Positions 1 to 64,000 of a DNA stretch of 64,000 nt are shown in pieces; within the stretch, counting starts at the first letter, position 1; every line of letters starts with the position of its first letter. The notes beneath the pieces were generated by a model that was not told the DNA's origin, made no database searches, and saw only the letters and a list, made by a program, of their open reading frames with translations. This stretch comes from Bacillota bacterium. Its GTDB lineage: Bacteria > Bacillota > Clostridia > Peptostreptococcales > Anaerovoracaceae. The position numbers were made by a program, and so were the translations under genes. The stretch spans positions 1-64,000 of the forward strand of contig JAFWZZ010000013.1 in NCBI GenBank assembly GCA_017522185.1, given 5' to 3'.

Positions 1-75
1 CCGGTAGAATTTGACGAAGTTATGAAGGGATTTGGCGCAATTCACTGCTGTACCGCATTCCTGAAGAGAGGATAG
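1..75 (+). CDS. C-terminal end of an amidinotransferase/deiminase-like protein (partial)
   Basis: Only the last 24 codons are in the window, ending at TAG 73-75. The end reads ...GFGAIHCCTAFLKRG. A Gly-rich turn followed by His-Cys-x-Thr near the C-terminus is how the amidinotransferase/arginine-deiminase/DDAH superfamily presents its catalytic Cys, so the fragment is assigned to that fold by motif only. The M28-like gene starts 11 bases later with its own ribosome site, so the two are probably co-transcribed. Substrate cannot be inferred from the fragment. Confidence 0.45.
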   Translation, partial: PVEFDEVMKGFGAIHCCTAFLKRG

Positions 76-86
76 GAGGCGAGAAG

Positions 87-1811
87 ATGAGTTTATACAA
101 CAAATTAATAGACGAATTGTCTTTGGACCGTATGTATGAAAATATGGATTACCTGGTAAACGAAGTAGGAGAAAGATTATCAGGTAGTCCGGAAATGACA
201 AAAGCGACTACATTTATTGAAGGGAAGTTAAAAGAATACGGCATTGAATCTCGCATTGACCACTTCCCAATGTATCAAAGTTTTCCAGGTGATGCAGAGC
301 TGAAGATTCTGGCTCCGGAAGAGTTGGAAATCAAGACACGCCCGGTGTGCCACATCAAGTCAACCACCGATGAAGGTTTGGAAGGCGAAATGATTTACCT
401 GGGTAGCGGCACCTATGAAGATTACGAAGGCAAGGACGTAGAGGGAAAAATCGTTCTGACAGATATGAACTGGAGTCCGGGAAGACCGGAGAAGGCGAGA
501 ATTGCCTGGGAGATGGGTGCAAAAGCTTTAATCATCATGAACTGGGGCAAAGCTGACAGCGACCTGATTCAGATGGGTGCGGTGAAGACACAGTGGGGCA
601 ATCCTACCCCTGAATCTGACAAGGAGATTGTGGATTTGACCGTAATCAGTATTTCACGTAAAGACGGAGAATATTTAAAAGAGCTTTGTCAGAAAGGAAC
701 CGTGAAAGCCTGGCTGAAGGCAGATGCCACCAGAGAATGGATTACGGCAAGCCAGCCAATCGGAAGAGTTTACGGCGGCAAGAGTAACGGACAGTATGTG
801 CTGGTAGGCAGCCATGTGGATGCATGGGGCAAATCAGCAATCTGCAATGCATCTGGAAACGCGATGAATTTGGAAATCGCCAGAATCTGTAAGAAATATG
901 AAGCTGAGTTAGACAGAGATGTTGTTTTCTGCTTCTGGGATGGACATGAGATTGCAGAATGTGGAGGGTCTACATGGTACGCAGACCAGTATTGGCAGGA
1001 AATGAACGAAAACTGCATTGCTTATATCAATATTGACAATCTTGCCATCAAGGGTACAACGGTTCCAGGTGTAGAAGGCTTACCAGAACTGAAGGCGATG
1101 CTGACTGATGCAATCAAGGAAATTTGGGGCGTTGAAGGTGTATGGCATCATGCATACAAAGGCGGCGGAGATTCTTCTTTCTTCGGCATCGGTGTTCCAT
1201 ATATCTCATTTGCAACAGAATACACAGATGAGATGCTGGAAGAACTGAATTATGCATTTTACAGCCCATGGCTTCATAGTGACTCTGATACACTGGATAA
1301 ACTGGACAGAGATCTTTTGGAAGGCCACGCAAAATACATTATCTACATTTTGGAAAAGATGGTAAGTGGAGAAACCGTACCATATGATTTACCAGCACTT
1401 GCTGAAGATGTCAAATCACAGTGGGAACAGATTAAATCTATGGCAGGAAAGGCGGCTCCACTGATTGCAGATCTGGATGAGACGGTGGAAGCTTATGCAG
1501 AAGCGTTGGGCAAAGTTCACGAGATGAAAGACTGTCCAGAATGCAGAGCGAAATACGATAAGCTTGCAATCCTCTGCGAAAGACAGACAGCCGTGTTCCG
1601 TTGCTATTCCGGACGTTACGGTCAGGATGGATGCTGCGCACTGCAGACAGAAAATCCGATTCCGGCACTGGAAAAGGCAATGAAGAAATATAATCAGGCG
1701 GAAGATGGATCCCATGAATACTATTTGTGGGAAACACAGATTCTGAGAGTAAAACATATGGTATATGACGCACTTTATCATTCAATTACCTTTATCTCTC
1801 TTGGAATGTAG
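87..1811 (+). CDS. M28-family peptidase homologue with PA domain and altered metal site
   Basis: 574 aa, cytoplasmic by appearance (no signal peptide). The order is an N-terminal M28 segment, a PA-like insert (about residues 95-215), then the M28 catalytic core from about 235. AGGAGG at 74-79 fixes the start. Against glutamate carboxypeptidase-type M28 enzymes the metal ligands line up as His243 (SHVDAW), Glu288, Asp317 (NID) and His397 (WLHSD). However, the bridging Asp, ten residues after the first His, is Cys253 (AICNASG), and the general-base Glu is His287 (WDGHE). The fold is clear; ordinary di-zinc aminopeptidase activity is doubtful. A C-terminal helical region of about 140 residues follows the core. 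The next gene is an NhaC-type antiporter 28 bases downstream, probably the same operon. Confidence 0.8.
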   Translation: MSLYNKLIDELSLDRMYENMDYLVNEVGERLSGSPEMTKATTFIEGKLKEYGIESRIDHFPMYQSFPGDAELKILAPEELEIKTRPVCHIKSTTDEGLEGEMIYLGSGTYEDYEGKDVEGKIVLTDMNWSPGRPEKARIAWEMGAKALIIMNWGKADSDLIQMGAVKTQWGNPTPESDKEIVDLTVISISRKDGEYLKELCQKGTVKAWLKADATREWITASQPIGRVYGGKSNGQYVLVGSHVDAWGKSAICNASGNAMNLEIARICKKYEAELDRDVVFCFWDGHEIAECGGSTWYADQYWQEMNENCIAYINIDNLAIKGTTVPGVEGLPELKAMLTDAIKEIWGVEGVWHHAYKGGGDSSFFGIGVPYISFATEYTDEMLEELNYAFYSPWLHSDSDTLDKLDRDLLEGHAKYIIYILEKMVSGETVPYDLPALAEDVKSQWEQIKSMAGKAAPLIADLDETVEAYAEALGKVHEMKDCPECRAKYDKLAILCERQTAVFRCYSGRYGQDGCCALQTENPIPALEKAMKKYNQAEDGSHEYYLWETQILRVKHMVYDALYHSITFISLGM

Positions 1812-1845
1812 TGTGTGAAAACACAAGGAAAAGGAGGAAATGAAA

Positions 1846-3534
1846 ATGACAACTAGAACAGTATCTAACAGAAGATGGCTACTGGCGGCAGCAGTTGTAT
1901 TTGCGACGTTATTCTTCGTACAGTTCGCGTTTGCTGAAGGAGACGAAGAAGTTGTAAACTATGGCGTACTGTCATTGGTAACTCCAATCATTGCAATCGT
2001 GCTTGCCTTTATCACAAAGCAGGTTGTACTGTCCCTGACAACAGCGGTATTTGTCGGGGCGACCATTGTAAACAATGGTAATCCGTTCGAAGGGTTCCTG
2101 AGAACCTGTGACACTTTCTTTGTTAACACGGTAACTGACTCCTGGAATGCAACTTTGATGTTATTCATTCTGGCTGTAGGCGGTATGATCGCTGTTATGA
2201 GTAAGATGGGCGGCATGCAGGCCATGGCACTGGCTATGGCAAAACGTGCAAAGAACGGTAAAAACGTTATGCTGATGACATGGGTTTTAGGTCTGATTAT
2301 CTTCTTTGAAGACATCGCCAACTCCCTGGTTGTAGGTCCTACCATGAGACCTGTATCCGATGAAGCAAAGGTTTCCAGAGAAAAGTTATCCTATGTAATC
2401 GACTCTACAGCAGGTCCTGTAGTCGATATGGCTCTCATTTCATCCTGGGTAGCATATGAAATCGGTATGATTGCTATCGCTTTTACTTCTGTTGGATTTG
2501 AAGGCAACGCCTACGGTGTATTTATCCAGACACTGCCTTATCGTTTCTATAACATCTTTGCAATCGCAATGGTATTAATCATCATCCTGATGCAGAGAGA
2601 TTATGGCCCAATGTACGATGCAGAAAAGAGAGCAAGATTAACCGGAAAATTATATGCAGACGGCGCAAAGCCAATGATGAGTAAAGAAATGGATGCAATG
2701 AACGTAGTAGAAGGCGCACCTCTGCGCATCTGCAACGCGGTTGTTCCAATCCTGACTTTCATCTTTGTAACCGTATGGGCGTTATGGTATACAGGCGGCG
2801 GTATGGAAGAAGGATTTAGCCTGACTGGTATCCAGAATGCATTTGGTAATGCAGATGCAGCATCCAGTATCTTCTATGCAGTATTATTCGCTTCCATCGT
2901 AAGTATCGTAATGGCAGTTGTACAGAAGATTATGACACTGAGAGAAGCCATCGACACATGGCTGAACGGTTGCAAAGAATTATTATTAACTGTAACCATT
3001 CTGATGCTGGCTTGGTCCTCCGGTGATGTTATGGATGCACTGGGCACTGGTACATACATTTCCGGTTTAGTAGGCGGTGCAGTTCCTGCATTGATTTTAC
3101 CAGCGGTATTATTCTTAGTATCCTGTGTAGTAGCATTCTCTACCGGTACTTCTTACGGAACAACAGCAATCATGATTCCAATTGCATTCCCAATGGCCAT
3201 GGGTCTGACAGGTGGAGACATGAATTCCTTATGCGTAGCAACTATCGCAGCAGTAACCTGCGGTGCAATCTTCGGTGACCACTGCTCACCAATCTCTGAT
3301 ACAACAATCATGAGTACTATGGGTTCTGCAGCTGACCTGATGGATCACGTAAGAACACAGATCCCATATGCGGTGACTGTAGCCATCGTGGCAACCTTAG
3401 GTTTCGTACTCGCAGCAGCAGGCGTATCCCCTTGGATCATTATCCCGGTTGGTATCGTAATCCTGGCGGTTGTTGTAAGAGTTCTGGGCAAGAGCATCAA
3501 GGAAGAAGACCTGTTGAAAGAAGCCGGACAATAA
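1846..3534 (+). CDS. NhaC-family Na+/H+ antiporter-like transporter
   Basis: About 562 aa with around a dozen hydrophobic segments. It begins with a basic, signal-like N-terminus followed by an AFAEGDEE stretch. NhaC-family hallmarks are FFEDIANSLVVGPTMRP, DSTAGPVVD and FGDHCSPISDTT. Two ATGs are possible, at 1840 and 1846. AAGGAGG at 1831-1837 leaves only 2 bases before the first but 8 before the second, so 1846 is preferred. The family exchanges Na+ for H+, or malate/lactate and similar acids with Na+ or H+; the true substrate is not visible here. Its position behind the peptidase homologue suggests coupling to uptake or export of that pathway's product, which is inference. Confidence 0.85.
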   Translation: MTTRTVSNRRWLLAAAVVFATLFFVQFAFAEGDEEVVNYGVLSLVTPIIAIVLAFITKQVVLSLTTAVFVGATIVNNGNPFEGFLRTCDTFFVNTVTDSWNATLMLFILAVGGMIAVMSKMGGMQAMALAMAKRAKNGKNVMLMTWVLGLIIFFEDIANSLVVGPTMRPVSDEAKVSREKLSYVIDSTAGPVVDMALISSWVAYEIGMIAIAFTSVGFEGNAYGVFIQTLPYRFYNIFAIAMVLIIILMQRDYGPMYDAEKRARLTGKLYADGAKPMMSKEMDAMNVVEGAPLRICNAVVPILTFIFVTVWALWYTGGGMEEGFSLTGIQNAFGNADAASSIFYAVLFASIVSIVMAVVQKIMTLREAIDTWLNGCKELLLTVTILMLAWSSGDVMDALGTGTYISGLVGGAVPALILPAVLFLVSCVVAFSTGTSYGTTAIMIPIAFPMAMGLTGGDMNSLCVATIAAVTCGAIFGDHCSPISDTTIMSTMGSAADLMDHVRTQIPYAVTVAIVATLGFVLAAAGVSPWIIIPVGIVILAVVVRVLGKSIKEEDLLKEAGQ

Positions 3535-3576
3535 ATCGTAAATTAGTAAATATGAAATGTGGAATAAATCCATAAG

Positions 3577-3601
3577 AAAACCGGGCGTATTGCCCGGTTT
3601 T
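3577..3601. terminator. Bidirectional terminator between convergent genes
   Basis: Perfect stem AAAACCGGGC (3577-3586) / GCCCGGTTTT (3592-3601) with a 5-base loop. A/T tracts on both sides let it serve the antiporter on the plus strand and the kinase on the minus strand. Confidence 0.85.
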
Positions 3602-3617
3602 CAGTTTTCTTACGTTT

Positions 3618-4550
3618 TTAGTTTTCTGACCGGTATTCCAGACCCAGCTCTTCCGGCTGAAATCTCGGACAAACGTTTTCGTTAGACGTGATAACAGAAG
3701 CTGCCAGCATGGTGCCAATTTCCACGGCCTCGCCCAGGCTCTTTCCGTAAGTCAGGCCGCTGGCTACGCCGGCACAGAAGGCGTCGCCGGCACCGGTCGT
3801 ATCCTGTACCTGTACGTTGCGGGGCGGACAGAAACCATGGTTCCCATCTGCATCAGCATAAACTGACCCGTCGCCGCCCATGGTAACCACCATGGATGGA
3901 ATCTTTGCGCGGATAACTTTGTCTGCTATGATGGCCTCCAGCTCAGCAGGGGTCTTGCCCTCATAATCGTCCAGGAACAGCAGTCCTGCCTCCTGCTGGT
4001 TGCAGATGAAACAGTCATAGCGCTGCAGCATGTCCCGGCGTTCTGCCGCGATGCTCATGTTGGAAACCAGGCCGAAGGTCTTCAGGTTGTACTTGTCAGC
4101 CAAATCCAGCAGTTTTTTCACCAGGTCCTTGTGCATGTCACACTGGATGACAACGGCGTCTCCCTGTGCGAAGATTTCGTCGCCTTTCTCTTCCAGCAGA
4201 TCCAGCAGCGGAGTCATGTCCACACGCTTGGAGATGGAACCTGCCACGTCGCCGTTGGCGTCAAACACCGCCAGCCACAGGCCCATGCCGTCTGGACGAA
4301 CCAGCACATAATCGGTGTTGACTTTGTGATTTTTCAGCTTATCTACTACATCGTTACCCAGTGGGGTGTCGTCTACGATGCCCAGATAAATCGGTCTCAG
4401 TTCCATGTTTGCGATATCTTCTACTACATTACGTGCAACACCGCCGTGGATGTATTTTACCTGTCCCACGTTTCTGCCGGTCGGAATGTAAGCACCGTCC
4501 GGAAAGCCTTTGATGTCTACGAATGCTGCGCCTGCTACGATAATTCCCAT
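3618..4550 (-). CDS. PfkB-family carbohydrate/nucleoside kinase
   Basis: 310 aa, the usual length for ribokinase-like PfkB enzymes. The N-terminal Gly-Gly substrate motif is in YIHGGVARNVVED. The C-terminal ATP/anion-hole motif DTTGAGDAF carries the catalytic Asp. The general look, with an N-terminal IIVAGAAFVDIKG, resembles pseudouridine kinases more than sugar kinases, but no neighbour (such as a pseudouridine glycosidase) supports this. AAGGAG eight bases upstream supports the start. It lies 16 bases behind the patatin gene and is probably in one transcript with it. Confidence 0.8.
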   Translation of the reverse strand: MGIIVAGAAFVDIKGFPDGAYIPTGRNVGQVKYIHGGVARNVVEDIANMELRPIYLGIVDDTPLGNDVVDKLKNHKVNTDYVLVRPDGMGLWLAVFDANGDVAGSISKRVDMTPLLDLLEEKGDEIFAQGDAVVIQCDMHKDLVKKLLDLADKYNLKTFGLVSNMSIAAERRDMLQRYDCFICNQQEAGLLFLDDYEGKTPAELEAIIADKVIRAKIPSMVVTMGGDGSVYADADGNHGFCPPRNVQVQDTTGAGDAFCAGVASGLTYGKSLGEAVEIGTMLAASVITSNENVCPRFQPEELGLEYRSEN

Positions 4551-4566
4551 AATGTCTGCTCCTTCT

Positions 4567-5694
4567 TTATACTAATTCTGCTGCCGCCAGAAACTTCGCG
4601 GCATCTGTTTCTTCTTTCAAAATTTTTCCCGCATACTTCTTCAGGAAGATGCTTTCCTCTCCTTTTGCCCGGATGTGGTCCGCAATAAACACCGTGGCCG
4701 TCTTTTTGTTTACCTTTTTTAACAAAGCCCCCAGCTTCGCCATGGTCAGGTCTCCCGACGACAGATCTACACCTGCCAGCGCTTCCATGTCACGGCGTGC
4801 GTCGCTGACTGCAGCTGCCAGTTTCTCCAAAAACGTCTCCCGTCCGTAAAGAATCAAAGGGTTTAGCCCGAATACCCTGGCCGCCGCATCGGCACGCTTC
4901 AGCGTCCGTTTGTCGAAGGCGCCTTTGACAAAGGTGTAGTATTCCCCGTCAAAGATATCAAAGGTCTTCATAGTATCCAGCCATCCCAGGCGGATCAGAC
5001 GTTTGGAACGCGTCTTATCAAAGGATAGCACGTCTCCCAGGTCCCATTTGCTCTTAATCATGGTCAGATTCGGCACCTGCTCCAGCCGTTCCGGACGATA
5101 GCGGCCCAATGCCGAAAGGTAGACCGCAATCACATCGGTTGCCCCCTTTTCCAGCGCCATAAACGCCGGGCAGACGTCCTCATAGCCGCCGTCGGCATAG
5201 AGTTTATCGCCGATTCTATGGGCATGAATGGCAGGAAATACGGAAGCACTTGCCGTGATGAAATCGGCCAGCTGACCTTCCGGAATGTCCTCCTTCCATA
5301 GGAAATGAGGCTTAAATGACGGAATCTCCACCACTTCCAGGCCGAATTCCACCGGTGACTGGCGGATGACATCCTCGTCAACGTACGCGTGGAGCAGTTT
5401 CTGCAGCCCGGTGGATCCGACCCCCTGGTTGCGAATCATTTCCTTTGCCACATCAGGCAGCGTCAGCTCTTCCTCCACGTCAAAGATCATGTCCGTTTCC
5501 ATTTCACGCCACAGGTTGGCCGTTTTGATGGAGTCCCCCTGGACCACCATGGAGCCGTTGATGGCGCCGACCGAAACCCCGACCACGATGTCGATGTCGA
5601 TACCCAGTTCCTCCAGGGCCTGCCATACCCCGCACTGGTATCCGCCGCGGGAGCCGCCCCCGCTCAAAACCAAGGCAGTTTTTCTTTTCTTCAT
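4567..5694 (-). CDS. Patatin-like phospholipase
   Basis: 375 aa, soluble. It shows the oxyanion loop GGGSRGGY (residues 12-19), the nucleophile elbow GVSVG with Ser41, and the catalytic Asp in ADGG (Asp168). These form the Ser-Asp dyad of patatin lipid acyl hydrolases. Family length and spacing are normal for bacterial patatins (RssA/YjjU type). It is divergent from the sirtuin gene with 71 bases between the starts. Lipid substrate is unknown. Confidence 0.85.
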   Translation of the reverse strand: MKKRKTALVLSGGGSRGGYQCGVWQALEELGIDIDIVVGVSVGAINGSMVVQGDSIKTANLWREMETDMIFDVEEELTLPDVAKEMIRNQGVGSTGLQKLLHAYVDEDVIRQSPVEFGLEVVEIPSFKPHFLWKEDIPEGQLADFITASASVFPAIHAHRIGDKLYADGGYEDVCPAFMALEKGATDVIAVYLSALGRYRPERLEQVPNLTMIKSKWDLGDVLSFDKTRSKRLIRLGWLDTMKTFDIFDGEYYTFVKGAFDKRTLKRADAAARVFGLNPLILYGRETFLEKLAAAVSDARRDMEALAGVDLSSGDLTMAKLGALLKKVNKKTATVFIADHIRAKGEESIFLKKYAGKILKEETDAAKFLAAAELV

Positions 5695-5765
5695 CTCGCA
5701 AAATCCCCTTAAAATATGTTATACTGTTTCTGGATATTTTATCACGAAAAGGAGGAAGTGAAAAG

Positions 5766-6494
5766 ATGGATGAAAGATTAAAGAAAATTATCGACGAAAG
5801 CCAGAATATCGTATTCTTTGGCGGCGCAGGGGTATCTACAGAATCCAACATTCCGGATTTCCGTTCTGAAAGCGGACTGTATCACGCACAGCAGAAATAC
5901 GGTTACTCCCCGGAGGAGATGCTTTCCAGAACTTTCTATATGAATCACACAAAGATGTTTTACCAGTATTATAAGGAAAATCTGATTTATCCTGATGCAG
6001 AGCCTAACGATGCCCACAAGGCGCTGGCAAAGCTGGAGGAAATGGGTAAGCTGAAAGCAGTGGTAACTCAGAACATCGACGGCCTCCACCAGAAGGCCGG
6101 CAGTAAGAAGGTCTACGAACTCCACGGCAGCGTGCTGAGAAACTACTGCGAAAGATGTCACAAGTTCTACGACGTGGACTATATCATGGACGAAGCCAAC
6201 TGCGACGAGGGCATTCCAAAGTGCAGCTGCGGCGGCATTATCAAGCCTGATGTAGTTCTGTACGAAGAAATGCTGGACGACAACTGCATCAACGGTGCGG
6301 TAGACGCCATCGCAAAGGCAGATACGCTGATCATCGGCGGCACTTCCCTGGTAGTGTATCCGGCAGCAGGCCTGATCCGCTACTTCAGAGGCAAAAATCT
6401 GGTCTTAATCAACAAGACCAAGACCTCTTATGACGACAAAGCAGATCTGGTCATCTACGACGCAATCGGAAAGGTAATGAGGATAGATTCATGA
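5766..6494 (+). CDS. cobB: NAD-dependent protein deacylase (sirtuin)
   Basis: 242 aa, a full-length bacterial Sir2. It has the NAD motif GAGVSTESNIPDFR (residues 20-33), TQNIDGLH, catalytic His120 (LHGS), a four-Cys zinc site (128, 131, 153, 155) and GTSL. It removes acetyl or acyl groups from lysines using NAD. AAAGGAGG lies 8 bases before the ATG. A TATACT box at 5720-5725 is a plausible -10, with a poor -35. The stop overlaps the surE start as ATGA, showing translational coupling. Confidence 0.93.
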   Translation: MDERLKKIIDESQNIVFFGGAGVSTESNIPDFRSESGLYHAQQKYGYSPEEMLSRTFYMNHTKMFYQYYKENLIYPDAEPNDAHKALAKLEEMGKLKAVVTQNIDGLHQKAGSKKVYELHGSVLRNYCERCHKFYDVDYIMDEANCDEGIPKCSCGGIIKPDVVLYEEMLDDNCINGAVDAIAKADTLIIGGTSLVVYPAAGLIRYFRGKNLVLINKTKTSYDDKADLVIYDAIGKVMRIDS

Positions 6495-7240
6495 ACATTT
6501 TAGTAGTAAACGACGACGGCATCCGTTCACCGGGACTTCGTGCCCTGGTGGAGGCCCTGAAGGAGAAGGCCAATGTTTTCGTCTGCGCACCGGACGGCCA
6601 GCGTAGTGCCAAAAGCCACTCTATCACATTGGGAGAGAATGTGTATATTCAACCGGTAGAATATCCGGGTGCCAAAGGGGCCCTGCAGACAAGCGGCACA
6701 CCGGCTGACTGCACCAAAATCGGCCTGCAGTTTTTCGAAGAAGAAGGAAATCCCATCGATATGGTTTATTCCGGCATAAATCTGGGTAGTAATCTGGGGT
6801 GGGATACGCTCTATTCCGGTACTGTAGGTGCTGCGGCAGAGGCTGCCATGAGCGGGATTCACGGGGTAGCGGTTTCCGTGGCCAGCCACGATGCCAGCCA
6901 TTTTGATGCGGCAGGCCAGCTGGCAGTGGCTATGCTCGACCTGGTTTACGGCAAGGTGGACCCGCGGATCGTCATGAATATCAACACGCCGGACCTGCCG
7001 AAGGACCAGATCAAAGGCATCAAAGTTGTGCCTCTGGGACAGCGGTATTACGACGACAAATTCCACCTGGTAGATGAAAACCAGTATACACTGTCGGGAA
7101 ATCCGGCAGACTATTCTGAAGCCGGAGCGGTGGACGTGACAGCGGTTCATGGAGACTATGCGACCATCACACCGCTGCAGTTTGATTTCACAGACAGACA
7201 ACATTTAGACTTAGTAAAGGAATGGAATCTTAGTTTATGA
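6491..7240 (+). CDS. surE: 5'/3'-nucleotidase SurE
   Basis: 249 aa. The N-terminal NDDG (Asp8, Asp9) metal motif and the GINLGSNLGWDTLYSGTVGAA block are diagnostic of SurE, a divalent-metal-dependent phosphatase acting on nucleoside monophosphates. It overlaps both neighbours by ATGA (6491-6494 and 7237-7240), so the sirtuin, SurE and DUF2156 proteins should be made in fixed proportion from one message. Confidence 0.93.
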   Translation: MNILVVNDDGIRSPGLRALVEALKEKANVFVCAPDGQRSAKSHSITLGENVYIQPVEYPGAKGALQTSGTPADCTKIGLQFFEEEGNPIDMVYSGINLGSNLGWDTLYSGTVGAAAEAAMSGIHGVAVSVASHDASHFDAAGQLAVAMLDLVYGKVDPRIVMNINTPDLPKDQIKGIKVVPLGQRYYDDKFHLVDENQYTLSGNPADYSEAGAVDVTAVHGDYATITPLQFDFTDRQHLDLVKEWNLSL

Positions 7241-8190
7241 GTATTTTTGAACACAGTTTTGATACATTGGAAGGAGAGGCGCTGGAGACGGTAAAAGGCT
7301 ACTTCAAGGCCTGCGAGTGCCACACCGCGACCTGCACCTTCCTGGCCAACTACGCGTGGAGAGATAATTACGATCTCCGCTATGAAGAAATCGGAGAGTT
7401 CCTGTGTGTATCCGGCCGGATCAAAGGCGACGATGAGGCGGATCCGATCATGCTGCTGCCCATGGCAAAGGACGGATCCTGGAGTGATGCGGCTTACAGA
7501 GACGTGATTCTGGAAGCCAGAAGACGCTACGAGGCAGAGGGACACCGCCTGCATATTGTTTCCATGTCGGCCGAGGAAAAGGACTTCCTGGAGAGCATCT
7601 TCCCGGGACAGATGGAATTCCACCACGACGAAGATCTGGACGAATACGTATATCTGAAGGACAAGCTGATTACACTCAGTGGCCGTGCCCTTCACAAGAA
7701 GAAAAACCACATGAACTATTTCCTGAAGACTTATGATTATACGGTCAAAAACATCACCCCGGATATGACAGAAGAGGTAATGGCCTTTGTAACAAGTCAT
7801 AAGATTGAGAAGGACGCAGACGGAGAAGAACTGGAGAGCCTTCACGCAGAAGAGGATGCCATCAGACGTTATCTGGCGCACACAGAGGAAGAGGACGTGT
7901 ATTCTGTGGCGATTTACATCGGTGGCGAACTGGTTGCCATCGCCCTGGGTGAACGGCTGAACCACAATACAGCGGCCGAGCATTTCGAGAAGGCGGACGA
8001 TGATTACAGAGGTCTGTATCAGGTGATCTGCAGCGAATTCTGTAAGCGTCTGCCGGAGGAAATCGTCTATGTCAACAGAGAGGAAGACATGGGCCTCGAG
8101 AACCTGAGAAAGGCGAAAGAAGCACTCCGCCCGGACCACAAAGAAGTAAAATATGGGGGTTGTTTTTTCCCTGTAAATGAGATAGAATAA
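7237..8190 (+). CDS. DUF2156 / LPG-synthase-C-domain protein
   Basis: 317 aa with no membrane segments. The double GNAT-like fold of the catalytic half of lysyl-phosphatidylglycerol synthase (DUF2156) is recognised from FLANYAWRDNYDLRY near the N-terminus, LHKKKNHMNYF in the middle, and the closing VNREEDMGLENLRKAK. It lacks the flippase part of MprF, so it is a soluble aminoacyl- or acyl-transferase-like protein whose acceptor is unknown. Third gene of the coupled cobB-surE operon. Confidence 0.82.
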   Translation: MSIFEHSFDTLEGEALETVKGYFKACECHTATCTFLANYAWRDNYDLRYEEIGEFLCVSGRIKGDDEADPIMLLPMAKDGSWSDAAYRDVILEARRRYEAEGHRLHIVSMSAEEKDFLESIFPGQMEFHHDEDLDEYVYLKDKLITLSGRALHKKKNHMNYFLKTYDYTVKNITPDMTEEVMAFVTSHKIEKDADGEELESLHAEEDAIRRYLAHTEEEDVYSVAIYIGGELVAIALGERLNHNTAAEHFEKADDDYRGLYQVICSEFCKRLPEEIVYVNREEDMGLENLRKAKEALRPDHKEVKYGGCFFPVNEIE

Positions 8191-8278
8191 TTGTGTGTGA
8201 AGAATTTAACAATTTTACACTTTAGAGGATTAAAAAAGACCTAGAGTATAGGCGTTATTTTTAAGGAGGTACATACCA

Positions 8279-9460
8279 ATGAGAGAAGTAGTAATCGTAG
8301 GCGCAGCTAGAACCCCAATCGGAAGCTTTGGCGGATCTTTAAAAGGCGTTCCTACAAGAAAATTAGGTGCAATCGCAATCAAGGCAGCTATCGAAAGAGC
8401 TGGCATCAAGCCTGAACAGGTTGATGAAGTTATCATGGGTTGTGTATTACAGGGTGGCTTAGGCCAGAACGTTTCCAGACAGATGGCATTAGATGCTGGT
8501 CTGCCAGTAGAAATCCCTACAATGACAATCAACAAGGTTTGTGGTTCCGGCTTAAGAGCTGTTGAATTAGCTGCTCAGATCATCAAGGCTGGCGATGCTG
8601 ACATCGTTGTTGCTGGTGGTGCAGAAAACATGTCCGCAACAGGTTATGCTGTTCCAGCTGCTAGATGGGGCGCTAGAATGAACAACACACAGATGGTTGA
8701 CATGATGGTTAACGATGGTCTGTGGGATGCATTCAACGGTTACCACATGGGTATCACAGCTGAAAACGTTGCTGAACAGTGGGGCTTAACAAGAGAAGAA
8801 TTAGACGCATTCGCAGTTGCTTCCCAGCAGAAGGCTGAAGCTGCTGTTAAGGCTGGCAGATTCAAGGACGAAATCGTTCCAGTAGAAATCCCTCAGAAGA
8901 AGGGTGATCCTATCGTATTCGATACTGACGAATATCCTAAGTTCGGTGCTTCCATCGAAAAGATGGCTAAGTTAAAGCCAGCATTCAAGAAGGACGGTAT
9001 CGTAACAGCTGCTAACGCTTCCGGTATCAACGATGCTGGTGCTGCTTTAGTAGTAATGTCCAAGGAAAAGGCTGACGAATTAGGCCTGAAGCCTCTGTGC
9101 ACAATCAAGGGTTATGCATCTGCAGGTGTTGACCCATCCATCATGGGTGTTGGTCCTATTCCTTCCTCCAGAAAGGCTATGGAAAAGGCTGGCGTAACTG
9201 TTGACCAGTTAGACCTGATCGAAGCTAACGAAGCTTTCGCAGCTCAGTCCTTAGCAGTAGGCAGAGACTTAGGATTTGATCCTGAAAAGTTAAACGTTAA
9301 CGGTGGTGCTATCGCTATCGGTCACCCAATCGGTGCATCCGGCGCTAGAATCCTGATCTCCCTGATCTACGAAATGCAGAAGAGAGAAGATGCTAAATTA
9401 GGTTTAGCTACTCTGTGCATCGGCGGCGGTATGGGTACAGCTGTTGTAGTTGAAAAATAA
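8279..9460 (+). CDS. Acetyl-CoA C-acetyltransferase (thiolase)
   Basis: 393 aa, a standard biosynthetic thiolase. The acyl-Cys is Cys88 (NKVCGSG), the C-terminal His lies in [16 protein letters not shown], and the second Cys in LCIGGGMG. It condenses two acetyl-CoA to acetoacetyl-CoA, the first step toward butyrate-type fermentation products. TAAGGAGGT sits 9 bases before the ATG. Codon choice (many GCT, GTT, AAG, GAA) is more restricted than in surrounding genes, as in highly expressed genes. It is monocistronic, with its own terminator. No hbd/crotonase genes are adjacent. Confidence 0.93.
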
Positions 9461-9477
9461 TTGATTTTCGACTTTCA

Positions 9478-9508
9478 AGAGACTCACATTTTGTGGGTCT
9501 CTTTTTTT
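9478..9508 (+). terminator. Rho-independent terminator of the thiolase gene
   Basis: AGAGACTCAC (9478-9487) pairs with GTGGGTCTCT (9493-9502) with one G-T wobble and a 5-base loop, followed by a run of T. Confidence 0.85.
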
Positions 9509-9519
9509 GTCGCCGGATG

Positions 9520-9528
9520 TGGTATACT
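9520..9528 (+). promoter_or_regulatory. Extended -10 promoter of the deacetylase gene
   Basis: TGGTATACT is a TGn-extended -10 box about 40 bases before the start codon. No good -35 is seen. The same TGGTATACT word precedes yhbY at 27907. Confidence 0.45.
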
Positions 9529-9567
9529 ATCAGGTAAGAAAACGGTCGAAAGTTACAGGGGGAAAAG

Positions 9568-10644
9568 ATGACAAGAAGAAAAAGAAACATCATCATTGCG
9601 ATTGTGGTTCTCGCCGTGCTGACGGCAGCCGGCATTGCCGTCTATCAGGGAACCATCGATAAGACGCCGGTGCTGACCCTGAAAGGATCAAAGGAAGCAG
9701 AGCTGACCATGGGACAGACCTATCAGGAAGAAGGCTATACGGCCACAGACTATCAGGGCAACGTGATTACAGCCCTTGTAAAGAAGGAGATGCCGGATCT
9801 CACCATTGCGGGGGACCAGTTCATCAAATACTCCGTCACAAGCCACGGTAAAACGGCCATCGCATACAGGCTGGTGAAGGTGCGACATAAACAGCCGCCG
9901 GTGGTGAAGGGCTATGAGGAGTATGACAGCTACGAGGCTTATCTGGCTGATTACGAAACTTACTACGCGTATCTGAATAAAGGGCTGACCGTTTTGATGT
10001 ATCATAACGTGTATGATCCGGAAGACCCGCCGGTGAATCTTCATAATAACTACATTTCCACGACAGATTTAGAAAGCCACCTGCAGTATCTGAAGGAACA
10101 GGACTACTATTTCCCAACATGGAAAGAGGTCAGGGATTTTGTAGATATGAAGATTGATCTGCCGGAGAAATCCATCGTCCTCTGTTTCGACGATGCAAGT
10201 GACGGGTTTATCGAACACGGGATTCCTTTGATCGAGAAGTATCAGGTGCCTGCGACATCTTTTGTTATCGGGATTACGAAAGGGGAACAGATGGCGTCCA
10301 TGAAGCCGGAGTTGCAGTACGTGCAGCTGGAGTCCCACTCCTATGATATGCACAGGGGTGGCGGACACATAGGTCACGGCGGCGTGTTTACGGCACTCAG
10401 CTACGAAGACGGGATGGCGGATCTGAAGCAGTCCGTAGAGATTCTGGGCAGCGGCCAGGCCTTCGCCTATCCTTTCGGCGATTACACGGATCTGTGCAGA
10501 CAGGTTGTGGCGGATGCAGGTTTTTATGCGGCAGTGACGACGGTTCCGGGGAAGGTCTATCCAGGCGACGATCCCTATCTGCTGAGCAGACAAAGGGTCA
10601 GCCTCGGGACCGATTTGGAAAGCTTTTTGGATGTAATAAAGTAG
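9568..10644 (+). CDS. Membrane-anchored polysaccharide deacetylase (NodB) with Ig-like domain
   Basis: 358 aa. Basic N-terminus and one transmembrane segment (residues 7-26), then a DUF5011-like immunoglobulin domain (about 35-110), a linker, and a NodB deacetylase domain from about 135. NodB motifs are CFDDASD (motif 1, FDD), SHSYDMH (motif 2) and FAYPFGDYTD (motif 3). It should de-N-acetylate a cell-wall or capsule sugar outside the membrane. A good GGGGG ribosome site precedes the ATG. Transcribed alone. Confidence 0.85.
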   Translation: MTRRKRNIIIAIVVLAVLTAAGIAVYQGTIDKTPVLTLKGSKEAELTMGQTYQEEGYTATDYQGNVITALVKKEMPDLTIAGDQFIKYSVTSHGKTAIAYRLVKVRHKQPPVVKGYEEYDSYEAYLADYETYYAYLNKGLTVLMYHNVYDPEDPPVNLHNNYISTTDLESHLQYLKEQDYYFPTWKEVRDFVDMKIDLPEKSIVLCFDDASDGFIEHGIPLIEKYQVPATSFVIGITKGEQMASMKPELQYVQLESHSYDMHRGGGHIGHGGVFTALSYEDGMADLKQSVEILGSGQAFAYPFGDYTDLCRQVVADAGFYAAVTTVPGKVYPGDDPYLLSRQRVSLGTDLESFLDVIK

Positions 10645-10681
10645 TAAATCTAACAAAAAGTTTTATCCTCTAAAAAAGAAT

Positions 10682-10710
10682 TTGACATAGCTTTTGGAAA
10701 AGAATAGAAT
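10682..10710 (+). promoter_or_regulatory. Consensus sigma-A promoter
   Basis: TTGACA (10682-10687), exactly 17 bases, TAGAAT (10705-10710). It lies inside a longer open frame that begins at 10694, which shows that the ATPase cannot start there and must start at 10745. Confidence 0.85.
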
Positions 10711-10744
10711 TAGTATAGAGCAATATTGGAGATGGAGAAATTAC

Positions 10745-11446
10745 ATGGAAAAGACATTAAAGAAACTGCTGGAAAACAAGAAAAACTTTGTCTTTGTCGG
10801 GGAAGCAGGCTGCGGTAAAAGCGAGATTGCCCTGAACTTTGCCATGGGCATGAGGAAGATTACCGACAAACCGATTCACTTCTTTGACATGGACCAGACC
10901 AAGCCGCTGTTCCGTTCCAGAGACGCGTGCCAGCGATTGGAAGCAGAAGGGATTGTGTTCCACTACGAAGAGCAGCTCTTTGATGCGCCGACTACGGTTG
11001 GTGGTGTCCGCGTACATCTGGCAGACCCTGATTCCATCGTCATCATGGACGTCGGCGGTGATCATGTGGGTGCCAGACTTATCGGATCTTTTGAAAAGAA
11101 CCTGAACAAAGAGAACACCCAGAATTTCTTCGTAATCAATGCTTACAGACCCTGGTCCCGCGACCTGATTTCCATCGACGGCACCATGGCCCGCGTTCTG
11201 GGTATGGCCCGTATTCAGTTAGAAAACGTGTCCATCATGAGCAATCCAAATCTGGGTACTACGACGACTGCAGAAGAAGCAGTGGCGGGTACTGAGAAAC
11301 TGGAGGAGATGATTGGAGAATTCCTGAAGGTGGACTACATGTGTGCGATGAAGAATCTTTGTCCGGACATCGAGGGAAAGGTGAATATGCCGCTTCTGCC
11401 GGTTGAGCTGTTCTTAACCTACGAGTGGGATGTTCCGTATTTGTAG
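10745..11446 (+). CDS. P-loop ATPase upstream of the 2-oxoacid oxidoreductase operon
   Basis: 233 aa from ATG 10745, chosen because GGAG (10734-10737) is 7 bases upstream and the strong promoter covers the alternative start. Walker A is GEAGCGKSE near the N-terminus and Walker B is SIVIMDVGGD. The fold looks like the SIMIBI/MinD-CooC class. No DNA-binding or membrane segment is seen. Family not recognised. Its position 90 bases before the ferredoxin subunit suggests a role in maturing or regulating the iron-sulfur oxidoreductase, by analogy with CooC-type ATPases; this is inference only. Confidence 0.6.
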   Translation: MEKTLKKLLENKKNFVFVGEAGCGKSEIALNFAMGMRKITDKPIHFFDMDQTKPLFRSRDACQRLEAEGIVFHYEEQLFDAPTTVGGVRVHLADPDSIVIMDVGGDHVGARLIGSFEKNLNKENTQNFFVINAYRPWSRDLISIDGTMARVLGMARIQLENVSIMSNPNLGTTTTAEEAVAGTEKLEEMIGEFLKVDYMCAMKNLCPDIEGKVNMPLLPVELFLTYEWDVPYL

Positions 11447-11535
11447 TCAAGAAACCTGTCGTTTTGCTGGGCAGGATGATTGATAGTTCCGCGGCAACAG
11501 CCGCGAGTGTTTACACCAATTAGGAGGTAATCAGT

Positions 11536-11751
11536 ATGGCAAAAGGAAAAGTTGAAATTAGAGTAGACTCCTGCAAGAGCTGCGGCTACTGTGTGAAGTT
11601 CTGCCCTAAGAATGTACTCGCAATTGGCGAAAAAGTTAATGCGAACGGTTATCAGTATGCTGTTATGGCGAATCCGGACGATTGTATCGGCTGCGCAGCA
11701 TGCGGTATGGTTTGCCCAGATGCGGCAATCGAAGTATATAGGGAGGTGTAG
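11536..11751 (+). CDS. 2-oxoacid:ferredoxin oxidoreductase delta (ferredoxin) subunit
   Basis: 71 aa carrying two [4Fe-4S] motifs, CKSCGYCVKFCP and CIGCAACGMVCP. It is the electron-transfer subunit of the four-gene complex that follows. TTAGGAGG lies before the ATG. A short GC-rich hairpin, CGCGGC/GCCGCG (11490-11505), sits in the leader without a T run; it may protect or pause the message. Three bases separate it from the alpha gene. Confidence 0.9.
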   Translation: MAKGKVEIRVDSCKSCGYCVKFCPKNVLAIGEKVNANGYQYAVMANPDDCIGCAACGMVCPDAAIEVYREV

Positions 11752-11753
11752 AG

Positions 11754-12833
11754 ATGGCAAGAGTATTTATGAAAGGCTGTGAAGCTATTGCCGAAGCGGC
11801 TACAAGAGCTGGCTGCAGATTTTTCGCAGGTTATCCTATCACTCCACAGAACGAAATTCCTGAATACTTCGCTAGAAGACTGCCGGAAGTAGACGGTGTA
11901 TTCGTACAGGGTGAATCCGAAGTTGCATCCGTTAACATGTTATACGGTGCAGTACAGACAGGAACAAGATCTATGAGTTCTTCTTCCTCCACAGGTATTT
12001 CCCTTTACAGTGAAGGTATTTCTTACTGTGCATCCGCAAGACTGCCTATCGTTTACGTAAACGTAGGAAGAGGCGGCCCTGGTATCGGTGCAATCAAACC
12101 GGCACAGCAGGACTACAAGCAGGCAACCAAGGCATCCGGTAACGGCGGTTTTGAAATGATCGTTCTGTCTCCTTCCACAGTACAGGAAGCAGTTGACATG
12201 ACTTATGAAGCATTCGACTTAGCTGAAAGAGATATGAACCCTGTATTAATCTTAACAGACGGTGTTATCGGTACTATGATGGAACCTGTAGAACTGCCTC
12301 CAATGAAGACTCCGGAAGAAATCGCAGCTATGAAGGAAGCAAGAAGACCTGTTTCCGCAGTGGGCCACAGCCCTGAAGAACAGGTTAGAATCCTGCCAGG
12401 CGGCGTAGGCAGCAGCTTTGAACCTGTAAACATCGCAGCTGCAGAATTATACAAATCCTGGGTTGATAAGGATGTAAGAGTAGAAGAATACATGGTTGAC
12501 GATGCAGAAATCATCTTAACTGCTTACGGTATCTCCGCTCGTATTGCGAAGGTAGCAATCAAAGAATTAAGAGCAGAAGGCATCAAGGCTGGTCTGATCA
12601 GACCTATCGCATTACATCCATTCCCTTACAAGTCCTACGGCAACCTGAACTTTGATCAGGTTAAGGGTATTCTGGACGTAGAAATGTCCATCCCTGCACA
12701 GATGGTATGGGACGTAGAACACGCAGTTCAGGGCAGATGCCCAATCAAGGAATGTCTGAGATCCGGCGGCGAAATCATGACAAAGGAAAAAGTTCTGAAC
12801 GCAGCTCGTGAACTGGCGAAGGAGGTATTATAA
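11754..12833 (+). CDS. vorB: 2-oxoacid:ferredoxin oxidoreductase alpha subunit (VorB-like)
   Basis: 359 aa. The pyrimidine-binding domain opens with FFAGYPITPQNEIPE and the conserved GESEVASVNMLYGA, followed by RGGPGIG. The C-terminal half is the domain II/III region typical of VorB/KorA subunits. With beta (TPP) and gamma it oxidatively decarboxylates branched-chain or other 2-oxoacids to acyl-CoA, reducing ferredoxin. Substrate preference (3-methyl-2-oxobutanoate versus 2-oxoglutarate) cannot be settled by eye. Biased codon use suggests high expression. It overlaps the beta gene by one base (TAATG). Confidence 0.88.
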   Translation: MARVFMKGCEAIAEAATRAGCRFFAGYPITPQNEIPEYFARRLPEVDGVFVQGESEVASVNMLYGAVQTGTRSMSSSSSTGISLYSEGISYCASARLPIVYVNVGRGGPGIGAIKPAQQDYKQATKASGNGGFEMIVLSPSTVQEAVDMTYEAFDLAERDMNPVLILTDGVIGTMMEPVELPPMKTPEEIAAMKEARRPVSAVGHSPEEQVRILPGGVGSSFEPVNIAAAELYKSWVDKDVRVEEYMVDDAEIILTAYGISARIAKVAIKELRAEGIKAGLIRPIALHPFPYKSYGNLNFDQVKGILDVEMSIPAQMVWDVEHAVQGRCPIKECLRSGGEIMTKEKVLNAARELAKEVL

Positions 12834-13588
12834 TGGCAATGGAAAAAGTATATAAGAGAACCATTGGCGTTAAGCCAAATGCAGTATCTGGATTCTGTCC
12901 GGGATGTATGCACGGCACCATTCACAAGCTGATTGGTGAAGTTGTAGAAGAATTAGGCATGCTGGATAAGTTAGTTCGTTGTGAAGGCGTAGGCTGCTGC
13001 GGTCTGGGTCAGTTATATGTATCCCACGACCTGAACATCTCCGCACACGGCAGAGCATGTGCAGTTGCAACCGGTCTGAAGAGAGCAAATCCAGAATCTT
13101 TAGTTTATACATATCAGGGCGACGGCGACTTAGCTTCCATCGGTTTAGGTGAAACAGTTTCCGCTGCGAACAGAGGTGAAAACTTCACAGTTATCTTCGT
13201 AAACAACGGTATTTACGGTATGACTGGTGGTCAGATGGCACCTACAACATTAATCGGCATGAAGGCTTCCACAGCTCCAAAGGGCAGAGATCCTAAAGAA
13301 CACGGATATCCAATCCACATGTGTGAAGTATTAAGCCAGCTGACAGCTCCTTACTATCTGGAAAGAACATCCTGCAATACGCCAGCTAACGTTCGTAAGA
13401 CAAAGGCTGCAATCAAGAAGGCGTTCCAGAACCAGATTGACGGCAAGGGCTTCTCCATGGTAGAAATCGTTACAACTTGTCCTACTAACTGGGGTATGAA
13501 CGAATTAAAGGCATTAGACTTCTTAGAAGAAAAGATGCTGGCTGAATACCCACTGGGCGTTTATAGAGACAAATCTAAGGAGGAATAG
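12833..13588 (+). CDS. 2-oxoacid:ferredoxin oxidoreductase beta (TPP) subunit
   Basis: 251 aa. The TPP fold is recognised by FCPGCMHGTIHKL at the N-terminus, the Cys-rich EGVGCCGLG, the HGRACAVATGLKRANP segment, and the TPP-Mg motif GDGDLASIGLGE...VNNGIYGMTGGQ. The CPGC and other Cys may hold the proximal [4Fe-4S] cluster. It forms the catalytic pair with the alpha subunit in the cytoplasm. Start overlaps alpha; the gamma gene follows after 3 bases. Confidence 0.9.
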   Translation: MAMEKVYKRTIGVKPNAVSGFCPGCMHGTIHKLIGEVVEELGMLDKLVRCEGVGCCGLGQLYVSHDLNISAHGRACAVATGLKRANPESLVYTYQGDGDLASIGLGETVSAANRGENFTVIFVNNGIYGMTGGQMAPTTLIGMKASTAPKGRDPKEHGYPIHMCEVLSQLTAPYYLERTSCNTPANVRKTKAAIKKAFQNQIDGKGFSMVEIVTTCPTNWGMNELKALDFLEEKMLAEYPLGVYRDKSKEE

Positions 13589-13591
13589 AAC

Positions 13592-14140
13592 ATGGAAAGA
13601 AATTTAATTGTTGCCGGCTTCGGCGGACAGGGTGTCATGATGCTGGGAACTCTTCTGGCACAGGCAACTTGCGATTCCACAGATAAACATGTTACCTATT
13701 TCCCATCCTACGGCGCTGCAATGCGTGGCGGTACTGCAAACTGCTATGTAGTAATCTCCGATGACGAAATCGGTGCACCTGTTATGGATGCAGTAGAAGA
13801 CTTAATCGTTTTCAACGAACCTTCCCTGCATAAGTTCTTACCACAGCTGAAACCAGGTGGTTTCCTGTTCGTAAACAACTCCATCGTAACATCTGATCCA
13901 GGCAGAGACGACATCAAAGTCGTAGAAGTTCCTGTAACACAGATGGCAATCGATATGGGTAACCCTAAGGTTCTGAACATCATCATGTTAGGCGCTTACG
14001 TTGGCGCTACAGAAGTAGTTCCTAAGGAAGTTATCGTTGAAACAATCAAGAACAAGTTAGGTAAGAAAAAACCAGAATTCTTACCAATGAACTTAGAAGC
14101 ATTCGAAAAGGGCTACGCAATCGGCGCAGCTGCAAGATAG
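13592..14140 (+). CDS. 2-oxoacid:ferredoxin oxidoreductase gamma subunit
   Basis: 182 aa, pyruvate/ketoisovalerate oxidoreductase gamma domain. It begins IVAGFGGQGVMMLGTLLAQA, with the family's YFPSYGAAMRGGTANC segment. It completes the delta-alpha-beta-gamma set and is closed by a strong terminator. Spacing and codon bias match the other three subunits. Confidence 0.9.
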   Translation: MERNLIVAGFGGQGVMMLGTLLAQATCDSTDKHVTYFPSYGAAMRGGTANCYVVISDDEIGAPVMDAVEDLIVFNEPSLHKFLPQLKPGGFLFVNNSIVTSDPGRDDIKVVEVPVTQMAIDMGNPKVLNIIMLGAYVGATEVVPKEVIVETIKNKLGKKKPEFLPMNLEAFEKGYAIGAAAR

Positions 14141-14159
14141 TTTCATATGTAAAATAAGA

Positions 14160-14187
14160 AGAACGGCCAGTGATGGCCGTTCTTTTT
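14160..14187 (+). terminator. Terminator of the oxidoreductase operon
   Basis: AGAACGGCCA (14160-14169) / TGGCCGTTCT (14174-14183) with loop GTGA, then T run. Confidence 0.92.
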
Positions 14188-14204
14188 GTGTGAGGCGTAT
14201 CAAT

Positions 14205-14432
14205 TGGGATTTGTCGGTTTGTAAATTAGAAAAGCGGCAATATTGCTATTCGAGACAAACACTCAGGCGAATCAATCATAGACAACGTACTCAGAGGGTT
14301 TGGGGAGTTTGATAAAATTGGTATCAAACTCCATCCAAACCCTTTCTTCGTATCCTTGTATGATTGTATTTCGCCCTCGCGAAAAGTCTCTCACAGCAAT
14401 ATGCCGCTTTTTCTTTCAAACAGACAAAACTT
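14205..14432. repeat. Nested palindromic element, type P1 (filled copy A)
   Basis: The outer arms, about 40 bases each, run from GGGATTTGTCGG...GCGGCAATATTGCT to AGCAATATGCCGC...CAGACAAA. Inside is a second, roughly 107-base palindrome (14272-14378) whose arms are AGGGTTTGG (14295-14303) / CCAAACCCT (14335-14343) with core GGAGTTTGATA/TATCAAACTCC. The inner palindrome is flanked by GCGAA on both sides. Related copies lie at 21030, 35637, 42786 and 43085. No coding potential. Confidence 0.8.
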
Positions 14433-14440
14433 AAACATAC

Positions 14441-14600
14441 ATCTTTACAAGAATTGTACCAATCGTTACAAAAGGGGAAAGGATTCTTTTGTATATCTTT
14501 CCCTTTTCTCCGCTTAAAGCTATGTTTCTGTAAAGAAACGAGACATTTAGGCCTGTTTTCCTTACCCCTTTAGAGTCTTTTATGCTTATCTTGTAAAGAT
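14441..14600. repeat. Concentric foldback sequence next to P1 copy A
   Basis: ATCTTTACAAG (14441-14451) is perfectly complementary to CTTGTAAAGAT (14590-14600). Inside, an AAAGGGG-AAAGG arm pairs with CCTT-ACCCCTTT, and a small GTTTC/GAAAC hairpin lies at 14524-14539. No open frame worth calling. It probably belongs to the same class of palindromic elements. Confidence 0.55.
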
Positions 14601-14611
14601 TTTTCGGTTTC

Positions 14612-14692
14612 TGTTTTCCATGCAGAAAATCCCCGACATGTCTGACGGGGATTTTATTAAGTGTTGAAACAGAGATCTCGACAAATCTCAAT
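14612..14692. repeat. Palindromic element, type P3
   Basis: AAAATCCCCG (14626-14635) / CGGGGATTTT (14646-14655) is framed by CTGTTTTCCA and TGTTGAAACAG arms and followed by AGATCTCGACAAATC. The same arrangement appears inverted at 35155-35243, and its arms appear at 21181-21395. The hairpin could act as a terminator in either direction. Confidence 0.7.
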
Positions 14693-14723
14693 TTATCGAA
14701 CTAAACAAAACAAATTCCCTCAC

Positions 14724-14785
14724 TTGACATTATGTGCCTACAGTTGTAGTATGTACGTAAGAAGGGAGACTACAATTGTAGGAGG
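14724..14785 (+). promoter_or_regulatory. blaI promoter with two BlaI/MecI operators
   Basis: TTGACA (14724-14729), 17 bases, TAGTAT (14747-14752). Two dyads fit the TACAnnTGTA operator of BlaI/MecI repressors: TACAGTTGTA (14739-14748), which overlaps the -10, and TACAATTGTA (14771-14780), part of a perfect 12-base palindrome CTACAATTGTAG that touches the AGGAGG ribosome site (14780-14785). Repressor bound here would block both initiation and early elongation. Confidence 0.88.
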
Positions 14786-14793
14786 GCGAAAAG

Positions 14794-15159
14794 ATGCGTA
14801 GATTATCTGATGCAGAACTGAATGTGATGAACGTGCTGTGGGAAGGTTCCGATTTATCTCTTGGCGAGATTGTGGATGCGCTGAAGCCAGCTACGGGCTG
14901 GAGCCGCAATACGGTTCACACTTACCTGACCAGAATGGAGAAGAAAGGACTGGTAGTTATCAACCGGACTGGCGAGCCGCACTGGTACGGGGCGGCGGTG
15001 AGCCGGGAGGACTGCGCGAGGAAAGAGCGCAGCAATCTGCTGAATAATGTTTATGGGGGTGCAGCGGGGGATTTGATCGCGGCTTTTCTGAAGGAAAGCA
15101 AAATCTCGGAAGAGGAGAGAGACAGACTCCGTCAGCTGCTGGATGAGATGGAGGTTTAG
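14794..15159 (+). CDS. blaI: BlaI/MecI/CopY-family transcriptional repressor
   Basis: 121 aa. The winged helix LSDAELNVMNVLWE...GWSRNTVHTYLTRMEKKGLV is the BlaI family signature, followed by a dimerisation tail. In this family the repressor is cleaved when the partner M56 metalloprotease senses its signal. The operators at 14739 and 14771 show autoregulation of this gene and the M56 gene behind it. No beta-lactamase or PBP gene is nearby, so the regulated function is likely something else. Confidence 0.92.
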   Translation: MRRLSDAELNVMNVLWEGSDLSLGEIVDALKPATGWSRNTVHTYLTRMEKKGLVVINRTGEPHWYGAAVSREDCARKERSNLLNNVYGGAAGDLIAAFLKESKISEEERDRLRQLLDEMEV

Positions 15160-15160
15160 T

Positions 15161-17113
15161 ATGAGCAATATTTGGGAATTTTTGCTGCAGACCATGGAAG
15201 TGACACTGACGGCGATAATTATCCTGTTGCTAAAGTGGATGTTTCAGGATAAGCTGTCACCAAGGTGGCAGTATGGGATTTGGACCTTGTTTGCAGTCAA
15301 ACTGATTCTGCCGGCAGGTCTGTTCAGGTCCTATGTCAGCCTGGATCTGGCCGCGGCACTGCAGGTTCTAAAGGCGAAAACAGAATGTCGAATGGAATCG
15401 CAATTTAGCGATGTATTCATGGCGATACAGCCAAACGCTGGAATTCCAACGTCTATGGGGATGCCACAGAGCATAACCGACTGGATTTTCACAATCTACC
15501 TGGCAGGCGTCATCGCAGCAGCGGCATATTACATCATCGGCTATCTCCGCCTGCAGTTCATCCTGCGCAAGGGATTGGAACCGGCAGATGAGACACGTCA
15601 GAAGGTAATGGGACTGTGCGAAACCTACAGGCTAAACCCATGCAGAATCCGTATTCTTGATGGCATCGAATCTGCCTTTATCTGCGGATTCTTCAGACCG
15701 GTACTGGTGATTCCGTCCAATCAGGAAGACGATATCGACGACAAAATTCTTCTCCATGAGCTGCTGCACAAGAAATACTTTGATCTGTGGCAGAACGGGT
15801 TCTGGTGCCTGATGCGCTGTGTTCATTGGTGCAATCCGGCCATGCAGTACGTGTTCAACCGGATTGGCAATGACATGGAAAGTCTTTGTGACCAGAGGGT
15901 GCTGGAGCGAATTGAAGGGGAAGACCGCCGTGACTATGGCAGAATCCTGCTTAGTATGACCAACAGCAAATATGCCAGAGCTCTCGGGACTACATCTCTG
16001 TCCAACGGCGGCAGCAACATCAAAAGACGTATCGAAGCCATCGTCCGCTTCAAGAAATATCCGAAAGGTATGGCGCTGGTTTCCCTCTGCATCTGCCTGC
16101 TTATCGCCGCACCGGTTTTCGGCGGCACGAGACAGGGCGTAGATTTTCACGAAGATTTCTCCTGGGTTTCCAGTCAGGACGTGGCTCTGGCTAAAATCCG
16201 CCTCCAGGGGTGCAGTACTGTGGCAGGCGCCATCGACTGTTATACCAAAGGCTTACTCCAAGGGCATGAAGATTATCTTGCAGCAGCCCTTCCGGCAGAA
16301 CAGCAGCAAAAGGCAAAGGAAATTGCGGCTGACGGCACCCTGCGTCCCGAATGGGAAAATTACTTCGTCATGAATCTGGAAGAAACGGATTGCGGTGAGA
16401 TGCATCCATACGTCGTTCTTTGCAGCGAAGACAGTGAATACGAAGAATACGACGATGAGCCGCCTTACAAAGTGCTGGCGCTGCCTTTGATCGTTAAGAA
16501 GGAAAACCACAGATGGGTGGCGGCGTCAGCCGGCGAGCCGGTGCAATACAGAGAAGAAGGATGGACCTATGGAAATTACCAGAAAAACCTTCCTGCGCTG
16601 AACACTTATCATGGAAAATGCGAGGCCGGCAATATCACATTAGAAGAGCAGACTTACCACTATATCATGAGCAAAAAAGAAGGCAATGAATGGGACTGGT
16701 TCGGCTACGATTCAACTAACCTGTCGCAGGAGCCGGATCCCGATGCCGGATTCAGTCGTCACGAGCTCCATTATGTGGTAAACTATGAACATGACATGAA
16801 CAATCCGGAGTGGCAGAATGTAGAGTCAGTGGCACTCTCCGCCAGGGTTCTGACCGATGATGAACCGAATCCTAACTGGAGCGAAGACAGCTATACCCGT
16901 ATGACCAGCGGCCAAAGTGCCAGCGGTGACGGTACGGCGGTCATGTCCGAGCGGATAGAAGACACTTGGCGCGGCGATTTGCAAATGGACATTGGATTTT
17001 TTGAACACGACAAAGGCCTCAAAGAGGCCAAGGGCTACGCAGTCCGTGTCCACATCAATATGTTGCCGCAGGATACTATATTGATAGAAAGGGGCGATAC
17101 GGATGGGCAGTAA
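15161..17113 (+). CDS. BlaR1-like M56 membrane metalloprotease/antirepressor
   Basis: 650 aa. ATG 15161 has GGAGG 6 bases before it; an ATG at 15143 inside blaI lacks a ribosome site. Three or four TM segments come first, then the cytoplasmic zinc motif HELLH (from LLHELLHKK) with the third ligand region DMESLCDQRVL. Another TM segment (MALVSLCICLLIAAPVF) leads to an extracellular part of about 320 residues. That part shows no SxxK/SxN/KTG penicillin-binding motifs, unlike true BlaR1, so the signal is probably not a beta-lactam. It follows blaI by one base and is clearly its signalling partner. Confidence 0.85.
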   Translation: MSNIWEFLLQTMEVTLTAIIILLLKWMFQDKLSPRWQYGIWTLFAVKLILPAGLFRSYVSLDLAAALQVLKAKTECRMESQFSDVFMAIQPNAGIPTSMGMPQSITDWIFTIYLAGVIAAAAYYIIGYLRLQFILRKGLEPADETRQKVMGLCETYRLNPCRIRILDGIESAFICGFFRPVLVIPSNQEDDIDDKILLHELLHKKYFDLWQNGFWCLMRCVHWCNPAMQYVFNRIGNDMESLCDQRVLERIEGEDRRDYGRILLSMTNSKYARALGTTSLSNGGSNIKRRIEAIVRFKKYPKGMALVSLCICLLIAAPVFGGTRQGVDFHEDFSWVSSQDVALAKIRLQGCSTVAGAIDCYTKGLLQGHEDYLAAALPAEQQQKAKEIAADGTLRPEWENYFVMNLEETDCGEMHPYVVLCSEDSEYEEYDDEPPYKVLALPLIVKKENHRWVAASAGEPVQYREEGWTYGNYQKNLPALNTYHGKCEAGNITLEEQTYHYIMSKKEGNEWDWFGYDSTNLSQEPDPDAGFSRHELHYVVNYEHDMNNPEWQNVESVALSARVLTDDEPNPNWSEDSYTRMTSGQSASGDGTAVMSERIEDTWRGDLQMDIGFFEHDKGLKEAKGYAVRVHINMLPQDTILIERGDTDGQ

Positions 17114-18791
17114 CAACTACAAAGATGCACTGAAGAAAATCGCCTGGGGCTATGTGTTTCTCTATTTTGATCTAAACCTGGGACTGATTGACATCCTGCC
17201 GGCATGGGTCGGATATATTCTGATTCAACGGGCGCTGGACGGCGTCGCAGAGCGGGAGCCGTCGGCAAAGCTGCTAAATCCGTTCGCATTCGTATTGATT
17301 ACGGTAGAGCTGATTCGGTGGGTGATTCTCTGGTTTGCAGAAGAACCTGCCCTGCCATGGATCAGCGTGCTCACAGGTATCATCGGCCTGTATTTTCACT
17401 TCCAGCTCCTGACCAATCTGGCTGATACGGCAACGAAAGACTGCTCTGCATATGGCAGGAAAATCCGTTTTTACCGGACGCTGCAGGTACTGCTTGTGAC
17501 GGTTCTGACCATGATGGACATGACGATTATTCCAGCCACCTGGGAGCCTGTTACCTGGGGTGTACTCCTGGCAACGGCGGTGCTGATTATCGGCCTGGTA
17601 TGGACGCTGTTCTCTTATGCAAAAGAGCCGGATTTTCAGATGGAAATCCCGGAACACGTACAATATATTCTGAACACCCTGAACAAAGCAGATCACGAGG
17701 CCTATATCGTCGGCGGCTGTGTCCGCGATGCGCTCATGGGCAAAGAGCCTAACGACTGGGATGTGTGCACATCTGCGCTGCCGGAAGAGACAAAGACAGC
17801 TTTCTCTGGCTGGCAGACTGTTGATACCGGGCTGAAACACGGCACGGTGACGGTTCTACTTGAAGGCAATCCGGTGGAAATCACCACCTACCGCATCGAC
17901 GGCGAATACGAAGACGGCAGGCATCCTAAGGCGGTGGAATTTACCCGCAGCCTCAGGGAAGACCTGGCCCGCCGTGATTTTACCATCAATGCCATGGCTT
18001 ATCACCCGGACAAAGGCATCATCGACCTTTACGGAGGTCGTGACGACCTGCACAGAGGCTATATCCGCTGTGTCGGCGAACCACGGAAAAGATTTCAGGA
18101 AGACGCCCTGCGCATCATGCGCGGCCTGCGGTTTGCGGCGACTCTGAATTTTGCCATAGAATCGGAAACGGCAGATGCTATGTATCTGGAAAAGGAAAGA
18201 CTGCAGGATATTTCCAAAGAACGGATCAACGCGGAACTGTCAAAGCTGCTTATGGGCGATCATGCAGATCAGATCGTGAGACAGTATATCGATATTCTGG
18301 AGACAGCGGCAGAAGGCATGCAGCTGCCTCAGGCAGACATCAGTGCATTTCCGCCTGCTTTAGCTATCCGTCTGGCGGAAGTTTTCCCAAAGGATACCGG
18401 CAGGTATCTGCGTCTGTTAAAATACGACGGAAACACCATCAGATGGTCCAGAGTCCTGTCCAGGCTGCGGAATACCCCGGCACTGACAGATCCAAAGAAG
18501 GAGATGGTGAAATTCCTGCATAAACATGGAGAAACCATCACGGCTATGCACTACGCAAGGGCGGGAAAAGAAGAACTGGCGACTTTGGGCTGGCTGCTGG
18601 AGCAGAACCCTTGCTACCGCGTCCAGGACCTGGACATCGGCGGTCATGATTTAATTGAAGCAGGCATAAATCCAGGCCCGGCCTTGGGATATACATTGAA
18701 CTATTTATTAGATTTAGTGATTGAAGAAGAAATACCAAATGAGAAGAACGCGCTGCTTCAGGCAGCAAAGGAGGCAATGAAGAATGAGTAG
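17103..18791 (+). CDS. cca: Membrane domain fused to CCA tRNA nucleotidyltransferase
   Basis: 562 aa in one frame. Residues 1-178 hold about five hydrophobic segments. From about residue 180 the sequence is a complete class II CCA-adding enzyme: VGGCVRDALMG, the NDWDVCTSALP metal Asp pair, the ITTYRIDGEYEDGRHP block, LARRDFTINAMAY and EDALRIMRGLRFA. Ordinary CCA enzymes begin at the point equal to ATG 17640 (MEIPEHVQYIL), but that ATG has no Shine-Dalgarno sequence. Either the cell makes a membrane-tethered CCA enzyme or an internal start gives the soluble form. It overlaps the M56 gene by 11 bases and the EFR1 gene by 8. Confidence 0.85.
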   Translation: MGSNNYKDALKKIAWGYVFLYFDLNLGLIDILPAWVGYILIQRALDGVAEREPSAKLLNPFAFVLITVELIRWVILWFAEEPALPWISVLTGIIGLYFHFQLLTNLADTATKDCSAYGRKIRFYRTLQVLLVTVLTMMDMTIIPATWEPVTWGVLLATAVLIIGLVWTLFSYAKEPDFQMEIPEHVQYILNTLNKADHEAYIVGGCVRDALMGKEPNDWDVCTSALPEETKTAFSGWQTVDTGLKHGTVTVLLEGNPVEITTYRIDGEYEDGRHPKAVEFTRSLREDLARRDFTINAMAYHPDKGIIDLYGGRDDLHRGYIRCVGEPRKRFQEDALRIMRGLRFAATLNFAIESETADAMYLEKERLQDISKERINAELSKLLMGDHADQIVRQYIDILETAAEGMQLPQADISAFPPALAIRLAEVFPKDTGRYLRLLKYDGNTIRWSRVLSRLRNTPALTDPKKEMVKFLHKHGETITAMHYARAGKEELATLGWLLEQNPCYRVQDLDIGGHDLIEAGINPGPALGYTLNYLLDLVIEEEIPNEKNALLQAAKEAMKNE

Positions 18792-19605
18792 TATTTGGAC
18801 ATTATATTTCAGCCCGACGGGCAGCACGAAGACCATCATCGACACCATCGGCGGGGTGGTATCCGGCATGCTGGAAACGGAAGAACCCATCGTGGTGGAC
18901 TTCACCCAGCCCCATATGAGAGAAAAGAAACTGACCTTTGCGGAAGAGGATATCGTCTTTGTGGGGGTACCGACCTATGCCGGCCGCGTACCTAACAAAA
19001 TCATGCCTTTCATCGCAGAGAACCTGGCCGGAAACGGTGCCTATGCCGTGCCGGTGGTGACCTACGGCAACCGCAGTTTTGACGACTCTTTGGCGGAGCT
19101 GGCAGACCTGTTAGAAGGAAACGGTTTCAGGCTGTTGGGTGGCGGTGCATTCCCGTGTCAGCACGCCTTTGCGGAGAATCTGGCAACAGGCCGTCCGGAC
19201 ATGATGGACGTGCTCCAGGCGCTGCAGCTGGGTGAGGCCGTAGCCAATCATCTGGCCAGCGGGACTGTGCTGAAGGCCGAGGCCTTCCCTGGAAACCATC
19301 CGGCAGGACCGTATTACGTGCCGAAAGGAACCGACGGACAGCCCGCCAAGTTCCTCAAGGCAAAACCGGTAACGGACCAGGAAAAGTGCACCCAATGCGG
19401 CATTTGTGCCAAAGCATGTCCGATGGGCAGCATCGATCCGGCTGAAAAGTTCGAGGCAACAGGCATCTGCATCAAATGTCAGGCCTGCATCAAAAAATGT
19501 CCGGTGGACGCGAAACACTTTGATGACGAAGCCTTCCTGAGCCACCGGCAGATGCTGATGGACAATTTTGGTACAATCCGCAAGGAAGTAACGCTGGTAA
19601 TATAG
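18784..19605 (+). CDS. EFR1-family flavodoxin-ferredoxin fusion
   Basis: 273 aa. The N-terminal flavodoxin fold has the FMN phosphate loop SPTGSTK (residues 10-16). The C-terminal two-cluster ferredoxin has CTQCGICAKACP and CIKCQACIKKCP. Such proteins pass single electrons between ferredoxin pools and flavin or radical enzymes in anaerobes. It overlaps the CCA fusion by 8 bases. It may be the last gene of the blaI operon. Confidence 0.88.
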   Translation: MSSIWTLYFSPTGSTKTIIDTIGGVVSGMLETEEPIVVDFTQPHMREKKLTFAEEDIVFVGVPTYAGRVPNKIMPFIAENLAGNGAYAVPVVTYGNRSFDDSLAELADLLEGNGFRLLGGGAFPCQHAFAENLATGRPDMMDVLQALQLGEAVANHLASGTVLKAEAFPGNHPAGPYYVPKGTDGQPAKFLKAKPVTDQEKCTQCGICAKACPMGSIDPAEKFEATGICIKCQACIKKCPVDAKHFDDEAFLSHRQMLMDNFGTIRKEVTLVI

Positions 19606-19667
19606 CGGGACTTCAAGTATAATATTGGTGTATGTTTTTGCTAGTTTTTAACGAAAAGGAAGGAAAA

Positions 19668-21029
19668 ATGGAAACAATTTTCAAACTGAAAGATCACAAC
19701 ACCGATGTGAAAACAGAGGTAGCTGCTGGCATTACCACCTTTATGACGATGGCGTATATTCTGGCAGTAAACCCAAGTATTTTAGGTGACGCGGGCATGA
19801 ATCCTAGTGCGGTACTGCTTGCAACATGTCTCGCATCCTGTATCGGTACCTTATGCATGGCATTCATGGCAAATCTGCCATTTGCATTATCCGCAGGTAT
19901 GGGACTGAATGCATTCTTGGCATATACTGTAGTTCTCGGGATGGGCATTTCCTGGCAGGTTGCACTGCTGGCAGTATTTGCAGAAGGTATTATCTTCATT
20001 ATCCTGTCACTGACCAATGTGCGTGAAGCCATCTTCAACTCTATTCCACTGACACTGAAGAAGGGTGTTTCCGTAGGGATTGGTTTATTTATCGCATTTA
20101 TCGGTCTCCAGAATGCAGGACTGGTGGTTGACTCCTCTACACTGGTAACCATTACAAGTTTTGTGGACAACTTCAACACCACCGGCATTTGTGCACTGCT
20201 GGCAGTGATTGGCGTCCTGATTACAGCAGTATTCCACATCAAAGAAGTCAAAGGTGGCATCCTGTACGGTATTGTCATTACATGGGTTTTAGGCATGATT
20301 TGCCAGCTGGCTGGTATCTATGTGCCAAATCCTGAAATGGGTGCTTACAGTTTATTCCCAAGCGGTATCATGAGTGTGGACTTCTCCGCTTTACGTGATA
20401 CATTTGGACAGTGCTTCAAAGTGGATTTCAGCGGTGTAGGTATCTTTAACTTCATCGTAATTATCTTCTCCTTCCTGTTTGTTGACTTATTCGACACATT
20501 AGGCACTTTGATTGGTGTCAGCACAAAGGCGAAGATGCTGGACAAAGACGGTAAGCTTCCGCAGATTAAACCTGCACTGATGGCAGATGCCATTGCTACG
20601 ACTGCAGGTGCGGTTCTGGGTACTTCCACAGTAACAACTTTCGTAGAATCTTCTGCAGGGGTTGCTGTTGGTGGTAAGACTGGTTTGACAGCACTTACAA
20701 CAGGCGGATTATTCTTACTGGCATGCTTGTTCTCTCCACTGTTCACATCCATTCCTGCATTTGCAACAGCTCCAGCGCTGATCTTCGTAGGATTCCTGAT
20801 GTTTGAAGCGGTGGCAGACCTGAAGTTCGACAAGGACAACATGGTAGAAAGCATTTCCGCTTACTTATGTATCATTGCAATGCCGCTGTTCTACAGCATT
20901 TCCGAAGGTATCTGCATGGGCGTAATCTCTTACGTAGTACTGAAGGCTGCAACGGGCAAGGCAAAGGACGTAACTCCATTAATGTATGTACTGGCAGTAC
21001 TGTTTGTACTGAAGTATATCTTCCTGTAA
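19668..21029 (+). CDS. NCS2-family (AzgA-like) purine permease
   Basis: 453 aa with about 12 TM segments. It starts FKLKDHNTDVKTEVAAGITTFMTMAYI and has LPFALSAGMGLNAF and FVESSAGVAVGGKTGLTA, as in AzgA-type hypoxanthine/guanine/adenine-H+ symporters. An upstream in-frame ATG at 19632 is rejected: a TATAAT box at 19618-19623 puts the transcript start there, while AAGGAAGG precedes ATG 19668. The leader is only about 35 bases, too short for a purine riboswitch. Confidence 0.88.
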   Translation: METIFKLKDHNTDVKTEVAAGITTFMTMAYILAVNPSILGDAGMNPSAVLLATCLASCIGTLCMAFMANLPFALSAGMGLNAFLAYTVVLGMGISWQVALLAVFAEGIIFIILSLTNVREAIFNSIPLTLKKGVSVGIGLFIAFIGLQNAGLVVDSSTLVTITSFVDNFNTTGICALLAVIGVLITAVFHIKEVKGGILYGIVITWVLGMICQLAGIYVPNPEMGAYSLFPSGIMSVDFSALRDTFGQCFKVDFSGVGIFNFIVIIFSFLFVDLFDTLGTLIGVSTKAKMLDKDGKLPQIKPALMADAIATTAGAVLGTSTVTTFVESSAGVAVGGKTGLTALTTGGLFLLACLFSPLFTSIPAFATAPALIFVGFLMFEAVADLKFDKDNMVESISAYLCIIAMPLFYSISEGICMGVISYVVLKAATGKAKDVTPLMYVLAVLFVLKYIFL

Positions 21030-21180
21030 ATTGGGATTTGTCTGTTTGGAAATCAGAAAAGCGGCAATATTGCTGTTCGAGACAAACACTCGGGCGAAAC
21101 AATCATAGACAACGTACTCAAAGGGTTTGGGGAGTTTGATAAAATTGGTATCAAACTCCATCCAAACCCTTTCTTCGTAT
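21030..21180. repeat. Palindromic element P1, truncated copy B
   Basis: The left arm TTGGGATTTGTCTG...GCGGCAATATTGCT and the inner AGGGTTTGG/CCAAACCCT palindrome are about 90% the same as copy A, but the sequence breaks off after TTCTTCGTATCC. The right outer arm is missing and is replaced by the P3-type element that follows. It begins immediately at the permease stop codon. Confidence 0.75.
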
Positions 21181-21395
21181 CCTGTTTTCCACACCTGAAA
21201 ATCCACGTCAGATATGTCGGGCGCAGTTTGCTTGAGGCGCTGCAGCAATCATACGAGAAACGAAAAAAGACTTTGGATTGTCTTGTCACGGGGCGAAAGC
21301 CCATTTTCGTGAAAGACACCAAAGTCTTTGAGATTCTCGTCTATGATTGCCAGCAACAAAAGAACTGTGCAAGGCATGTGCTGACGTGGATTTTA
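21181..21395. repeat. Composite element: P3-type outer arms around a beta-type core
   Basis: The outer arms AAAATCCACGTCAG (from 21198) and CTGACGTGGATTTTA (to 21395) are complementary. Further inward GCAGTT/AACTGTGC-like segments and CAATCAT/ATGATTG pair. The centre is a hairpin with AGACTTTGG/CCAAAGTCT arms around GTCTTGTCACGGGGCG...TTTCGTGAAAGAC, the same core as the element at 44984. The right end contains the stop codon of the acyl-CoA ligase gene and could terminate it. Confidence 0.7.
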
Positions 21396-23051
21396 TTCTA
21401 CGTTCTTACCAAATCTCTTGACTTTCGCCGTAGTTGTCTTTTCCAGCGGCTCGTCCAGAATCTGGGTAATCATGATGGCCTTGTACTGCGGCAGTTTTGC
21501 GTTGATTTCATCAACGGCCTTTTCTACGGCAGCGGCGATTTCTTCGTCAGAAGGCTTGCGGCCCAGCTCTTCCTTCAGTGCTGTAGCGTCAGGATAAATC
21601 TTTGCCTTCACGCAGATCTTGCCTTTGCTTCTGCCTTCCAGAACCAGACATTCTCCCACGATTGGGTAGTCTCCCAGGCGAGTTTCCAGCTCTTCCGGAT
21701 AGATGTTCTTGCCGTTTTCGGTAACGATGACACTCTTGCATCTGCCTGTGATGTACAGTTCGCCGTCTTCACCCAGGTAACCCAGGTCACCGGTACAGAA
21801 CCAGCCGTCACGGAAGGTTGCAGCAGTTGCTTCTTCGTCATTGAAGTAGCCCAGCATGATGTTTTCGCCCTTTGCCAGGATTTCGCCGACACCATCTTCG
21901 CCAGGGTTGTCGATTTTGATCTGTACGCCCGGCATTGGGATACCGGTGGATTCCGCATTCAGGTAGAAGTCGCAGTTACCAACCAGAAGTGGGGAACATT
22001 CAGTCAGCCCGTAACCCTGCAGGGTGCGGATGCCCAGTGCGTTGAAGTCGTGAACCAGCTGTGGATCCAGTGCGGCAGCACCGACGATGAACAGCTGTAG
22101 CTGTCCACCTAACTTTGCACGAACCTTTTTCTTTACGATACCGCGGATGAAGAATGGCAGCTTCTGCATCGCTTCAGACAGCGGCAGCTCCTTGAAGTGC
22201 TTTCTCCATGGCTTTGGAGCCTCTTTGGAAAGCGTGTCGCGGATTCTGTTGTTCAATACTTTTAGCAGCGCAGGTACGACTACCAGCAGTGTAGGCTGGT
22301 ATTCTACGGCGTTCTTCTGGACTTTTGTCAGACCATCGCAGTAGGTGGTAGTACCGCCCTTGGAGAACACCAGCAGGAAGTCCAGGGTGCACTCGTAAGT
22401 GTGGTGGATCGGCAGGATGGACAGGGTCTTGTCTTCTGGTCTGATTTTTACCACCTGGCAGGTAGAATAGATGTTGCTGCAGATGTTGTGGTGGGACAGG
22501 CATACGCCCTTGGAGTTTCCGGTTGTACCGGAAGTGAAAATCAGGATGCGGGTTTCGTCCTTTCTGATTTCCAGGCTGTCCACAAATCCTTCATCGGCAG
22601 TTGTCGCTTTTGCAGCGGCTTCTACCTCTTCGTAGGTCAGCGCTTCGATGCCTTCCTTTAACAAAGGCTTCAGCTTTTTGATAATCTTCTCTTCACCGCA
22701 GACGCAGACGCAGTCCGCAGCGTTGATGAAGTCGTTGATGTCGTTTTCGTGTAATTCTTTGTCGATTGGAACGACGCAGCCTACTGTTGTCGCTGCGACG
22801 TAAGACAGCGCCCACTGGTAGGCGTTTCTGCCGACAACAGCGATACGCTTGTCCTTATAACCCTGGTTCAGGAAATAAGTCGCCAGGCTGTAGAAGCTGT
22901 TTCCAAATTCAGAAAAGGTGATGTAGCGGTAGTCGTCCTTACCGTCTCTGATCTGGAATGCAGTTTTTTCTTTGAATGTTGCACAGGTTGTAGATACCAG
23001 TTCCCTGATATTTGCAAACTGTCTTTCTGCATAAGGTTTAAAATCAATCAT
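21393..23051 (-). CDS. AMP-dependent acyl-CoA synthetase/ligase (long-chain type)
   Basis: 552 aa. The adenylation motifs are present: A3 IFTSGTTGNSKGVCLSH, A5 GYGLTECSPLL, A7 WFCTGDLGYLGEDGELYITGR, and the A10 Lys region TTAKVKRF. It activates a fatty acid with ATP and transfers it to CoA. The length and the split N-terminal domain fit long-chain acyl-CoA synthetases of Firmicutes. It shares direction with the AIM24-like gene, 17 bases upstream of its start, and is probably in one operon with it. Confidence 0.88.
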   Translation of the reverse strand: MIDFKPYAERQFANIRELVSTTCATFKEKTAFQIRDGKDDYRYITFSEFGNSFYSLATYFLNQGYKDKRIAVVGRNAYQWALSYVAATTVGCVVPIDKELHENDINDFINAADCVCVCGEEKIIKKLKPLLKEGIEALTYEEVEAAAKATTADEGFVDSLEIRKDETRILIFTSGTTGNSKGVCLSHHNICSNIYSTCQVVKIRPEDKTLSILPIHHTYECTLDFLLVFSKGGTTTYCDGLTKVQKNAVEYQPTLLVVVPALLKVLNNRIRDTLSKEAPKPWRKHFKELPLSEAMQKLPFFIRGIVKKKVRAKLGGQLQLFIVGAAALDPQLVHDFNALGIRTLQGYGLTECSPLLVGNCDFYLNAESTGIPMPGVQIKIDNPGEDGVGEILAKGENIMLGYFNDEEATAATFRDGWFCTGDLGYLGEDGELYITGRCKSVIVTENGKNIYPEELETRLGDYPIVGECLVLEGRSKGKICVKAKIYPDATALKEELGRKPSDEEIAAAVEKAVDEINAKLPQYKAIMITQILDEPLEKTTTAKVKRFGKNVE

Positions 23052-23068
23052 TTGGTGTCCTCCTGTGA

Positions 23069-23749
23069 TTAGTTGCCTGTTGGAATATATGGTGCAACGG
23101 CACTTGCTACGTTGAAGATTGGCATCGTCTGCAGCACAATCTTGCCAGGACCTCTGACAACCGTATTGAAGATGCCTTCACCGCCCAGGAACATATTCTT
23201 AAGACCTGGAACAGTGACGATTTCCATGGAGCAGGTAGCATCCATCGCAGCCAGATATCCGGTGTCTACAATCATGGACTGGCCAGCTTCGAGCTGATAC
23301 TCCACTGCCGCGCCGTCGATTTCGATGAAAGCAGTTCCCTGACCGGATAATCTCTGCATGATGAAACCTTCGCCGCCGAAAAGACCGGATCCGATTTTCT
23401 TCTGGAAGTGGATGGACAGGTTCACTGTCGCTTCACTTGCCAGGAAGGAACGCTTCTGCACGATCAGCTCTTTGCCGGGCGCAATTTCGACTGGTCTGAT
23501 GGAGCCTGGGAAACTGGAGGCAAAGGCAATCTGGCCGGGACCGGCCTGTGCGGTATAGCGGTTCTGGAACAGGGTGTCACCAGAAAACATTCTGCCTAAT
23601 GCTTTGCCGAATCCTCCGTTGCTGGTTGTTTCCATTTTCATGTTAGGGGACATCCACGCCATGGCACCGCTTTCGGTGATCAGCGTCTCGCCCGGTTCTA
23701 CTTCGCAGATGACTGCAGGGAGATTATCTCCGATTAATTTATATTTCAT
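23069..23749 (-). CDS. AIM24 / TIGR00266-family protein
   Basis: 226 aa, all-beta, no signal peptide. It is recognised by ITESGAMAWMSPNMKMET near the start and the repeated GPGKIVLQT/GGEGIFN pattern, typical of the TRAP-like AIM24 fold. Biochemical role unknown in bacteria. Ribosome site AAAGGAG lies upstream. First gene of the operon with the acyl-CoA ligase, divergent from glnS. Confidence 0.82.
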   Translation of the reverse strand: MKYKLIGDNLPAVICEVEPGETLITESGAMAWMSPNMKMETTSNGGFGKALGRMFSGDTLFQNRYTAQAGPGQIAFASSFPGSIRPVEIAPGKELIVQKRSFLASEATVNLSIHFQKKIGSGLFGGEGFIMQRLSGQGTAFIEIDGAAVEYQLEAGQSMIVDTGYLAAMDATCSMEIVTVPGLKNMFLGGEGIFNTVVRGPGKIVLQTMPIFNVASAVAPYIPTGN

Positions 23750-23788
23750 ACGAAAGCTCCTTTCTAATGTGTCGTAAATGTGTCATAA

Positions 23789-23820
23789 AATTCTGTTATT
23801 ATGTAAATTGTAACAGAATT
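23789..23820. promoter_or_regulatory. Inverted repeat in the AIM24/glnS divergent region
   Basis: AATTCTGTTA (23789-23798) and TAACAGAATT (23811-23820) are perfect complements around a 12-base A/T-rich loop. The position fits an operator over the minus-strand promoter. No T run, so it is not a terminator. Confidence 0.35.
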
Positions 23821-23850
23821 GACTATCTCATGCAAACCTAAAAAAATCTT

Positions 23851-23879
23851 TTGTAAAAGGAGCCGTTATGGTATATAAT
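23851..23879 (+). promoter_or_regulatory. glnS promoter
   Basis: TTGTAA (23851-23856), 17 bases, TATAAT (23874-23879). Confidence 0.75.
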
Positions 23880-23920
23880 GTTAATGTTATAGACAAATAT
23901 TCAAAATTGGAGGAAATGAA

Positions 23921-25567
23921 ATGACTGAAGCTGTTTCAACTAATTTTATTCATAATATTATTGAAAAAGATTTAGAAAACCAGAAGTATGGAGACGCAGT
24001 GCTGACTCGTTTCCCGCCGGAACCAAACGGCTATCTGCACATCGGACATGCTAAGTCCATCTGCCTCAACTTCTCCACAGCGGCGAAGTACGGTGGTAAG
24101 TGCAACCTGAGATACGACGATACAAACCCTGTCAAAGAAGACATGGAATACGTAAACTCTATCGAAGAAGATGTAAGATGGTTAGGCTGGGAATGGGACA
24201 AGAGACTGTGGGCCTCTGACTATTTTGATACCATGTATGATGCAGCGGTAGAACTGATCAAAAAGGGCAAGGCTTATGTCTGCTCCCTGACTGCTGACGA
24301 GATTCGTGCATACAGAGGTACGCTGAAGGAACCAGGCAAGGAATCCCCTTGCAGAAACCAGAGCGTAGAAGAAAACCTGCAGTTATTCGAAGACATGAAG
24401 GCCGGCAAGTTTGCTGACGGCGAAAGAGTGCTGAGAGCGAAGATCGACATGGCATCTCCTAACATCAATATGAGAGACCCTGTTATCTACAGAATCGCAC
24501 ATGCAGAACACCACAACACCGGTGACAAGTGGTGCATCTACCCAATGTACGACTTTGCGCATCCAATCGAAGACGCCATCGAAGGCATCACACATTCCAT
24601 CTGCACGCTGGAATTCGAAGACCACAGACCGCTGTATGACTGGGTATTACAGGAAGTGGGCTGGTGGCCAACTCCTCCACAGCAGATCGAATTTGCACGT
24701 CTGAACATCACAAATACCGTGATGAGCAAACGTTATCTGAAGGCTCTGGTAGACGACAGAGTGGTTGACGGCTGGGATGACCCAAGAATGCCAACCATCG
24801 CAGGCCTGAGAAGAAGAGGTTACACACCGGAAGCAATCAGAGATTTCTGTGAAAGAATCGGTGTTGCAAAGGCCAACTCCACGGTAGAAGTTTCCCTGCT
24901 GGAACACTGCATCAGAGAAGACCTGAAGATGAAGGTACAGAGCAGAAACGTGATCGAAAACCCTATCAAGGTTGTGATTACAAACTATCCGGAAGACCAG
25001 TTCGAAGAATGTGAAATCGAAAACAACGCACAGGTTCCTGAAATGGGCACAAGAATGGTTCCGTTCTCCAGAGAACTGTGGGTTGACGGTGCTGACTTCA
25101 TGGAAGTTCCTGTGAAGAAGTACTTCAGACTGTTCCCTGGCAACGAAGTAAGATTCAAAGGTGCTTACTTCATCACTTGCAACGAAGTGGTAAAGAACGA
25201 AGACGGTTCCATCAAAGAACTGCTTTGCACATACGATCCTGAAACCAGAAGCGGCAGCGGATTCGAAGGCCGTAAGGTAAAGGGTACTATTCACTGGGTT
25301 GACGCGAAGACAGCGGTGAAGATTAAAATCAGAAACTACAACCATCTGATGATTCCAAACGAAGATGGCGAAAACGTTCTGAACCCTGCATCCGTAGAAG
25401 AAACTTTCGGCTACGCAGAACCTGCCATCGCAGATGCACAGCCAGGCGAAAGATTCCAGTTCTTCAGACACGGCTACTACATCGCTGACAGCAAGCTGAC
25501 TACAGACGAAGAAAAGGTATTCAACAGAATCGTCGACCTGAAGAGCTCCTGGAAACCGGGAAAATAA
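23921..25567 (+). CDS. glnS: Glutaminyl-tRNA synthetase
   Basis: 548 aa, the size of bacterial GlnRS. Class I motifs are [16 protein letters not shown] (HIGH, residues 40-43) and VMSKRYL (KMSKR). GlnRS-specific [12 protein letters not shown] is followed by a two-barrel anticodon-binding half. It charges tRNA-Gln directly. Many Firmicutes use GatCAB transamidation instead, so a glnS here is lineage-informative. GGAGG precedes the ATG. Monocistronic, with its own promoter and terminator. Confidence 0.95.
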
Positions 25568-25590
25568 TTGAAAGAAGCTGTAAATTGAGA

Positions 25591-25618
25591 AGAGCGTTCG
25601 TGATGAACGCTCTTTTTG
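25591..25618. terminator. Terminator between glnS and the convergent permease
   Basis: AGAGCGTTC (25591-25599) / GAACGCTCT (25605-25613), then TTTTT. Confidence 0.9.
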
Positions 25619-25632
25619 TATAATGGGAACAT

Positions 25633-27039
25633 TTACAGAATGACTGCTGCCGCCAGACAGCCGATGATGACCGCGAATGCGGTAACGTCCAGCCGGCTTG
25701 CGAATACCGGCGCGCCGGACTGCCGACGGCTCCATGCGTAGACGAAGAAGCCGGGTGCGAAGCAGAACGCGGAGATAATCACGTTGGAGATGCCGGTTGC
25801 CAGCAGCATGTAGAAACCGTAGACTGTGCCCGTGATGGCGATGAACCAGGTTCCTGCATTGACGTTATTGGTGTGCAGACGGGCGTCATCCAGTGTCGTT
25901 TTCAGGCAGTACAGCGCAGACAGGACGAAAGGTATCATGATTGCACTGGTTGCCAGGGTGTACATGGCCTGATAAGAGGATTCCTGGAAATAGACCATGA
26001 TGAGGAATCCCTGAATGACCAAAGCGGTCAGAATCAGTGCGCCGACCGGTGCCCCTGCCCCGTTTTCACGACGCAGGAACTTTGGGAAACAGCCGGCCAG
26101 GGCAGGCGCGTAAGCGCTGTCCGCGCAGACGATGGTGTAGGAGAACATGGCGCCTGCGATGGAGATGATGACGCCGATATTGATCAAAGTGGCACCCCAT
26201 GGACCTACAATGGAAGCCAGGAGCCCGGCCATGGCAGGATTATCGAGGGCGGCCAGTTCGCTACGCGGCAGAATGCCCATACTGAGTACGGATATCAAAA
26301 CGTACAGAATCAGCAGGGTCAGGAAGGACAATGCTGTCGCGCGCCCGGCGACGGCCGTCGTACGGGCGCGCCCCGATATGACCACGGCACCTTCGATGCC
26401 GGTGAAAATCCATACGGTGGTGTAGGTGGTTTCCAGGACCTGCCTGCCTAGAGACAGGCCGGTGTCCTGCCCTCTGAAATTATCCAGGAAGATATCCAGG
26501 TCGAAGGCACCGAGAAAGATGGCGAAGATGATGAATGCCAGGATGGGCACGATCTTTGCCAGCACGATGACCGTGTTCACCGTTACCGCTTCCTGCACAC
26601 CGCCCATGACCAGCAGAGTAAAACCCCAGACGATAGCCGATGCACCGATGACAGATGCCAGGTTGTTGCCGTCGCCAAAGACTGGGAAGAACTGCCCCAG
26701 GGCTGCAAAGAGCAGGGTCGCAAAGGATACCTGAGAGAGAATGGCGCTGATCCAGTAGCCCCAGGCGGAGTTGAATCCGATATATTCGCCGAAACCTTCG
26801 TGGGCATAGGCGAAGATACCGCTCTTCAGATGAGGCCGTACCACCGACAGCCTGTTAAAACACATGGCCAGGGCGAACATGCCGGCACCCGTGATTCCCC
26901 AGCCCAGTAGGACGGCCAGCGTACCGGCACCGCTTTCCGCCATGTCGCGGAACATGCTGAAGACACCGCTGGCCAGCGTGGTGCCGATTGCAAAGCAGGT
27001 TAATTTAAAAAGGCCGAGGCCCTGATTGTTTTCATGCAT
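25633..27039 (-). CDS. APC-superfamily basic amino acid/polyamine antiporter
   Basis: 468 aa with about 12 TM segments. FKLTCFAIGTTLASGVFSM at the N-terminus is the helix-1 substrate loop. The TTVWIFTGIEGAVVISGRAR segment and ILPRSELAALDNPAMAGLL resemble the APA group (arginine/ornithine ArcD, lysine/cadaverine exchangers). It probably swaps a cationic amino acid for its decarboxylated or deiminated product, by family analogy. Transcribed alone. Confidence 0.8.
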   Translation of the reverse strand: MHENNQGLGLFKLTCFAIGTTLASGVFSMFRDMAESGAGTLAVLLGWGITGAGMFALAMCFNRLSVVRPHLKSGIFAYAHEGFGEYIGFNSAWGYWISAILSQVSFATLLFAALGQFFPVFGDGNNLASVIGASAIVWGFTLLVMGGVQEAVTVNTVIVLAKIVPILAFIIFAIFLGAFDLDIFLDNFRGQDTGLSLGRQVLETTYTTVWIFTGIEGAVVISGRARTTAVAGRATALSFLTLLILYVLISVLSMGILPRSELAALDNPAMAGLLASIVGPWGATLINIGVIISIAGAMFSYTIVCADSAYAPALAGCFPKFLRRENGAGAPVGALILTALVIQGFLIMVYFQESSYQAMYTLATSAIMIPFVLSALYCLKTTLDDARLHTNNVNAGTWFIAITGTVYGFYMLLATGISNVIISAFCFAPGFFVYAWSRRQSGAPVFASRLDVTAFAVIIGCLAAAVIL

Positions 27040-27164
27040 ACATACTTACCTCGATTCTAAGAAACTCTATGTGTACTATGTGCGAAGTTTTTGTGAATTA
27101 TGCATCTTTTCGTTGTGCGCCCTGCCGATATACGATAAGATAAAACCAGTGAAAGGGGAAGTCT

Positions 27165-27884
27165 ATGACAAGTGTACTCATTACAATGATCAAAGTGCTG
27201 GCAGCCATTCTCGCGGCCATTTTTGCGGGGAACGGCGCGGTTTACTGCTTTAATAAAATTCCGGCACAGTGGCTGTGTGACTATGGGCAGCAGCCTACGG
27301 AAGAGATGCTGGATCCGTATACCCAGAGGGTGAAGAGCTATCCGTGGAAGTATATCTTCACCATGCTTTTTGTCGTGCTGAACATCAAGATGGTCATGGA
27401 CGACTGGCAGTTTGCCATCGGTGGACTTTGTGCCATCTGGCTGCTTCTGGAGATGACCATTGCGGATATCAAATACAGAATCATACCGGACCAGTTTATC
27501 CTGCTGCTGACGGTCTGTGCGCTGGGCTTCATACCCTATCAGGGCGGATGGAAATCCTGTCTGCTGGGTGCGGCAATTGGGTTCGGCGTCATGGCTGCTA
27601 CGGCGCTGCTTGGCAGACTGGCCTACAAAAGAGACACCCTGGGCGGCGGTGACATCAAACTGTTTACCTCGCTGGGTCTCATCATGGGCCCGGTTGGAAT
27701 CGTGGTGACACTGGTGCTGACGACACTGATCAGCTCCGGCCACCTGGTGTACCTGCTGGCATCCAAAAAAATCAAAAAGACCGACACGGTGCCGATGGTG
27801 CCGTATATTGCCGTGGCAGCGACTATTTATCTGGTGTTCCTGTGGGGGCAGGCGGAAGTTTTCTTTGATATATTTGCGGTTTAG
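27165..27884 (+). CDS. A24-family prepilin (type IV leader) peptidase
   Basis: 239 aa, about 7 TM segments. The two catalytic Asp sit in ADIKYRIIPD and GGGDIKL, as in A24 aspartyl peptidases. The N-terminal Cys-rich methyltransferase domain of classic PilD is absent. It cleaves prepilin-like leaders, but no pilin genes are in the window. An N-terminal TM helix plus a roughly 45-residue loop precede the catalytic part. Confidence 0.82.
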   Translation: MTSVLITMIKVLAAILAAIFAGNGAVYCFNKIPAQWLCDYGQQPTEEMLDPYTQRVKSYPWKYIFTMLFVVLNIKMVMDDWQFAIGGLCAIWLLLEMTIADIKYRIIPDQFILLLTVCALGFIPYQGGWKSCLLGAAIGFGVMAATALLGRLAYKRDTLGGGDIKLFTSLGLIMGPVGIVVTLVLTTLISSGHLVYLLASKKIKKTDTVPMVPYIAVAATIYLVFLWGQAEVFFDIFAV

Positions 27885-27906
27885 GTAGAAAACAAATGCA
27901 GATTTA

Positions 27907-27915
27907 TGGTATACT
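27907..27915 (+). promoter_or_regulatory. Extended -10 promoter of the yhbY operon
   Basis: TGGTATACT, TGn-extended -10, 43 bases before the yhbY start codon; no clear -35. Confidence 0.45.
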
Positions 27916-27957
27916 ATTAGAGTATATGTAGAAATAAATGAAAGAGGTTTTTATAAT

Positions 27958-28254
27958 ATGATTTCCAGTAAACAGAGAAGTTATTTAAAGGGTCTGGCAC
28001 ACAACATCGACCCGACAGTATACATCGGTAAGCAGGGCTTAACCGAAAACGTCATCAAAGAAATCGAGACCGGTCTCTACTGCAGAGAACTGGTAAAGGT
28101 AAAGATTCAGGAAGGCTGCCTGTTAGAACCAAAGGCGACAGCAAGCCAGCTGGCTGAACAGCTGGGAGCTGAATTCGTACAGGCGATCGGCAGAAAGTTC
28201 GTGCTGTACAGAGAGTCCAAGGACAACAAGCAGATTGTGCTGCCAAAGAAATAA
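27958..28254 (+). CDS. yhbY: YhbY-family (CRM domain) RNA-binding protein
   Basis: 98 aa, a single CRM domain: SSKQRSYLKGLAHNIDPTVYIGKQGLTENVIKEI with the GxxG-like loop, ending in IGRKFVLYRES. Members associate with pre-50S ribosomes. First gene of a run (yhbY, truA, dCMP deaminase, tagO, MATE) with gaps of 4 to 16 bases or overlap. Confidence 0.9.
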   Translation: MISSKQRSYLKGLAHNIDPTVYIGKQGLTENVIKEIETGLYCRELVKVKIQEGCLLEPKATASQLAEQLGAEFVQAIGRKFVLYRESKDNKQIVLPKK

Positions 28255-28270
28255 GAAAAACGTATAGAAG

Positions 28271-29068
28271 ATGGAAAGAAACATTCTTTTAACAATTCAA
28301 TACGATGGAACGAATTTTTCCGGCTGGCAGAGGCAGCCCAATGCGAGAACCGTGCAGGGAGAAATCGAGGCTGTTTTGTCGAAGATTTGTGCCATGCCGA
28401 TGCAGATTAACGGGACAAGCCGTACTGATGCGGGGGTTCATGCGCTGGGTCAGCGTGCATCCTTCAAAGGTGATTTCGGGATTCCTACAGACCGGATTCA
28501 GCTGGCGGCAAACAATATGCTGGCGGCAACCGTCGGAACGCCGAGACAATGTGCCGATGTGCGCATTGTAAAGGTGGAAGAAATGCCGGCGGACTTTCAT
28601 GCCAGATTTGACTGCAAGGGAAAGACCTACCGCTATGTGATCAGACATGGATGCGAGGCGGATGTCTTCCAGCGGAACTATGCCTACCAGTTGAAGGAGA
28701 AACTGGACATCGATGCCATGCGGGAAGGGGCAAAGCACATTACAGGAACTCACGATTTTGCCTGTTTTCAGGCAGCAGGAGGCACACCGCGGGAGACCAC
28801 GGTGCGGACCATCTTTGACCTGCAGGTCCTGGAACGGGACGAAGAAACGATTTGGATAGAAGTGACCGGAGACGGCTTTCTATATAACATGGTTAGAATT
28901 ATCGTTGGCACGCTGGTGGAAACCGGACAGGGCAGGAAAACGGCCGCATCCATTGCGGACATCATTGCCTCGGCCGACCGCCGCAATGCCGGGCATACAG
29001 CGCCTGCCGAAGGCCTGTATTTAAAAGAAATATATTACGATGCAGAAGAGATGAAGAAAGGCAGGTAG
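28271..29068 (+). CDS. truA: tRNA pseudouridine(38-40) synthase TruA
   Basis: 265 aa. It starts LLTIQYDGTNFSGWQRQPN, with catalytic Asp in SRTDAGVHALGQ. The later GDGFLYNMVRIIVGTLVETG block is diagnostic of TruA. It isomerises U38-U40 in the anticodon arm. Six bases from the deaminase gene. Confidence 0.95.
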   Translation: MERNILLTIQYDGTNFSGWQRQPNARTVQGEIEAVLSKICAMPMQINGTSRTDAGVHALGQRASFKGDFGIPTDRIQLAANNMLAATVGTPRQCADVRIVKVEEMPADFHARFDCKGKTYRYVIRHGCEADVFQRNYAYQLKEKLDIDAMREGAKHITGTHDFACFQAAGGTPRETTVRTIFDLQVLERDEETIWIEVTGDGFLYNMVRIIVGTLVETGQGRKTAASIADIIASADRRNAGHTAPAEGLYLKEIYYDAEEMKKGR

Positions 29069-29074
29069 AGGAAG

Positions 29075-29548
29075 ATGAGCCACTATTTTGATCAGAGAAT
29101 CGGCTGGGATGAATATTTCATGCAGATGGCAGAACTGACGGCAAAGCGTTCCACTTGTTTAAGAAGACAGGTTGGGGCCGTAATTGTCAAGGACAGACAT
29201 ATTATCGCAACAGGATATAACGGTGCACCGAGAGGGCTGAAGCACTGTGATGAAAAAGGCGGCTGCCTGAGACAGCAGCTGGGCGTTCCTTCCGGGCAGC
29301 GTCATGAACTCTGCAGAGCACTTCACGCAGAGCAGAACGCTATCATTCAGGCGGCGACACTGGGACAGAGCATCGAAGACGGCACCATCTACGTAACACA
29401 TCAGCCTTGTGTCATCTGTGCAAAGATGATCATCAACGCCGGCATCAAACGCATCGTGGTAAGAGAAGCCTATCCGGATGAAATGGCAACAGAGATTCTG
29501 GACGAAGCAGGCATCAGAGTGATTCAGTTAAAAAAGGCAACGGAGTAA
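29075..29548 (+). CDS. dCMP deaminase-family protein (ComEB-like)
   Basis: 157 aa. The zinc site is HAEQNA (His and the catalytic Glu) and PCVICAK (two Cys). The second-zinc-type region [13 protein letters not shown] plus the [10 protein letters not shown] lead-in is typical of dCMP deaminases. It would make dUMP for thymidylate synthesis. Ribosome site AGAGGAAG. Confidence 0.9.
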
Positions 29549-29554
29549 TAGATT

Positions 29555-30679
29555 ATGGAAATTACGAGAGCAATGTTATTTGCGGCATTCTTCACTTCCT
29601 TTGCATTGTCATTGGCCTTCGTGCCGATTTCCATGCAGCTGGCACCTCTTATCGGTGCGGTGGATATCCCGAAGGATGGCAGAAGAATGCATACGAAGGC
29701 TATGCCGCGTTTTGGCGGCCTGGCGATTTTCGTAGGAACCATGGGCTCCCTGATTATCTATGCAGGGTCTCATGATAAGGTATTGCCGGTCATCATCGGC
29801 GGCACCCTGATTTATCTGTTAGGGGTGGCGGACGATTTGATGAACCTGCCGGCAAAGTTTAAATTCCTGGCACAGACCGGAGTGGCGGTTCTCATGTACA
29901 GCATGGGACTGCGTATTACCCTGATTACAAACTTCTTCGGTGAAGGGGCTCTGCACTTTGGCTCCGTCGTATGTTTTATCGTAACGGTTCTGTGGATTGT
30001 TGGAATTACCAATACGATTAACCTGATCGATGGATTAGACGGTCTTGCTGCAGGACTTGCGGCAATCGCATCCCTGTCCATCGCTTATGTAGCCTATATT
30101 CACGGAGACAAATACGGTATGCTGGTGGTTTGCCTGGCTATGATGTGCCTGGCGGGCTCCTGCGCAGGATTCCTGCCGTTTAACTTCCATCCGGCAAAGA
30201 CCTTTATGGGAGACGGCGGATCCCTGTTCTTAGGATTCATGATTGCCGTGCTGTCCGTAGTGGGACCGCTGAAGAAGACCACTGTGCTGGCGGTTGTTGT
30301 GCCTGTTATCGTGCTGGGCATTCCAATCTTCGATACGGCATTTGCTATCCTGAGAAGACTGGCCAGCGGCAGACCGATTATGGAGGCCGACAAAGGTCAT
30401 CTGCATCACCGCCTGATGGATTCGGGATACGGGCAGAAACGTGCCGTGCTGATGCTCTACGGTATCAGCGGTATCATGGGCATGGCGGCCGTATTGGTGA
30501 GCAGAGAGTTATTGAAGGATGCCATCGTTTTAGGATGCATCGCAATCGTTTATCTATATGTATTCCTCACAGATCCGAACCGCAACATGAAGGTGAAAGC
30601 CGTAAACATTGCGGAAGAGGAAAAGGAAGAGGAGCATCGGAAAAAACAGGAGGAAAAGTGGCACAAGATAGAGGATTAA
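29555..30679 (+). CDS. tagO: Undecaprenyl-phosphate N-acetylglucosaminyl-1-phosphate transferase (TagO/WecA family)
   Basis: 374 aa, about 10-11 TM segments. Motifs are ADDLMNLPAKFKFLAQ, NTINLIDGLDGLAAG, FMGDGGSLFLGF and the cytoplasmic HLHHR. It starts wall teichoic acid or other lipid-linked glycan synthesis at the inner membrane. The C-terminal tail is highly charged (many E/K). Its end overlaps the MATE start by 22 bases. Confidence 0.9.
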   Translation: MEITRAMLFAAFFTSFALSLAFVPISMQLAPLIGAVDIPKDGRRMHTKAMPRFGGLAIFVGTMGSLIIYAGSHDKVLPVIIGGTLIYLLGVADDLMNLPAKFKFLAQTGVAVLMYSMGLRITLITNFFGEGALHFGSVVCFIVTVLWIVGITNTINLIDGLDGLAAGLAAIASLSIAYVAYIHGDKYGMLVVCLAMMCLAGSCAGFLPFNFHPAKTFMGDGGSLFLGFMIAVLSVVGPLKKTTVLAVVVPVIVLGIPIFDTAFAILRRLASGRPIMEADKGHLHHRLMDSGYGQKRAVLMLYGISGIMGMAAVLVSRELLKDAIVLGCIAIVYLYVFLTDPNRNMKVKAVNIAEEEKEEEHRKKQEEKWHKIED

Positions 30680-32028
30680 CCTTGGATCAGGGTGCCCTGT
30701 ATAAGAAGTTAGCAAAGATAGCCATCCCTATTTCTATCCAAGGGGTGGTTTCTGCTACGTTAGGGCTTATTGACAATTTAATGGTAGGCGCACTGGGAGA
30801 AGCGGAACTTGCAGCGGTAGGGATTGCGACCCAGATCTTTATGATTCACTATATGCTGCTGTTCGGATTTGTCGGCGGTACGGCTACGTTTATGGCCCAG
30901 TTCTACGGCACCAAAGACTACAGGAACATCCGGAAAGTCGTGGGATTCGCCATGACGGTGGCCATGGCGGCGGGCGTCGTGTTCTTTGTCTTCGGGTTCC
31001 TGCTGACGGACACGGTTCTTGGGATTTACAGCAGCGATCCGGCGCTGATTGCTTTGGCCCGGCCTTATGTGAAGATAGGAAGCATCACTTTCTTCTTTCT
31101 GGCGGTTTCCGTTCCGGTGGAGATGGCGTTCAAGGCCACCCAGCAGACGAAGATTCCGCTGGTGGTCAGCACGGTAGTGTTTACGACCAACACCTGTCTG
31201 AACTACGTTTTGATTTTCGGAAAGTTCGGTGCGCCGGCCATGGGAATTGCCGGGGCGGCGACGGCGACGACCATCGCCAGATTTCTGGAGATTCTGATTA
31301 TGGCAGTATTCCTGTTCCGCAGGAGTAACTGCTTCCGCGGACCGGTTAGGGACTTCTTCGGGTGGAACAGGGATATGATGACCCGTATCATCAAAAATGC
31401 CACCCCGACGACCATGAACGAATTCTTCTGGAGCCTGGGGCAGTCCATGTATGTTGCGGCTTTTGCGAGAATCGGAACTACGGCTTATGCGGCTTATCAG
31501 GCTGCGGCAGCCATCAACAGCATCTTCTCCTATGCGGCATTCAGCATCGGGGATGCGGCACTGATTCTGGTGGGAGAAAAGCTGGGAGAAGGAAAGAAGG
31601 ATGAGACCTACGTGCTGGCGAAGAAGCTTCTGAAAATCGGAACCGTTTTCGGGATCATCGTTGGTGTTCTGCTGATTGCAACGGCGATGCCGCTGGTGGG
31701 ACTGTTCAATCTGACGGAATTAGGCAAGGTCTATTGTTTCCGCATCCTGCTGGTATACGGACTCTGCATGGGACCTAGCCTGTACAACGGCATCAATATC
31801 ACAGGCACGCTCCGTGGGGGCGGAGACACCAGATACGCCATGCTGACGGAAGTCAGCTGTACCTGGCTCATTGCCGTGCCGCTGGCATTCCTGGCTTCGC
31901 TGGTGCTGCACATGCCGATTTATCTTGCAGTTCTGGTTGTCCGTCTGGAAGACGTGGCAAAGGGAATCCTGCTGACCAAGCGGTTCATTTCGAAAAAATG
32001 GATGAACAACGTGATTACGGGGTTATAG
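30658..32028 (+). CDS. MATE-family efflux transporter (GTG start)
   Basis: About 456 aa, 12 TM segments: IAIPISIQGVVSATLGLIDNLMVGALGE opens the first MATE repeat. Drug/Na+ or drug/H+ antiport by family. AGGAGG at 30648-30653 points to GTG 30658. An ATG further upstream (30535) would add about 41 residues of nonsense lying inside tagO, so it is rejected. Spacing of 4 bases is slightly short; TTG 30682 is an alternative. Confidence 0.85.
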   Translation: MAQDRGLTLDQGALYKKLAKIAIPISIQGVVSATLGLIDNLMVGALGEAELAAVGIATQIFMIHYMLLFGFVGGTATFMAQFYGTKDYRNIRKVVGFAMTVAMAAGVVFFVFGFLLTDTVLGIYSSDPALIALARPYVKIGSITFFFLAVSVPVEMAFKATQQTKIPLVVSTVVFTTNTCLNYVLIFGKFGAPAMGIAGAATATTIARFLEILIMAVFLFRRSNCFRGPVRDFFGWNRDMMTRIIKNATPTTMNEFFWSLGQSMYVAAFARIGTTAYAAYQAAAAINSIFSYAAFSIGDAALILVGEKLGEGKKDETYVLAKKLLKIGTVFGIIVGVLLIATAMPLVGLFNLTELGKVYCFRILLVYGLCMGPSLYNGINITGTLRGGGDTRYAMLTEVSCTWLIAVPLAFLASLVLHMPIYLAVLVVRLEDVAKGILLTKRFISKKWMNNVITGL

Positions 32029-32042
32029 AAAAAATAAAAATA

Positions 32043-32080
32043 GGGCTGAACCTGATGGTTCAGCCCGCTTTGATTTTTTG
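32043..32080. terminator. Terminator after the MATE gene
   Basis: GGGCTGAACC (32043-32052) / GGTTCAGCCC (32057-32066), then GCTTTGATTTTTT. The gene on the other strand ends just beyond. Confidence 0.88.
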
Positions 32081-32087
32081 TACTAAT

Positions 32088-32963
32088 TTAGATATGGATT
32101 TCGCCTTCTGCCAGGATGACACCGCTGCCGCCTACTTTGATGAGGCAGCTGCCTTCTTCGGCCTGGATATCTGTCAGGATGACGGACGGTCTGTCCATCT
32201 TTTCTCCCTGGATGATCTTGCAGTTGGCCTTGCCTTCGATAATGTTGTTCAGGTAGAAGTAGTAAGTCAGGGCACCGTTGGATGTGCCGGTTGCTGCTTC
32301 TTCGTCGATGTCATACAGTGGCGCAAAGTTTCTGGTATGGGCCGTTACATCGCCTTCCGCGTCCAGTGTGAAAGCGTGTACGCCGACAACTTCGTAACGC
32401 GCGGACAGGTCGGACAGCGCCTTCATATCCGGTTCCATGGCGTTTAAGTCAGCCTGGGATGCCACCGGCATCATGATATCAGGAAGACCTGTGGAAATCA
32501 GCTTAGGCAGCAGAGTGATCTTTTCCGAATCGTAAGCCGCGCCCATGATGTCGTATAATTCTTTGATCTTTTCCGGTTCTTCGATGGTTGCGATTTCAAC
32601 AGGTGTTGCCATGTCCATCATAACGAAACCGTCTTTGATGACGATGTTCAGGTCGCCTGCCAGCGTATGGTTGATGCATGCGCAGTTCTTTTCAATGATG
32701 CCTGCGTGAATCAGCGCGCAGAAGGAGCCGATGGTCGCGTGACCGCAAAGATCAACTTCTGCAGCAGGTGTGAAGTAACGGATGTTGAATTCGTTTGGAC
32801 CCAGTTGCTTGATGAATGCAGTTTCGGAGTAACGCAGTTCAGCTGCTGTCTTGACACAGAGTTCATCGGATGGGAAATCTGCGCCTTCCGGCAGGATGAC
32901 TACGCCGGCAGGATTGCCGCCAAAGAGTGTATCTGTAAAAGCATCTACAATTAAAAACTTCAT
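32088..32963 (-). CDS. PhzF-family isomerase
   Basis: 291 aa. DAFTDTLFGGNPAGVVIL at the N-terminus and ELRYSETAFI, with the catalytic Glu, mark the PhzF fold. The VDLCGHATIGS motif follows. Family members isomerise or epimerise small metabolites; the substrate is unknown and no phenazine genes are near. GGAGG precedes the ATG. The 272 bases up to the next gene hold its promoter region and otherwise nothing recognisable. Confidence 0.88.
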   Translation of the reverse strand: MKFLIVDAFTDTLFGGNPAGVVILPEGADFPSDELCVKTAAELRYSETAFIKQLGPNEFNIRYFTPAAEVDLCGHATIGSFCALIHAGIIEKNCACINHTLAGDLNIVIKDGFVMMDMATPVEIATIEEPEKIKELYDIMGAAYDSEKITLLPKLISTGLPDIMMPVASQADLNAMEPDMKALSDLSARYEVVGVHAFTLDAEGDVTAHTRNFAPLYDIDEEAATGTSNGALTYYFYLNNIIEGKANCKIIQGEKMDRPSVILTDIQAEEGSCLIKVGGSGVILAEGEIHI

Positions 32964-33235
32964 TTTTGAACCTCCTACTCGTTTTAAAGTTCCTTATTCT
33001 GTTTACAGTATAAAGGAAAGCTTCCTGCCGCGCAATAGTAACAAAAAACTGACCTGCCGGAATGGTTTTGTATACGATTGTGATGCATCGCTAAATTACA
33101 ATCCGGGAAATCGTAGGGAAAAACAAGACAGAACCGCAGACTGTGAAGCTTCCGTGAAAGAAACCTGCAGCCGTCTTATTTGCACCAAAGACTGCCTATC
33201 ATATTCATAGTAAAACAAAGGAAAGTGAGTAAGTT

Positions 33236-33901
33236 ATGAATATGAAAAAACAAGCCGTTCTTGCGGCAATGCTTGCAGGCATCGGCGTTTCCATGATCCT
33301 GCCCCAGGGGAATAGGGAAATCCTGGCAGCAGAGGCGGAAATCAAAACCATACAGGAGCCTGTGCAGGTGACGGTACAGGAAAAAGAAGAAGCGAAAGAA
33401 GTGGTGCCGACGGTACCGCAGAATCCCTGCCGGACCTATGAAGAGGGCATGGCAGCCTATATCACTTCTGTCAATGAGACCGTAACCGAAACAGAAGCTA
33501 TGGCAATGGCGAACTGTATGCTGGAACAGGCGGAAAAACGCGATATCGATGCAAATCTGCTTCTGGCCGTGGCCCACACGGAGAGCACCTATTACAGCGA
33601 TGCGGTCAGCTGCGCCGACTATAAGGGGTTGATGCAGACTGGGGACATCCTGGCTGAGGAGGCCGGCTACAGCCCTGAAAGCCTCTTTGATCCGGAGGTC
33701 AGCATCGAAGTAGGGGCCGAATATATAGAAGACCAGCTGGAGAATTTTGATGACGACCTGTGTCTTGCCCTGACCGCGTACAACCAGGGACCGGGCGCGG
33801 TTTATGAAGGAAATTACGATACGGGATATGCGGAACTTACGATGAAGCGGGTAGAAAGAATCGAAAATTTCCTTCAGAAAGGCGGATATACGGGAGAATA
33901 G
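33236..33901 (+). CDS. Secreted lytic transglycosylase (SLT domain)
   Basis: 221 aa. A signal peptide (residues 1 to about 31, MKKQAVLAAMLAG...) is followed by a Glu/Val-rich linker and an SLT domain from about 85. Catalytic Glu is in AHTESTYYSDAVS, followed by KGLMQ and the LTAYNQGPGAV loop. It cleaves peptidoglycan glycan strands outside the cell. Two in-frame ATGs (33236, 33242) are possible. The 3D-domain gene follows and may share the wall-turnover role. Confidence 0.87.
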   Translation: MNMKKQAVLAAMLAGIGVSMILPQGNREILAAEAEIKTIQEPVQVTVQEKEEAKEVVPTVPQNPCRTYEEGMAAYITSVNETVTETEAMAMANCMLEQAEKRDIDANLLLAVAHTESTYYSDAVSCADYKGLMQTGDILAEEAGYSPESLFDPEVSIEVGAEYIEDQLENFDDDLCLALTAYNQGPGAVYEGNYDTGYAELTMKRVERIENFLQKGGYTGE

Positions 33902-34080
33902 ATTGTATACAACTGTTGCTTATGAATGAAGAAAATTGTGATTTTTTATATCATACCCACAAAATGAAAAAGGGTTCTGTGAAAATACTGTGAAAACTTG
34001 GAAAATCCTGAGAAAACGACAAGTCAGATAAACTATAATAGTGGAACTGTAAACCAAGTTTATGAGAGTTAGGAGTAATT

Positions 34081-35148
34081 ATGATTGACAGACCCAATGG
34101 AAAAACAGAGGAGCTTTTAGACCGCTTATATACCTTTTGTGGTGCATTACGGGAAAAGGCCCGCGAAGAAAAGGGGAAAAAATACATCAAAATCTCCAGC
34201 GCCGCTTGCTGCGTGCTGATTCTGGGGACTTTGATTGTGGGATATGTAACGCCGGAGACGGTTACGGTCATCGTGGATACCTCTCTGGAAGAGAAGAAGA
34301 CCGTGTATGAAACCACGGAAAACCGTGTGCTGGGATTCATCGAGGCACACGAAATCGACTACGTAGATGGAGAAGATAAACTGGACGTGGACTTTGACGA
34401 GAGAATCAAAGACGGCATGACCATCCGCGTGACCAAGGCCATCGATTTTGAGGTAAAGGCCGATGGAAAGGTGCAGTCCTTCCACGCGCTGCCGCTGACG
34501 GCTGATGAAGCCATCGCCATGGCCGGTGTCAAAGTAGGAAAGAACGACATCGTGGAACCGAAAGAATCCACAATGCTGAAAACCGGAGACCGGGTGGTGG
34601 TGAAGCGTGTCACGTTTAAGCGCATTTCCAAGAAGGTAACAGTTCCATACGAGGTGGTCTACAAGGAAGATCCGTCCATGGGCATCGGCCAGATGGACCT
34701 GACCCAGGAAGGCAGAGACGGCCGCTTGAAGAAGACCTACCGCGTCAGATACATTGATGGAAAAGAAGCCGGACGCAAGCTGATTAAGACCAAGACCCTG
34801 AAGAAGGTGAAAGACAAGACTTACAGCTACGGTACGGACATTACCTTTGGCGGTGCACCGGATTCCTACATCAAAAAAGTCAGCGGTGTCCGCGCAGTAT
34901 CCTATCACTTCGACGGCAATCCGCCGGGGGCTTACGGCCTGCCATGTGCCTACGGTACGGCGGCAGTGGATCCGGATGTCTTCCCGCTGGGATCCCTTCT
35001 GTACATCGAAGGTTACGGCTATGCCGTTGCCAACGACGTGGGAACCTCCATCAAAGGCAATGTGGTAGACGTCTATATGGAACGCTATGCACAGTGCCTC
35101 ATGTGGGGCGCACACTACGTCAATGTGTATCTGGTAGAAAGACCATAA
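34081..35148 (+). CDS. G5/3D-domain cell-wall protein (YabE/Rpf-like)
   Basis: 355 aa. N-terminal cytoplasmic tail, one TM segment (about 38-55), DUF348-like repeat, a G5 domain (about 160-250), and a C-terminal 3D domain: YGTAAVDPDVFPLGSLLYIEGYG...DVGTSIKGNVVDVY with three conserved Asp. The 3D fold is that of MltA-type lytic transglycosylases. TATAAT at 34034-34039 is a likely -10. Confidence 0.87.
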   Translation: MIDRPNGKTEELLDRLYTFCGALREKAREEKGKKYIKISSAACCVLILGTLIVGYVTPETVTVIVDTSLEEKKTVYETTENRVLGFIEAHEIDYVDGEDKLDVDFDERIKDGMTIRVTKAIDFEVKADGKVQSFHALPLTADEAIAMAGVKVGKNDIVEPKESTMLKTGDRVVVKRVTFKRISKKVTVPYEVVYKEDPSMGIGQMDLTQEGRDGRLKKTYRVRYIDGKEAGRKLIKTKTLKKVKDKTYSYGTDITFGGAPDSYIKKVSGVRAVSYHFDGNPPGAYGLPCAYGTAAVDPDVFPLGSLLYIEGYGYAVANDVGTSIKGNVVDVYMERYAQCLMWGAHYVNVYLVERP

Positions 35149-35154
35149 AGATGG

Positions 35155-35243
35155 ATTTGTTGAGATCTCTATTTTCATCACATAATAAAATCCCCGTCAT
35201 GACCGACGGGGATTTTTAGGTGTGGAAAACAGGATACGACAAA
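35155..35243. repeat. Palindromic element P3 (inverted copy), doubles as terminator
   Basis: AAAATCCCCGTC (35187-35198) / GACGGGGATTTT (35205-35216), followed by T. The flanks GAGATCTCTATTTTCATCAC and GGTGTGGAAAACAGGATACG match, in reverse, the copy at 14612 and the junction at 21181. Placed right after the 3D gene, it can end its transcript. Confidence 0.75.
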
Positions 35244-35266
35244 AGGAAGGTGAAGCGCGACTGGCG

Positions 35267-35622
35267 CGCAACCATAAGATGGTATTTTAAATTTCTACTG
35301 CGTTCAAATAAAAAAACGCAACCATATCGCTAAAATACAGCTTTGTACTGCGCCAGCAGCAGGGGGATTCATTTTAAGACAGGAATTATCGTCTGCTTAT
35401 AAGGATTTGATCCTGATTTGATGCAATATAACGTCTTTTTTAAGGTGAAATCCCATACACTACAAGCCGAAACAGGGTAATTTACAAATCAAATAGCCCC
35501 CACAAGTGAATATTACACTGCAGATTCTCTTGTCGCGCAGTACAATCATTCGAAATGTCCGTCATGGTTGCGTTATTTTTTCTCCGCGCAGTATGATTAC
35601 GAAGAAAGGTACTATGGTTGCG
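35267..35622. repeat. Large concentric foldback element (about 356 bases)
   Basis: Four stems nest in order: CGCAACCATA 35267-35276 with TATGGTTGCG 35613-35622; TACTGCG 35296-35302 with CGCAGTA 35587-35593; AAAAAACGCAACCAT 35311-35325 with 35564-35580; TTGTACTGCGC 35343-35353 with GCGCAGTACAA 35535-35545. The interior has a G5/C5 pair and GATTTGAT/ATCAAAT. No open frame. It could be a mobile palindrome or a large structured RNA. Confidence 0.65.
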
Positions 35623-35636
35623 TATTGGTGGCTGTA

Positions 35637-35735
35637 AAAAAACGGCATATTGCTGTGAGAGACTTTTCGCCTGGGTGTTTGTCTCGAACAGCAATATGCC
35701 GTTTTTCTAATTTACAAACAGACAAATCCCAATTT
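35637..35735. repeat. Palindromic element P1, compact (unfilled) copy
   Basis: Same family as 14205, in the opposite orientation. AAACGGCATATTGCTGT and ACAGCAATATGCCGTTT flank a short loop that contains TTTTCGCCTGGGTGTTT, with the tail CTAATTTACAAACAGACAAATCCCAA. It lacks the inner palindrome that copies A and C carry at this loop, so it looks like the empty site. Confidence 0.75.
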
Positions 35736-35759
35736 CATAATGCAATACATACTTTTCTA

Positions 35760-35789
35760 TTGCTACAACTACGGTTTCAATGCTATACT
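35760..35789 (+). promoter_or_regulatory. mtnA operon promoter
   Basis: TTGCTA (35760-35765), 18 bases, TATACT (35784-35789) with a TG extension at 35781-35782. Confidence 0.65.
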
Positions 35790-35813
35790 ATTAAGTTGGA
35801 GAGGTGACTTTAT

Positions 35814-36908
35814 ATGAAGATTTTTGATATTGCACCGGTGAAGTATCTGGACGGAAAAATGCTGATTCTGGACCAGACCAGACTGCCGGGAGAAGAAATA
35901 TATATTGAAATGGAAACCAAGGAAGACGTTTGGGATGCCATCTATAAGCTGCAAGTCAGAGGCGCGCCGGCCATCGGTGTGGCTGCGGCTTACGGCCTGT
36001 ACGTGGCGGTTCGTGACCTGCCGGAAGACAACCTGTTTGCGTTCGGCAAGGCCCTTCACGAGGCGGCGGATTACCTGGTTGGGGCAAGACCGACGGCGGT
36101 CAACCTGGCATGGGCGCTGAAGCGTATGACGGATAAGTACGACGGCCTGGAGCTGACAGACCTATTAGCCGGTGCTGACATCAGCAACCCGAACCCGGTG
36201 AAAGCGGCCAAGGACATCCTGTTTGCAGAAGCGGAAGCCATCCGCATCGAGGATGAAGAAGCCTGCAGAGCCATGGGTGAACACGGGCTGACCCTGTTAG
36301 AACCCGGCATGGGCATCCTGACTCACTGCAATGCGGGTACCATCGCAACGGCGAAATATGGCACCTGCCTGGCACCGATTTATCTGGGTCATGAGAAGGG
36401 CTATGACTTCAAGGTCTTCGCCGATGAAACCAGACCGCTGCTGCAGGGCGCGAGACTGACTTCCTGGGAATTACATAAGTCTGGTATCGATGTGACATTG
36501 ATCTGTGACAACATGGCATCCATCGTCATGAGAAACGGCTGGATTCAGGCTGTTGTCACCGGCTGTGACCGCATGGCTGCCAACGGAGACGGCGCCAACA
36601 AGATTGGTACATCCGGTGTTGCCATCCTGGCAAAGGAATACGGCATTCCGTTCTATATGTACGTACCGACGTCCACTATCGACCTGGATACGCCAACCGG
36701 CGCGGAAATCAAAATCGAGGAACGTGATGGAGAAGAAATCTACAAGATGTGGTACGAAAAACCGATGGCACCGGAAGGCGTGAAGACATACAACCCGGCC
36801 TTCGACGTGACACCGGCAGAATACATCACCGCAGTGGTGACAGAAAAGGGCATCGTCAGACCGCCGTATAAGGAGAACCTGGCGAAGCTTTTTGAAGGAG
36901 ATAAATAA
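35814..36908 (+). CDS. mtnA: S-methyl-5-thioribose-1-phosphate isomerase
   Basis: 364 aa. KLQVRGAPAIGVAAAYG, the catalytic Cys in THCNAGTIATAKYG, and the Asp in GCDRMAANGDGANKIGT are the MtnA signature, separating it from eIF2B subunits. It converts methylthioribose-1-phosphate to the ribulose form in methionine salvage. No other mtn genes are adjacent. First gene of a long operon; its stop overlaps the DMT start by one base. Confidence 0.94.
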   Translation: MKIFDIAPVKYLDGKMLILDQTRLPGEEIYIEMETKEDVWDAIYKLQVRGAPAIGVAAAYGLYVAVRDLPEDNLFAFGKALHEAADYLVGARPTAVNLAWALKRMTDKYDGLELTDLLAGADISNPNPVKAAKDILFAEAEAIRIEDEEACRAMGEHGLTLLEPGMGILTHCNAGTIATAKYGTCLAPIYLGHEKGYDFKVFADETRPLLQGARLTSWELHKSGIDVTLICDNMASIVMRNGWIQAVVTGCDRMAANGDGANKIGTSGVAILAKEYGIPFYMYVPTSTIDLDTPTGAEIKIEERDGEEIYKMWYEKPMAPEGVKTYNPAFDVTPAEYITAVVTEKGIVRPPYKENLAKLFEGDK

Positions 36909-37813
36909 TGGAAACACAAAAGAAAAGTTTTATAGAGAAATACGTAAAAATCATTGTGGTCCTGGCGGTGGTGGCAGGTTCTTCTTCCGGTATCTTCGGA
37001 AGCCTGATTGAAGCACCGTCCATGGCCATCGGTTTTTGGCGTCTTACCATGGGTCTGCCTTTCTTCGCCATTCCTGTACTGGCAAAGAAGAGAGACACCC
37101 TGAAGGCAATTTCCAGGAAGGATCTGCTTTGGACTTTCGGCGCAGGGGCATGTCTGTTTGCACATTTCTTCACTTGGTTCAATGCGGTGAAGATGACAAA
37201 CATTGCCAGCGCAGTGGTGCTTGCAGCACTCCATCCGCTGGTTGTTCTGGTTATTACTGTTTTTGTCCTGAAGAAGAAAGTCGGCATGAGACCGGTAATG
37301 GGTATCATTCTGGCACTGCTGGGCGGCGTGATGATTGCGGGACTGGATTACCAGCAGCTGTCCACAGGTAACTTTGCGGGAGACATCATGGCTTTCCTGG
37401 CAGGCCTGTTTATGGGGCTGTACTTCGCAATCGGTAACGAAGTGAGAAAGAATGTACCGGGACAGACCTATGTGTTCCTGGTGTTCTTTGCATGCTGGAT
37501 CTGTTTTGCCATCGGCATGATTGCGACGGGAACACCGGCGCTGGGCTACAGCACAAGTGATTATCTGTATCTCATCGGACTGACGCTGGTTTGCCAGATT
37601 GGCGCACACGCGGTATTTAATCTGTGCTTCGGCCACGTAGATTCCCTCTACGTTTCCACCTGGGAGTCCGGAGAATCCGTATTTGCTATCATTCTGGGCA
37701 TAATCTTCCTGGGTCAGTTCCCGGATTCCGGAGAAATCATCGGCTGTGCCATCGTAGTTATCGGCCTGTTGTATTACAACTATTACACCGGCCTTGCAGA
37801 AAAGGAGAAATAA
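36908..37813 (+). CDS. DMT-superfamily (EamA) transporter
   Basis: 301 aa, 10 TM segments in two EamA repeats (FWRLTMGLPFFAIPVL, and later WESGESVFAIILGIIFLGQFP). Exports or imports a small metabolite, unknown. AAGGAG 8 bases before the ATG. Coupling to mtnA hints at a methylthioribose- or methionine-related substrate, but that is only inference. Confidence 0.85.
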   Translation: METQKKSFIEKYVKIIVVLAVVAGSSSGIFGSLIEAPSMAIGFWRLTMGLPFFAIPVLAKKRDTLKAISRKDLLWTFGAGACLFAHFFTWFNAVKMTNIASAVVLAALHPLVVLVITVFVLKKKVGMRPVMGIILALLGGVMIAGLDYQQLSTGNFAGDIMAFLAGLFMGLYFAIGNEVRKNVPGQTYVFLVFFACWICFAIGMIATGTPALGYSTSDYLYLIGLTLVCQIGAHAVFNLCFGHVDSLYVSTWESGESVFAIILGIIFLGQFPDSGEIIGCAIVVIGLLYYNYYTGLAEKEK

Positions 37814-37816
37814 TTT

Positions 37817-38593
37817 ATGAGCTACAAAGTCAGTCTGCAGGCTTTTGAGGGTCCTTTCGATCTGCTGGTCTATCTGATTGAAAATGCCCAGATGAACATC
37901 TTTGATCTCCGTATTTCGGAAATCACGGAGCAGTATCTGGAATATATTGAAGAGATGAAGGCTATGGATATCGCCGTGACCATGGAGTTCATGGTGCTGG
38001 CAGCCACTTTGATCGACATCAAATCCCGTATGATTCTGCCGAGAACGACCATCGAGGGAGAAGTGATGTTGGAGGAAGACCCAAGAAGCGAACTGGTAGA
38101 ACGATTAATGGAATACAAGAAGTACAAGAAGGGCGCGGAAATCCTTCAGTCCAGAGAAGAGGCGATGCAGGGCGTCTACGAGAAGCCGCAGGAAGATATC
38201 TCTGAATATCTGGATGCACCGGATGAATACCTGAGCCTGGACATCAAAAAGTTTGCGAGTGCTTTTGACCTGTTCCTCAGAAAGAAGAAGAGGGAAGAGG
38301 AAGTCCGTTCCCACTATACGAGAATCGAAAGGGAAAAGGCAACCCAGGAGTCCCGCATGATCTTGATCAAGGAACGTTTCCTGAGTGCTTTTAAGAGCGG
38401 TATCAGGAAGCTGAGTCTGAAGGCTTTGATCCCTGACAAGAAGGACCGCTATGATGTCGTTGTTACCTTTGTATCCGTATTGCAGATGATGAGAGACCGT
38501 TATCTGGACGCGGAACAGAAGAGCACCTACGGAGAAATTACCATTATTCCAGGTGCGCGTGATTTAGAGGAGAAAACAGAAAGTGAACAGTAA
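37817..38593 (+). CDS. scpA: Segregation and condensation protein A
   Basis: 258 aa kleisin. FEGPFDLLVYLIENAQMNIFDLRISEITEQYLEYI is the ScpA N-terminal helical bundle that binds the SMC neck. The C-terminal winged helix follows (ERFLSAF...). It bridges the SMC dimer in chromosome condensation. It overlaps scpB by 11 bases. Confidence 0.93.
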   Translation: MSYKVSLQAFEGPFDLLVYLIENAQMNIFDLRISEITEQYLEYIEEMKAMDIAVTMEFMVLAATLIDIKSRMILPRTTIEGEVMLEEDPRSELVERLMEYKKYKKGAEILQSREEAMQGVYEKPQEDISEYLDAPDEYLSLDIKKFASAFDLFLRKKKREEEVRSHYTRIEREKATQESRMILIKERFLSAFKSGIRKLSLKALIPDKKDRYDVVVTFVSVLQMMRDRYLDAEQKSTYGEITIIPGARDLEEKTESEQ

Positions 38594-39194
38594 GAAAACA
38601 ATCAAGTCTGCCCTGGAATCCATGATGTTCGTTTGGGGACAGCCGCTGGATGTGAAGACCTGCGCAGACATTCTGAATATTAGTAAGGAAGATACGTTGC
38701 AGTACTTCTTAGAACTGCAGGAAGAATATGAACAGGAAGGCAGAGGCATCGTCATCCGTCAGGTGAACAAAGCCTTTCAGTTTGTGACCCGCGCAGAAAA
38801 CGCGGAGTTTATCGAAAGATTATGTACGCCGGTGAAGGTGAAGAGACTGTCCCAGTCCGCGCTGGAAGTGCTGGCGATTATCGCATATAAACAGCCTGTA
38901 ACAAAGGGCGAAATCGATGCCATTCGTGGCGTCAAGTGTGACCGTGTCATCGACGGACTGATGAAGAAGGATCTGGTTATGGTCAAAGGCAGATCCGAAG
39001 GCATCGGCAGACCGCTGCTGTATGGAACCACAGACGCCTTCCTGAAGAACTTTGGATTTACCAGTCTGAAAGAACTGCCGGAAATCGAGGACATCGAAGG
39101 TCTGGTGGGCGATGCGGAAGCATTTGATGAAGAAGACAATCACATGGAACAAATATCAATAGAAGAGGTGGAATATGGAAAGAGAGATGCTTAA
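38583..39194 (+). CDS. scpB: Segregation and condensation protein B (GTG start)
   Basis: 203 aa. The tandem winged helices are seen in SALESMMFVWGQPLDVKTCADIL and the conserved LSQSALEVLAIIAYKQPVTKGEIDAIRGV. GTG 38583 follows a GAGGAG site inside the end of scpA. Partner of ScpA/SMC. Confidence 0.93.
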   Translation: MNSKKTIKSALESMMFVWGQPLDVKTCADILNISKEDTLQYFLELQEEYEQEGRGIVIRQVNKAFQFVTRAENAEFIERLCTPVKVKRLSQSALEVLAIIAYKQPVTKGEIDAIRGVKCDRVIDGLMKKDLVMVKGRSEGIGRPLLYGTTDAFLKNFGFTSLKELPEIEDIEGLVGDAEAFDEEDNHMEQISIEEVEYGKRDA

Positions 39195-39819
39195 CTGCCC
39201 GAACTGTGATACAGAAATCGGATTTAAACCTATCGAGTTTGTAGACGTATCTACAGACCCGGATTACAAAGAGAAGATTATGACAGGCCAGTTCTTCCTG
39301 GTGAAGTGCCCGGAATGCGGCGCAGAAATCATGGTGGAATACCCTGTGATGTACATGGATCCTGATAAGAAGCTGAACGTTTATATGTCACCGGATCACG
39401 AAGGCGACCTGTTAGAACAGCTGAACAGCCTGGATGTTCCGGAAGGGGACATCGATGCGGAAGCCATTTACAGACTGGTAAACAGCCCGACAGAGCTGTT
39501 AGAAAAGATTCTGCTGGCAGACGGCGGCCGTGACGACAGAATTATGGAATTATACAAGGCCTTAATCGTGGAAACCATCCGCGAGGACTTTCCACAGGTA
39601 CAGCCACAGGATCTGCTGTACTACGTGGACGGCGAAGAAGAGTATTTTATCGTCTGGGACTACGAAAACGAAGACGGCGAACAGCTGACCATTGAAGTGG
39701 ACGAAGAGCTGTATCAGCAGCTGAGAGAAGACCATATCGAAGCCCTGGGCATCCCTGCTAACAAGTATGCAGAAGTCGATGCCGTATGGCTGATGGACCG
39801 CATCGAAGTTGAGGCGTAA
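39175..39819 (+). CDS. CpXC-domain zinc protein
   Basis: 214 aa. N-terminal Cys pairs CPNCDTEIGF and CPECGAEIMVEYP define the CpXC domain, probably holding zinc. The rest is acidic alpha/beta sequence. Function unknown. It overlaps scpB by 20 bases; ATG 39187 is an alternative start. Confidence 0.8.
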   Translation: MEREMLNCPNCDTEIGFKPIEFVDVSTDPDYKEKIMTGQFFLVKCPECGAEIMVEYPVMYMDPDKKLNVYMSPDHEGDLLEQLNSLDVPEGDIDAEAIYRLVNSPTELLEKILLADGGRDDRIMELYKALIVETIREDFPQVQPQDLLYYVDGEEEYFIVWDYENEDGEQLTIEVDEELYQQLREDHIEALGIPANKYAEVDAVWLMDRIEVEA

Positions 39820-39831
39820 GAAGAACACGAG

Positions 39832-40644
39832 ATGAAAAACTATCATTTACATCAAAATGGAAACTGCCAGTACGTGACCTTCCCACAGATGGAAGGATAC
39901 CGGTCACTGAAGCACCTGTTTACGACCCGCCTGGGCGGCGTCAGCGAAGGGTGCTGCAGCAGCTGGAACTTCGGGGCGAAGTCTCTGGACAAAGATGAGA
40001 ATATCATCCGCAACTACGAAATCCTGGCAGACGTGCTTGGTATCGGCACGGACCAGATGGTCACCTCTGCCCAGACCCACACTACCAACATCCGCGTGGT
40101 GACGGTGGAAGACGGGGGAACCGGAATCCTGCCAAACCCATCCTTTCAGGATGTGGACGGCCTGGTAACCGATGAGAAGAACCTTGCCATCATTACCGGT
40201 CATGCCGACTGCAATCCGGTCTATTTCTACGATCCGGAGAAGCAGGTCATCGGCCTTGCCCATTCCGGATGGAAGGGCACGCTGGGCGGCATTTCTGAGA
40301 AGATGGTGGCTTTGATGAGGGAGCGTTATGGATGCCGGCCTGCAGATATTCTGGCAGGCATGGGACCGGCCTTGTGCCAGGACTGTTTCGAGGTGGACCG
40401 CGACGTGGCCGATATGTTCTTCGGCCGCAACGAAGCTTACCGGCAGTTTGCCTATGAGAAGGGCATCAAAACCTATATCGACCTGAAGCAAATCATCCGT
40501 TATGATTTGACAGCGGCCGGCCTTGCGGACGACCATATCTTTGATATGGGACTTTGCACCAAGGAGAACATGGACCTGTTTTTCTCTCACCGTGGACAGC
40601 AGGGCAAGAGAGGCATCATGGCGGCGGTCATGATGCTGGTGTAA
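39832..40644 (+). CDS. pgeF: Peptidoglycan editing factor PgeF (multicopper-oxidase/laccase domain)
   Basis: 270 aa. Family landmarks are LFTTRLGGVSEGCC, TGHADCNPVYFYDPEK (zinc Cys) and AHSGWKGTLGG (His). The YfiH/PgeF family is implicated in correcting wrong muropeptides and has purine nucleoside phosphorylase-like homologues. Located between CpXC and shikimate kinase genes in the mtnA operon. Confidence 0.88.
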   Translation: MKNYHLHQNGNCQYVTFPQMEGYRSLKHLFTTRLGGVSEGCCSSWNFGAKSLDKDENIIRNYEILADVLGIGTDQMVTSAQTHTTNIRVVTVEDGGTGILPNPSFQDVDGLVTDEKNLAIITGHADCNPVYFYDPEKQVIGLAHSGWKGTLGGISEKMVALMRERYGCRPADILAGMGPALCQDCFEVDRDVADMFFGRNEAYRQFAYEKGIKTYIDLKQIIRYDLTAAGLADDHIFDMGLCTKENMDLFFSHRGQQGKRGIMAAVMMLV

Positions 40645-40668
40645 GCTGATGTTAAGAAGGAGAAGGCG

Positions 40669-41166
40669 ATGGAAAATATCATATTAACAGGTATGCCGTC
40701 CTGCGGCAAAAGTACCGTCGGCGTGGTGCTGGCAAAGACCATGAACAAAGGCTTTGTGGATACGGACATCCTGATTCAGCAGAGAGAAGGATGCACCCTG
40801 CAGGAGATCATCGACGAAAAGGGCAACGACTATTTCCACAAGACCGAGGAGCAGGTGCTGCTGGACTTTGATGGGAAGGATTATGTGGTTGCCACCGGCG
40901 GCAGCGCCATTTACTTTGATCGTGCCATGGCACATTTTAAGGAGAACGGCAAGATTGTATATCTGAAGGTATCTCTGGACACCGTTCTGACGAGACTGAA
41001 CAATATCAAGACCAGAGGGGTAACCCTGGAAAAGGGACAGACCCTGGGAGATTTATATAACCAGCGCATCCCGCTTTATGAGAAACACGCGGACATCGTC
41101 ATCGAGGCTGATGGACTGACCGTGGAAGAAGTAGTGGAGCGCATCGTGGAAGCGGCCGGCTGTTAA
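40669..41166 (+). CDS. aroK: Shikimate kinase
   Basis: 165 aa. P-loop GMPSCGKST, substrate Asp in DTDILIQ, and the lid region KTRGVTLEKG. The usual GGG shikimate loop is GGSAIY here. Phosphorylates shikimate in the aromatic pathway. Stand-alone, with no other aro genes beside it. AAGGAG precedes the ATG. Confidence 0.85.
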   Translation: MENIILTGMPSCGKSTVGVVLAKTMNKGFVDTDILIQQREGCTLQEIIDEKGNDYFHKTEEQVLLDFDGKDYVVATGGSAIYFDRAMAHFKENGKIVYLKVSLDTVLTRLNNIKTRGVTLEKGQTLGDLYNQRIPLYEKHADIVIEADGLTVEEVVERIVEAAGC

Positions 41167-41200
41167 GATGCGGGACGCAGAAGAGAGAAGGAGAAGAACA

Positions 41201-42787
41201 TTGATTAATGTAACAAACGTAAGCATGAACTTTAGCGGACAGCCTTTGTTCAAAGACGTAGACCTGAAGTTTACGTCCGGCAACTGCTACGGCATCATCG
41301 GTGCCAACGGCGCGGGCAAGTCCACATTCTTAAGAATCCTGTCCGGCGATTTAGAGCCGACAACAGGCAGCGTATCCATCAAGCCGGGCGTGAGAATGTC
41401 CGTGCTGAAGCAGGACCACTTCGCCTATGATGAGTATACGGTTCTGGACACCGTTATCATGGGTAACGCCAGACTGTACGAAGTGATGAAGGAAAAAGAC
41501 GCCATTTACATGAAGGAAGACTTCAGTGACGAAGACGGCATTCGTGCGGCAGAACTGGAAGCGGAATTCGCGGAAATGGACGGCTGGGAAGCTGAATCTG
41601 ACGTTAGCAGACTGATCCAGGGCCTGGGCCTTTCTGCGGATATCCTGTGGAGCCAGATGGATTCCCTGACCGGTAAGGAAAAGGTAAAGGTGCTGCTGGC
41701 ACAGGCGCTGTTCGGTAAACCAGGCATCATCCTGCTGGACGAACCGACCAACCACCTGGACGTAAAGGCCATCGAATGGTTGGAAGATTTCCTGATGGAC
41801 TACGAAGGTACCGTACTGGTCGTATCCCACGACAGACACTTCCTGAACACAGTATGTACAAACATGGTCGACGTAGACTACGGTAAAATCAAGATGTACG
41901 TGGGTAACTACGAATTCTGGTACGAATCCTCCCAGCTGGTGCAGAAGATGATCCGCGACCAGAACAAGAAGAACGCAGACAAGATCAAGGAACTGCAGGC
42001 CTTCATCCAGCGATTCTCTGCAAATAAGTCCAAGTCCAAGCAGGCGACTTCCAGACGTAAGCTGTTAGACAAGCTGACTGTAGAAGAAATGCCGGCTTCC
42101 TCCAGACGTTATCCGTTCGTCGGCTTCAACATGGACCGCGAACCGGGCAAGGACATCCTGATCGTAGAAGGCATCTCCAAAACCATCGACGGCGTGAAGG
42201 TCCTGGACAACGTATCCTTCCGTGTCAACAAAGACGACAAAATCGCTTTCGTCGGCGAAAATGAAATCGCAAACACCACCCTGTTCAAAATCATCATGGG
42301 TGAAATGGAACCGGACGAAGGTTCCTACAAATGGGGCGTAACCATCACCACATCCTACTTCCCAATGGACAACTCCGCATACTTCAACGGATGCACCATG
42401 AACTTAGTAGAGTGGCTGAGCCAGTACACCAACGAAACCACAGAATCTTTCATGAGAGGCTTCCTGGGCAGAATGCTGTTCTCCGGCGACGACGTGTATA
42501 AGGAAGTACAGGTCTTATCCGGCGGCGAAAAGGTAAGATGTATGCTGTCCAGAATGATGCTGTTCGGATCCAACGCACTGGTATTAGACCAGCCGACCAA
42601 CCATCTTGACCTGGAATCCATTACTGCAGTGAACCAGGGTCTGACCAACTTCAAGGGCAACGTATTATTCGCTTCCCACGACCACGAGTTCATTCAGACC
42701 ATCGCAAACAGAATCATGGAATTCAGACCAGACGGTACACTGATCGATAAGCTGTGCACTTACGATGAATATATTGGTGAAGCATAA
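41201..42787 (+). CDS. ABC-F family ATPase with degenerate second site (TTG start)
   Basis: 528 aa, soluble, two ABC domains. TTG 41201 gives the usual INVTNVSM start and has AAGGAG 7 bases upstream; an ATG at 41168 adds 11 odd residues. Domain 1 is intact: GANGAGKST and LLDEPTNHLD. Domain 2 reads GENEIANTT, where Lys is expected and Asn358 is found, and VLDQPTNHLD, with Gln464 in place of the catalytic Glu. The interdomain linker is charged (KSKSKQATSRRK). The family binds the ribosomal E site as a translation factor or antibiotic-protection protein. Confidence 0.88.
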   Translation: MINVTNVSMNFSGQPLFKDVDLKFTSGNCYGIIGANGAGKSTFLRILSGDLEPTTGSVSIKPGVRMSVLKQDHFAYDEYTVLDTVIMGNARLYEVMKEKDAIYMKEDFSDEDGIRAAELEAEFAEMDGWEAESDVSRLIQGLGLSADILWSQMDSLTGKEKVKVLLAQALFGKPGIILLDEPTNHLDVKAIEWLEDFLMDYEGTVLVVSHDRHFLNTVCTNMVDVDYGKIKMYVGNYEFWYESSQLVQKMIRDQNKKNADKIKELQAFIQRFSANKSKSKQATSRRKLLDKLTVEEMPASSRRYPFVGFNMDREPGKDILIVEGISKTIDGVKVLDNVSFRVNKDDKIAFVGENEIANTTLFKIIMGEMEPDEGSYKWGVTITTSYFPMDNSAYFNGCTMNLVEWLSQYTNETTESFMRGFLGRMLFSGDDVYKEVQVLSGGEKVRCMLSRMMLFGSNALVLDQPTNHLDLESITAVNQGLTNFKGNVLFASHDHEFIQTIANRIMEFRPDGTLIDKLCTYDEYIGEA

Positions 42788-42970
42788 AATCGGCATATTA
42801 CTGTTCGAGACAAACACTCGGGCGAAACAATCATAGACAACGTACTCAGAGGGTTTGGGGAGTTTGATAAAGTCGATATCAAACTCCATCCAAACCCTTT
42901 CTTCGTATCCTTGTATGATTGTCCTTCGCCTTCGCGAAAAGTCTCTCACAGCAATATGCTGCTTTTTATT
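42786..42970. repeat. Palindromic element P1, filled copy C
   Basis: The arms AAAATCGGCATATTACTG and CAGCAATATGCTGCTTTTT enclose the same inner palindrome as copy A (AGGGTTTGG...CCAAACCCT), inserted at the same GGCGAA/GCGAAAAGTC point. It starts at the ABC-F stop codon, so it may also end that transcript. Confidence 0.78.
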
Positions 42971-43084
42971 CCTCCGACAGACTTTTCTTGCAGTATAAAT
43001 TTATAAAGGATACTTTGATTTTTATTGACGGGATTTGCTTAAAAGATGCGATAAAACTTATCGAGTGCAGTTTCATGAGGAGCT

Positions 43085-43206
43085 GATGCAATGATACAAG
43101 GAACGAAAAAGGACTTTGGTTGGAGTTGTGATACTGTTTTATCAAACTCCCCAAAGTCCTTGAGTTAGTTGTTTATAATTGTTTCATCTGCAAGCAGTCT
43201 CGAATA
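43085..43206. repeat. Diverged P1 copy in reverse orientation
   Basis: Read on the minus strand it runs CTATTCGAGAC...GAAACAATTATAAACAAC, then a hairpin AGGACTTTGGGGAG / CTCCAACCAAAGTCCT, then TTCCTTGTATCATTG. It matches copy A position by position but has a different, still complementary, stem. The stretch 42971-43084 between the two copies holds only A/T-rich sequence and a small CGATAA/TTATCG hairpin. Confidence 0.65.
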
Positions 43207-43215
43207 GCCTAAGCT

Positions 43216-44610
43216 TTAGTAGAACACAATAACCGGTGTGCCGCTGCTTACGTAGCTGAACAGCTGTGCTGCGCTGGCAGGAGGCATGTTGACACAGCCG
43301 TGGCTGCCGCCGCTGACATAGATGCTGCCGCCGAAGTCGGAACGCCAGTCTGCATCGTGGAGTCCGTAGTCGCCGTAGAACGGCATCCAGTAATCTACGT
43401 GGCTTTCGTAATAGGTTTTATCTTTTTTGTTGCCGCCCTTCAGGGTAACATCTGTCGCCATGTATACAATCTGGAATGCACCTGTTACAGTTCCGTGGTT
43501 TGTTTTCAAACAGCCGGACACGAATGGACAGGACATCATCTGCTGACCGTTCTGATAGTAGAACAGCTTCTGCATGGACAGGTCAACTTCTACATAAGTG
43601 GAACCGAAACCGTTGTTTTCCCATCCCATTCCTTTGCTGGAGTAGACAGGTTCGCGGGAAACGTTCTTCATGGCCTTTAGGTTCTTTGTCAGTTTTGCTC
43701 TTTCCTTGGACTGGTTGATCTTGTAACCGTAGGTGCCGCCGTAGACCATGACTTCGCCACGGGAAGTGGATTTGAAGAGACGGTCTGTATCCAGGGTATC
43801 CCGCTCATCTGCAAGCTTGGATACAAAGGCCTTTACCTTCTTTGGTCTTACCTTTACCTTGCCGCTTTCGTCCGCGTACATCATCTTGTCCATTTCTGCA
43901 GGGGTGATGGTGTAACTTTCGGAACCAAATTCGTATGTAATCTTATGGGCCAGATACTTCTTGCAGTAAGCCTGTCGGTCCAGCAGCTTCTGGCTGTCCT
44001 TGGTCAGCTTTGGCTGCTCATAGAAGTTTTCTTCCTTGTAATTCAGCTCCCACGTGTCTGCCGCAATCAGATCGGTAATTGTAGTCTTTACCAGTTTTTT
44101 GTCGATGTTGTTGCCGTAAACTTCCGGTACGATTTCCAGGTCGTGGTTGCTCATGTCTACGTAAGCGTCTTCTGTCTGTACTTCGTTTTCCTGTTCGTAA
44201 ATCGGAAGCGCGTCTACCTGCTCTTTAAAAGCATCTGTCAGCTGCGCAGGTTTCATAGGAATCGTCACATTTTCATATTTTTTGCAAAGGATAATGTAGA
44301 GCGGGAATTTATAGTTTCTCTCACGGAGTTCTTCCAGCTCACCGCCGATATCGTAGACGAACTTCATGTCTTTGATTACGGCCAGCGTTTCTCCATTTTC
44401 CTTTACGACGAAATCCTGCTGATTCCATTTCTTTGTCAAGGCCTTCTTCGCCATTTTCGTGGTCATGCCGGAACAGTCGATTCCGTTGATGACCGTGTTG
44501 TTTGGCAGGTAGGTCTTGCAATACATCTTGTAATCAATGTAAAGCCATCCGCCGGCAATCAGTGCGATGCCTAATACGATGGCAATGATAATTTTAGTTT
44601 TCTTATTCAT
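43216..44610 (-). CDS. L,D-transpeptidase (YkuD) with N-terminal binding domains
   Basis: 464 aa from ATG 44610 (a GTG at 44625 sits directly on the GGAG and is less likely). One N-terminal TM anchor (about residues 6-25), two PG-binding-4-like domains, then YkuD from about 330. The active site is SGGSHGCVNMPP with the catalytic Cys, and an upstream His in DYGLHDAD. It makes 3-3 cross-links or attaches proteins in the wall, outside the membrane. Confidence 0.9.
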   Translation of the reverse strand: MNKKTKIIIAIVLGIALIAGGWLYIDYKMYCKTYLPNNTVINGIDCSGMTTKMAKKALTKKWNQQDFVVKENGETLAVIKDMKFVYDIGGELEELRERNYKFPLYIILCKKYENVTIPMKPAQLTDAFKEQVDALPIYEQENEVQTEDAYVDMSNHDLEIVPEVYGNNIDKKLVKTTITDLIAADTWELNYKEENFYEQPKLTKDSQKLLDRQAYCKKYLAHKITYEFGSESYTITPAEMDKMMYADESGKVKVRPKKVKAFVSKLADERDTLDTDRLFKSTSRGEVMVYGGTYGYKINQSKERAKLTKNLKAMKNVSREPVYSSKGMGWENNGFGSTYVEVDLSMQKLFYYQNGQQMMSCPFVSGCLKTNHGTVTGAFQIVYMATDVTLKGGNKKDKTYYESHVDYWMPFYGDYGLHDADWRSDFGGSIYVSGGSHGCVNMPPASAAQLFSYVSSGTPVIVFY

Positions 44611-44813
44611 ACTCTTTTCGAACACTCCTTCAAGATACGATTATATAACAAGTTATGTGTGAAATAAAGCGATATTTTCCATATTTTGGCGAAAAAAGAA
44701 CAATTTTGTCGTGGTAACATTTTCCTCTTTGTTCCTTGTGTTTTCAACGGGTTTTCGATATAATGAAAGTAGCATTTTTTGCGCAAAATAAGTAAGAAAC
44801 AGAGGTATTTTTG

Positions 44814-44993
44814 ATGAGACGTGTCGAAAAGCTGATGGACGGCTGGACCTTTACCGACGGACAGGGACAGACGGCCGTATTAGACCTGCCTCATACCTGG
44901 AACGGGAAGGAAATCCAGGCGGTAAACGGCAGGCGTAAGGATGCCATCGCAGGCGGCATGAGTTTGGAAGAAGCGATGCAGAAATATCAATAA
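44814..44993 (+). pseudogene. Remnant of a GH2 beta-galactosidase-type N-terminus
   Basis: About 59 codons. MDGWTFTDGQ...VLDLPHTWN matches the start of the sugar-binding domain of glycoside hydrolase family 2, where LPHTWN is strongly conserved, but an intact enzyme needs more than 600 further residues. The last two codons and the stop lie within the terminal repeat of the palindromic element at 44984. No GH2 remainder is found downstream. A functional small protein is less likely. Confidence 0.5.
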
Positions 44994-45174
44994 GTATTTG
45001 TCTGCTCGGATAAGTGTGACGATTTTATAATCATAATCAAAACACTCAAAGGCTTTGGTGTCTTTCACGAAAGGGCTTGCGCCCCGTGACAAGACAATCC
45101 AAAGCCTTTTTTTCTGTCTTGAATGATTATCCAAAATCGCCACAAAATCCTCGAATACAAATACTTATTGATAT
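44984..45174. repeat. Palindromic element with beta-type core and 18-base perfect ends
   Basis: The ends ATATCAATAAGTATTTGT (44984-45001) and its exact complement (45157-45174) bound a concentric palindrome: CGATTTT/AAATCG, AATCAT/ATGATT, AAAGGCTTTGG/CCAAAGCCTTT, and core GTGTCTTTCACGAAAGGGC / GCCCCGTGACAAGACA. The core matches that at 21181-21395 on the other strand. No open frame inside. Confidence 0.8.
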
Positions 45175-45243
45175 GAGATAGTATGCATTTTGAGAAAGAT
45201 GAGGTATAATGGTGCCATACCAAACAGAAGGGAGAGAGAAAGG

Positions 45244-45981
45244 ATGAAGAAATATATTGTTGTGCCTCTGGCGGCTGTGTTTTTACTGGTTGCGGGGGTA
45301 TTTATCTACATAGGAAACTACTATCACGCCGGTGAGGCAGCGATGGCGCTGATCGAGACGCCGTCTGCAGAAAGCGGCGTGGCCATCCACATGGATGAAG
45401 AGGGTCGTACCGCCTTTGTTCCGGAAGTGCAGGCGGAAACGGGCATCATCTTCTATCCGGGCGGAAAGGTACAGGCGGAGAGTTATGCGCCTCTGCTGAT
45501 GTCTCTGGCGGAACAGGGTATCCTTACGGTACTGGTACCGATGCCGGCCAATTTGGCGGTGCTGGATGCGGACGCGGCTGACGGCATTACGGCAGGCTAT
45601 GGTGAAATCGAAGACTGGTATATGGCGGGCCATTCCCTGGGCGGATCCATGGCGGCCAGCTATCTGGCTGACCAGGAGGAAGGCGGCGTTTTTGACGGGT
45701 TGATTCTGCTGGCGTCCTATTCGACCGCAGACCTGTCCGAGACACCTTACGAGGCGCTGACCATCTACGGCGATCAGGACGGCGTCCTCGACATGAAGAA
45801 ATACGAGGAAAACTATGATAATCTGCCGGCGGCCATGACGGAAGAAGTCATCATCAAAGGCGGCAACCACGCCCAGTTCGGTGATTACGGCGTGCAGAAA
45901 GGCGACGGTGAGGCAGAGATTTCCAGTGAGGAACAGATCAAAGCGACCGTGGATGCGGTGATAGAATTCGTTGGAGAATAA
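45244..45981 (+). CDS. Membrane-anchored alpha/beta hydrolase
   Basis: 245 aa. N-terminal TM/signal anchor KKYIVVPLAAVFLLVAGVF, then an alpha/beta hydrolase fold with nucleophile GHSLGG, Asp in IYGDQDGVLD and His in GGNHAQFGDYG. The start is ATG 45244: a TATAAT at 45205-45210 rules out the in-frame start at 45190. Acts outside the membrane; substrate unknown. 3 bases from the MATE gene. Confidence 0.83.
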   Translation: MKKYIVVPLAAVFLLVAGVFIYIGNYYHAGEAAMALIETPSAESGVAIHMDEEGRTAFVPEVQAETGIIFYPGGKVQAESYAPLLMSLAEQGILTVLVPMPANLAVLDADAADGITAGYGEIEDWYMAGHSLGGSMAASYLADQEEGGVFDGLILLASYSTADLSETPYEALTIYGDQDGVLDMKKYEENYDNLPAAMTEEVIIKGGNHAQFGDYGVQKGDGEAEISSEEQIKATVDAVIEFVGE

Positions 45982-45984
45982 TCT

Positions 45985-47322
45985 ATGAAAAAACAACCGA
46001 TCCAGTTATCAGATCATTTTACTTACGGAAGGCTTTTGCGATTCGTCTTCCCATCTGTCTGCATGATGATTTTTATGTCAGTCTACAGCATAGTAGACGG
46101 TTTTTTCGTGTCTAATTTTGTGGGTAAGACCCCTTTGGCTGCAATTAACATCATGTATCCGATTCTGATCATCCTGGGTGCTTTCGGTTTCATGCTTGGG
46201 ACCGGAGGTGCGGCCCTGGTTGGCAAGGTTCTTGGCGAGGGTGACCGGAAGAAGGCTAACGAGTATTTTACCTTCTTTGCTCTCGTTATCATCGGATGGG
46301 GAATCTTCTGCGTCATCGCGGCGCAGATCGGCCTGCGGCCTCTCTGCATTCTGCTGGGGGCGGAAGGCCAGGTGCTCGCAGACTGCCTGGTTTACGGACG
46401 TATCATCGGCATGGTACTGCCCTGCTTCATGCTGCAATATTTCTTCCAAACCTTCTTTGTGACGGCGGAGAAAGCGGTGTTGGGCTTCGGCTGCGTAGTG
46501 GCCAGCGGGATTTTGAACATTGTGCTGGACGCTTTGTTCATCGTGGTCTTCGACTGGGGACTCGCCGGCGCTGCATCTGCGACAGCCATGGCACAGCTTT
46601 GTGGCGGCGTCTTTCCGTTGTTTTACTTCGGGCGTGACAACACCAGCCTGTTGCGGTTTACTCGCACAAAGTGGGACGGCGGTGCCATGATCAAAGCCTG
46701 CAGCAACGGAGCATCGGAGATGCTCAGCTGTATCGCGGCATCCATCGTGACCATCCTGTATAACTATCAGCTGTTAGCACTGTCGGGAGACGACGGGGTG
46801 GCAGCATTCAGTGTCATCATGTACAGCTGTTTCATCTTTACGGGGTTCTTCGAAGGTTACGCTGTGGGAAGCTCGCCGATTATCAGCTTCCACTACGGGG
46901 CAAAGAATCACGGGGAACTGAAGAACATGGTGCGCAAAAGTTTCACTTTGGAGGTCAGCGCTGGTATCATAATGACGGCTGCAGCCTTTACTTTTGCCGT
47001 GCCACTGGCAAAGATTTTCGTGGGCTACGACGCGGAACTTTTGCAGCTGACGATAGAAGGCATGCGGATTTACATGCTGTCATTCATCTTTATGGGTGTG
47101 GGTACTTTCGGTTCGGCCTTCTTTACGGCACTGAACAACGGGAAAGTGTCGGCGGCCATCTCCTTTGTCAGAATTCTGATATTTGAATGTGGCAGCATTT
47201 TGATATTGCCACGGTTCTTCGGCATGACCGGAGTATGGAGCTCCATCGTGGTAGCAGAGGTGGCAAGCTTTATGATGGTAATTGTACTGGTATGGAAATA
47301 CCAGGGAAAATATAGGTATTAG
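45985..47322 (+). CDS. MATE-family efflux transporter (MepA-like)
   Basis: 445 aa, 12 TM segments; FVFPSVCMMIFMSVYSIVDGFFVSNFVG is typical of the DinF/MepA branch. Different from the MATE protein at 30658. It probably exports cationic compounds. Operon of hydrolase, MATE and ZIP. Confidence 0.87.
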   Translation: MKKQPIQLSDHFTYGRLLRFVFPSVCMMIFMSVYSIVDGFFVSNFVGKTPLAAINIMYPILIILGAFGFMLGTGGAALVGKVLGEGDRKKANEYFTFFALVIIGWGIFCVIAAQIGLRPLCILLGAEGQVLADCLVYGRIIGMVLPCFMLQYFFQTFFVTAEKAVLGFGCVVASGILNIVLDALFIVVFDWGLAGAASATAMAQLCGGVFPLFYFGRDNTSLLRFTRTKWDGGAMIKACSNGASEMLSCIAASIVTILYNYQLLALSGDDGVAAFSVIMYSCFIFTGFFEGYAVGSSPIISFHYGAKNHGELKNMVRKSFTLEVSAGIIMTAAAFTFAVPLAKIFVGYDAELLQLTIEGMRIYMLSFIFMGVGTFGSAFFTALNNGKVSAAISFVRILIFECGSILILPRFFGMTGVWSSIVVAEVASFMMVIVLVWKYQGKYRY

Positions 47323-47334
47323 GAGGAGAAAACT

Positions 47335-48093
47335 ATGCAAATGGTACTTTTGACAGCCCTGGGTATTGGCGGCGCGACGGTGATCGGCGCCCTAATCGGG
47401 TTCTGTTTCAAGAAGATTTCACATAACATGAACGACATCATTCTGGCCTTTGCGGCGGGAGTGATGCTGGCGGCGGCCATCATTGGACTGATTCTGCCGT
47501 CTTTGGAATACGGAGGTAAGTTTACCCTGCTGGTCAGCGTGGCAGGGATCTTCTGCGGGGCTTTCTGTCTGAATCTGATCGACAGACTGGTGCCTCATCT
47601 GCACAAGATGACCGGCGTAGATCAGGAACTGCATCCGGAGGGCAGCGAACGGCTGAACAAAGTCCTGCTCTTCGTCATGGCCATCGGCATCCATAACCTG
47701 CCGGAAGGCATCGCGGCAGGTGTCGGCTTCGGTACGGGAAACACGGCGGAGGCCATGTTGATTGCTTTGGGTATCGCACTGCAGAATGTGCCGGAAGGCA
47801 TGGTCATCATCGCGCCGATGCTGGCTGCAGGCATCAGTGGAGGACGGACCTTTGCCATTGCCCTGGTGACCGGGCTGGTAGAGGTAGTGGGAACTTTGGT
47901 CGGCTACTTTGCGGTAAGCCTGTCTGCGGCCATCCTGCCTTTTGCACTGGCATTCGCCGGCGGCACTATGCTCTATGTGATCAGTGACGAGATGATCCCG
48001 GAAACCCACGCCCACGGCGCGGAACGGGGCGCAACCTATGCCCTGCTGGCCGGATTCTGCCTCATGCTGGCCATGAGTTTTTATCTGGAATAA
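47335..48093 (+). CDS. ZIP-family metal transporter
   Basis: 252 aa, 8 TM segments. The metal-site helices contain HNLPEGIAAGVGFG and QNVPEGMVIIAPM, as in ZupT/GufA-type ZIP proteins. It imports zinc or other divalent metals. AGGAGG 7 bases before the ATG. Last gene of the run that begins at 45244. Confidence 0.9.
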   Translation: MQMVLLTALGIGGATVIGALIGFCFKKISHNMNDIILAFAAGVMLAAAIIGLILPSLEYGGKFTLLVSVAGIFCGAFCLNLIDRLVPHLHKMTGVDQELHPEGSERLNKVLLFVMAIGIHNLPEGIAAGVGFGTGNTAEAMLIALGIALQNVPEGMVIIAPMLAAGISGGRTFAIALVTGLVEVVGTLVGYFAVSLSAAILPFALAFAGGTMLYVISDEMIPETHAHGAERGATYALLAGFCLMLAMSFYLE

Positions 48094-48219
48094 ATTGCGA
48101 ATTTTTGAGAAACATGTGCAAATATTTGTGTTTAGAAGCCTGTCGATTTTGGTAATATTATCCTAACAAAAGTAACAAAAGGGTTATATGACATATCAAA
48201 AGAAAGGCAGGTATGGGTA

Positions 48220-48417
48220 ATGGATAAATTATTTGGCATGTTAGGAATGGTAATTGTGGCAGCAGTGATTAAAGTACGTACTGCAGCCGAAACCGTTTTA
48301 GAATTCTTTCACGGGGAAAACGGATTCCTGATGATGATCGGCATCTGTGCCGTAGCACTGATTGGTGCGACGGTGATGCTGTCCTGGACCTCGAGAAGAA
48401 GAAGAGAAGCGGCGTAA
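48220..48417 (+). CDS. Small predicted membrane protein
   Basis: 65 aa with two hydrophobic stretches (about 5-18 and 36-55) and a basic end RRRR. No family recognised. Its own terminator follows, which supports a real gene. Ribosome site is weak (AGGTATGGG). Confidence 0.5.
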   Translation: MDKLFGMLGMVIVAAVIKVRTAAETVLEFFHGENGFLMMIGICAVALIGATVMLSWTSRRRREAA

Positions 48418-48453
48418 GGTTTAGGCCGTTTCACACAAACATGAAATAAGAAC

Positions 48454-48496
48454 AAAACAGAGAAGACTTCTTTCGAAGATCTTCTCTGTTTTTGTT
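48454..48496. terminator. Strong terminator
   Basis: AAAACAGAGAAGA (48454-48466) and TCTTCTCTGTTTT pair, with an inner CTTC/GAAG and loop TTTC. A/T runs on both sides let it work for the small protein and the opposing DUF4037 gene. Confidence 0.85.
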
Positions 48497-48522
48497 TTAT
48501 GAGGAATATGAAATGAAATGGC

Positions 48523-49479
48523 TTAATTCTGGCAGTCCAGCATTGGTGGCAGGCTGCGGAGTCTCTCGTCTGCGATGCCATCCATGATTTCCGGCAGGTG
48601 ATCCTGCAGGAAATCGCTCTCAATGATGGAAAGCCCCTGTCTGTGGAGCTCTTTTACAGCCAGTTTGCAGATGGATTCGGTGATAGCGAAGGCCTGGTTG
48701 TGGGCCTTGACGAAATCCCGTTCGTATAGAGATTTTTCCAGCTCAGGAATCCGATCCAGATGACACACGAATCCGCGTCCGAAAGGTAGTGATTTCAGGC
48801 TGCGGAATCCCCATTTGTAGAACGGGGTATAGCGGCCGTCCAGAAGATGGGCCATGGAGATAGCGGCCTCTGTAAAGCGGGCCAGGGCCAGTGTCGCAGC
48901 GACGGTATCTTCTCTTTTGATACAGCGCAGCAGGTTGTACTGTCCTGCCTGAGACATGACTGCCGCCCGGGCTGCGATTTTCTTGCGGCGGACGTCTTCC
49001 GGATAGAAGCGGAGGAGTCCCTCGCGGATACCGGAAAAGAAGCCGGGGCCGTCTTCGAAAATCTCGCCGTTGGTGGCTGCTGCAAGCTGGGCCTCCGGAA
49101 TGAAGAGCCAGTCTACCATGGTCTGAGGCCTGCCGTCTGGAAAGCTGGTAAACTGCTGATAAAAGCGGCTGATAGGCATCACGCCCAAACGGTCACGGGC
49201 GATAAAACCTTTGCGGGAAAAGCCCTCGAACTCATCGGGCAGGGCATCGTAGGCCTGCTGGAGCTTTCCGCCGAAGGCAGCAAAGTCTGCGTCGGACAGC
49301 CAGATGCAGAAACCCGGACCGAAGTCGTGGTCCTGGGAAATATGATCATCGTAGCCAAAACACTGGGAGCCTTCGCCGGCCAGACCGGCTGCGATGCGTC
49401 CGCGGGCTTCCGGCACCGCCGTCAGCAGCTGTTCTATGTAAGTTTCGTAATATTTTCGAGCCAGTGTGAGTCCTTTCAT
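48523..49479 (-). CDS. DUF4037 nucleotidyltransferase-like protein
   Basis: 318 aa. GEGSQCFGYDDHISQDHDFGPGFCIWL has the GS...DxD layout of a nucleotidyltransferase active site as in DUF4037. The start is ATG 49479, one base after the TPR stop, so translation is coupled; an upstream TTG at 49491 has its ribosome site too close. Substrate unknown; the partner TPR protein may present it. Confidence 0.8.
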   Translation of the reverse strand: MKGLTLARKYYETYIEQLLTAVPEARGRIAAGLAGEGSQCFGYDDHISQDHDFGPGFCIWLSDADFAAFGGKLQQAYDALPDEFEGFSRKGFIARDRLGVMPISRFYQQFTSFPDGRPQTMVDWLFIPEAQLAAATNGEIFEDGPGFFSGIREGLLRFYPEDVRRKKIAARAAVMSQAGQYNLLRCIKREDTVAATLALARFTEAAISMAHLLDGRYTPFYKWGFRSLKSLPFGRGFVCHLDRIPELEKSLYERDFVKAHNQAFAITESICKLAVKELHRQGLSIIESDFLQDHLPEIMDGIADERLRSLPPMLDCQN

Positions 49480-49480
49480 G

Positions 49481-50350
49481 TTAGTTCCCAATCCTTTCTT
49501 TGATGGTTGACGCCTTTGACAGATACTCTGCGGCCTCGTCCAGTCGGTCCTGAGCCTTCAGCGCGGCCGCCAGGTTGGTGCAGAGAACGGCATAGCCCAG
49601 GGTCTGGTCGCCGTAGTCACGCTTTGTCAGTTCCATGGATTTGCGGAACTGCGCCTCAGCGGCTTTGAAGTCGCCTTCTAAGTAGAAGACTTCGCCCAGG
49701 GCGGAAACCGCCGGTGCATAGTGGACGTCGCTGTCACCGCTGACCTGGTTGAAGAGGTCGATGGCCTTCTGGGCAGCGTCCTTTGCGTCTGCCAGACGGT
49801 CCGTACCCATAGCAAGGTAGACGCCGGCCAGGTTGGACCATGTGATGGCGATTTCGATTTCGCTTTCCCTCAGATTCTTGAGAATGGCCATGGCCTTGTG
49901 GAGATATTCCGCCGCGTCGGTCAGACGGTTCTCGCTCTGGTACAGGCTGCTCATGTTGTTGTAGAGGGTCGCCAGACGGAAGTCTTTTGCGTAGGCCGGA
50001 CCCTCAAAGACAGCAGCCGCCTTTGTGTAGGCATCCAGGGCGTCGTCGTAACGGCCCACGATGGCCAGAGTCGTCGCAAAGTTCAGCAGGGTCGTGCCGT
50101 GTCCCTCCGTGCCGCTCATGCCCAGGGCATCGATGCAGCCCAGAGCCTTTTCGTAGAGGGGAATGCCCTCGTTATAGCGGGAGAAGGCGCGGTAAAAACC
50201 GCCCAGCTCGTTGCATACCGTCACCGTGGCAGCCAGGTCTCCCTCGTAGTCGGCCTGGGCCAGGGATTCTTTCATGTAGCTTTCCGCGGCCGCAAAGTCC
50301 TTGACCGCAAAGAAACCATCTATCTTGTCATAAAATCCGTTCATGTTCAT
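49481..50350 (-). CDS. TPR-repeat protein paired with DUF4037
   Basis: 289 aa, made of about six TPR-type helix pairs (for example LLNFATTLAIVGRYDDALDAYTKAAAVFE). A protein-interaction scaffold with no enzyme motif. AAAGGAGG is 7 bases before the ATG. TPR and DUF4037 genes are next to each other and coupled, so they likely act together. Confidence 0.82.
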   Translation of the reverse strand: MNMNGFYDKIDGFFAVKDFAAAESYMKESLAQADYEGDLAATVTVCNELGGFYRAFSRYNEGIPLYEKALGCIDALGMSGTEGHGTTLLNFATTLAIVGRYDDALDAYTKAAAVFEGPAYAKDFRLATLYNNMSSLYQSENRLTDAAEYLHKAMAILKNLRESEIEIAITWSNLAGVYLAMGTDRLADAKDAAQKAIDLFNQVSGDSDVHYAPAVSALGEVFYLEGDFKAAEAQFRKSMELTKRDYGDQTLGYAVLCTNLAAALKAQDRLDEAAEYLSKASTIKERIGN

Positions 50351-50421
50351 GGGGTTGCCTCCTTTGTTTGATGTGGGATATATACCCAGCGGAGGGGGAA
50401 GTGAAACGGGGGAGAGATTTG

Positions 50422-50450
50422 TTGACCCGGTAAAAGAAGAAGATTATAAT
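50422..50450 (+). promoter_or_regulatory. Promoter of the surface-protein gene
   Basis: TTGACC (50422-50427), 17 bases, TATAAT (50445-50450). Confidence 0.8.
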
Positions 50451-50494
50451 ATGGAAAAGAAGATGTTTAACATGAAAGGATAAGGGGTGAGAAG

Positions 50495-53121
50495 ATGAAG
50501 AAAAAATCTGGCTGAAGCGACTGGCCGTTGGTCTGCTGGCTGGTGTGCTTTGTGCAGGCAATGTGGCTTTTGCTGAAAGTGAGTCTTCAGAACTGCGACT
50601 ATCTTACGCTTCAGACACGCTTTTTGTTGACGAAGATGGCATGTCCTGGGTTCAGAGAGATGTAGATATTAAACCTCCTGTCGGATACCAAATCGGCAGC
50701 CTCATCACAGGTCCTTGGACAAATGATTGGACCCTGACGGGGACTTCGACGATTCCTTCCGTAGTATATCTGATGGAAGATGACGGATCCGGGGAACCTG
50801 TGGCTGTAGAGGTCAAGGATTTGAAGCGTGATATGACAATGCCGACGGCAGAACTGTCTTTGAGCCGGGGAGAAGAATCCTGGGATACGATATTCAGCTT
50901 TATAACTATGGATACCTTCTGGAAGGGCAGCGTCACAGCGGAGATAACTGCTTCTGATGAGGAAAGCGGCGTGAAAACCATCGAATATTTTATCAGTGAC
51001 AGAGATCTGACGGTAGAACCTAATCAGGGCCAAGAGCTTCTTCCGCAGAAACTGGAGCGTTTGGTAGATGGACAGTGGCAGACCTATGACGGTCCTGTTT
51101 CACTTCGGGAAAAAGCGACCAATGTGGTCTACGGCAAGATTACGGACAACGTAGGAAATGTAAAATATGTTGGCTCTACGGGTCAGAATCTGTATGAGGA
51201 CAGTCAGGTTTCCACTGCAGAAGCGGTTTACTACAAGGGAACGGTCAGTGATAAGGCGATAGATGTGGATCTGAAGGAAAATACCGTTGCGTCTGTCAGT
51301 ATCGATGATGTCGTTCTAAGCGACGAATTTGAATATGAAGTGACGACAGACCAGATTACCCTGAAGGGAAGCTGCCTGGAGCGGCTGGACGTAGGGGAAC
51401 ATTTTGTAACCATAGCATTTGCACCTTTGGGCATGGTTTTTGATGAACATGCAAAGGGCGATGCACCTGGAAAAGAAACTGTGTGCCTGAAAGTAGAAGT
51501 AGATACTTCAAAATGGGGCGAGAAGATTTCCATCGCTGACATACCACACTATGTACAACAGGATGGCACGACCAGTGTCAAAGTAGATGGAAATGACTTC
51601 ATCTGGCTAAAGGAAAGCAGTGAAGGCGTGGCAACCTGGTTTGGACTGGATAACCGCACTGGAACTTTTGAAAAGGGTTCCAGATTCTGGGTTCGCATCT
51701 TAAATAAGAACGAGAATCCTATGGCATGGCAACAGGCCTACGAGCAGTTGGACCAGCATATCAAAGATGCCATCGAAGATCAGCAAGTGATGCTGTTTGA
51801 AATTGGTGTAACGGACGCAGATGGAACGGCATACCATGAATTTGAACCAAAGACAGCAGTTTCTGTACAGATGACGGAAGGCTGGGATGAAGGCGACATG
51901 GAGCTGATATTCGTCAATGGAGCCAGCGATGTGCAGTTCGTTGAGTCCGTAGCGACACAGAAATATCCGCAGGGAGAAGGACGTTTCCTCACTGCAGAAT
52001 TGAGCTATTTCTCCTGTTATGCCGCTTATGATGGCTTGAGTGAAGCGGAGAAAGAAGCGCTGAAACCGCAGCAGCCAGGAAATGACGGTCAACAGGGTGA
52101 AAGCATCGTGCAGCCGGAAGGTCCTGCCGGTGGCGGAACCGAAGCTGGAGATACAACCACGCCAAACCAGCCTGAAAACGGCGACGGTGCAGGTGGCGGC
52201 ACAACCACTGATCCGGAAACGAATCCGGGCACAGGCGGATCTTCTGGTGGCGGCACAACACCAACACCAGGCACAGGTGGTAGCACAACCCCAGGTGCTG
52301 GAACGACTCCGGGTACTGGCGGCTCTGGAAGCGGCGACGGTGGTAACTCTGACGGTGGCGGAACACCAATGCCGACGCCAACACCAATGCCGGCCCCAGG
52401 CACGGGAGACAACACAGGTGGTAATGTGACACCAACACCAACTCCTGGAACGCCAGACACCGGCACACCTGACGCACACCAGCACAGCTACATCAAGACT
52501 GTCACCAAGGCAACCGCCAAGAAAGACGGAAGCATCGTAGAAAAATGTGCATGCGGCGATGTAAAGAACAAGGCTGTAATCAAGAAAGCAAGCAAGATTA
52601 AACTCTCCAAGTCTTCCTACGTATACACCGGCAAGGTGATCAAGGCGAAGAACCTGCCAAAGGTCATCGTCAAGGACAGCGCAGGCAAAACCATTGCTGC
52701 AGCAAACTACACAGTTGTAAAACCGAAGAACGTGAAGAAGATGAAGGCTTTAGGCAAGTACGCCTATACCATCAAGTTCAAGGGTAATAAATACAAAGGC
52801 AGTGTCAAGGTATACCTGGAAATCACACCTGCTAAGGTGACTGCCAAGACACCGAAAGCAGCCAAGAAAGCTGTAACCGTTAAGTGGAAGAAGGGCAAGA
52901 AAGCCCAGGTAACCGGCTATCAGGTAACCGTTTCTACTAACAAGAAGTTCACAAAGAACGTGAAGACCAAGAAAATCAAAGGCTACAGCAAGACATCCTA
53001 CAAGATGACCAAGCTGAAAGCAAAGACCAAATACTATGTAAAAGTCAGAGCCTACAAAGTGACCAAGACAGGCACTGTTTATTCTAAGTGGTCCAGCGTG
53101 AAGACAATTAGAACGAAGTAA
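50495..53121 (+). CDS. Large secreted FnIII-type surface protein with an N-terminal frameshift
   Basis: The ribosome site AAGGGGTGAG and ATG 50495 open MKKKSG and then stop at TGA 50513. One base out of frame lies a perfect signal peptide (KIWLKRLAVGLLAGVLCAG..AFA) that runs on for about 870 residues. The break is in a run of six A (50501-50506); seven would restore the frame. The mature part has beta-rich domains, a Gly/Pro/Thr/Ser-rich spacer (about 52070-52480), a segment with HSYIKTVTKAT and EKCACGD, two Lys-rich beta domains, and a C-terminal fibronectin type III. No LPxTG is seen. The promoter upstream is strong, so the gene may be phase-variable. Confidence 0.75.
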
Positions 53122-53131
53122 AGACAATATG

Positions 53132-53159
53132 ACCGGGCGGCCTGTGCCGCCCGGTTTTT
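53132..53159 (+). terminator. Terminator of the surface-protein gene
   Basis: ACCGGGCGGC (53132-53141) / GCCGCCCGGT (53146-53155), loop CTGT, then T run. Confidence 0.92.
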
Positions 53160-53251
53160 GTGTGCGAATATTTGCGGGCGAGGGGCGCGCAACTTTGATA
53201 GAATAGGGCAAAATGAAGCAAAAGTTACTGTTTAGTATGGGAGGTAGAGTT

Positions 53252-53371
53252 ATGTTTGGCATTGACTGGAACGGAGATGGCGTAGTAAACGGATTTGACC
53301 ATGTGATGGATCTGATGATTCTCGATGAGATGGAGAAGGAAGACGATGACGATGAGGACGATGAGCACTAG
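53252..53371 (+). CDS. 39-residue acidic mini-protein with an EF-hand/dockerin-like loop
   Basis: Begins MFGIDWNGDGVVNGFDHV and ends in an Asp/Glu run. D-x-N-G-D-G-x-x-N-G-x-D fits a calcium-binding EF-hand/dockerin loop. GGAGGT at 53240-53245 is correctly spaced. It overlaps the 2-TM protein gene, as expected of a functional pair. Function unknown; soluble and negatively charged. Confidence 0.65.
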   Translation: MFGIDWNGDGVVNGFDHVMDLMILDEMEKEDDDDEDDEH

Positions 53372-53594
53372 AGGATGGGTTTGCGCCGGCCTGGTGTTTT
53401 GGACACTGGCTTTCTCCCATGCTTTGCTTATGGCGGCGATTATCTTTGGACTTCAGACGACGGGACTGACGGTTCTGCTGATTGGCTGTCCGACAAAAGC
53501 GGTGGCCGCGGCATTGCTGGCCTTTGGATGTGCCATGATTGGGATTCTGGGGAAACTGCTGGGCGGAGTAGAAGGGTTGGTGGAAGCCGAATAG
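53346..53594 (+). CDS. Small two-TM membrane protein
   Basis: About 82 aa from ATG 53346 (AGAAGGA 5 bases upstream; ATGs at 53352 and 53361 are alternatives). Two hydrophobic segments (GLVFWTLAFSHALLMAAIIFGL and the GLTVLLIGCPTKAVAAALLAFGCAMI region). It overlaps the mini-protein gene by 26 bases. No family recognised. Confidence 0.55.
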   Translation: MTMRTMSTRGWVCAGLVFWTLAFSHALLMAAIIFGLQTTGLTVLLIGCPTKAVAAALLAFGCAMIGILGKLLGGVEGLVEAE

Positions 53595-53668
53595 ATGTAT
53601 TGGATGAGGAGAGCTGAGGGCAATCCTCGTTATGGGCGAATATTTACATCGAATTATGTCGAAGGATT

Positions 53669-53677
53669 TGCTATAAT
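53669..53677 (+). promoter_or_regulatory. Extended -10 promoter of the WYL operon
   Basis: TGCTATAAT, 40 bases before the GTG start of the first WYL gene; poor -35. Confidence 0.5.
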
Positions 53678-53717
53678 TAGCTACAAGAACTACAAGAAAC
53701 ATCGCGGGAGGTGCAAT

Positions 53718-54959
53718 GTGGCTTACAGCGAACTGATCAAGGATTTCAGCAGAATCCGGGACTATATGAGACAATTTTATATTTACGGATTCAGGACGCG
53801 GGATGAATTCGATGATAAGAGCGGACGAAGTTACGACAATGAGCGCCGGAGGCTGGAAAGCTGGCTGGGTGAATACATGTCGTTCCATCAGGATGCTGGG
53901 GGAAAGGTCGTCTTTCTTTCTGTGGACAGCCAGGAGATTTTGCACAATCCGCTGTATCAGGCTTTTAAGGCAAAGAGTTTTACGGCAAACGATATTGTGC
54001 TGCATTTCTATCTGATGGATATATTGGAAGACCATGCTTCGTGTTCTGTAACGGAGATTGTGGAACTGATGGCCGATCAATATGGATCTGTATTCAGCGA
54101 ACCTTTGGAGCTGGACGAGTCAACTATTCGTAAGAAACTGAAAGAGTATGAGCAGATTGGACTTGTCAAATCTGAAAAGCAGGGTCGGAAACTGTTGTTT
54201 TCTAAGACAAAGACAGATGTGGACCTGACGGAGTGGAAGGACGCAATCGATTTTTTCTCCGAACTGGAACCTTTGGGAGTGATCGGGTCCTATATTCTGG
54301 ATCAGACGGATGACAGCCGGTCATTTTTCCATTATAAACATCACTACATTCTTCATGCATTAGAGAGTGAGATTATGTATGTGATGCTGGATTCCATCAG
54401 CAGAGAATGTACCGCACACATCAGACTGTTTAGCAGACGCAAAGGCAAAATGATGGAATATGACATCGTCCCGCTGAAGATTCTGATCAGTACGCAGAAC
54501 GGGCGAAGCTATGTCCTGGGGAAAAACCTTGGTGACGGGAACTATAATCTGTATCGTCTGGACAATATCAAGGAAGCCTCCTGCGGGAATCCGGCAGAGG
54601 ATTGGGAGATGCTTCTCAAGGCAGGAGAAGAGTATCTGAAATATCATTGGAATACGTCGGCAGGCAGAAACGCTGCGCTGGAGCATTTGGAAATGATTCT
54701 GAACATAGAGCCATGGGCCGGTCATATTCTACAGCGTCTCGAGAAAGAAGGGAAGCATGGCAGCGTTGAGCCTCTGGGAAACCACCAGTACAAATATGCT
54801 GTCGATGTTTACGACACGGGAGAAATGCTGCCGTGGATCCGTACCTTCATCGGAAGAATTGTCTCTCTCCGATGTACCAACAAAGTCATAGAAAAGCAGT
54901 TCTATGATGATTTAGAGCAGATGTACGCCATGTATGGAGGTGACGACCATGTTGTTTAG
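53718..54959 (+). CDS. WYL-domain transcriptional regulator 1 (GTG start)
   Basis: 413 aa. GTG 53718 has GGGAGG 7 bases upstream; earlier in-frame starts lie before the promoter. N-terminal DNA-binding region (IVELMADQYGSVF.. DESTIRKKLKEYEQIGLV, winged helix), then a WYL sensor (IVPLKILISTQNGRSYVLGKNL..) and a C-terminal extension. WYL domains sense ligands, including nucleic acids in several RNA-repair and defence loci. It overlaps the second WYL gene by 11 bases. Confidence 0.8.
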   Translation: MAYSELIKDFSRIRDYMRQFYIYGFRTRDEFDDKSGRSYDNERRRLESWLGEYMSFHQDAGGKVVFLSVDSQEILHNPLYQAFKAKSFTANDIVLHFYLMDILEDHASCSVTEIVELMADQYGSVFSEPLELDESTIRKKLKEYEQIGLVKSEKQGRKLLFSKTKTDVDLTEWKDAIDFFSELEPLGVIGSYILDQTDDSRSFFHYKHHYILHALESEIMYVMLDSISRECTAHIRLFSRRKGKMMEYDIVPLKILISTQNGRSYVLGKNLGDGNYNLYRLDNIKEASCGNPAEDWEMLLKAGEEYLKYHWNTSAGRNAALEHLEMILNIEPWAGHILQRLEKEGKHGSVEPLGNHQYKYAVDVYDTGEMLPWIRTFIGRIVSLRCTNKVIEKQFYDDLEQMYAMYGGDDHVV

Positions 54960-55851
54960 TGAAATCTATGGGAACTACTTTCGTACGATGGAGAAAGTTC
55001 TGAAAGAGGCTGTTCAGGGTACACTGACGGAGCAGAAACTGCAGGAAATCGTGGAAAGACAGGGGTTTGAGGAAAGCCGTCTTCATATTCCAAAATCGCT
55101 GAAGACGCAGACCTGGCCACTGATTGATGAAACGTATAACACACCTTTACATCATAAACCGGAAATGGCGCTGACCATTCTGGAGAAGCGGTGGATGAAG
55201 GCTTTGTTAGAAGATCCGAAGATGAAACTTTTTGGCCTTAGCGGCAAAGGGCTAGAGGATGTGGAGCCTTTGTTTAGACGGGATACTATCGTGTATTTTG
55301 ATCAGCAGAGAGGCGGAGACCCTTTTGAGGATGCATCGTACATTCGTCATTTCAGTACAATCCTCCAGGCCTTTCGGGAAAAACGGAAGCTGCGAATTGA
55401 ATTTCTCAGCACATCAAAGGGGATTTTGCATCGATGGGACTGTGTTCCCCACAGGCTGGAGTATTCGCTGAAGGATGACAAATTCCGGCTGATGACACGG
55501 AGAAAGAAATATGTGGACACCATTAACCTTTCCACCATTACGGCGTGCAGCCTGTTAGAACCTTATGATGCGGAGGATGAGAATTTTGAAATCGAAAAAA
55601 AACAGGTCGTTTTGGAGCTGACGGATGAGAGAAATGCGCTGGAACGGATTATGCTCCACTTTTCCCATCTGCAGAAAGAAACCAAACGTCTGGACCGATC
55701 CCGCTACCGCATTCGCTTAACCTACAATCAGCAGGATGAAACGGAAATTCTGATTCGCATTATGAGTTTCGGTCCTATGGTAAAAGTTGTGGAGCCGGAA
55801 TCCTTTGTACAATTGATGAGAGAAAGACTGATAAACCAGAAACAGCTGTAG
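54949..55851 (+). CDS. WYL-domain transcriptional regulator 2
   Basis: 300 aa. ATG 54949 has GGAGG 8 bases upstream (ATG 54934 is in the previous frame's end). Helical N-terminus, WYL-like domain (LRIEFLSTSKGILHRWDCVPHRLEYSLKDDKFRLMTRR), and a WCX-like C-terminus. A partner of regulator 1; together they likely control the ncRNA and DUF2828-rtcB-rlaP genes behind them. Confidence 0.78.
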   Translation: MLFSEIYGNYFRTMEKVLKEAVQGTLTEQKLQEIVERQGFEESRLHIPKSLKTQTWPLIDETYNTPLHHKPEMALTILEKRWMKALLEDPKMKLFGLSGKGLEDVEPLFRRDTIVYFDQQRGGDPFEDASYIRHFSTILQAFREKRKLRIEFLSTSKGILHRWDCVPHRLEYSLKDDKFRLMTRRKKYVDTINLSTITACSLLEPYDAEDENFEIEKKQVVLELTDERNALERIMLHFSHLQKETKRLDRSRYRIRLTYNQQDETEILIRIMSFGPMVKVVEPESFVQLMRERLINQKQL

Positions 55852-55938
55852 TCCGCTGAGGATCACGGCTGTTTTTCTCATTTTTTGTCAGATTTGGAGA
55901 GTTCGCAACTTTTTTTCCAAGATAAACGGGGAAAATGC

Positions 55939-55947
55939 TGGTAATAT
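55939..55947 (+). promoter_or_regulatory. Extended -10 promoter of the tRNA-like RNA / DUF2828 operon
   Basis: TGGTAATAT. Transcription would start near 55954, just before the outer stem AAGGTAC at 55960, which fits an RNA whose 5' end forms that stem. No sigma-54 signature is seen, although rtc operons of other bacteria often use one. Confidence 0.45.
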
Positions 55948-55959
55948 TGGGATAACAGA

Positions 55960-56078
55960 AAGGTACATACAGCAAAGCGTTTGGTACATAGTAGAATGAT
56001 TAGCTTCACAGGGAAGCAGCGTGCTTGTAACACGACCGGCGCAGGTTCAAATCCTGCATCATATCACCAAGGTACCTT
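55960..56078 (+). ncRNA. Y-RNA-like noncoding RNA with a tRNA-Thr(UGU)-like module
   Basis: The module has every arm of a tRNA: ATGAT (55996-56000)/ATCAT (56058-56062); D arm GCTTC/GAAGC with a 5-base loop (56003-56017); anticodon arm with loop CTTGTAA (56024-56030, anticodon TGT); 5-base variable loop; T arm GCAGG-TTCAAAT-CCTGC (56041-56057). The acceptor helix is short and mismatched, so this is not a normal tRNA. Outside it TTGGT (55981-55985)/ACCAA (56066-56070) and AAGGTAC (55960-55966)/GTACCTT (56072-56078) form a long end stem, the plan of bacterial Y RNAs, which pair a Ro-binding stem with a tRNA mimic. It sits just before the DUF2828 start. Confidence 0.7.
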
Positions 56079-56094
56079 GAGGGAGGGAATAGAG

Positions 56095-57564
56095 ATGTTG
56101 AATTATTTAAAAGAAGAAGCAAACAGGACTTTTACCGAATATGGTGCAAGTACAAAGATGACGACTTTTTCAGACAACCTGGATTTGTTCGCTACAATCG
56201 GAGCGTTGAGACACGCTGATAATGAGGAAATCATTGGGCGGTTCCAAAAGGCATTTATTGAGAATCCCGATTTGGCAATGAAGAATCTGTTTTTTGGCAG
56301 AGATATTCGAGGCGGACTTGGGGAGCGTAGAACTTTCAGGGTTTGCATGAAATGGCTGGCGGACCATCATCCCGCATCTGTTGAGAAGAATCTGGAACAG
56401 TTCGGGGAATACGGCAGATATGATGATTTGTTATGTTTGATGGATACGCCATGTAATGAAAGCGTCGTTCGATATATCGGTCAGTGCCTGTCAGATGATG
56501 TGACTTCGATGGAAAGCGGCGGCCCGGTATCGCTGCTGGCAAAATGGCTGCCGTCAGTAAATGCATCTAACCGTGAAACTGTTGGCACGGCTAAAAAGCT
56601 TGCCAAAGCATTGAAAATGAAAGAGCGTGATTACAGGAAGACATTGTGTTCACTGCGGGCTTACATTGAAATCATCGAGAACAACCTGCGTGAAAGAGAC
56701 TATTCTTTTGATTATGAGAAACAGCCTTCCAAGGCATTGTTTAAATACCGGGCAGCTTTCTTGCGTAACGATGAGAAACGGTATCTGTCATATTTGAATG
56801 GGGTAAGTCGTGGGGAAAGAAAGCTGAATGCAGGTACACTAATGCCTTATGACATCATCAGACCGATTACGGAACTTTGGGGAAGGAAGCCTGTTTCCGA
56901 AGAAGAACGACATGTGATGGATGTGACCTGGAAAGCGCAGAAAGACTTTGCAGATGACACGAATGCTTTGGTTGTCATTGACGGGTCCGCTTCTATGTAT
57001 TGCAACAGAAATCCGCAGCCGGCAGCTGTAGCGCTTTCTCTTGGCGTTTACTTTGCCGAAAGGAACAAAGGGGTGTTTCGAAACCATTTTATTACTTTTT
57101 CACATAACCCGAAGCTGGTAGAGGTAAAAGGGCGTGACATCGTTGACAAAGTTAAGTATTGCATGGGGTTTAATGAAATCTCAGACACCAATATACAGAA
57201 AGTTTTTGAGCTGATTCTTCAAACTGCACTGAAGCATAAGGTTCCACAGGAGGAACTGCCAAAGACTGTTTATATCGTTACGGATATGGAATTTAATGCT
57301 TGCGCTAAATATTCAGGCATGACGAACTTTGAGTATGCAAAGCAGTTGTTTTCGGCACATGGATATCAGCTTCCACAGATTGTTTTTTGGAATGTAGACA
57401 GCAGGAACAGACAGCAGCCGGTTACGATGAACGAACAAGGCGTAATCCTTGTTTCCGGATGCTCACCAAGGATTTTCTCCATGGTTATGGATCACAACTA
57501 TAGTCCATATGAGTTTATGATGGAAGTTCTCGGAAGTGAACGTTATGCAGGCATCACGGCATAA
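56095..57564 (+). CDS. DUF2828 protein (TROVE-like N-terminus plus vWA)
   Basis: 489 aa. ATG 56095 has GGGAGG 8 bases upstream; the frame open from 55981 would run through the tRNA-like RNA and is rejected. The N-terminal helical part (residues 1 to about 285, with NLFFGRDIRGGLGERRTFR and similar HEAT-like segments) resembles the RNA-binding TROVE/Ro ring. The C-terminal vWA domain has the MIDAS motif DGSAS (Asp296) and later VTDME. Ro60-like proteins bind Y RNAs and misfolded RNA; the RNA just upstream is the obvious partner. Confidence 0.8.
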   Translation: MLNYLKEEANRTFTEYGASTKMTTFSDNLDLFATIGALRHADNEEIIGRFQKAFIENPDLAMKNLFFGRDIRGGLGERRTFRVCMKWLADHHPASVEKNLEQFGEYGRYDDLLCLMDTPCNESVVRYIGQCLSDDVTSMESGGPVSLLAKWLPSVNASNRETVGTAKKLAKALKMKERDYRKTLCSLRAYIEIIENNLRERDYSFDYEKQPSKALFKYRAAFLRNDEKRYLSYLNGVSRGERKLNAGTLMPYDIIRPITELWGRKPVSEEERHVMDVTWKAQKDFADDTNALVVIDGSASMYCNRNPQPAAVALSLGVYFAERNKGVFRNHFITFSHNPKLVEVKGRDIVDKVKYCMGFNEISDTNIQKVFELILQTALKHKVPQEELPKTVYIVTDMEFNACAKYSGMTNFEYAKQLFSAHGYQLPQIVFWNVDSRNRQQPVTMNEQGVILVSGCSPRIFSMVMDHNYSPYEFMMEVLGSERYAGITA

Positions 57565-57587
57565 CGTGTAATGTACAACTTTATAGA

Positions 57588-57653
57588 AAGGCATTTACAG
57601 CAAATGAAGAGCATACGACTGTTAACCGTAAATAGAGCTAAAGCAAGTGCCTT
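57588..57653 (+). ncRNA. tRNA-Asn-derived segment between DUF2828 and rtcB
   Basis: AGAGC (57608-57612), then an anticodon arm TACGA-CTGTTAA-CCGTA (57614-57630) with anticodon GTT. This matches the D-arm end and anticodon arm of bacterial tRNA-Asn closely, while the acceptor and T arm are not recognisable. AAGGCA (57588-57593) pairs with TGCCTT (57648-57653), which a T run follows, so it may also fold as a weak internal terminator. The first part of a longer open frame (57571) is this sequence, not protein. Confidence 0.45.
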
Positions 57654-57672
57654 GTTTTTAGGAGATAAAACC

Positions 57673-58881
57673 ATGATTAGAGTAGAAGGAAAATATAACG
57701 AAGCATTGTGCTACTGTGCAAGTCTGGACAAAGTGGCAGAAGGACAGATTAAGGCCGTCTGCGACCAGAGCTTTTTTGCAGATAACAAAATTAGAATCAT
57801 GCCGGATGTTCACGCCGGCATGGGTTGTACCATTGGAACAACCATGACCATTACAGACAAAGTTGTGCCTGGTATGGTAGGCGTAGATATCGGCTGCGGC
57901 ATGGAGACAATTAGAATCAGAGAAAAAGAAATTGACTTTGAACAGTTAGACAGAGTGATTCGGGAGGGCATCCCGTCGGGCAGGAATATTCGTAAAACGG
58001 CACATCCATTTCACGAAGAAATCGACCTGGAGGCACTGTGTTGCGGGGAATACGTAAACCTGCACAGAGCCCGCAGAAGCATCGGTACTCTGGGCGGAGG
58101 AAATCATTTTATTGAAGTTAATAAAGATGAAGAGGGTAATCTCTACCTTGTGGTACACTCCGGCAGCCGTCACTTGGGTAACGAAGTAGCAAAGTATTAC
58201 CAGGAAGAAGGCTTCCGCGCGCTTTGCGGCAGTGCACGTTTTCAGATTGAGGATATGATCCGGGAGATGAAAGCCCAGGGACGCAGCAAAGAGATAGAGA
58301 AGCAGTTGAAACAGCTTCGCAAAGCACGTGCACTGGCGACGCCGGTGCCCAAGGATCTGGCCTATGTGGAAGGCAGACTCTTTGATGAATACATCCATGA
58401 CATGAATATCATCCAGAAGTTTGCCATGCTAAATCGTAAGGCCATGGTGGATGTCATTATCAGGGGTATGGGGCTGACCGTGGAGGAGCAGTTTACCACC
58501 ATACATAACTACATCGACATAGAAGAGATGATCCTGCGTAAGGGTGCAATCTCGGCAAAGAAAGGTGAAAAGATTCTGATTCCGATGAATATGAGAGATG
58601 GAAGCCTGATTTGTATGGGCAAGGGCAACGAGGATTGGAACTGTTCTGCGCCACATGGGGCAGGCAGGCTGATGAGCCGAAGGGATGCTTTTGAAACGTT
58701 GTCTGTGGCAGACTATGCGGCCCAGATGGAAGGTATTTATACGACTTGCGTGAGCAGGTCAACTTTGGATGAAGCGCCGATGGCCTACAAGCCGATGGAA
58801 GAAATCAAGGCCCAGATAGAACCGACGGCAGAGATCATCGCGCAGATTAAGCCATTGTATAATTTCAAGGCGTCGGAATAG
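57673..58881 (+). CDS. rtcB: RNA-splicing ligase RtcB
   Basis: 402 aa. AGGAG 8 bases before ATG 57673 fixes the start. Mn/GTP motifs are DVHAGMGCTIG, VGVDIGCGM, GGGNHFIE and HSGSRHLG, and the guanylated His is in PHGAGR. It joins 2',3'-cyclic-phosphate or 3'-phosphate ends to 5'-OH ends, the products of ribonuclease toxins and tRNA cleavage. No RtcA or archease is nearby. It is 13 bases before the RlaP gene. Confidence 0.94.
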   Translation: MIRVEGKYNEALCYCASLDKVAEGQIKAVCDQSFFADNKIRIMPDVHAGMGCTIGTTMTITDKVVPGMVGVDIGCGMETIRIREKEIDFEQLDRVIREGIPSGRNIRKTAHPFHEEIDLEALCCGEYVNLHRARRSIGTLGGGNHFIEVNKDEEGNLYLVVHSGSRHLGNEVAKYYQEEGFRALCGSARFQIEDMIREMKAQGRSKEIEKQLKQLRKARALATPVPKDLAYVEGRLFDEYIHDMNIIQKFAMLNRKAMVDVIIRGMGLTVEEQFTTIHNYIDIEEMILRKGAISAKKGEKILIPMNMRDGSLICMGKGNEDWNCSAPHGAGRLMSRRDAFETLSVADYAAQMEGIYTTCVSRSTLDEAPMAYKPMEEIKAQIEPTAEIIAQIKPLYNFKASE

Positions 58882-58894
58882 GGGTGAAGGAACA

Positions 58895-59644
58895 ATGAAA
58901 GAAATCATTTTGGGAAAATTGCGCGAAATTGAAGAAAAAGAAAAGGTGAAAATCATTTTGGCTGTGGAGTCCGGCAGCCGTGCATGGGGCTTTGCTTCTC
59001 CTGACAGCGACTACGATGTTCGGTTTATCTATGTGCGGCCAAAGGAGGACTATCTGAAGCTGGAACCAGTTCGGGATGTAATTGAATGGCAACTGGATGA
59101 GACGCTGGATATTAACGGCTGGGATTTGAAGAAGACGCTGCAGTTGCTCTATAAAGGCAACTCGACTATTTTTGAGTGGTGTGCATCGCCGGTTGTTTAC
59201 CTCGACACACCAGAGGCGGACGTGCTGCGGGCCTTGCTACCTGTGTATTTCTCGAGCAAGAAGGGGCTGTTTCACTATTGGCACATGGCTGACTCCAACT
59301 ATAGGAGCTATCTGAAGGGAGATATGGTCCGCATCAAAAAATACTTTTATGTTCTGCGACCAATTCTGGCTGCAAAGTGGATTATCGACAGGGAGAGTCC
59401 GCCACCAATGCTGTTTTCAGAGCTGGTAGATGCAGAACTGGAAGCTGACTTGAGGCCGGTGGTAGAGCGCCTTCTGGACATGAAAGTAAGCATGCCGGAA
59501 ACTGAATATGCGCCGAAGGTGCAGGTGCTCAATGATTATATCGAGGAAGGGCTGAAGATAGTGAAGGAAATCGCAGAAGAGGTCGAGGCGGAACCGGTCG
59601 GTTGGGAGAAACTGGACGAGGTGTTTTTGGAGATTGTTGGGTGA
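58895..59644 (+). CDS. RlaP-type nucleotidyltransferase (RNA ligase-associated pol-beta)
   Basis: 249 aa. ESGSRAWGFASPDSDYDVRFIY gives the GS motif (Gly27-Ser28) and the metal DxD (Asp39, Asp41) of the pol-beta superfamily, in the form seen beside RtcB ligases (RlaP). It probably adds a nucleotide to, or otherwise prepares, broken RNA ends. Last gene of the RNA-repair operon. Confidence 0.85.
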   Translation: MKEIILGKLREIEEKEKVKIILAVESGSRAWGFASPDSDYDVRFIYVRPKEDYLKLEPVRDVIEWQLDETLDINGWDLKKTLQLLYKGNSTIFEWCASPVVYLDTPEADVLRALLPVYFSSKKGLFHYWHMADSNYRSYLKGDMVRIKKYFYVLRPILAAKWIIDRESPPPMLFSELVDAELEADLRPVVERLLDMKVSMPETEYAPKVQVLNDYIEEGLKIVKEIAEEVEAEPVGWEKLDEVFLEIVG

Positions 59645-59646
59645 GT

Positions 59647-59718
59647 AACGCATTGGACGGAGACTCGTTTAGGACGTACCGGCTCAGGCTTATGCATAGC
59701 CATCTCCGGGAATGCGTT
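59647..59718. other. Structured hairpin after rlaP
   Basis: AACGCATT (59647-59654) / AATGCGTT (59711-59718), inside it GGAGA/TCTCC and GGCT/AGCC, all nested. No T run, so not a standard terminator. It could be a third RNA element of the locus or a transcript-end stabiliser. Confidence 0.45.
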
Positions 59719-59829
59719 ATGAAATGCGGGGGCAGATGGATCAAACGTCTGGGACGTAAGGTGCGGGGCATGGGCCATGTTTACCAGTTCTGGTGCTCCC
59801 GTATATTTTTTGTTAGGAGGTGCAGCGAC

Positions 59830-59937
59830 ATGTGCAATAGATCAGAATATGACTTTAAGATAATAGGCAGCAACCTTAAGGCTTTGCGTCTGGCAAAGGA
59901 TCTGACGGTTGAAGAGGTAAGGGACTATATAAGGTGA
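59830..59937 (+). pseudogene. XRE-type HTH fragment
   Basis: 35 codons. IIGSNLKALRLAKDLTVEEVRDYI is the first half of an XRE helix-turn-helix. AGGAGG at 59815-59820 and a TTTACC/TATATT promoter-like pair upstream look functional. It ends by GTGA overlap with the Panacea-domain gene, where intact relatives would continue as one protein. Confidence 0.5.
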
Positions 59938-60320
59938 AACTTATGAAGCTGCTTTGGTATGCGGATTCTTTGAGTTATAAACTGCATCAATGTTCTATGT
60001 CCGGCCTGGTATATTCTCATTATGCCATGGGAGCATTGCCGAAAGGACATTATAAGATTTTGGGCCTGAGAAACATCAATGTGAAAGATGAATATGAGAA
60101 TCCGGAAACGGTGAAATATCATATTCTGCCAAGTGATAGTTTTGATGAGAGTGTTTTTTCTGCAGACGAATTGCGGATTCTGAATCGTGTCGTAGATAAA
60201 TTCAAGTACATGAAAGTGACGGAAATCGTTGAATACATGCACCAAGAGACAGCATATGTGGAAACCCAGCCGGATGAGCTGATTTCTTATGAGCTGGCAA
60301 AGGAGATCAGGGCGTTTTAG
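59934..60320 (+). CDS. Panacea/SocA-like (DUF4065) antitoxin-domain protein
   Basis: 128 aa. KLMKLLWYADSLSYKLHQCSMSGLVYSHYAMGALPKGHY is the DUF4065/Panacea core. In other genomes the domain is often preceded by an HTH in the same protein and neutralises a toxin. Here the HTH is a separate 35-codon frame and no toxin gene is seen. It is closed by a strong terminator. Confidence 0.72.
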   Translation: MKLMKLLWYADSLSYKLHQCSMSGLVYSHYAMGALPKGHYKILGLRNINVKDEYENPETVKYHILPSDSFDESVFSADELRILNRVVDKFKYMKVTEIVEYMHQETAYVETQPDELISYELAKEIRAF

Positions 60321-60326
60321 TGAGGG

Positions 60327-60350
60327 GAGAGCCGAGAGGCTCTCTTTTTT
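60327..60350 (+). terminator. Terminator after the Panacea gene
   Basis: GAGAGCC (60327-60333) / GGCTCTC (60338-60344), then TTTTTT. Confidence 0.9.
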
Positions 60351-60421
60351 GTGGAAGAATTTGTACGACTAATTTTGAGAGGTTTATGTCTATACGTCAT
60401 TCTGTCGAATTCTGTCCCCTT

Positions 60422-60450
60422 TTGTAGTTCTTTATCTGTATTATTATGAT
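60422..60450 (+). promoter_or_regulatory. Promoter of the HAD gene
   Basis: TTGTAG (60422-60427), 17 bases, TATGAT (60445-60450). Confidence 0.6.
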
Positions 60451-60518
60451 AAGGGCTTTTAACAGCAATTTTATGAAAGAAACAAACTTGTCTTAAATCT
60501 AGTTTTTAGGAGGCGAAT

Positions 60519-61697
60519 ATGGAACGGAACTACACAAGGAAATCAAAAAGTGAAAAGCCTGTATTAGCGATTTGCTATGACTTTGATAAAACACTTACAC
60601 CTACGGATATGCAGGCACAAGGCTATATTCAGTCGCTACAACATGATGTCGTCTCATTTTGGGAGGAATCTAATAAATTGGCAAGGGATAATGATATGGA
60701 TCAAAACCTTGCATATATGTATCTAATGAAGGAGAAAGCTCGAGGGAAGCTGTTGTTTACAAAGAGGACCTTGGAAGAATACGGAGAAAAGGTTGTATTA
60801 TATCCTGGGGTAGATGGGTGGTTTGAAAGAATCAAAGAGTATGGAAGAAATCATAATGTAATTGTGGAGCACTATATTATATCTTCTGGTTTAAAAGAGA
60901 TGATAGAAGCCACAAGTATTGCAAAGAAAGGTGCGTTCGAAAAGGTATATGCAAGCTCTTTCTTCTATAATGAGCACGGAGAAGCACAGTGGCCCGCTCA
61001 GGTTGTTAATTACACAAACAAGACACAATTCCTGTTCCGAATTGAAAAGGGTGTGTTGGATGTAAATGATAACAGTGTTAATGAATATTTTGAGCCTGAA
61101 GATATTAGAGTTCCGTTTCGAAATATGATTTATATTGGTGACAGCGATACAGATGTTCCATGTATGAAGGTCGTTGATTCTTATGGTGGTTATTCCATCG
61201 GCGTGTATGATGAAATAACCAAAAATAAAGCCAAAGTTCATAAGATGATGAAGGACGGCAGGATAAAATATTATGCGGAGTCTGATTATACAGAGGGATC
61301 AGAATTAGACTTGCTAGTGAAAGCAATTATCGACAGAACGGCCACGAATGAAATTCTGGAGTCAAAACACTGTAATAATAAGAAAATGATGACGGCTGCA
61401 GAGTCCCAGCAAGATGAGGATACAAAGGAAAAGGCGGCATTACTAGTCTCTTTGGAGAACAGTAGTTCTTTTGCAAAAACCCATGAGGTTATTAATTCTT
61501 TACGGTTTTGTAAAGATTGGTCAGAAGAAAACAAAGAGAGTCTCTACGGTATAGCATTAAAAAACAGTCAAGTGAGGTATATTTTGACAGACAAAGATGT
61601 AAAATTGTTTTATTTGAGTTTGTTGGAGAAAGAGGAGGTATTGTCCGAAAATGCAAAAAAAGTGAAAGTTTTGCTAGAGAAAAAGCAGAAGAAATAA
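60519..61697 (+). CDS. HAD-superfamily phosphatase-like protein of the defence island
   Basis: 392 aa. The HAD motifs are YDFDKTLTPTD (Asp21, Asp23), IISSGL and IGDSDTDVPCMK. The C-terminal 130 residues are charged helical sequence without a known domain. Base composition is visibly more AT-rich than everything before 60.3 kb. Ribosome site TTAGGAGG. It has its own promoter. Whether it belongs to the Kiwa genes, 112 bases further on, is not known. Confidence 0.78.
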   Translation: MERNYTRKSKSEKPVLAICYDFDKTLTPTDMQAQGYIQSLQHDVVSFWEESNKLARDNDMDQNLAYMYLMKEKARGKLLFTKRTLEEYGEKVVLYPGVDGWFERIKEYGRNHNVIVEHYIISSGLKEMIEATSIAKKGAFEKVYASSFFYNEHGEAQWPAQVVNYTNKTQFLFRIEKGVLDVNDNSVNEYFEPEDIRVPFRNMIYIGDSDTDVPCMKVVDSYGGYSIGVYDEITKNKAKVHKMMKDGRIKYYAESDYTEGSELDLLVKAIIDRTATNEILESKHCNNKKMMTAAESQQDEDTKEKAALLVSLENSSSFAKTHEVINSLRFCKDWSEENKESLYGIALKNSQVRYILTDKDVKLFYLSLLEKEEVLSENAKKVKVLLEKKQKK

Positions 61698-61808
61698 GTT
61701 CTTCTTTTGCAAATATTTGCATGATAATTACCACAAATGATGATATAAATGATACTACAACTTTATACATTCGAAAAAGGTAGTAGAAGTGACTGAAAGG
61801 AGATTATT

Positions 61809-62336
61809 ATGCGTATTTTAAACGAAGGATTTAGACTGTTTCTTACATTTAATGCCACATCATGGATGTGGGTTGTATACTTGATAAAGGGAAGTCAAAG
61901 CTTTTGTGGATTATCTATATGGGTATCTGGAATTGCGTATTTCCTGGTGCCAATCCTTCTATCTTCAGTTTCGCTTTTTTTTGCGAAAAAGTTTGGGCAA
62001 GATGAATTGAATGGAATGATAGAATTTAGTCTTGCAGATAACGACTTTCTTCCAACCTACTTAGGATATTTCTTTGTTTCACTAAGTGTGCCAAGTCTTG
62101 TTTCGATGATATTTGTTTATATGATTGTATTCTTATTTACGCATCTATCTCAAACACAGTACTTTAATCCAATTTTTCTAATGTTTGGGTATCACTATTA
62201 TCATGTATCAACTGAACAAGGAACGAAAGTTTTTATTATATCAAAAGGGAAAGTTATTCGAAACAAAAGAGATTTTCACTTTGACAATTTAAAAAGAATT
62301 AATGATACAACATACATTGAAGTAAAGGAGAAATAA
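61809..62336 (+). CDS. kwaA: Probable Kiwa defence protein KwaA (membrane)
   Basis: 175 aa, with about four TM segments and a C-terminal cytoplasmic tail: GYHYYHVSTEQGTKVFIISKGKVIRN, then RINDTTYIEV. The size, topology and the KwaB-like gene immediately behind it (stop touches start) are what identifies it; sequence similarity alone is weak by eye. KwaA is thought to sense phage at the membrane. A GCAAATATTTGC palindrome (61709-61720) upstream is a possible operator. AAAGGAG precedes the ATG. Confidence 0.7.
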   Translation: MRILNEGFRLFLTFNATSWMWVVYLIKGSQSFCGLSIWVSGIAYFLVPILLSSVSLFFAKKFGQDELNGMIEFSLADNDFLPTYLGYFFVSLSVPSLVSMIFVYMIVFLFTHLSQTQYFNPIFLMFGYHYYHVSTEQGTKVFIISKGKVIRNKRDFHFDNLKRINDTTYIEVKEK

Positions 62337-63173
62337 ATGAACACAGTTTTTGTTAAAATTGGAAAAAGTAATACAAATAGTAAGTATAGAAAAATGTTGT
62401 CTACAGATGGTGATATTTATCCGAAGATGGAAGAGTTGATTGAGGAAAAATTGCCGTACAATCCGGGTGCTGCGTTAGAAGATTGTGCATGGTTTGTAAT
62501 CAAAGAGGCTTCCAAGCAGCCTTTTGCGATAGAGTTCATGAAAGAAGCATATGATACACTGGATTTCGACTCTTTGGATAAAAGGGAAATTGAACAGATC
62601 GACTTTATATGTGTAAAAAACGGAAAAAATTTTTACTTCCAAAAGGTGAGCAAGGCAAGACTAGTATCGAAACGGAGTCTTGTGTGTTTAGGAGAAGAAT
62701 TTGAGTTTCAAACAGGAAGAAAGGAAATTGTTATAAACGATGCACCTGATGCAATTTATTGTCCGGACAAAGATGAATTGTATTTCAGAAAACTAGAATC
62801 GGTAGTCTCGATATTTAGAGGAATCAATGACTTGTACAGAGAAGCCACGCAAAGTGAAGTTGAGAATTTCATGAATGACGAATTTATAAAGTTGTGTGGA
62901 GATTATTCAGCAGCAAAAGTAAAGACTGCAAACAGGAAAAGAATTGCTTTAGTAAAGGATTCTTTAACTACATTGGACGAGCCGGAAAGACAGCAAATGA
63001 TAGCATATATTGAAGACTATTGTCCACAGTTGAAGCGAGACAAGGACTCCTTCGAAATAGGAAGTGAAGAGGAATTAAAGTGGTTATTATATGGAGTGCA
63101 GGAAAAATTTTATACCACGGCAATTGGCAAGGAGAGACGTCTTGCGAATTCTACGATAAAGATGGAAGCATAA
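62337..63173 (+). CDS. kwaB: Probable Kiwa defence protein KwaB (DUF4868)
   Basis: 278 aa, soluble. DUF4868-type sequence: FYFQKVSKARLVSK in the middle and a C-terminal EELKWLLYGVQEKFYTTAIGKERRLANS block typical of KwaB. In Kiwa it is the effector that acts on phage DNA with KwaA. It starts directly at the kwaA stop, so the two are co-translated. Confidence 0.72.
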   Translation: MNTVFVKIGKSNTNSKYRKMLSTDGDIYPKMEELIEEKLPYNPGAALEDCAWFVIKEASKQPFAIEFMKEAYDTLDFDSLDKREIEQIDFICVKNGKNFYFQKVSKARLVSKRSLVCLGEEFEFQTGRKEIVINDAPDAIYCPDKDELYFRKLESVVSIFRGINDLYREATQSEVENFMNDEFIKLCGDYSAAKVKTANRKRIALVKDSLTTLDEPERQQMIAYIEDYCPQLKRDKDSFEIGSEEELKWLLYGVQEKFYTTAIGKERRLANSTIKMEA

Positions 63174-63199
63174 AACTTGCAAAGTAATAAATACAGTTT

Positions 63200-63230
63200 A
63201 AATGCCAGGTGGAGTACGTGCCTGGTATTT
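63200..63230 (+). terminator. Probable terminator after kwaB
   Basis: AAATGCCAGG (63200-63209) / CCTGGTATTT (63221-63230) with one wobble pair; the T run is poor. Confidence 0.55.
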
Positions 63231-63291
63231 ATATTACAATAACTATTTTTATATTGCTATATATACTGACTGTGAAAGGAGATTAATTTAA

Positions 63292-64000
63292 ATGTGCAGG
63301 TTTTTGTCATTTTTTTGTATAGAGGTATTTATTATATGTACAAATAGTGCCGAACTAATAGAAAGCCTTTTGAATGAAGAAATTCAATTTCTTATAGAAT
63401 TACTGAGTTTTTTAAAATATTCTTCTGCGGATAGTTTTCATCAAAATTTATTACTAGCATTAGTTGGCGGAGAAATTACTTTAACTACATTGATTTTTAC
63501 GCTATTGCCGTTAATTTCGGATAAGAGGGACGAGGAATATTATCTAGGAATAAAAGTAGCAGACTATTTTCTATTTGAAGGCAGAGAGAAAAAAACAACT
63601 GGAAAACTAACTGCGATTTGGATATACGCAGCTATATTTGTATTATCCATAATAGGGATATGCTATTTAAAATGGCTTACATTGGCATATATAGTAGCGG
63701 TGGCATTTTTAGTCTATTTGATAATAGAAATATTTGTTTTTTTGAATTTTATTTCGGATAAAGAGACCGTGAAAAGCCGAATTGAAACTAAGGTTGCAAA
63801 TGAGATAGAACACAATAGAAGAGAGATAATTGAAAGATTAGTTGAAACATCGAAAGATAGTGTAATTGGAATTAATGAAAATATAAAATTTCTACTATCG
63901 AAGAAACAAGGAGAAGAACTGATAGAACAGTATGTAGATTGTTTGTTAGAAAAAAGCAAAAACTTAAAAAAAGAAACTCTTGAAATTCTAACAGAATGTA
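63292..64000 (+). CDS. Predicted membrane protein, 3' end beyond the window
   Basis: ATG 63292 with AAAGGAGA 9 bases before it opens a frame that runs unbroken to base 64000 (236 codons). Hydrophobic segments around residues 50-68 and 112-160 form about three TM helices; the rest is charged coiled helix (KSRIETKVANEIEHNRREI..). AT-rich like its neighbours. No family recognised; membrane plus coiled-coil is common among defence effectors. Confidence 0.6.
   Translation, partial: MCRFLSFFCIEVFIICTNSAELIESLLNEEIQFLIELLSFLKYSSADSFHQNLLLALVGGEITLTTLIFTLLPLISDKRDEEYYLGIKVADYFLFEGREKKTTGKLTAIWIYAAIFVLSIIGICYLKWLTLAYIVAVAFLVYLIIEIFVFLNFISDKETVKSRIETKVANEIEHNRREIIERLVETSKDSVIGINENIKFLLSKKQGEELIEQYVDCLLEKSKNLKKETLEILTEC

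What the first reader, a model, noticed from the sequence alone, without database searches (positions are those of the whole stretch)
53718..59644. Complete RNA-repair locus with WYL regulators, tRNA-like RNA, DUF2828, RtcB and RlaP
Seen: two overlapping WYL regulators, a promoter, a tRNA-like RNA, a vWA/TROVE-like protein, a second tRNA-derived segment, RtcB and an RlaP-type nucleotidyltransferase, all in one direction. Known: RtcB repairs 2',3'-cyclic-phosphate breaks; Ro60 (TROVE+vWA) binds Y RNAs; RlaP occurs with RNA ligases. Inferred: an RNA damage response that senses broken RNA through WYL, with DUF2828 carrying the tRNA-like RNA as scaffold or bait. RtcA, archease and the sigma-54 regulator RtcR are absent, so control differs from E. 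coli rtc.
Basis: partly seen in the sequence, partly recalled or inferred. Interest (0 to 1): 0.85.

Follow-up and report, generated by a model that had tools for sequence, protein, structure and literature searches.

The report
Arrays of tRNA-mimic RNAs beside RtcB
Next to an RNA-repair ligase, gut bacteria carry a Ro60-like protein gene with small RNAs that share one hairpin 'handle' but display copies of different tRNA pieces, probably as bait for tRNA-cutting enzymes; many phages carry the same protein and handle.

Summary
The reported genes are real (two WYL proteins, DUF2828/vWA, RtcB, RlaP), and so is the tRNA-like RNA, but it is one case of something larger. It sits in a repeated RNA unit: a covarying 7-bp stem, NN-RCAGCRA, a variable insert, the closing stem, then G. 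The window has two units; relatives have up to nine. Of 73 bacterial DUF2828 loci with enough upstream sequence, 70 have a strict unit; the other three show variants by eye. The handle also accompanies DUF2828 in phages of Bacillus, Listeria, Mycobacterium, Campylobacter and E. coli. Many inserts mimic tRNA: anticodon stem-loops, T-arms, whole or circularly permuted tRNAs. Corresponding units in related species carry different anticodons; in viral inserts, loops identical to Lys-UUU and Asn-GUU dominate. Where a WYL pair lies upstream, a conserved promoter element precedes the array (35 of 35). Reading: a Ro60/Y-RNA-like particle with a changeable set of tRNA mimics, most likely bait for tRNA-cleaving nucleases, in a WYL-linked RtcB operon. 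Anatomy and association are well supported; bait function, RNA binding and expression are inferred. 107 of 180 bacterial inserts lack a clear tRNA feature. New variant of a known kind (Ro60/YrlA).

The parts
53718..54959 (+). WYL1 regulator (GTG start; ArsR-like HTH, WYL)
   Evidence: Pfam WYL 21.9 bits; ArsR-type HTH is only a weak match
54934..55851 (+). WYL2 regulator
   Evidence: Pfam WCX and WYL below cut-off, PADLOC WYL 1.2e-11; best PDB match PafBC, E 0.28, not significant
55903..55924 (+). WYL-linked promoter element TCGCAACTTTTTTTCC...GATA
   Evidence: present between WYL2 and DUF2828 in 35 of 35 loci with WYL2 upstream
55942..55947 (+). -10 box TAATAT (read by eye)
   Evidence: best -10 at offset 40 from the element in 25 of 31 non-redundant loci; the script gave the window 38 by a tie
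55960..56079 (+). RNA unit 1: AAGGTAC-AT-ACAGCAA ... GTACCTTG
   Evidence: handle family
55994..56065 (+). tRNA-like insert of unit 1; loop CTTGTAA (UGU, Thr) 56024-56030, T-arm 56041-56057
   Evidence: Rfam tRNA 38.6 bits
56095..57564 (+). DUF2828 + DUF7788 (vWA), Ro60-like
   Evidence: Pfam, PHROG 850 'RNA-binding protein' 5e-129; D296, S298, S300 invariant in 44 proteins
57588..57654 (+). RNA unit 2: AAGGCAT-TT-ACAGCAA ... GTGCCTTG; anticodon-arm-like hairpin 57614-57630, loop CTGTTAA (GUU, Asn)
   Evidence: hairpin read by eye and in the minimum-energy fold, with an A-C mismatch next to the loop
57673..58881 (+). RtcB RNA ligase, start reassigned from 57571
   Evidence: Pfam RtcB 1.3e-63; AGGAG at 57660; aligned motifs around Cys, GGNHF, HSGSR and HGAGR
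58895..59644 (+). RlaP nucleotidyltransferase
   Evidence: Pfam RlaP 8.2e-85

Best explanation
A WYL-linked RNA-repair operon built around a Ro60/Y-RNA-like particle. The two WYL proteins act at the element 55903-55924, so that the transcript begins at or just before RNA unit 1. Each unit folds into a 7-bp handle that DUF2828 holds by the stem and the RCAGCRA strand, and shows an insert that often copies part of a tRNA: an anticodon stem-loop, a T-arm, a whole tRNA-like fold or a circularly permuted tRNA. Inserts differ between units and species and serve as bait or competing substrate for tRNA-cleaving nucleases (toxins, anticodon nucleases); RtcB, with RlaP where present, reseals what was cut. 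Phages carry the same protein and handle, often near tRNA genes, and would use them the other way round, against host nucleases. Shown by sequence: genes, handle and its covariation, tRNA mimicry, anticodon swaps, link to DUF2828, promoter element linked to the WYL pair. Inferred: transcription, RNA binding, WYL activation, bait function.
For: Handle: 191 strict units in 72 of 79 loci, 2 on the other strand, 0 in reversed sequence; 162 of 178 loop motifs have their own 7-bp partner, 62.5 on average with swapped arms; 35 of 52 in 14 named loci against 2.4 swapped. Link: 70 of 73 loci; 10 of 11 genomes with the pattern have DUF2828. Mimicry: 5-bp/7-nt-loop hairpins 107 against 11.2; 21 of 141 loops identical to real anticodon loops against 2 of 519 in control sequence; 54 of 180 inserts share an 11-mer with a tRNA against 2 and 7 in controls. 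Swaps. Viral inserts: 45 of 203 loops identical to real ones, 18 Lys-UUU and 12 Asn-GUU. Promoter. RtcB downstream 40 of 69. PARIS AriB cleaves tRNA-Lys (PMC11455837 passages).
Against: Only 73 of 180 bacterial inserts have a T-arm, D-arm or YU...R loop; 46 more have another 7-nt-loop hairpin and 61 nothing recognisable. RtcB is missing downstream in 29 of 69 loci and was not found near the 80 viral DUF2828 loci, so the module is not tied to RtcB. Both window units fold no better than shuffles overall (z -1.0 and -0.5). Homology of DUF2828 to Ro60 rests on one PHROG profile; direct comparisons are weak. 72 of 165 viral handle matches have no DUF2828 in the sequence held. No expression, binding or cleavage data.
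Confidence: 0.5

Rival explanations
1. A RYPER-like machine: DUF2828 and the unit RNA tether an exoribonuclease such as PNPase and steer it to damaged or structured RNA; the tRNA-like insert is the docking domain, as described for YrlA.
For: YrlA has a basal stem for Rsr and a tRNA-like domain that binds PNPase (PMC8394870 passages). 27 of 611 distinct inserts show the T-arm-before-D-arm order, 17 of them with an acceptor-like hairpin of 6 bp or more between, which resembles the D, T and acceptor arms described for YrlA.
Against: Docking does not explain display of anticodon arms with many anticodons, loop swaps in otherwise similar units or the Lys-UUU/Asn-GUU excess.
Confidence: 0.28
2. The units act in cis as sentinels in the mRNA leader: nuclease cuts in a unit change stability or translation of the DUF2828-RtcB message.
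For: 183 of 191 strict units lie upstream of DUF2828 and the first handle follows the promoter directly.
Against: In phages units also lie up to kilobases away or without DUF2828 in view; a cis switch would not need a covarying handle of one kind.
Confidence: 0.12
3. Decayed tRNA genes or repeats gathered at an insertion site, without function.
For: Real tRNA genes occur between units in some loci (L001, L053) and near several phage DUF2828 genes.
Against: Covarying handles with a fixed motif on one strand beside DUF2828 in bacteria and unrelated phages.
Confidence: 0.03

Closest known systems
Rsr/Ro60 with YrlA Y RNA in the Salmonella rsr-yrlBA-rtcBA operon
   Same: Ring-protein relative with vWA, stem-handled RNA with a tRNA-like part, beside RtcB, stress-type regulator.
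   Different: DUF2828 instead of TROVE; another handle (RCAGCRA); up to nine diverse units; anticodon arms displayed; WYL instead of RtcR and sigma-54; no RtcA.
Ro-like RNA-binding proteins of phages (PHROG 850; so annotated in mycobacteriophages)
   Same: Same protein family; handle RNAs found beside it in 10 of 14 loci looked at, 11 with a variant core.
   Different: No RtcB, RlaP or WYL match in the sequence held around the 80 viral loci; Listeria phage P100 does have an annotated tRNA-splicing ligase five genes downstream.
Phage tRNAs that escape host anticodon nucleases (T5 tRNA-Lys against PARIS; PMC11455837 passages)
   Same: Phage RNAs of tRNA type with Lys prominent.
   Different: Those are tRNAs that replace the cut ones; these are closed into a handle and unlikely to be charged.
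PafBC-type WYL regulator pairs (recalled)
   Same: Two WYL genes in tandem tied to a damage-type response.
   Different: Only a non-significant PDB match for WYL2 (E 0.28); ligand unknown.

Membership tests
Ro60/Rsr (TROVE) | TROVE domain (PF05731) | tested here: inconclusive
   Pfam reports DUF2828 and DUF7788, not TROVE, for the window protein. PHROG 850 matches both it (5e-129) and a true TROVE protein (7.2e-51) over most of their length; hhalign is weak (probability 4.6%, E 0.0088), pairwise BLAST finds nothing, no structure could be predicted.
Ro60/Rsr (TROVE) | vWA domain with MIDAS residues | tested here: met
   D296, S298, S300 invariant in 44 proteins; weak VWA_2 match
Bacterial Y RNA / YrlA | Basal stem joining 5' and 3' ends, encoded beside the Ro-like gene | tested here: met
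Bacterial Y RNA / YrlA | tRNA-like domain of D, T and acceptor arms | tested here: met
   Met by part of the inserts: 27 permuted and 28 canonical D/T orders among 611 distinct inserts; most other inserts lack it
Bacterial Y RNA / YrlA | Conserved Ro-binding sequence of known Y RNAs | not tested
   Known consensus not at hand. The RNA beside a true TROVE gene (L212) has another stem by eye.
Bacterial Y RNA / YrlA | Bound by the Ro-like protein | not testable with these tools
   needs binding assay
rtcBA repair operon (RtcR type) | RtcB ligase | tested here: met
rtcBA repair operon (RtcR type) | RtcA cyclase | tested here: not met
   PF01137: 0 matches in the own genome
rtcBA repair operon (RtcR type) | RtcR activator with sigma-54 promoter | not tested
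   No RtcR gene among the neighbours annotated by Pfam; genome not searched for it
Functional tRNA genes | Full acceptor stem with free 3' end, recognised as tRNA gene | tested here: not met
   Window insert: ARAGORN none, mismatches in the acceptor, and the insert runs on into the handle

The most novel reading that the evidence does not exclude
Bacteria and their phages keep changeable libraries of tRNA-mimic baits on one common RNA handle held by DUF2828 and retarget them by swapping anticodon loops: an RNA-level repertoire in the conflict over tRNA-cleaving enzymes, with RtcB repair and WYL control on the bacterial side.
Probability: 0.42. Interest if true: 0.92.

Novelty: new variant of a known kind. 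Interest (0 to 1): 0.78.

Why it matters
It gives an RNA partner to a large protein family without a tested function (DUF2828, in 674 of 50,697 phage records) and turns the open question of what the tRNA-like parts of Y RNAs do into a direct test: which nuclease, which loop. If the bait reading holds, insert loops would be a record of which tRNAs are under attack in gut bacteria and phages, and a defence and counter-defence layer at tRNA cleavage.

Tried and rejected
Rejected: units as tRNA remnants (covariation, strand bias). Units mimic rRNA: no excess of shared 11-mers (17 of 180; controls 22 and 16). Bait made uncleavable by changing U33: not enriched (10 of 61 one-mismatch loops, 16 of 120 in shuffles); mismatches at purine 37 are rare (2.5 of 61 against 20.3 of 120). 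Neighbouring units avoid equal stems: 6 of 99 pairs against 9.4 expected, P 0.17, not significant (five near-duplicate loci dropped). Bait stems copied from the tRNA of the same anticodon: a small excess (7.7 of 14 bases against 6.6, maximum 7.4 in 500 draws), using tRNAs of a few genomes only and including one mis-framed window row. Homology to Ro60 by PDB sequence, BLAST or hhalign: no firm result.

Limits of the counts: the 191 units include at least three likely false hits (L049 6446, L035 8847, window 42939). That set was picked by full pairing, so pairing in it is by construction; start from the loop motif alone. The 79 loci include near-duplicates (L001/L053 are related, L002/L055, L021/L022, L012/L056, L044/L098); inserts more than 90% alike were dropped for (181 left, 180 used), and four loci for the 31 non-redundant promoters. 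The promoter element at up to 2 mismatches also occurs on the minus strand of 14 of 79 loci, so the 6 of 44 plus-strand hits without WYL2 may be partly chance; for L086 I set the start of the promoter search by hand. In one search the L055 and L056 proteins are truncated, so their identities mean nothing. In one search the YU..R tally includes T-loops; the exact-loop tally does not. Strict handles lie within 1.5 kb upstream in 17 of 78 viral loci; a looser motif gives 49 of 78. Of the 14 named loci, chosen by me for variety, four had no paired strict core (L389, L394, L398, L399); L389 has two units with a variant core.

Literature: searches (open-licence PMC only) listed no paper that, from titles, abstract starts and the passages read, describes these RNAs. 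I read passages, not whole texts, of PMC7790460, PMC7824862, PMC8394870 and PMC11455837. Chen et al. 2014 and Sim et al. 2020 are not held, nor Burroughs and Aravind 2016. From recall, Chen et al. reported likely Y RNAs near Ro60 in more than 250 bacterial and phage species, at least one in each with a tRNA-like domain; I cannot tell whether DUF2828 was included, and this lowers novelty.
Full report
OBSERVATION. The tRNA-like RNA at 55994-56065 passes Rfam's gathering score with 38.6 bits and is the weakest of 36 tRNA hits in the genome. RtcA and archease give no match in the genome, and this RtcB is the only one found.

THE UNIT. Reading the DNA upstream of DUF2828 in relatives (62 loci) showed that the tRNA-like RNA is one of a series of units: seven bases, two free bases, RCAGCRA, a variable insert, the complement of the seven bases, then G, mostly GT. 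The usual arms are AAGRYRC or AAAGYRC. In 79 loci (62, 16 from an independent class-wide draw, and the window) a strict scan finds 191 units in 72 loci, 2 on the other strand and 0 in reversed sequence. Of 73 loci with the DUF2828 start and at least 300 nt upstream, 70 have a strict unit within 4 kb upstream; in the other three (L049, L050, L061) I see by eye variants with changed but pairing handles or a changed core. Units are packed (60 of 112 gaps are 15 nt or less); 183 of 191 lie upstream of DUF2828, 6 just downstream, 2 elsewhere; up to nine per locus. The window has 55960-56079 and 57588-57654. The second lies in the 5' part of the long RtcB frame, so RtcB most likely starts at 57673, after AGGAG.

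COVARIATION WITHOUT SELECTION. Starting from the motif ACAGCAA alone within 2.5 kb upstream of DUF2828, 162 of 178 have their own 7-bp partner downstream; with arms swapped among them the mean is 62.5 and the maximum of 200 shuffles 79. In 14 named phage and plasmid loci, where arms differ widely, 35 of 52 RCAGCAA motifs on the DUF2828 strand have a partner followed by G and 0 of 16 on the other strand; swapped arms give 2.4 on average, 8 at most.

LINK TO DUF2828. A handle pattern with limited insert length gives 16 matches in 391 genomes of the window's class, with 0 for the backward control in the rows listed; 10 of the 11 genomes are among the 18 with DUF2828. The exception, G288, is a 3.9-kb contig with units but no DUF2828 on it. 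A similar pattern for shorter inserts gives 0 in 199 genomes of the phylum. DUF2828 is patchy: 18 of 391 genomes, 16 of 222 genera, and absent from the one same-genus and six same-family genomes of the draw. Two exact handle patterns in viral contigs (81 and 75 stretches) gave 165 matches: DUF2828 on the same strand starting within 2.5 kb downstream in 62, elsewhere on the locus in 31, not seen in 72; with at least 3 kb of downstream sequence the numbers are 39, 18 and 36. Some of the last lie next to what look like tRNA genes by eye.

INSERTS. Among 180 distinct bacterial inserts, perfect 5-bp stems with 7-nt loops number 107 against 11.2 in dinucleotide shuffles (z 22.6); other loop lengths reach z 9.5 at most. 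Of 141 non-T loops 43 have the anticodon-loop pattern YU...R (2.4 of 36 in shuffles), with 24 different anticodons; 27 hairpins are T-arm-like. 21 of 141 loops are identical to one of 42 real anticodon loops, against 2 of 519 in DUF2828 coding sequence. 54 of 180 inserts share an 11-mer with a real tRNA (reverse complement 2, reversed 7); rRNA shows no such excess. Against this, only 73 of 180 have a T-arm, D-arm or YU...R loop; 46 more have another 7-nt-loop hairpin and 61 nothing recognisable. As whole molecules the two window units fold no better than shuffles (z -1.0 and -0.5), while five of eight other units folded reach z below -2.6 or the like (-2.66, -4.25, -3.63, -3.24, -2.52, -2.53, -1.91, -0.89).

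SWAPPED ANTICODONS. Whole-tRNA units from 13 loci share handle and T-arm but show 11 different anticodon-loop strings by my reading. Corresponding units of Butyrivibrio loci carry, by eye, loops of Asp-GUC, Tyr-GUA, Pro-UGG and Leu-UAA. Between L089 and L090 one unit keeps most of its flanks and T-arm while the loop changes from TTTATAT to CTAAAAA; L001 and L053 differ by CTTATCA/CTCATAA and CCGTTAA/CTGTTAA.

PHAGES. In 355 distinct viral inserts 45 of 203 loops equal a real anticodon loop (0.6 of 86 in shuffles); 18 are Lys-UUU and 12 Asn-GUU. DUF2828 is in 674 of 50,697 phage records and is called 'Ro-like RNA binding protein' in the mycobacteriophage records listed. In the regions fetched it lies beside tRNA clusters in E. 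coli phage skuden, Campylobacter phage CP81 and Bacillus phage 136 (17 tRNA genes), and in Listeria phage P100 a tRNA-splicing ligase is annotated five genes downstream. At least one paired strict core occurs in 10 of the 14 named loci, and L389 has units with a variant core; PX29, BF and phi-ST2 gave none.

PERMUTED tRNAs. Of 611 distinct inserts, 27 have a T-arm followed by a D-arm signature, 17 of them with an acceptor-like hairpin of at least 6 bp between; 28 have the usual order. Some of the 27 are weak (L038, L247, L370 1500). In the permuted ones the handle takes the place of the anticodon arm, which resembles the D, T and acceptor arms described for YrlA (PMC8394870 passages).

REGULATION. 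TCGCA(A/G)CTTTTTTTCC(G/A)TGATA lies between WYL2 and DUF2828 in 35 of 35 loci with WYL2 upstream, mostly close behind WYL2, against 6 of 44 without WYL2 in view (chance level in Tried and rejected). In 31 non-redundant loci the best -10 hexamer is at offset 40 in 25; where a handle core was seen nearby (24 loci) it begins at offset 53-61 in 20, so transcripts should start at or just before the first unit. The sigma-70 scan lists no promoter there, as for an activator-dependent promoter. Of 66 loci with at least 2.5 kb upstream, 34 have the WYL pair, 22 a single divergent gene related to the WYL proteins of L004 or L005, and 10 neither. Of the single proteins four were scanned: L004, L005 and L013 pass Pfam's WYL cut-off, L051 does not match WYL. 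RtcB follows in 40 of 69 loci; RlaP is in 4 of 79.

DUF2828 AND Ro60. PHROG 850 matches the window protein (5e-129) and a true TROVE protein (7.2e-51) over most of their length; D296, S298 and S300 are invariant in 44 proteins. Direct comparisons are weak and no fold could be computed. TROVE itself is in 1 of 148 genomes of the class; the RNA beside that gene has a different stem but, by eye, also a permuted-looking tRNA.

MECHANISM. I commit to a Ro60/Y-RNA-like particle whose tRNA-mimic inserts are bait for tRNA-cleaving nucleases, made together with RtcB under WYL control: confidence 0.5; without the bait step I would put it near 0.9. For bait speak the display of anticodon arms, loop swaps in conserved frames, and Lys-UUU/Asn-GUU in viral inserts: PARIS AriB cleaves tRNA-Lys (PMC11455837 passages), and PrrC does so from recall. 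For YrlA, Hughes et al. offered a competitive inhibitor of the nuclease as one possibility (PMC7790460 passages). Against it stand the inserts without tRNA features, the loci without RtcB and the lack of any experiment.

NOVELTY. Ro60 with tRNA-mimicking Y RNAs beside RtcB is known. New, as far as the searches made reach, are the DUF2828 handle RNA, the multi-unit arrays, the anticodon display with swaps, and the WYL promoter. Because Chen et al. 2014 could not be read and may cover part of the phage RNAs, I file it as a new variant of a known kind.

Noticed in passing
window 59934-60320: A SocA/Panacea-domain protein (antitoxin-like family) follows the operon, then an HAD-family protein (60519-61697).
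   Followed up: no
L212 600-1000: A true TROVE gene of the same class has upstream RNAs with another handle (GTGCAGATTAGAG...CTCTAATCGATTTTCTCCCAA by eye) that also seem to carry a permuted tRNA and a Lys-type loop.
   Followed up: partly
L233 2943-3210 (G288 C62): Three units on a short contig without DUF2828, beside genes that by eye look phage-like; the last carries a Leu-UAA-type loop.
   Followed up: partly
L053 4283-4881 and L001 3812-4216: Apparently real tRNA genes (Ser, Arg, Phe) lie between or next to the units.
   Followed up: no
L004, L005, L007, L010, L012, L016, L017, L020, L023, L024, L088, L095 upstream of the first unit: Loci with the single divergent WYL gene share another promoter-like stretch, GGGGTTG...TCAATCTGCATCTTTTTATCTCC (by eye).
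   Followed up: partly
L050 upstream of DUF2828: Three nearly identical tandem units with arms ACGATAC/GTATCGT, unlike the usual diverse arrays (by eye).
   Followed up: no
L042 18-124 and L046 4027-4098 (both Treponema): Two loci share the same 5'-half-of-tRNA stretch in their inserts, once in permuted order.
   Followed up: no
L088 3238-5018: Two neighbouring RlaP-family genes upstream of the divergent WYL gene.
   Followed up: no
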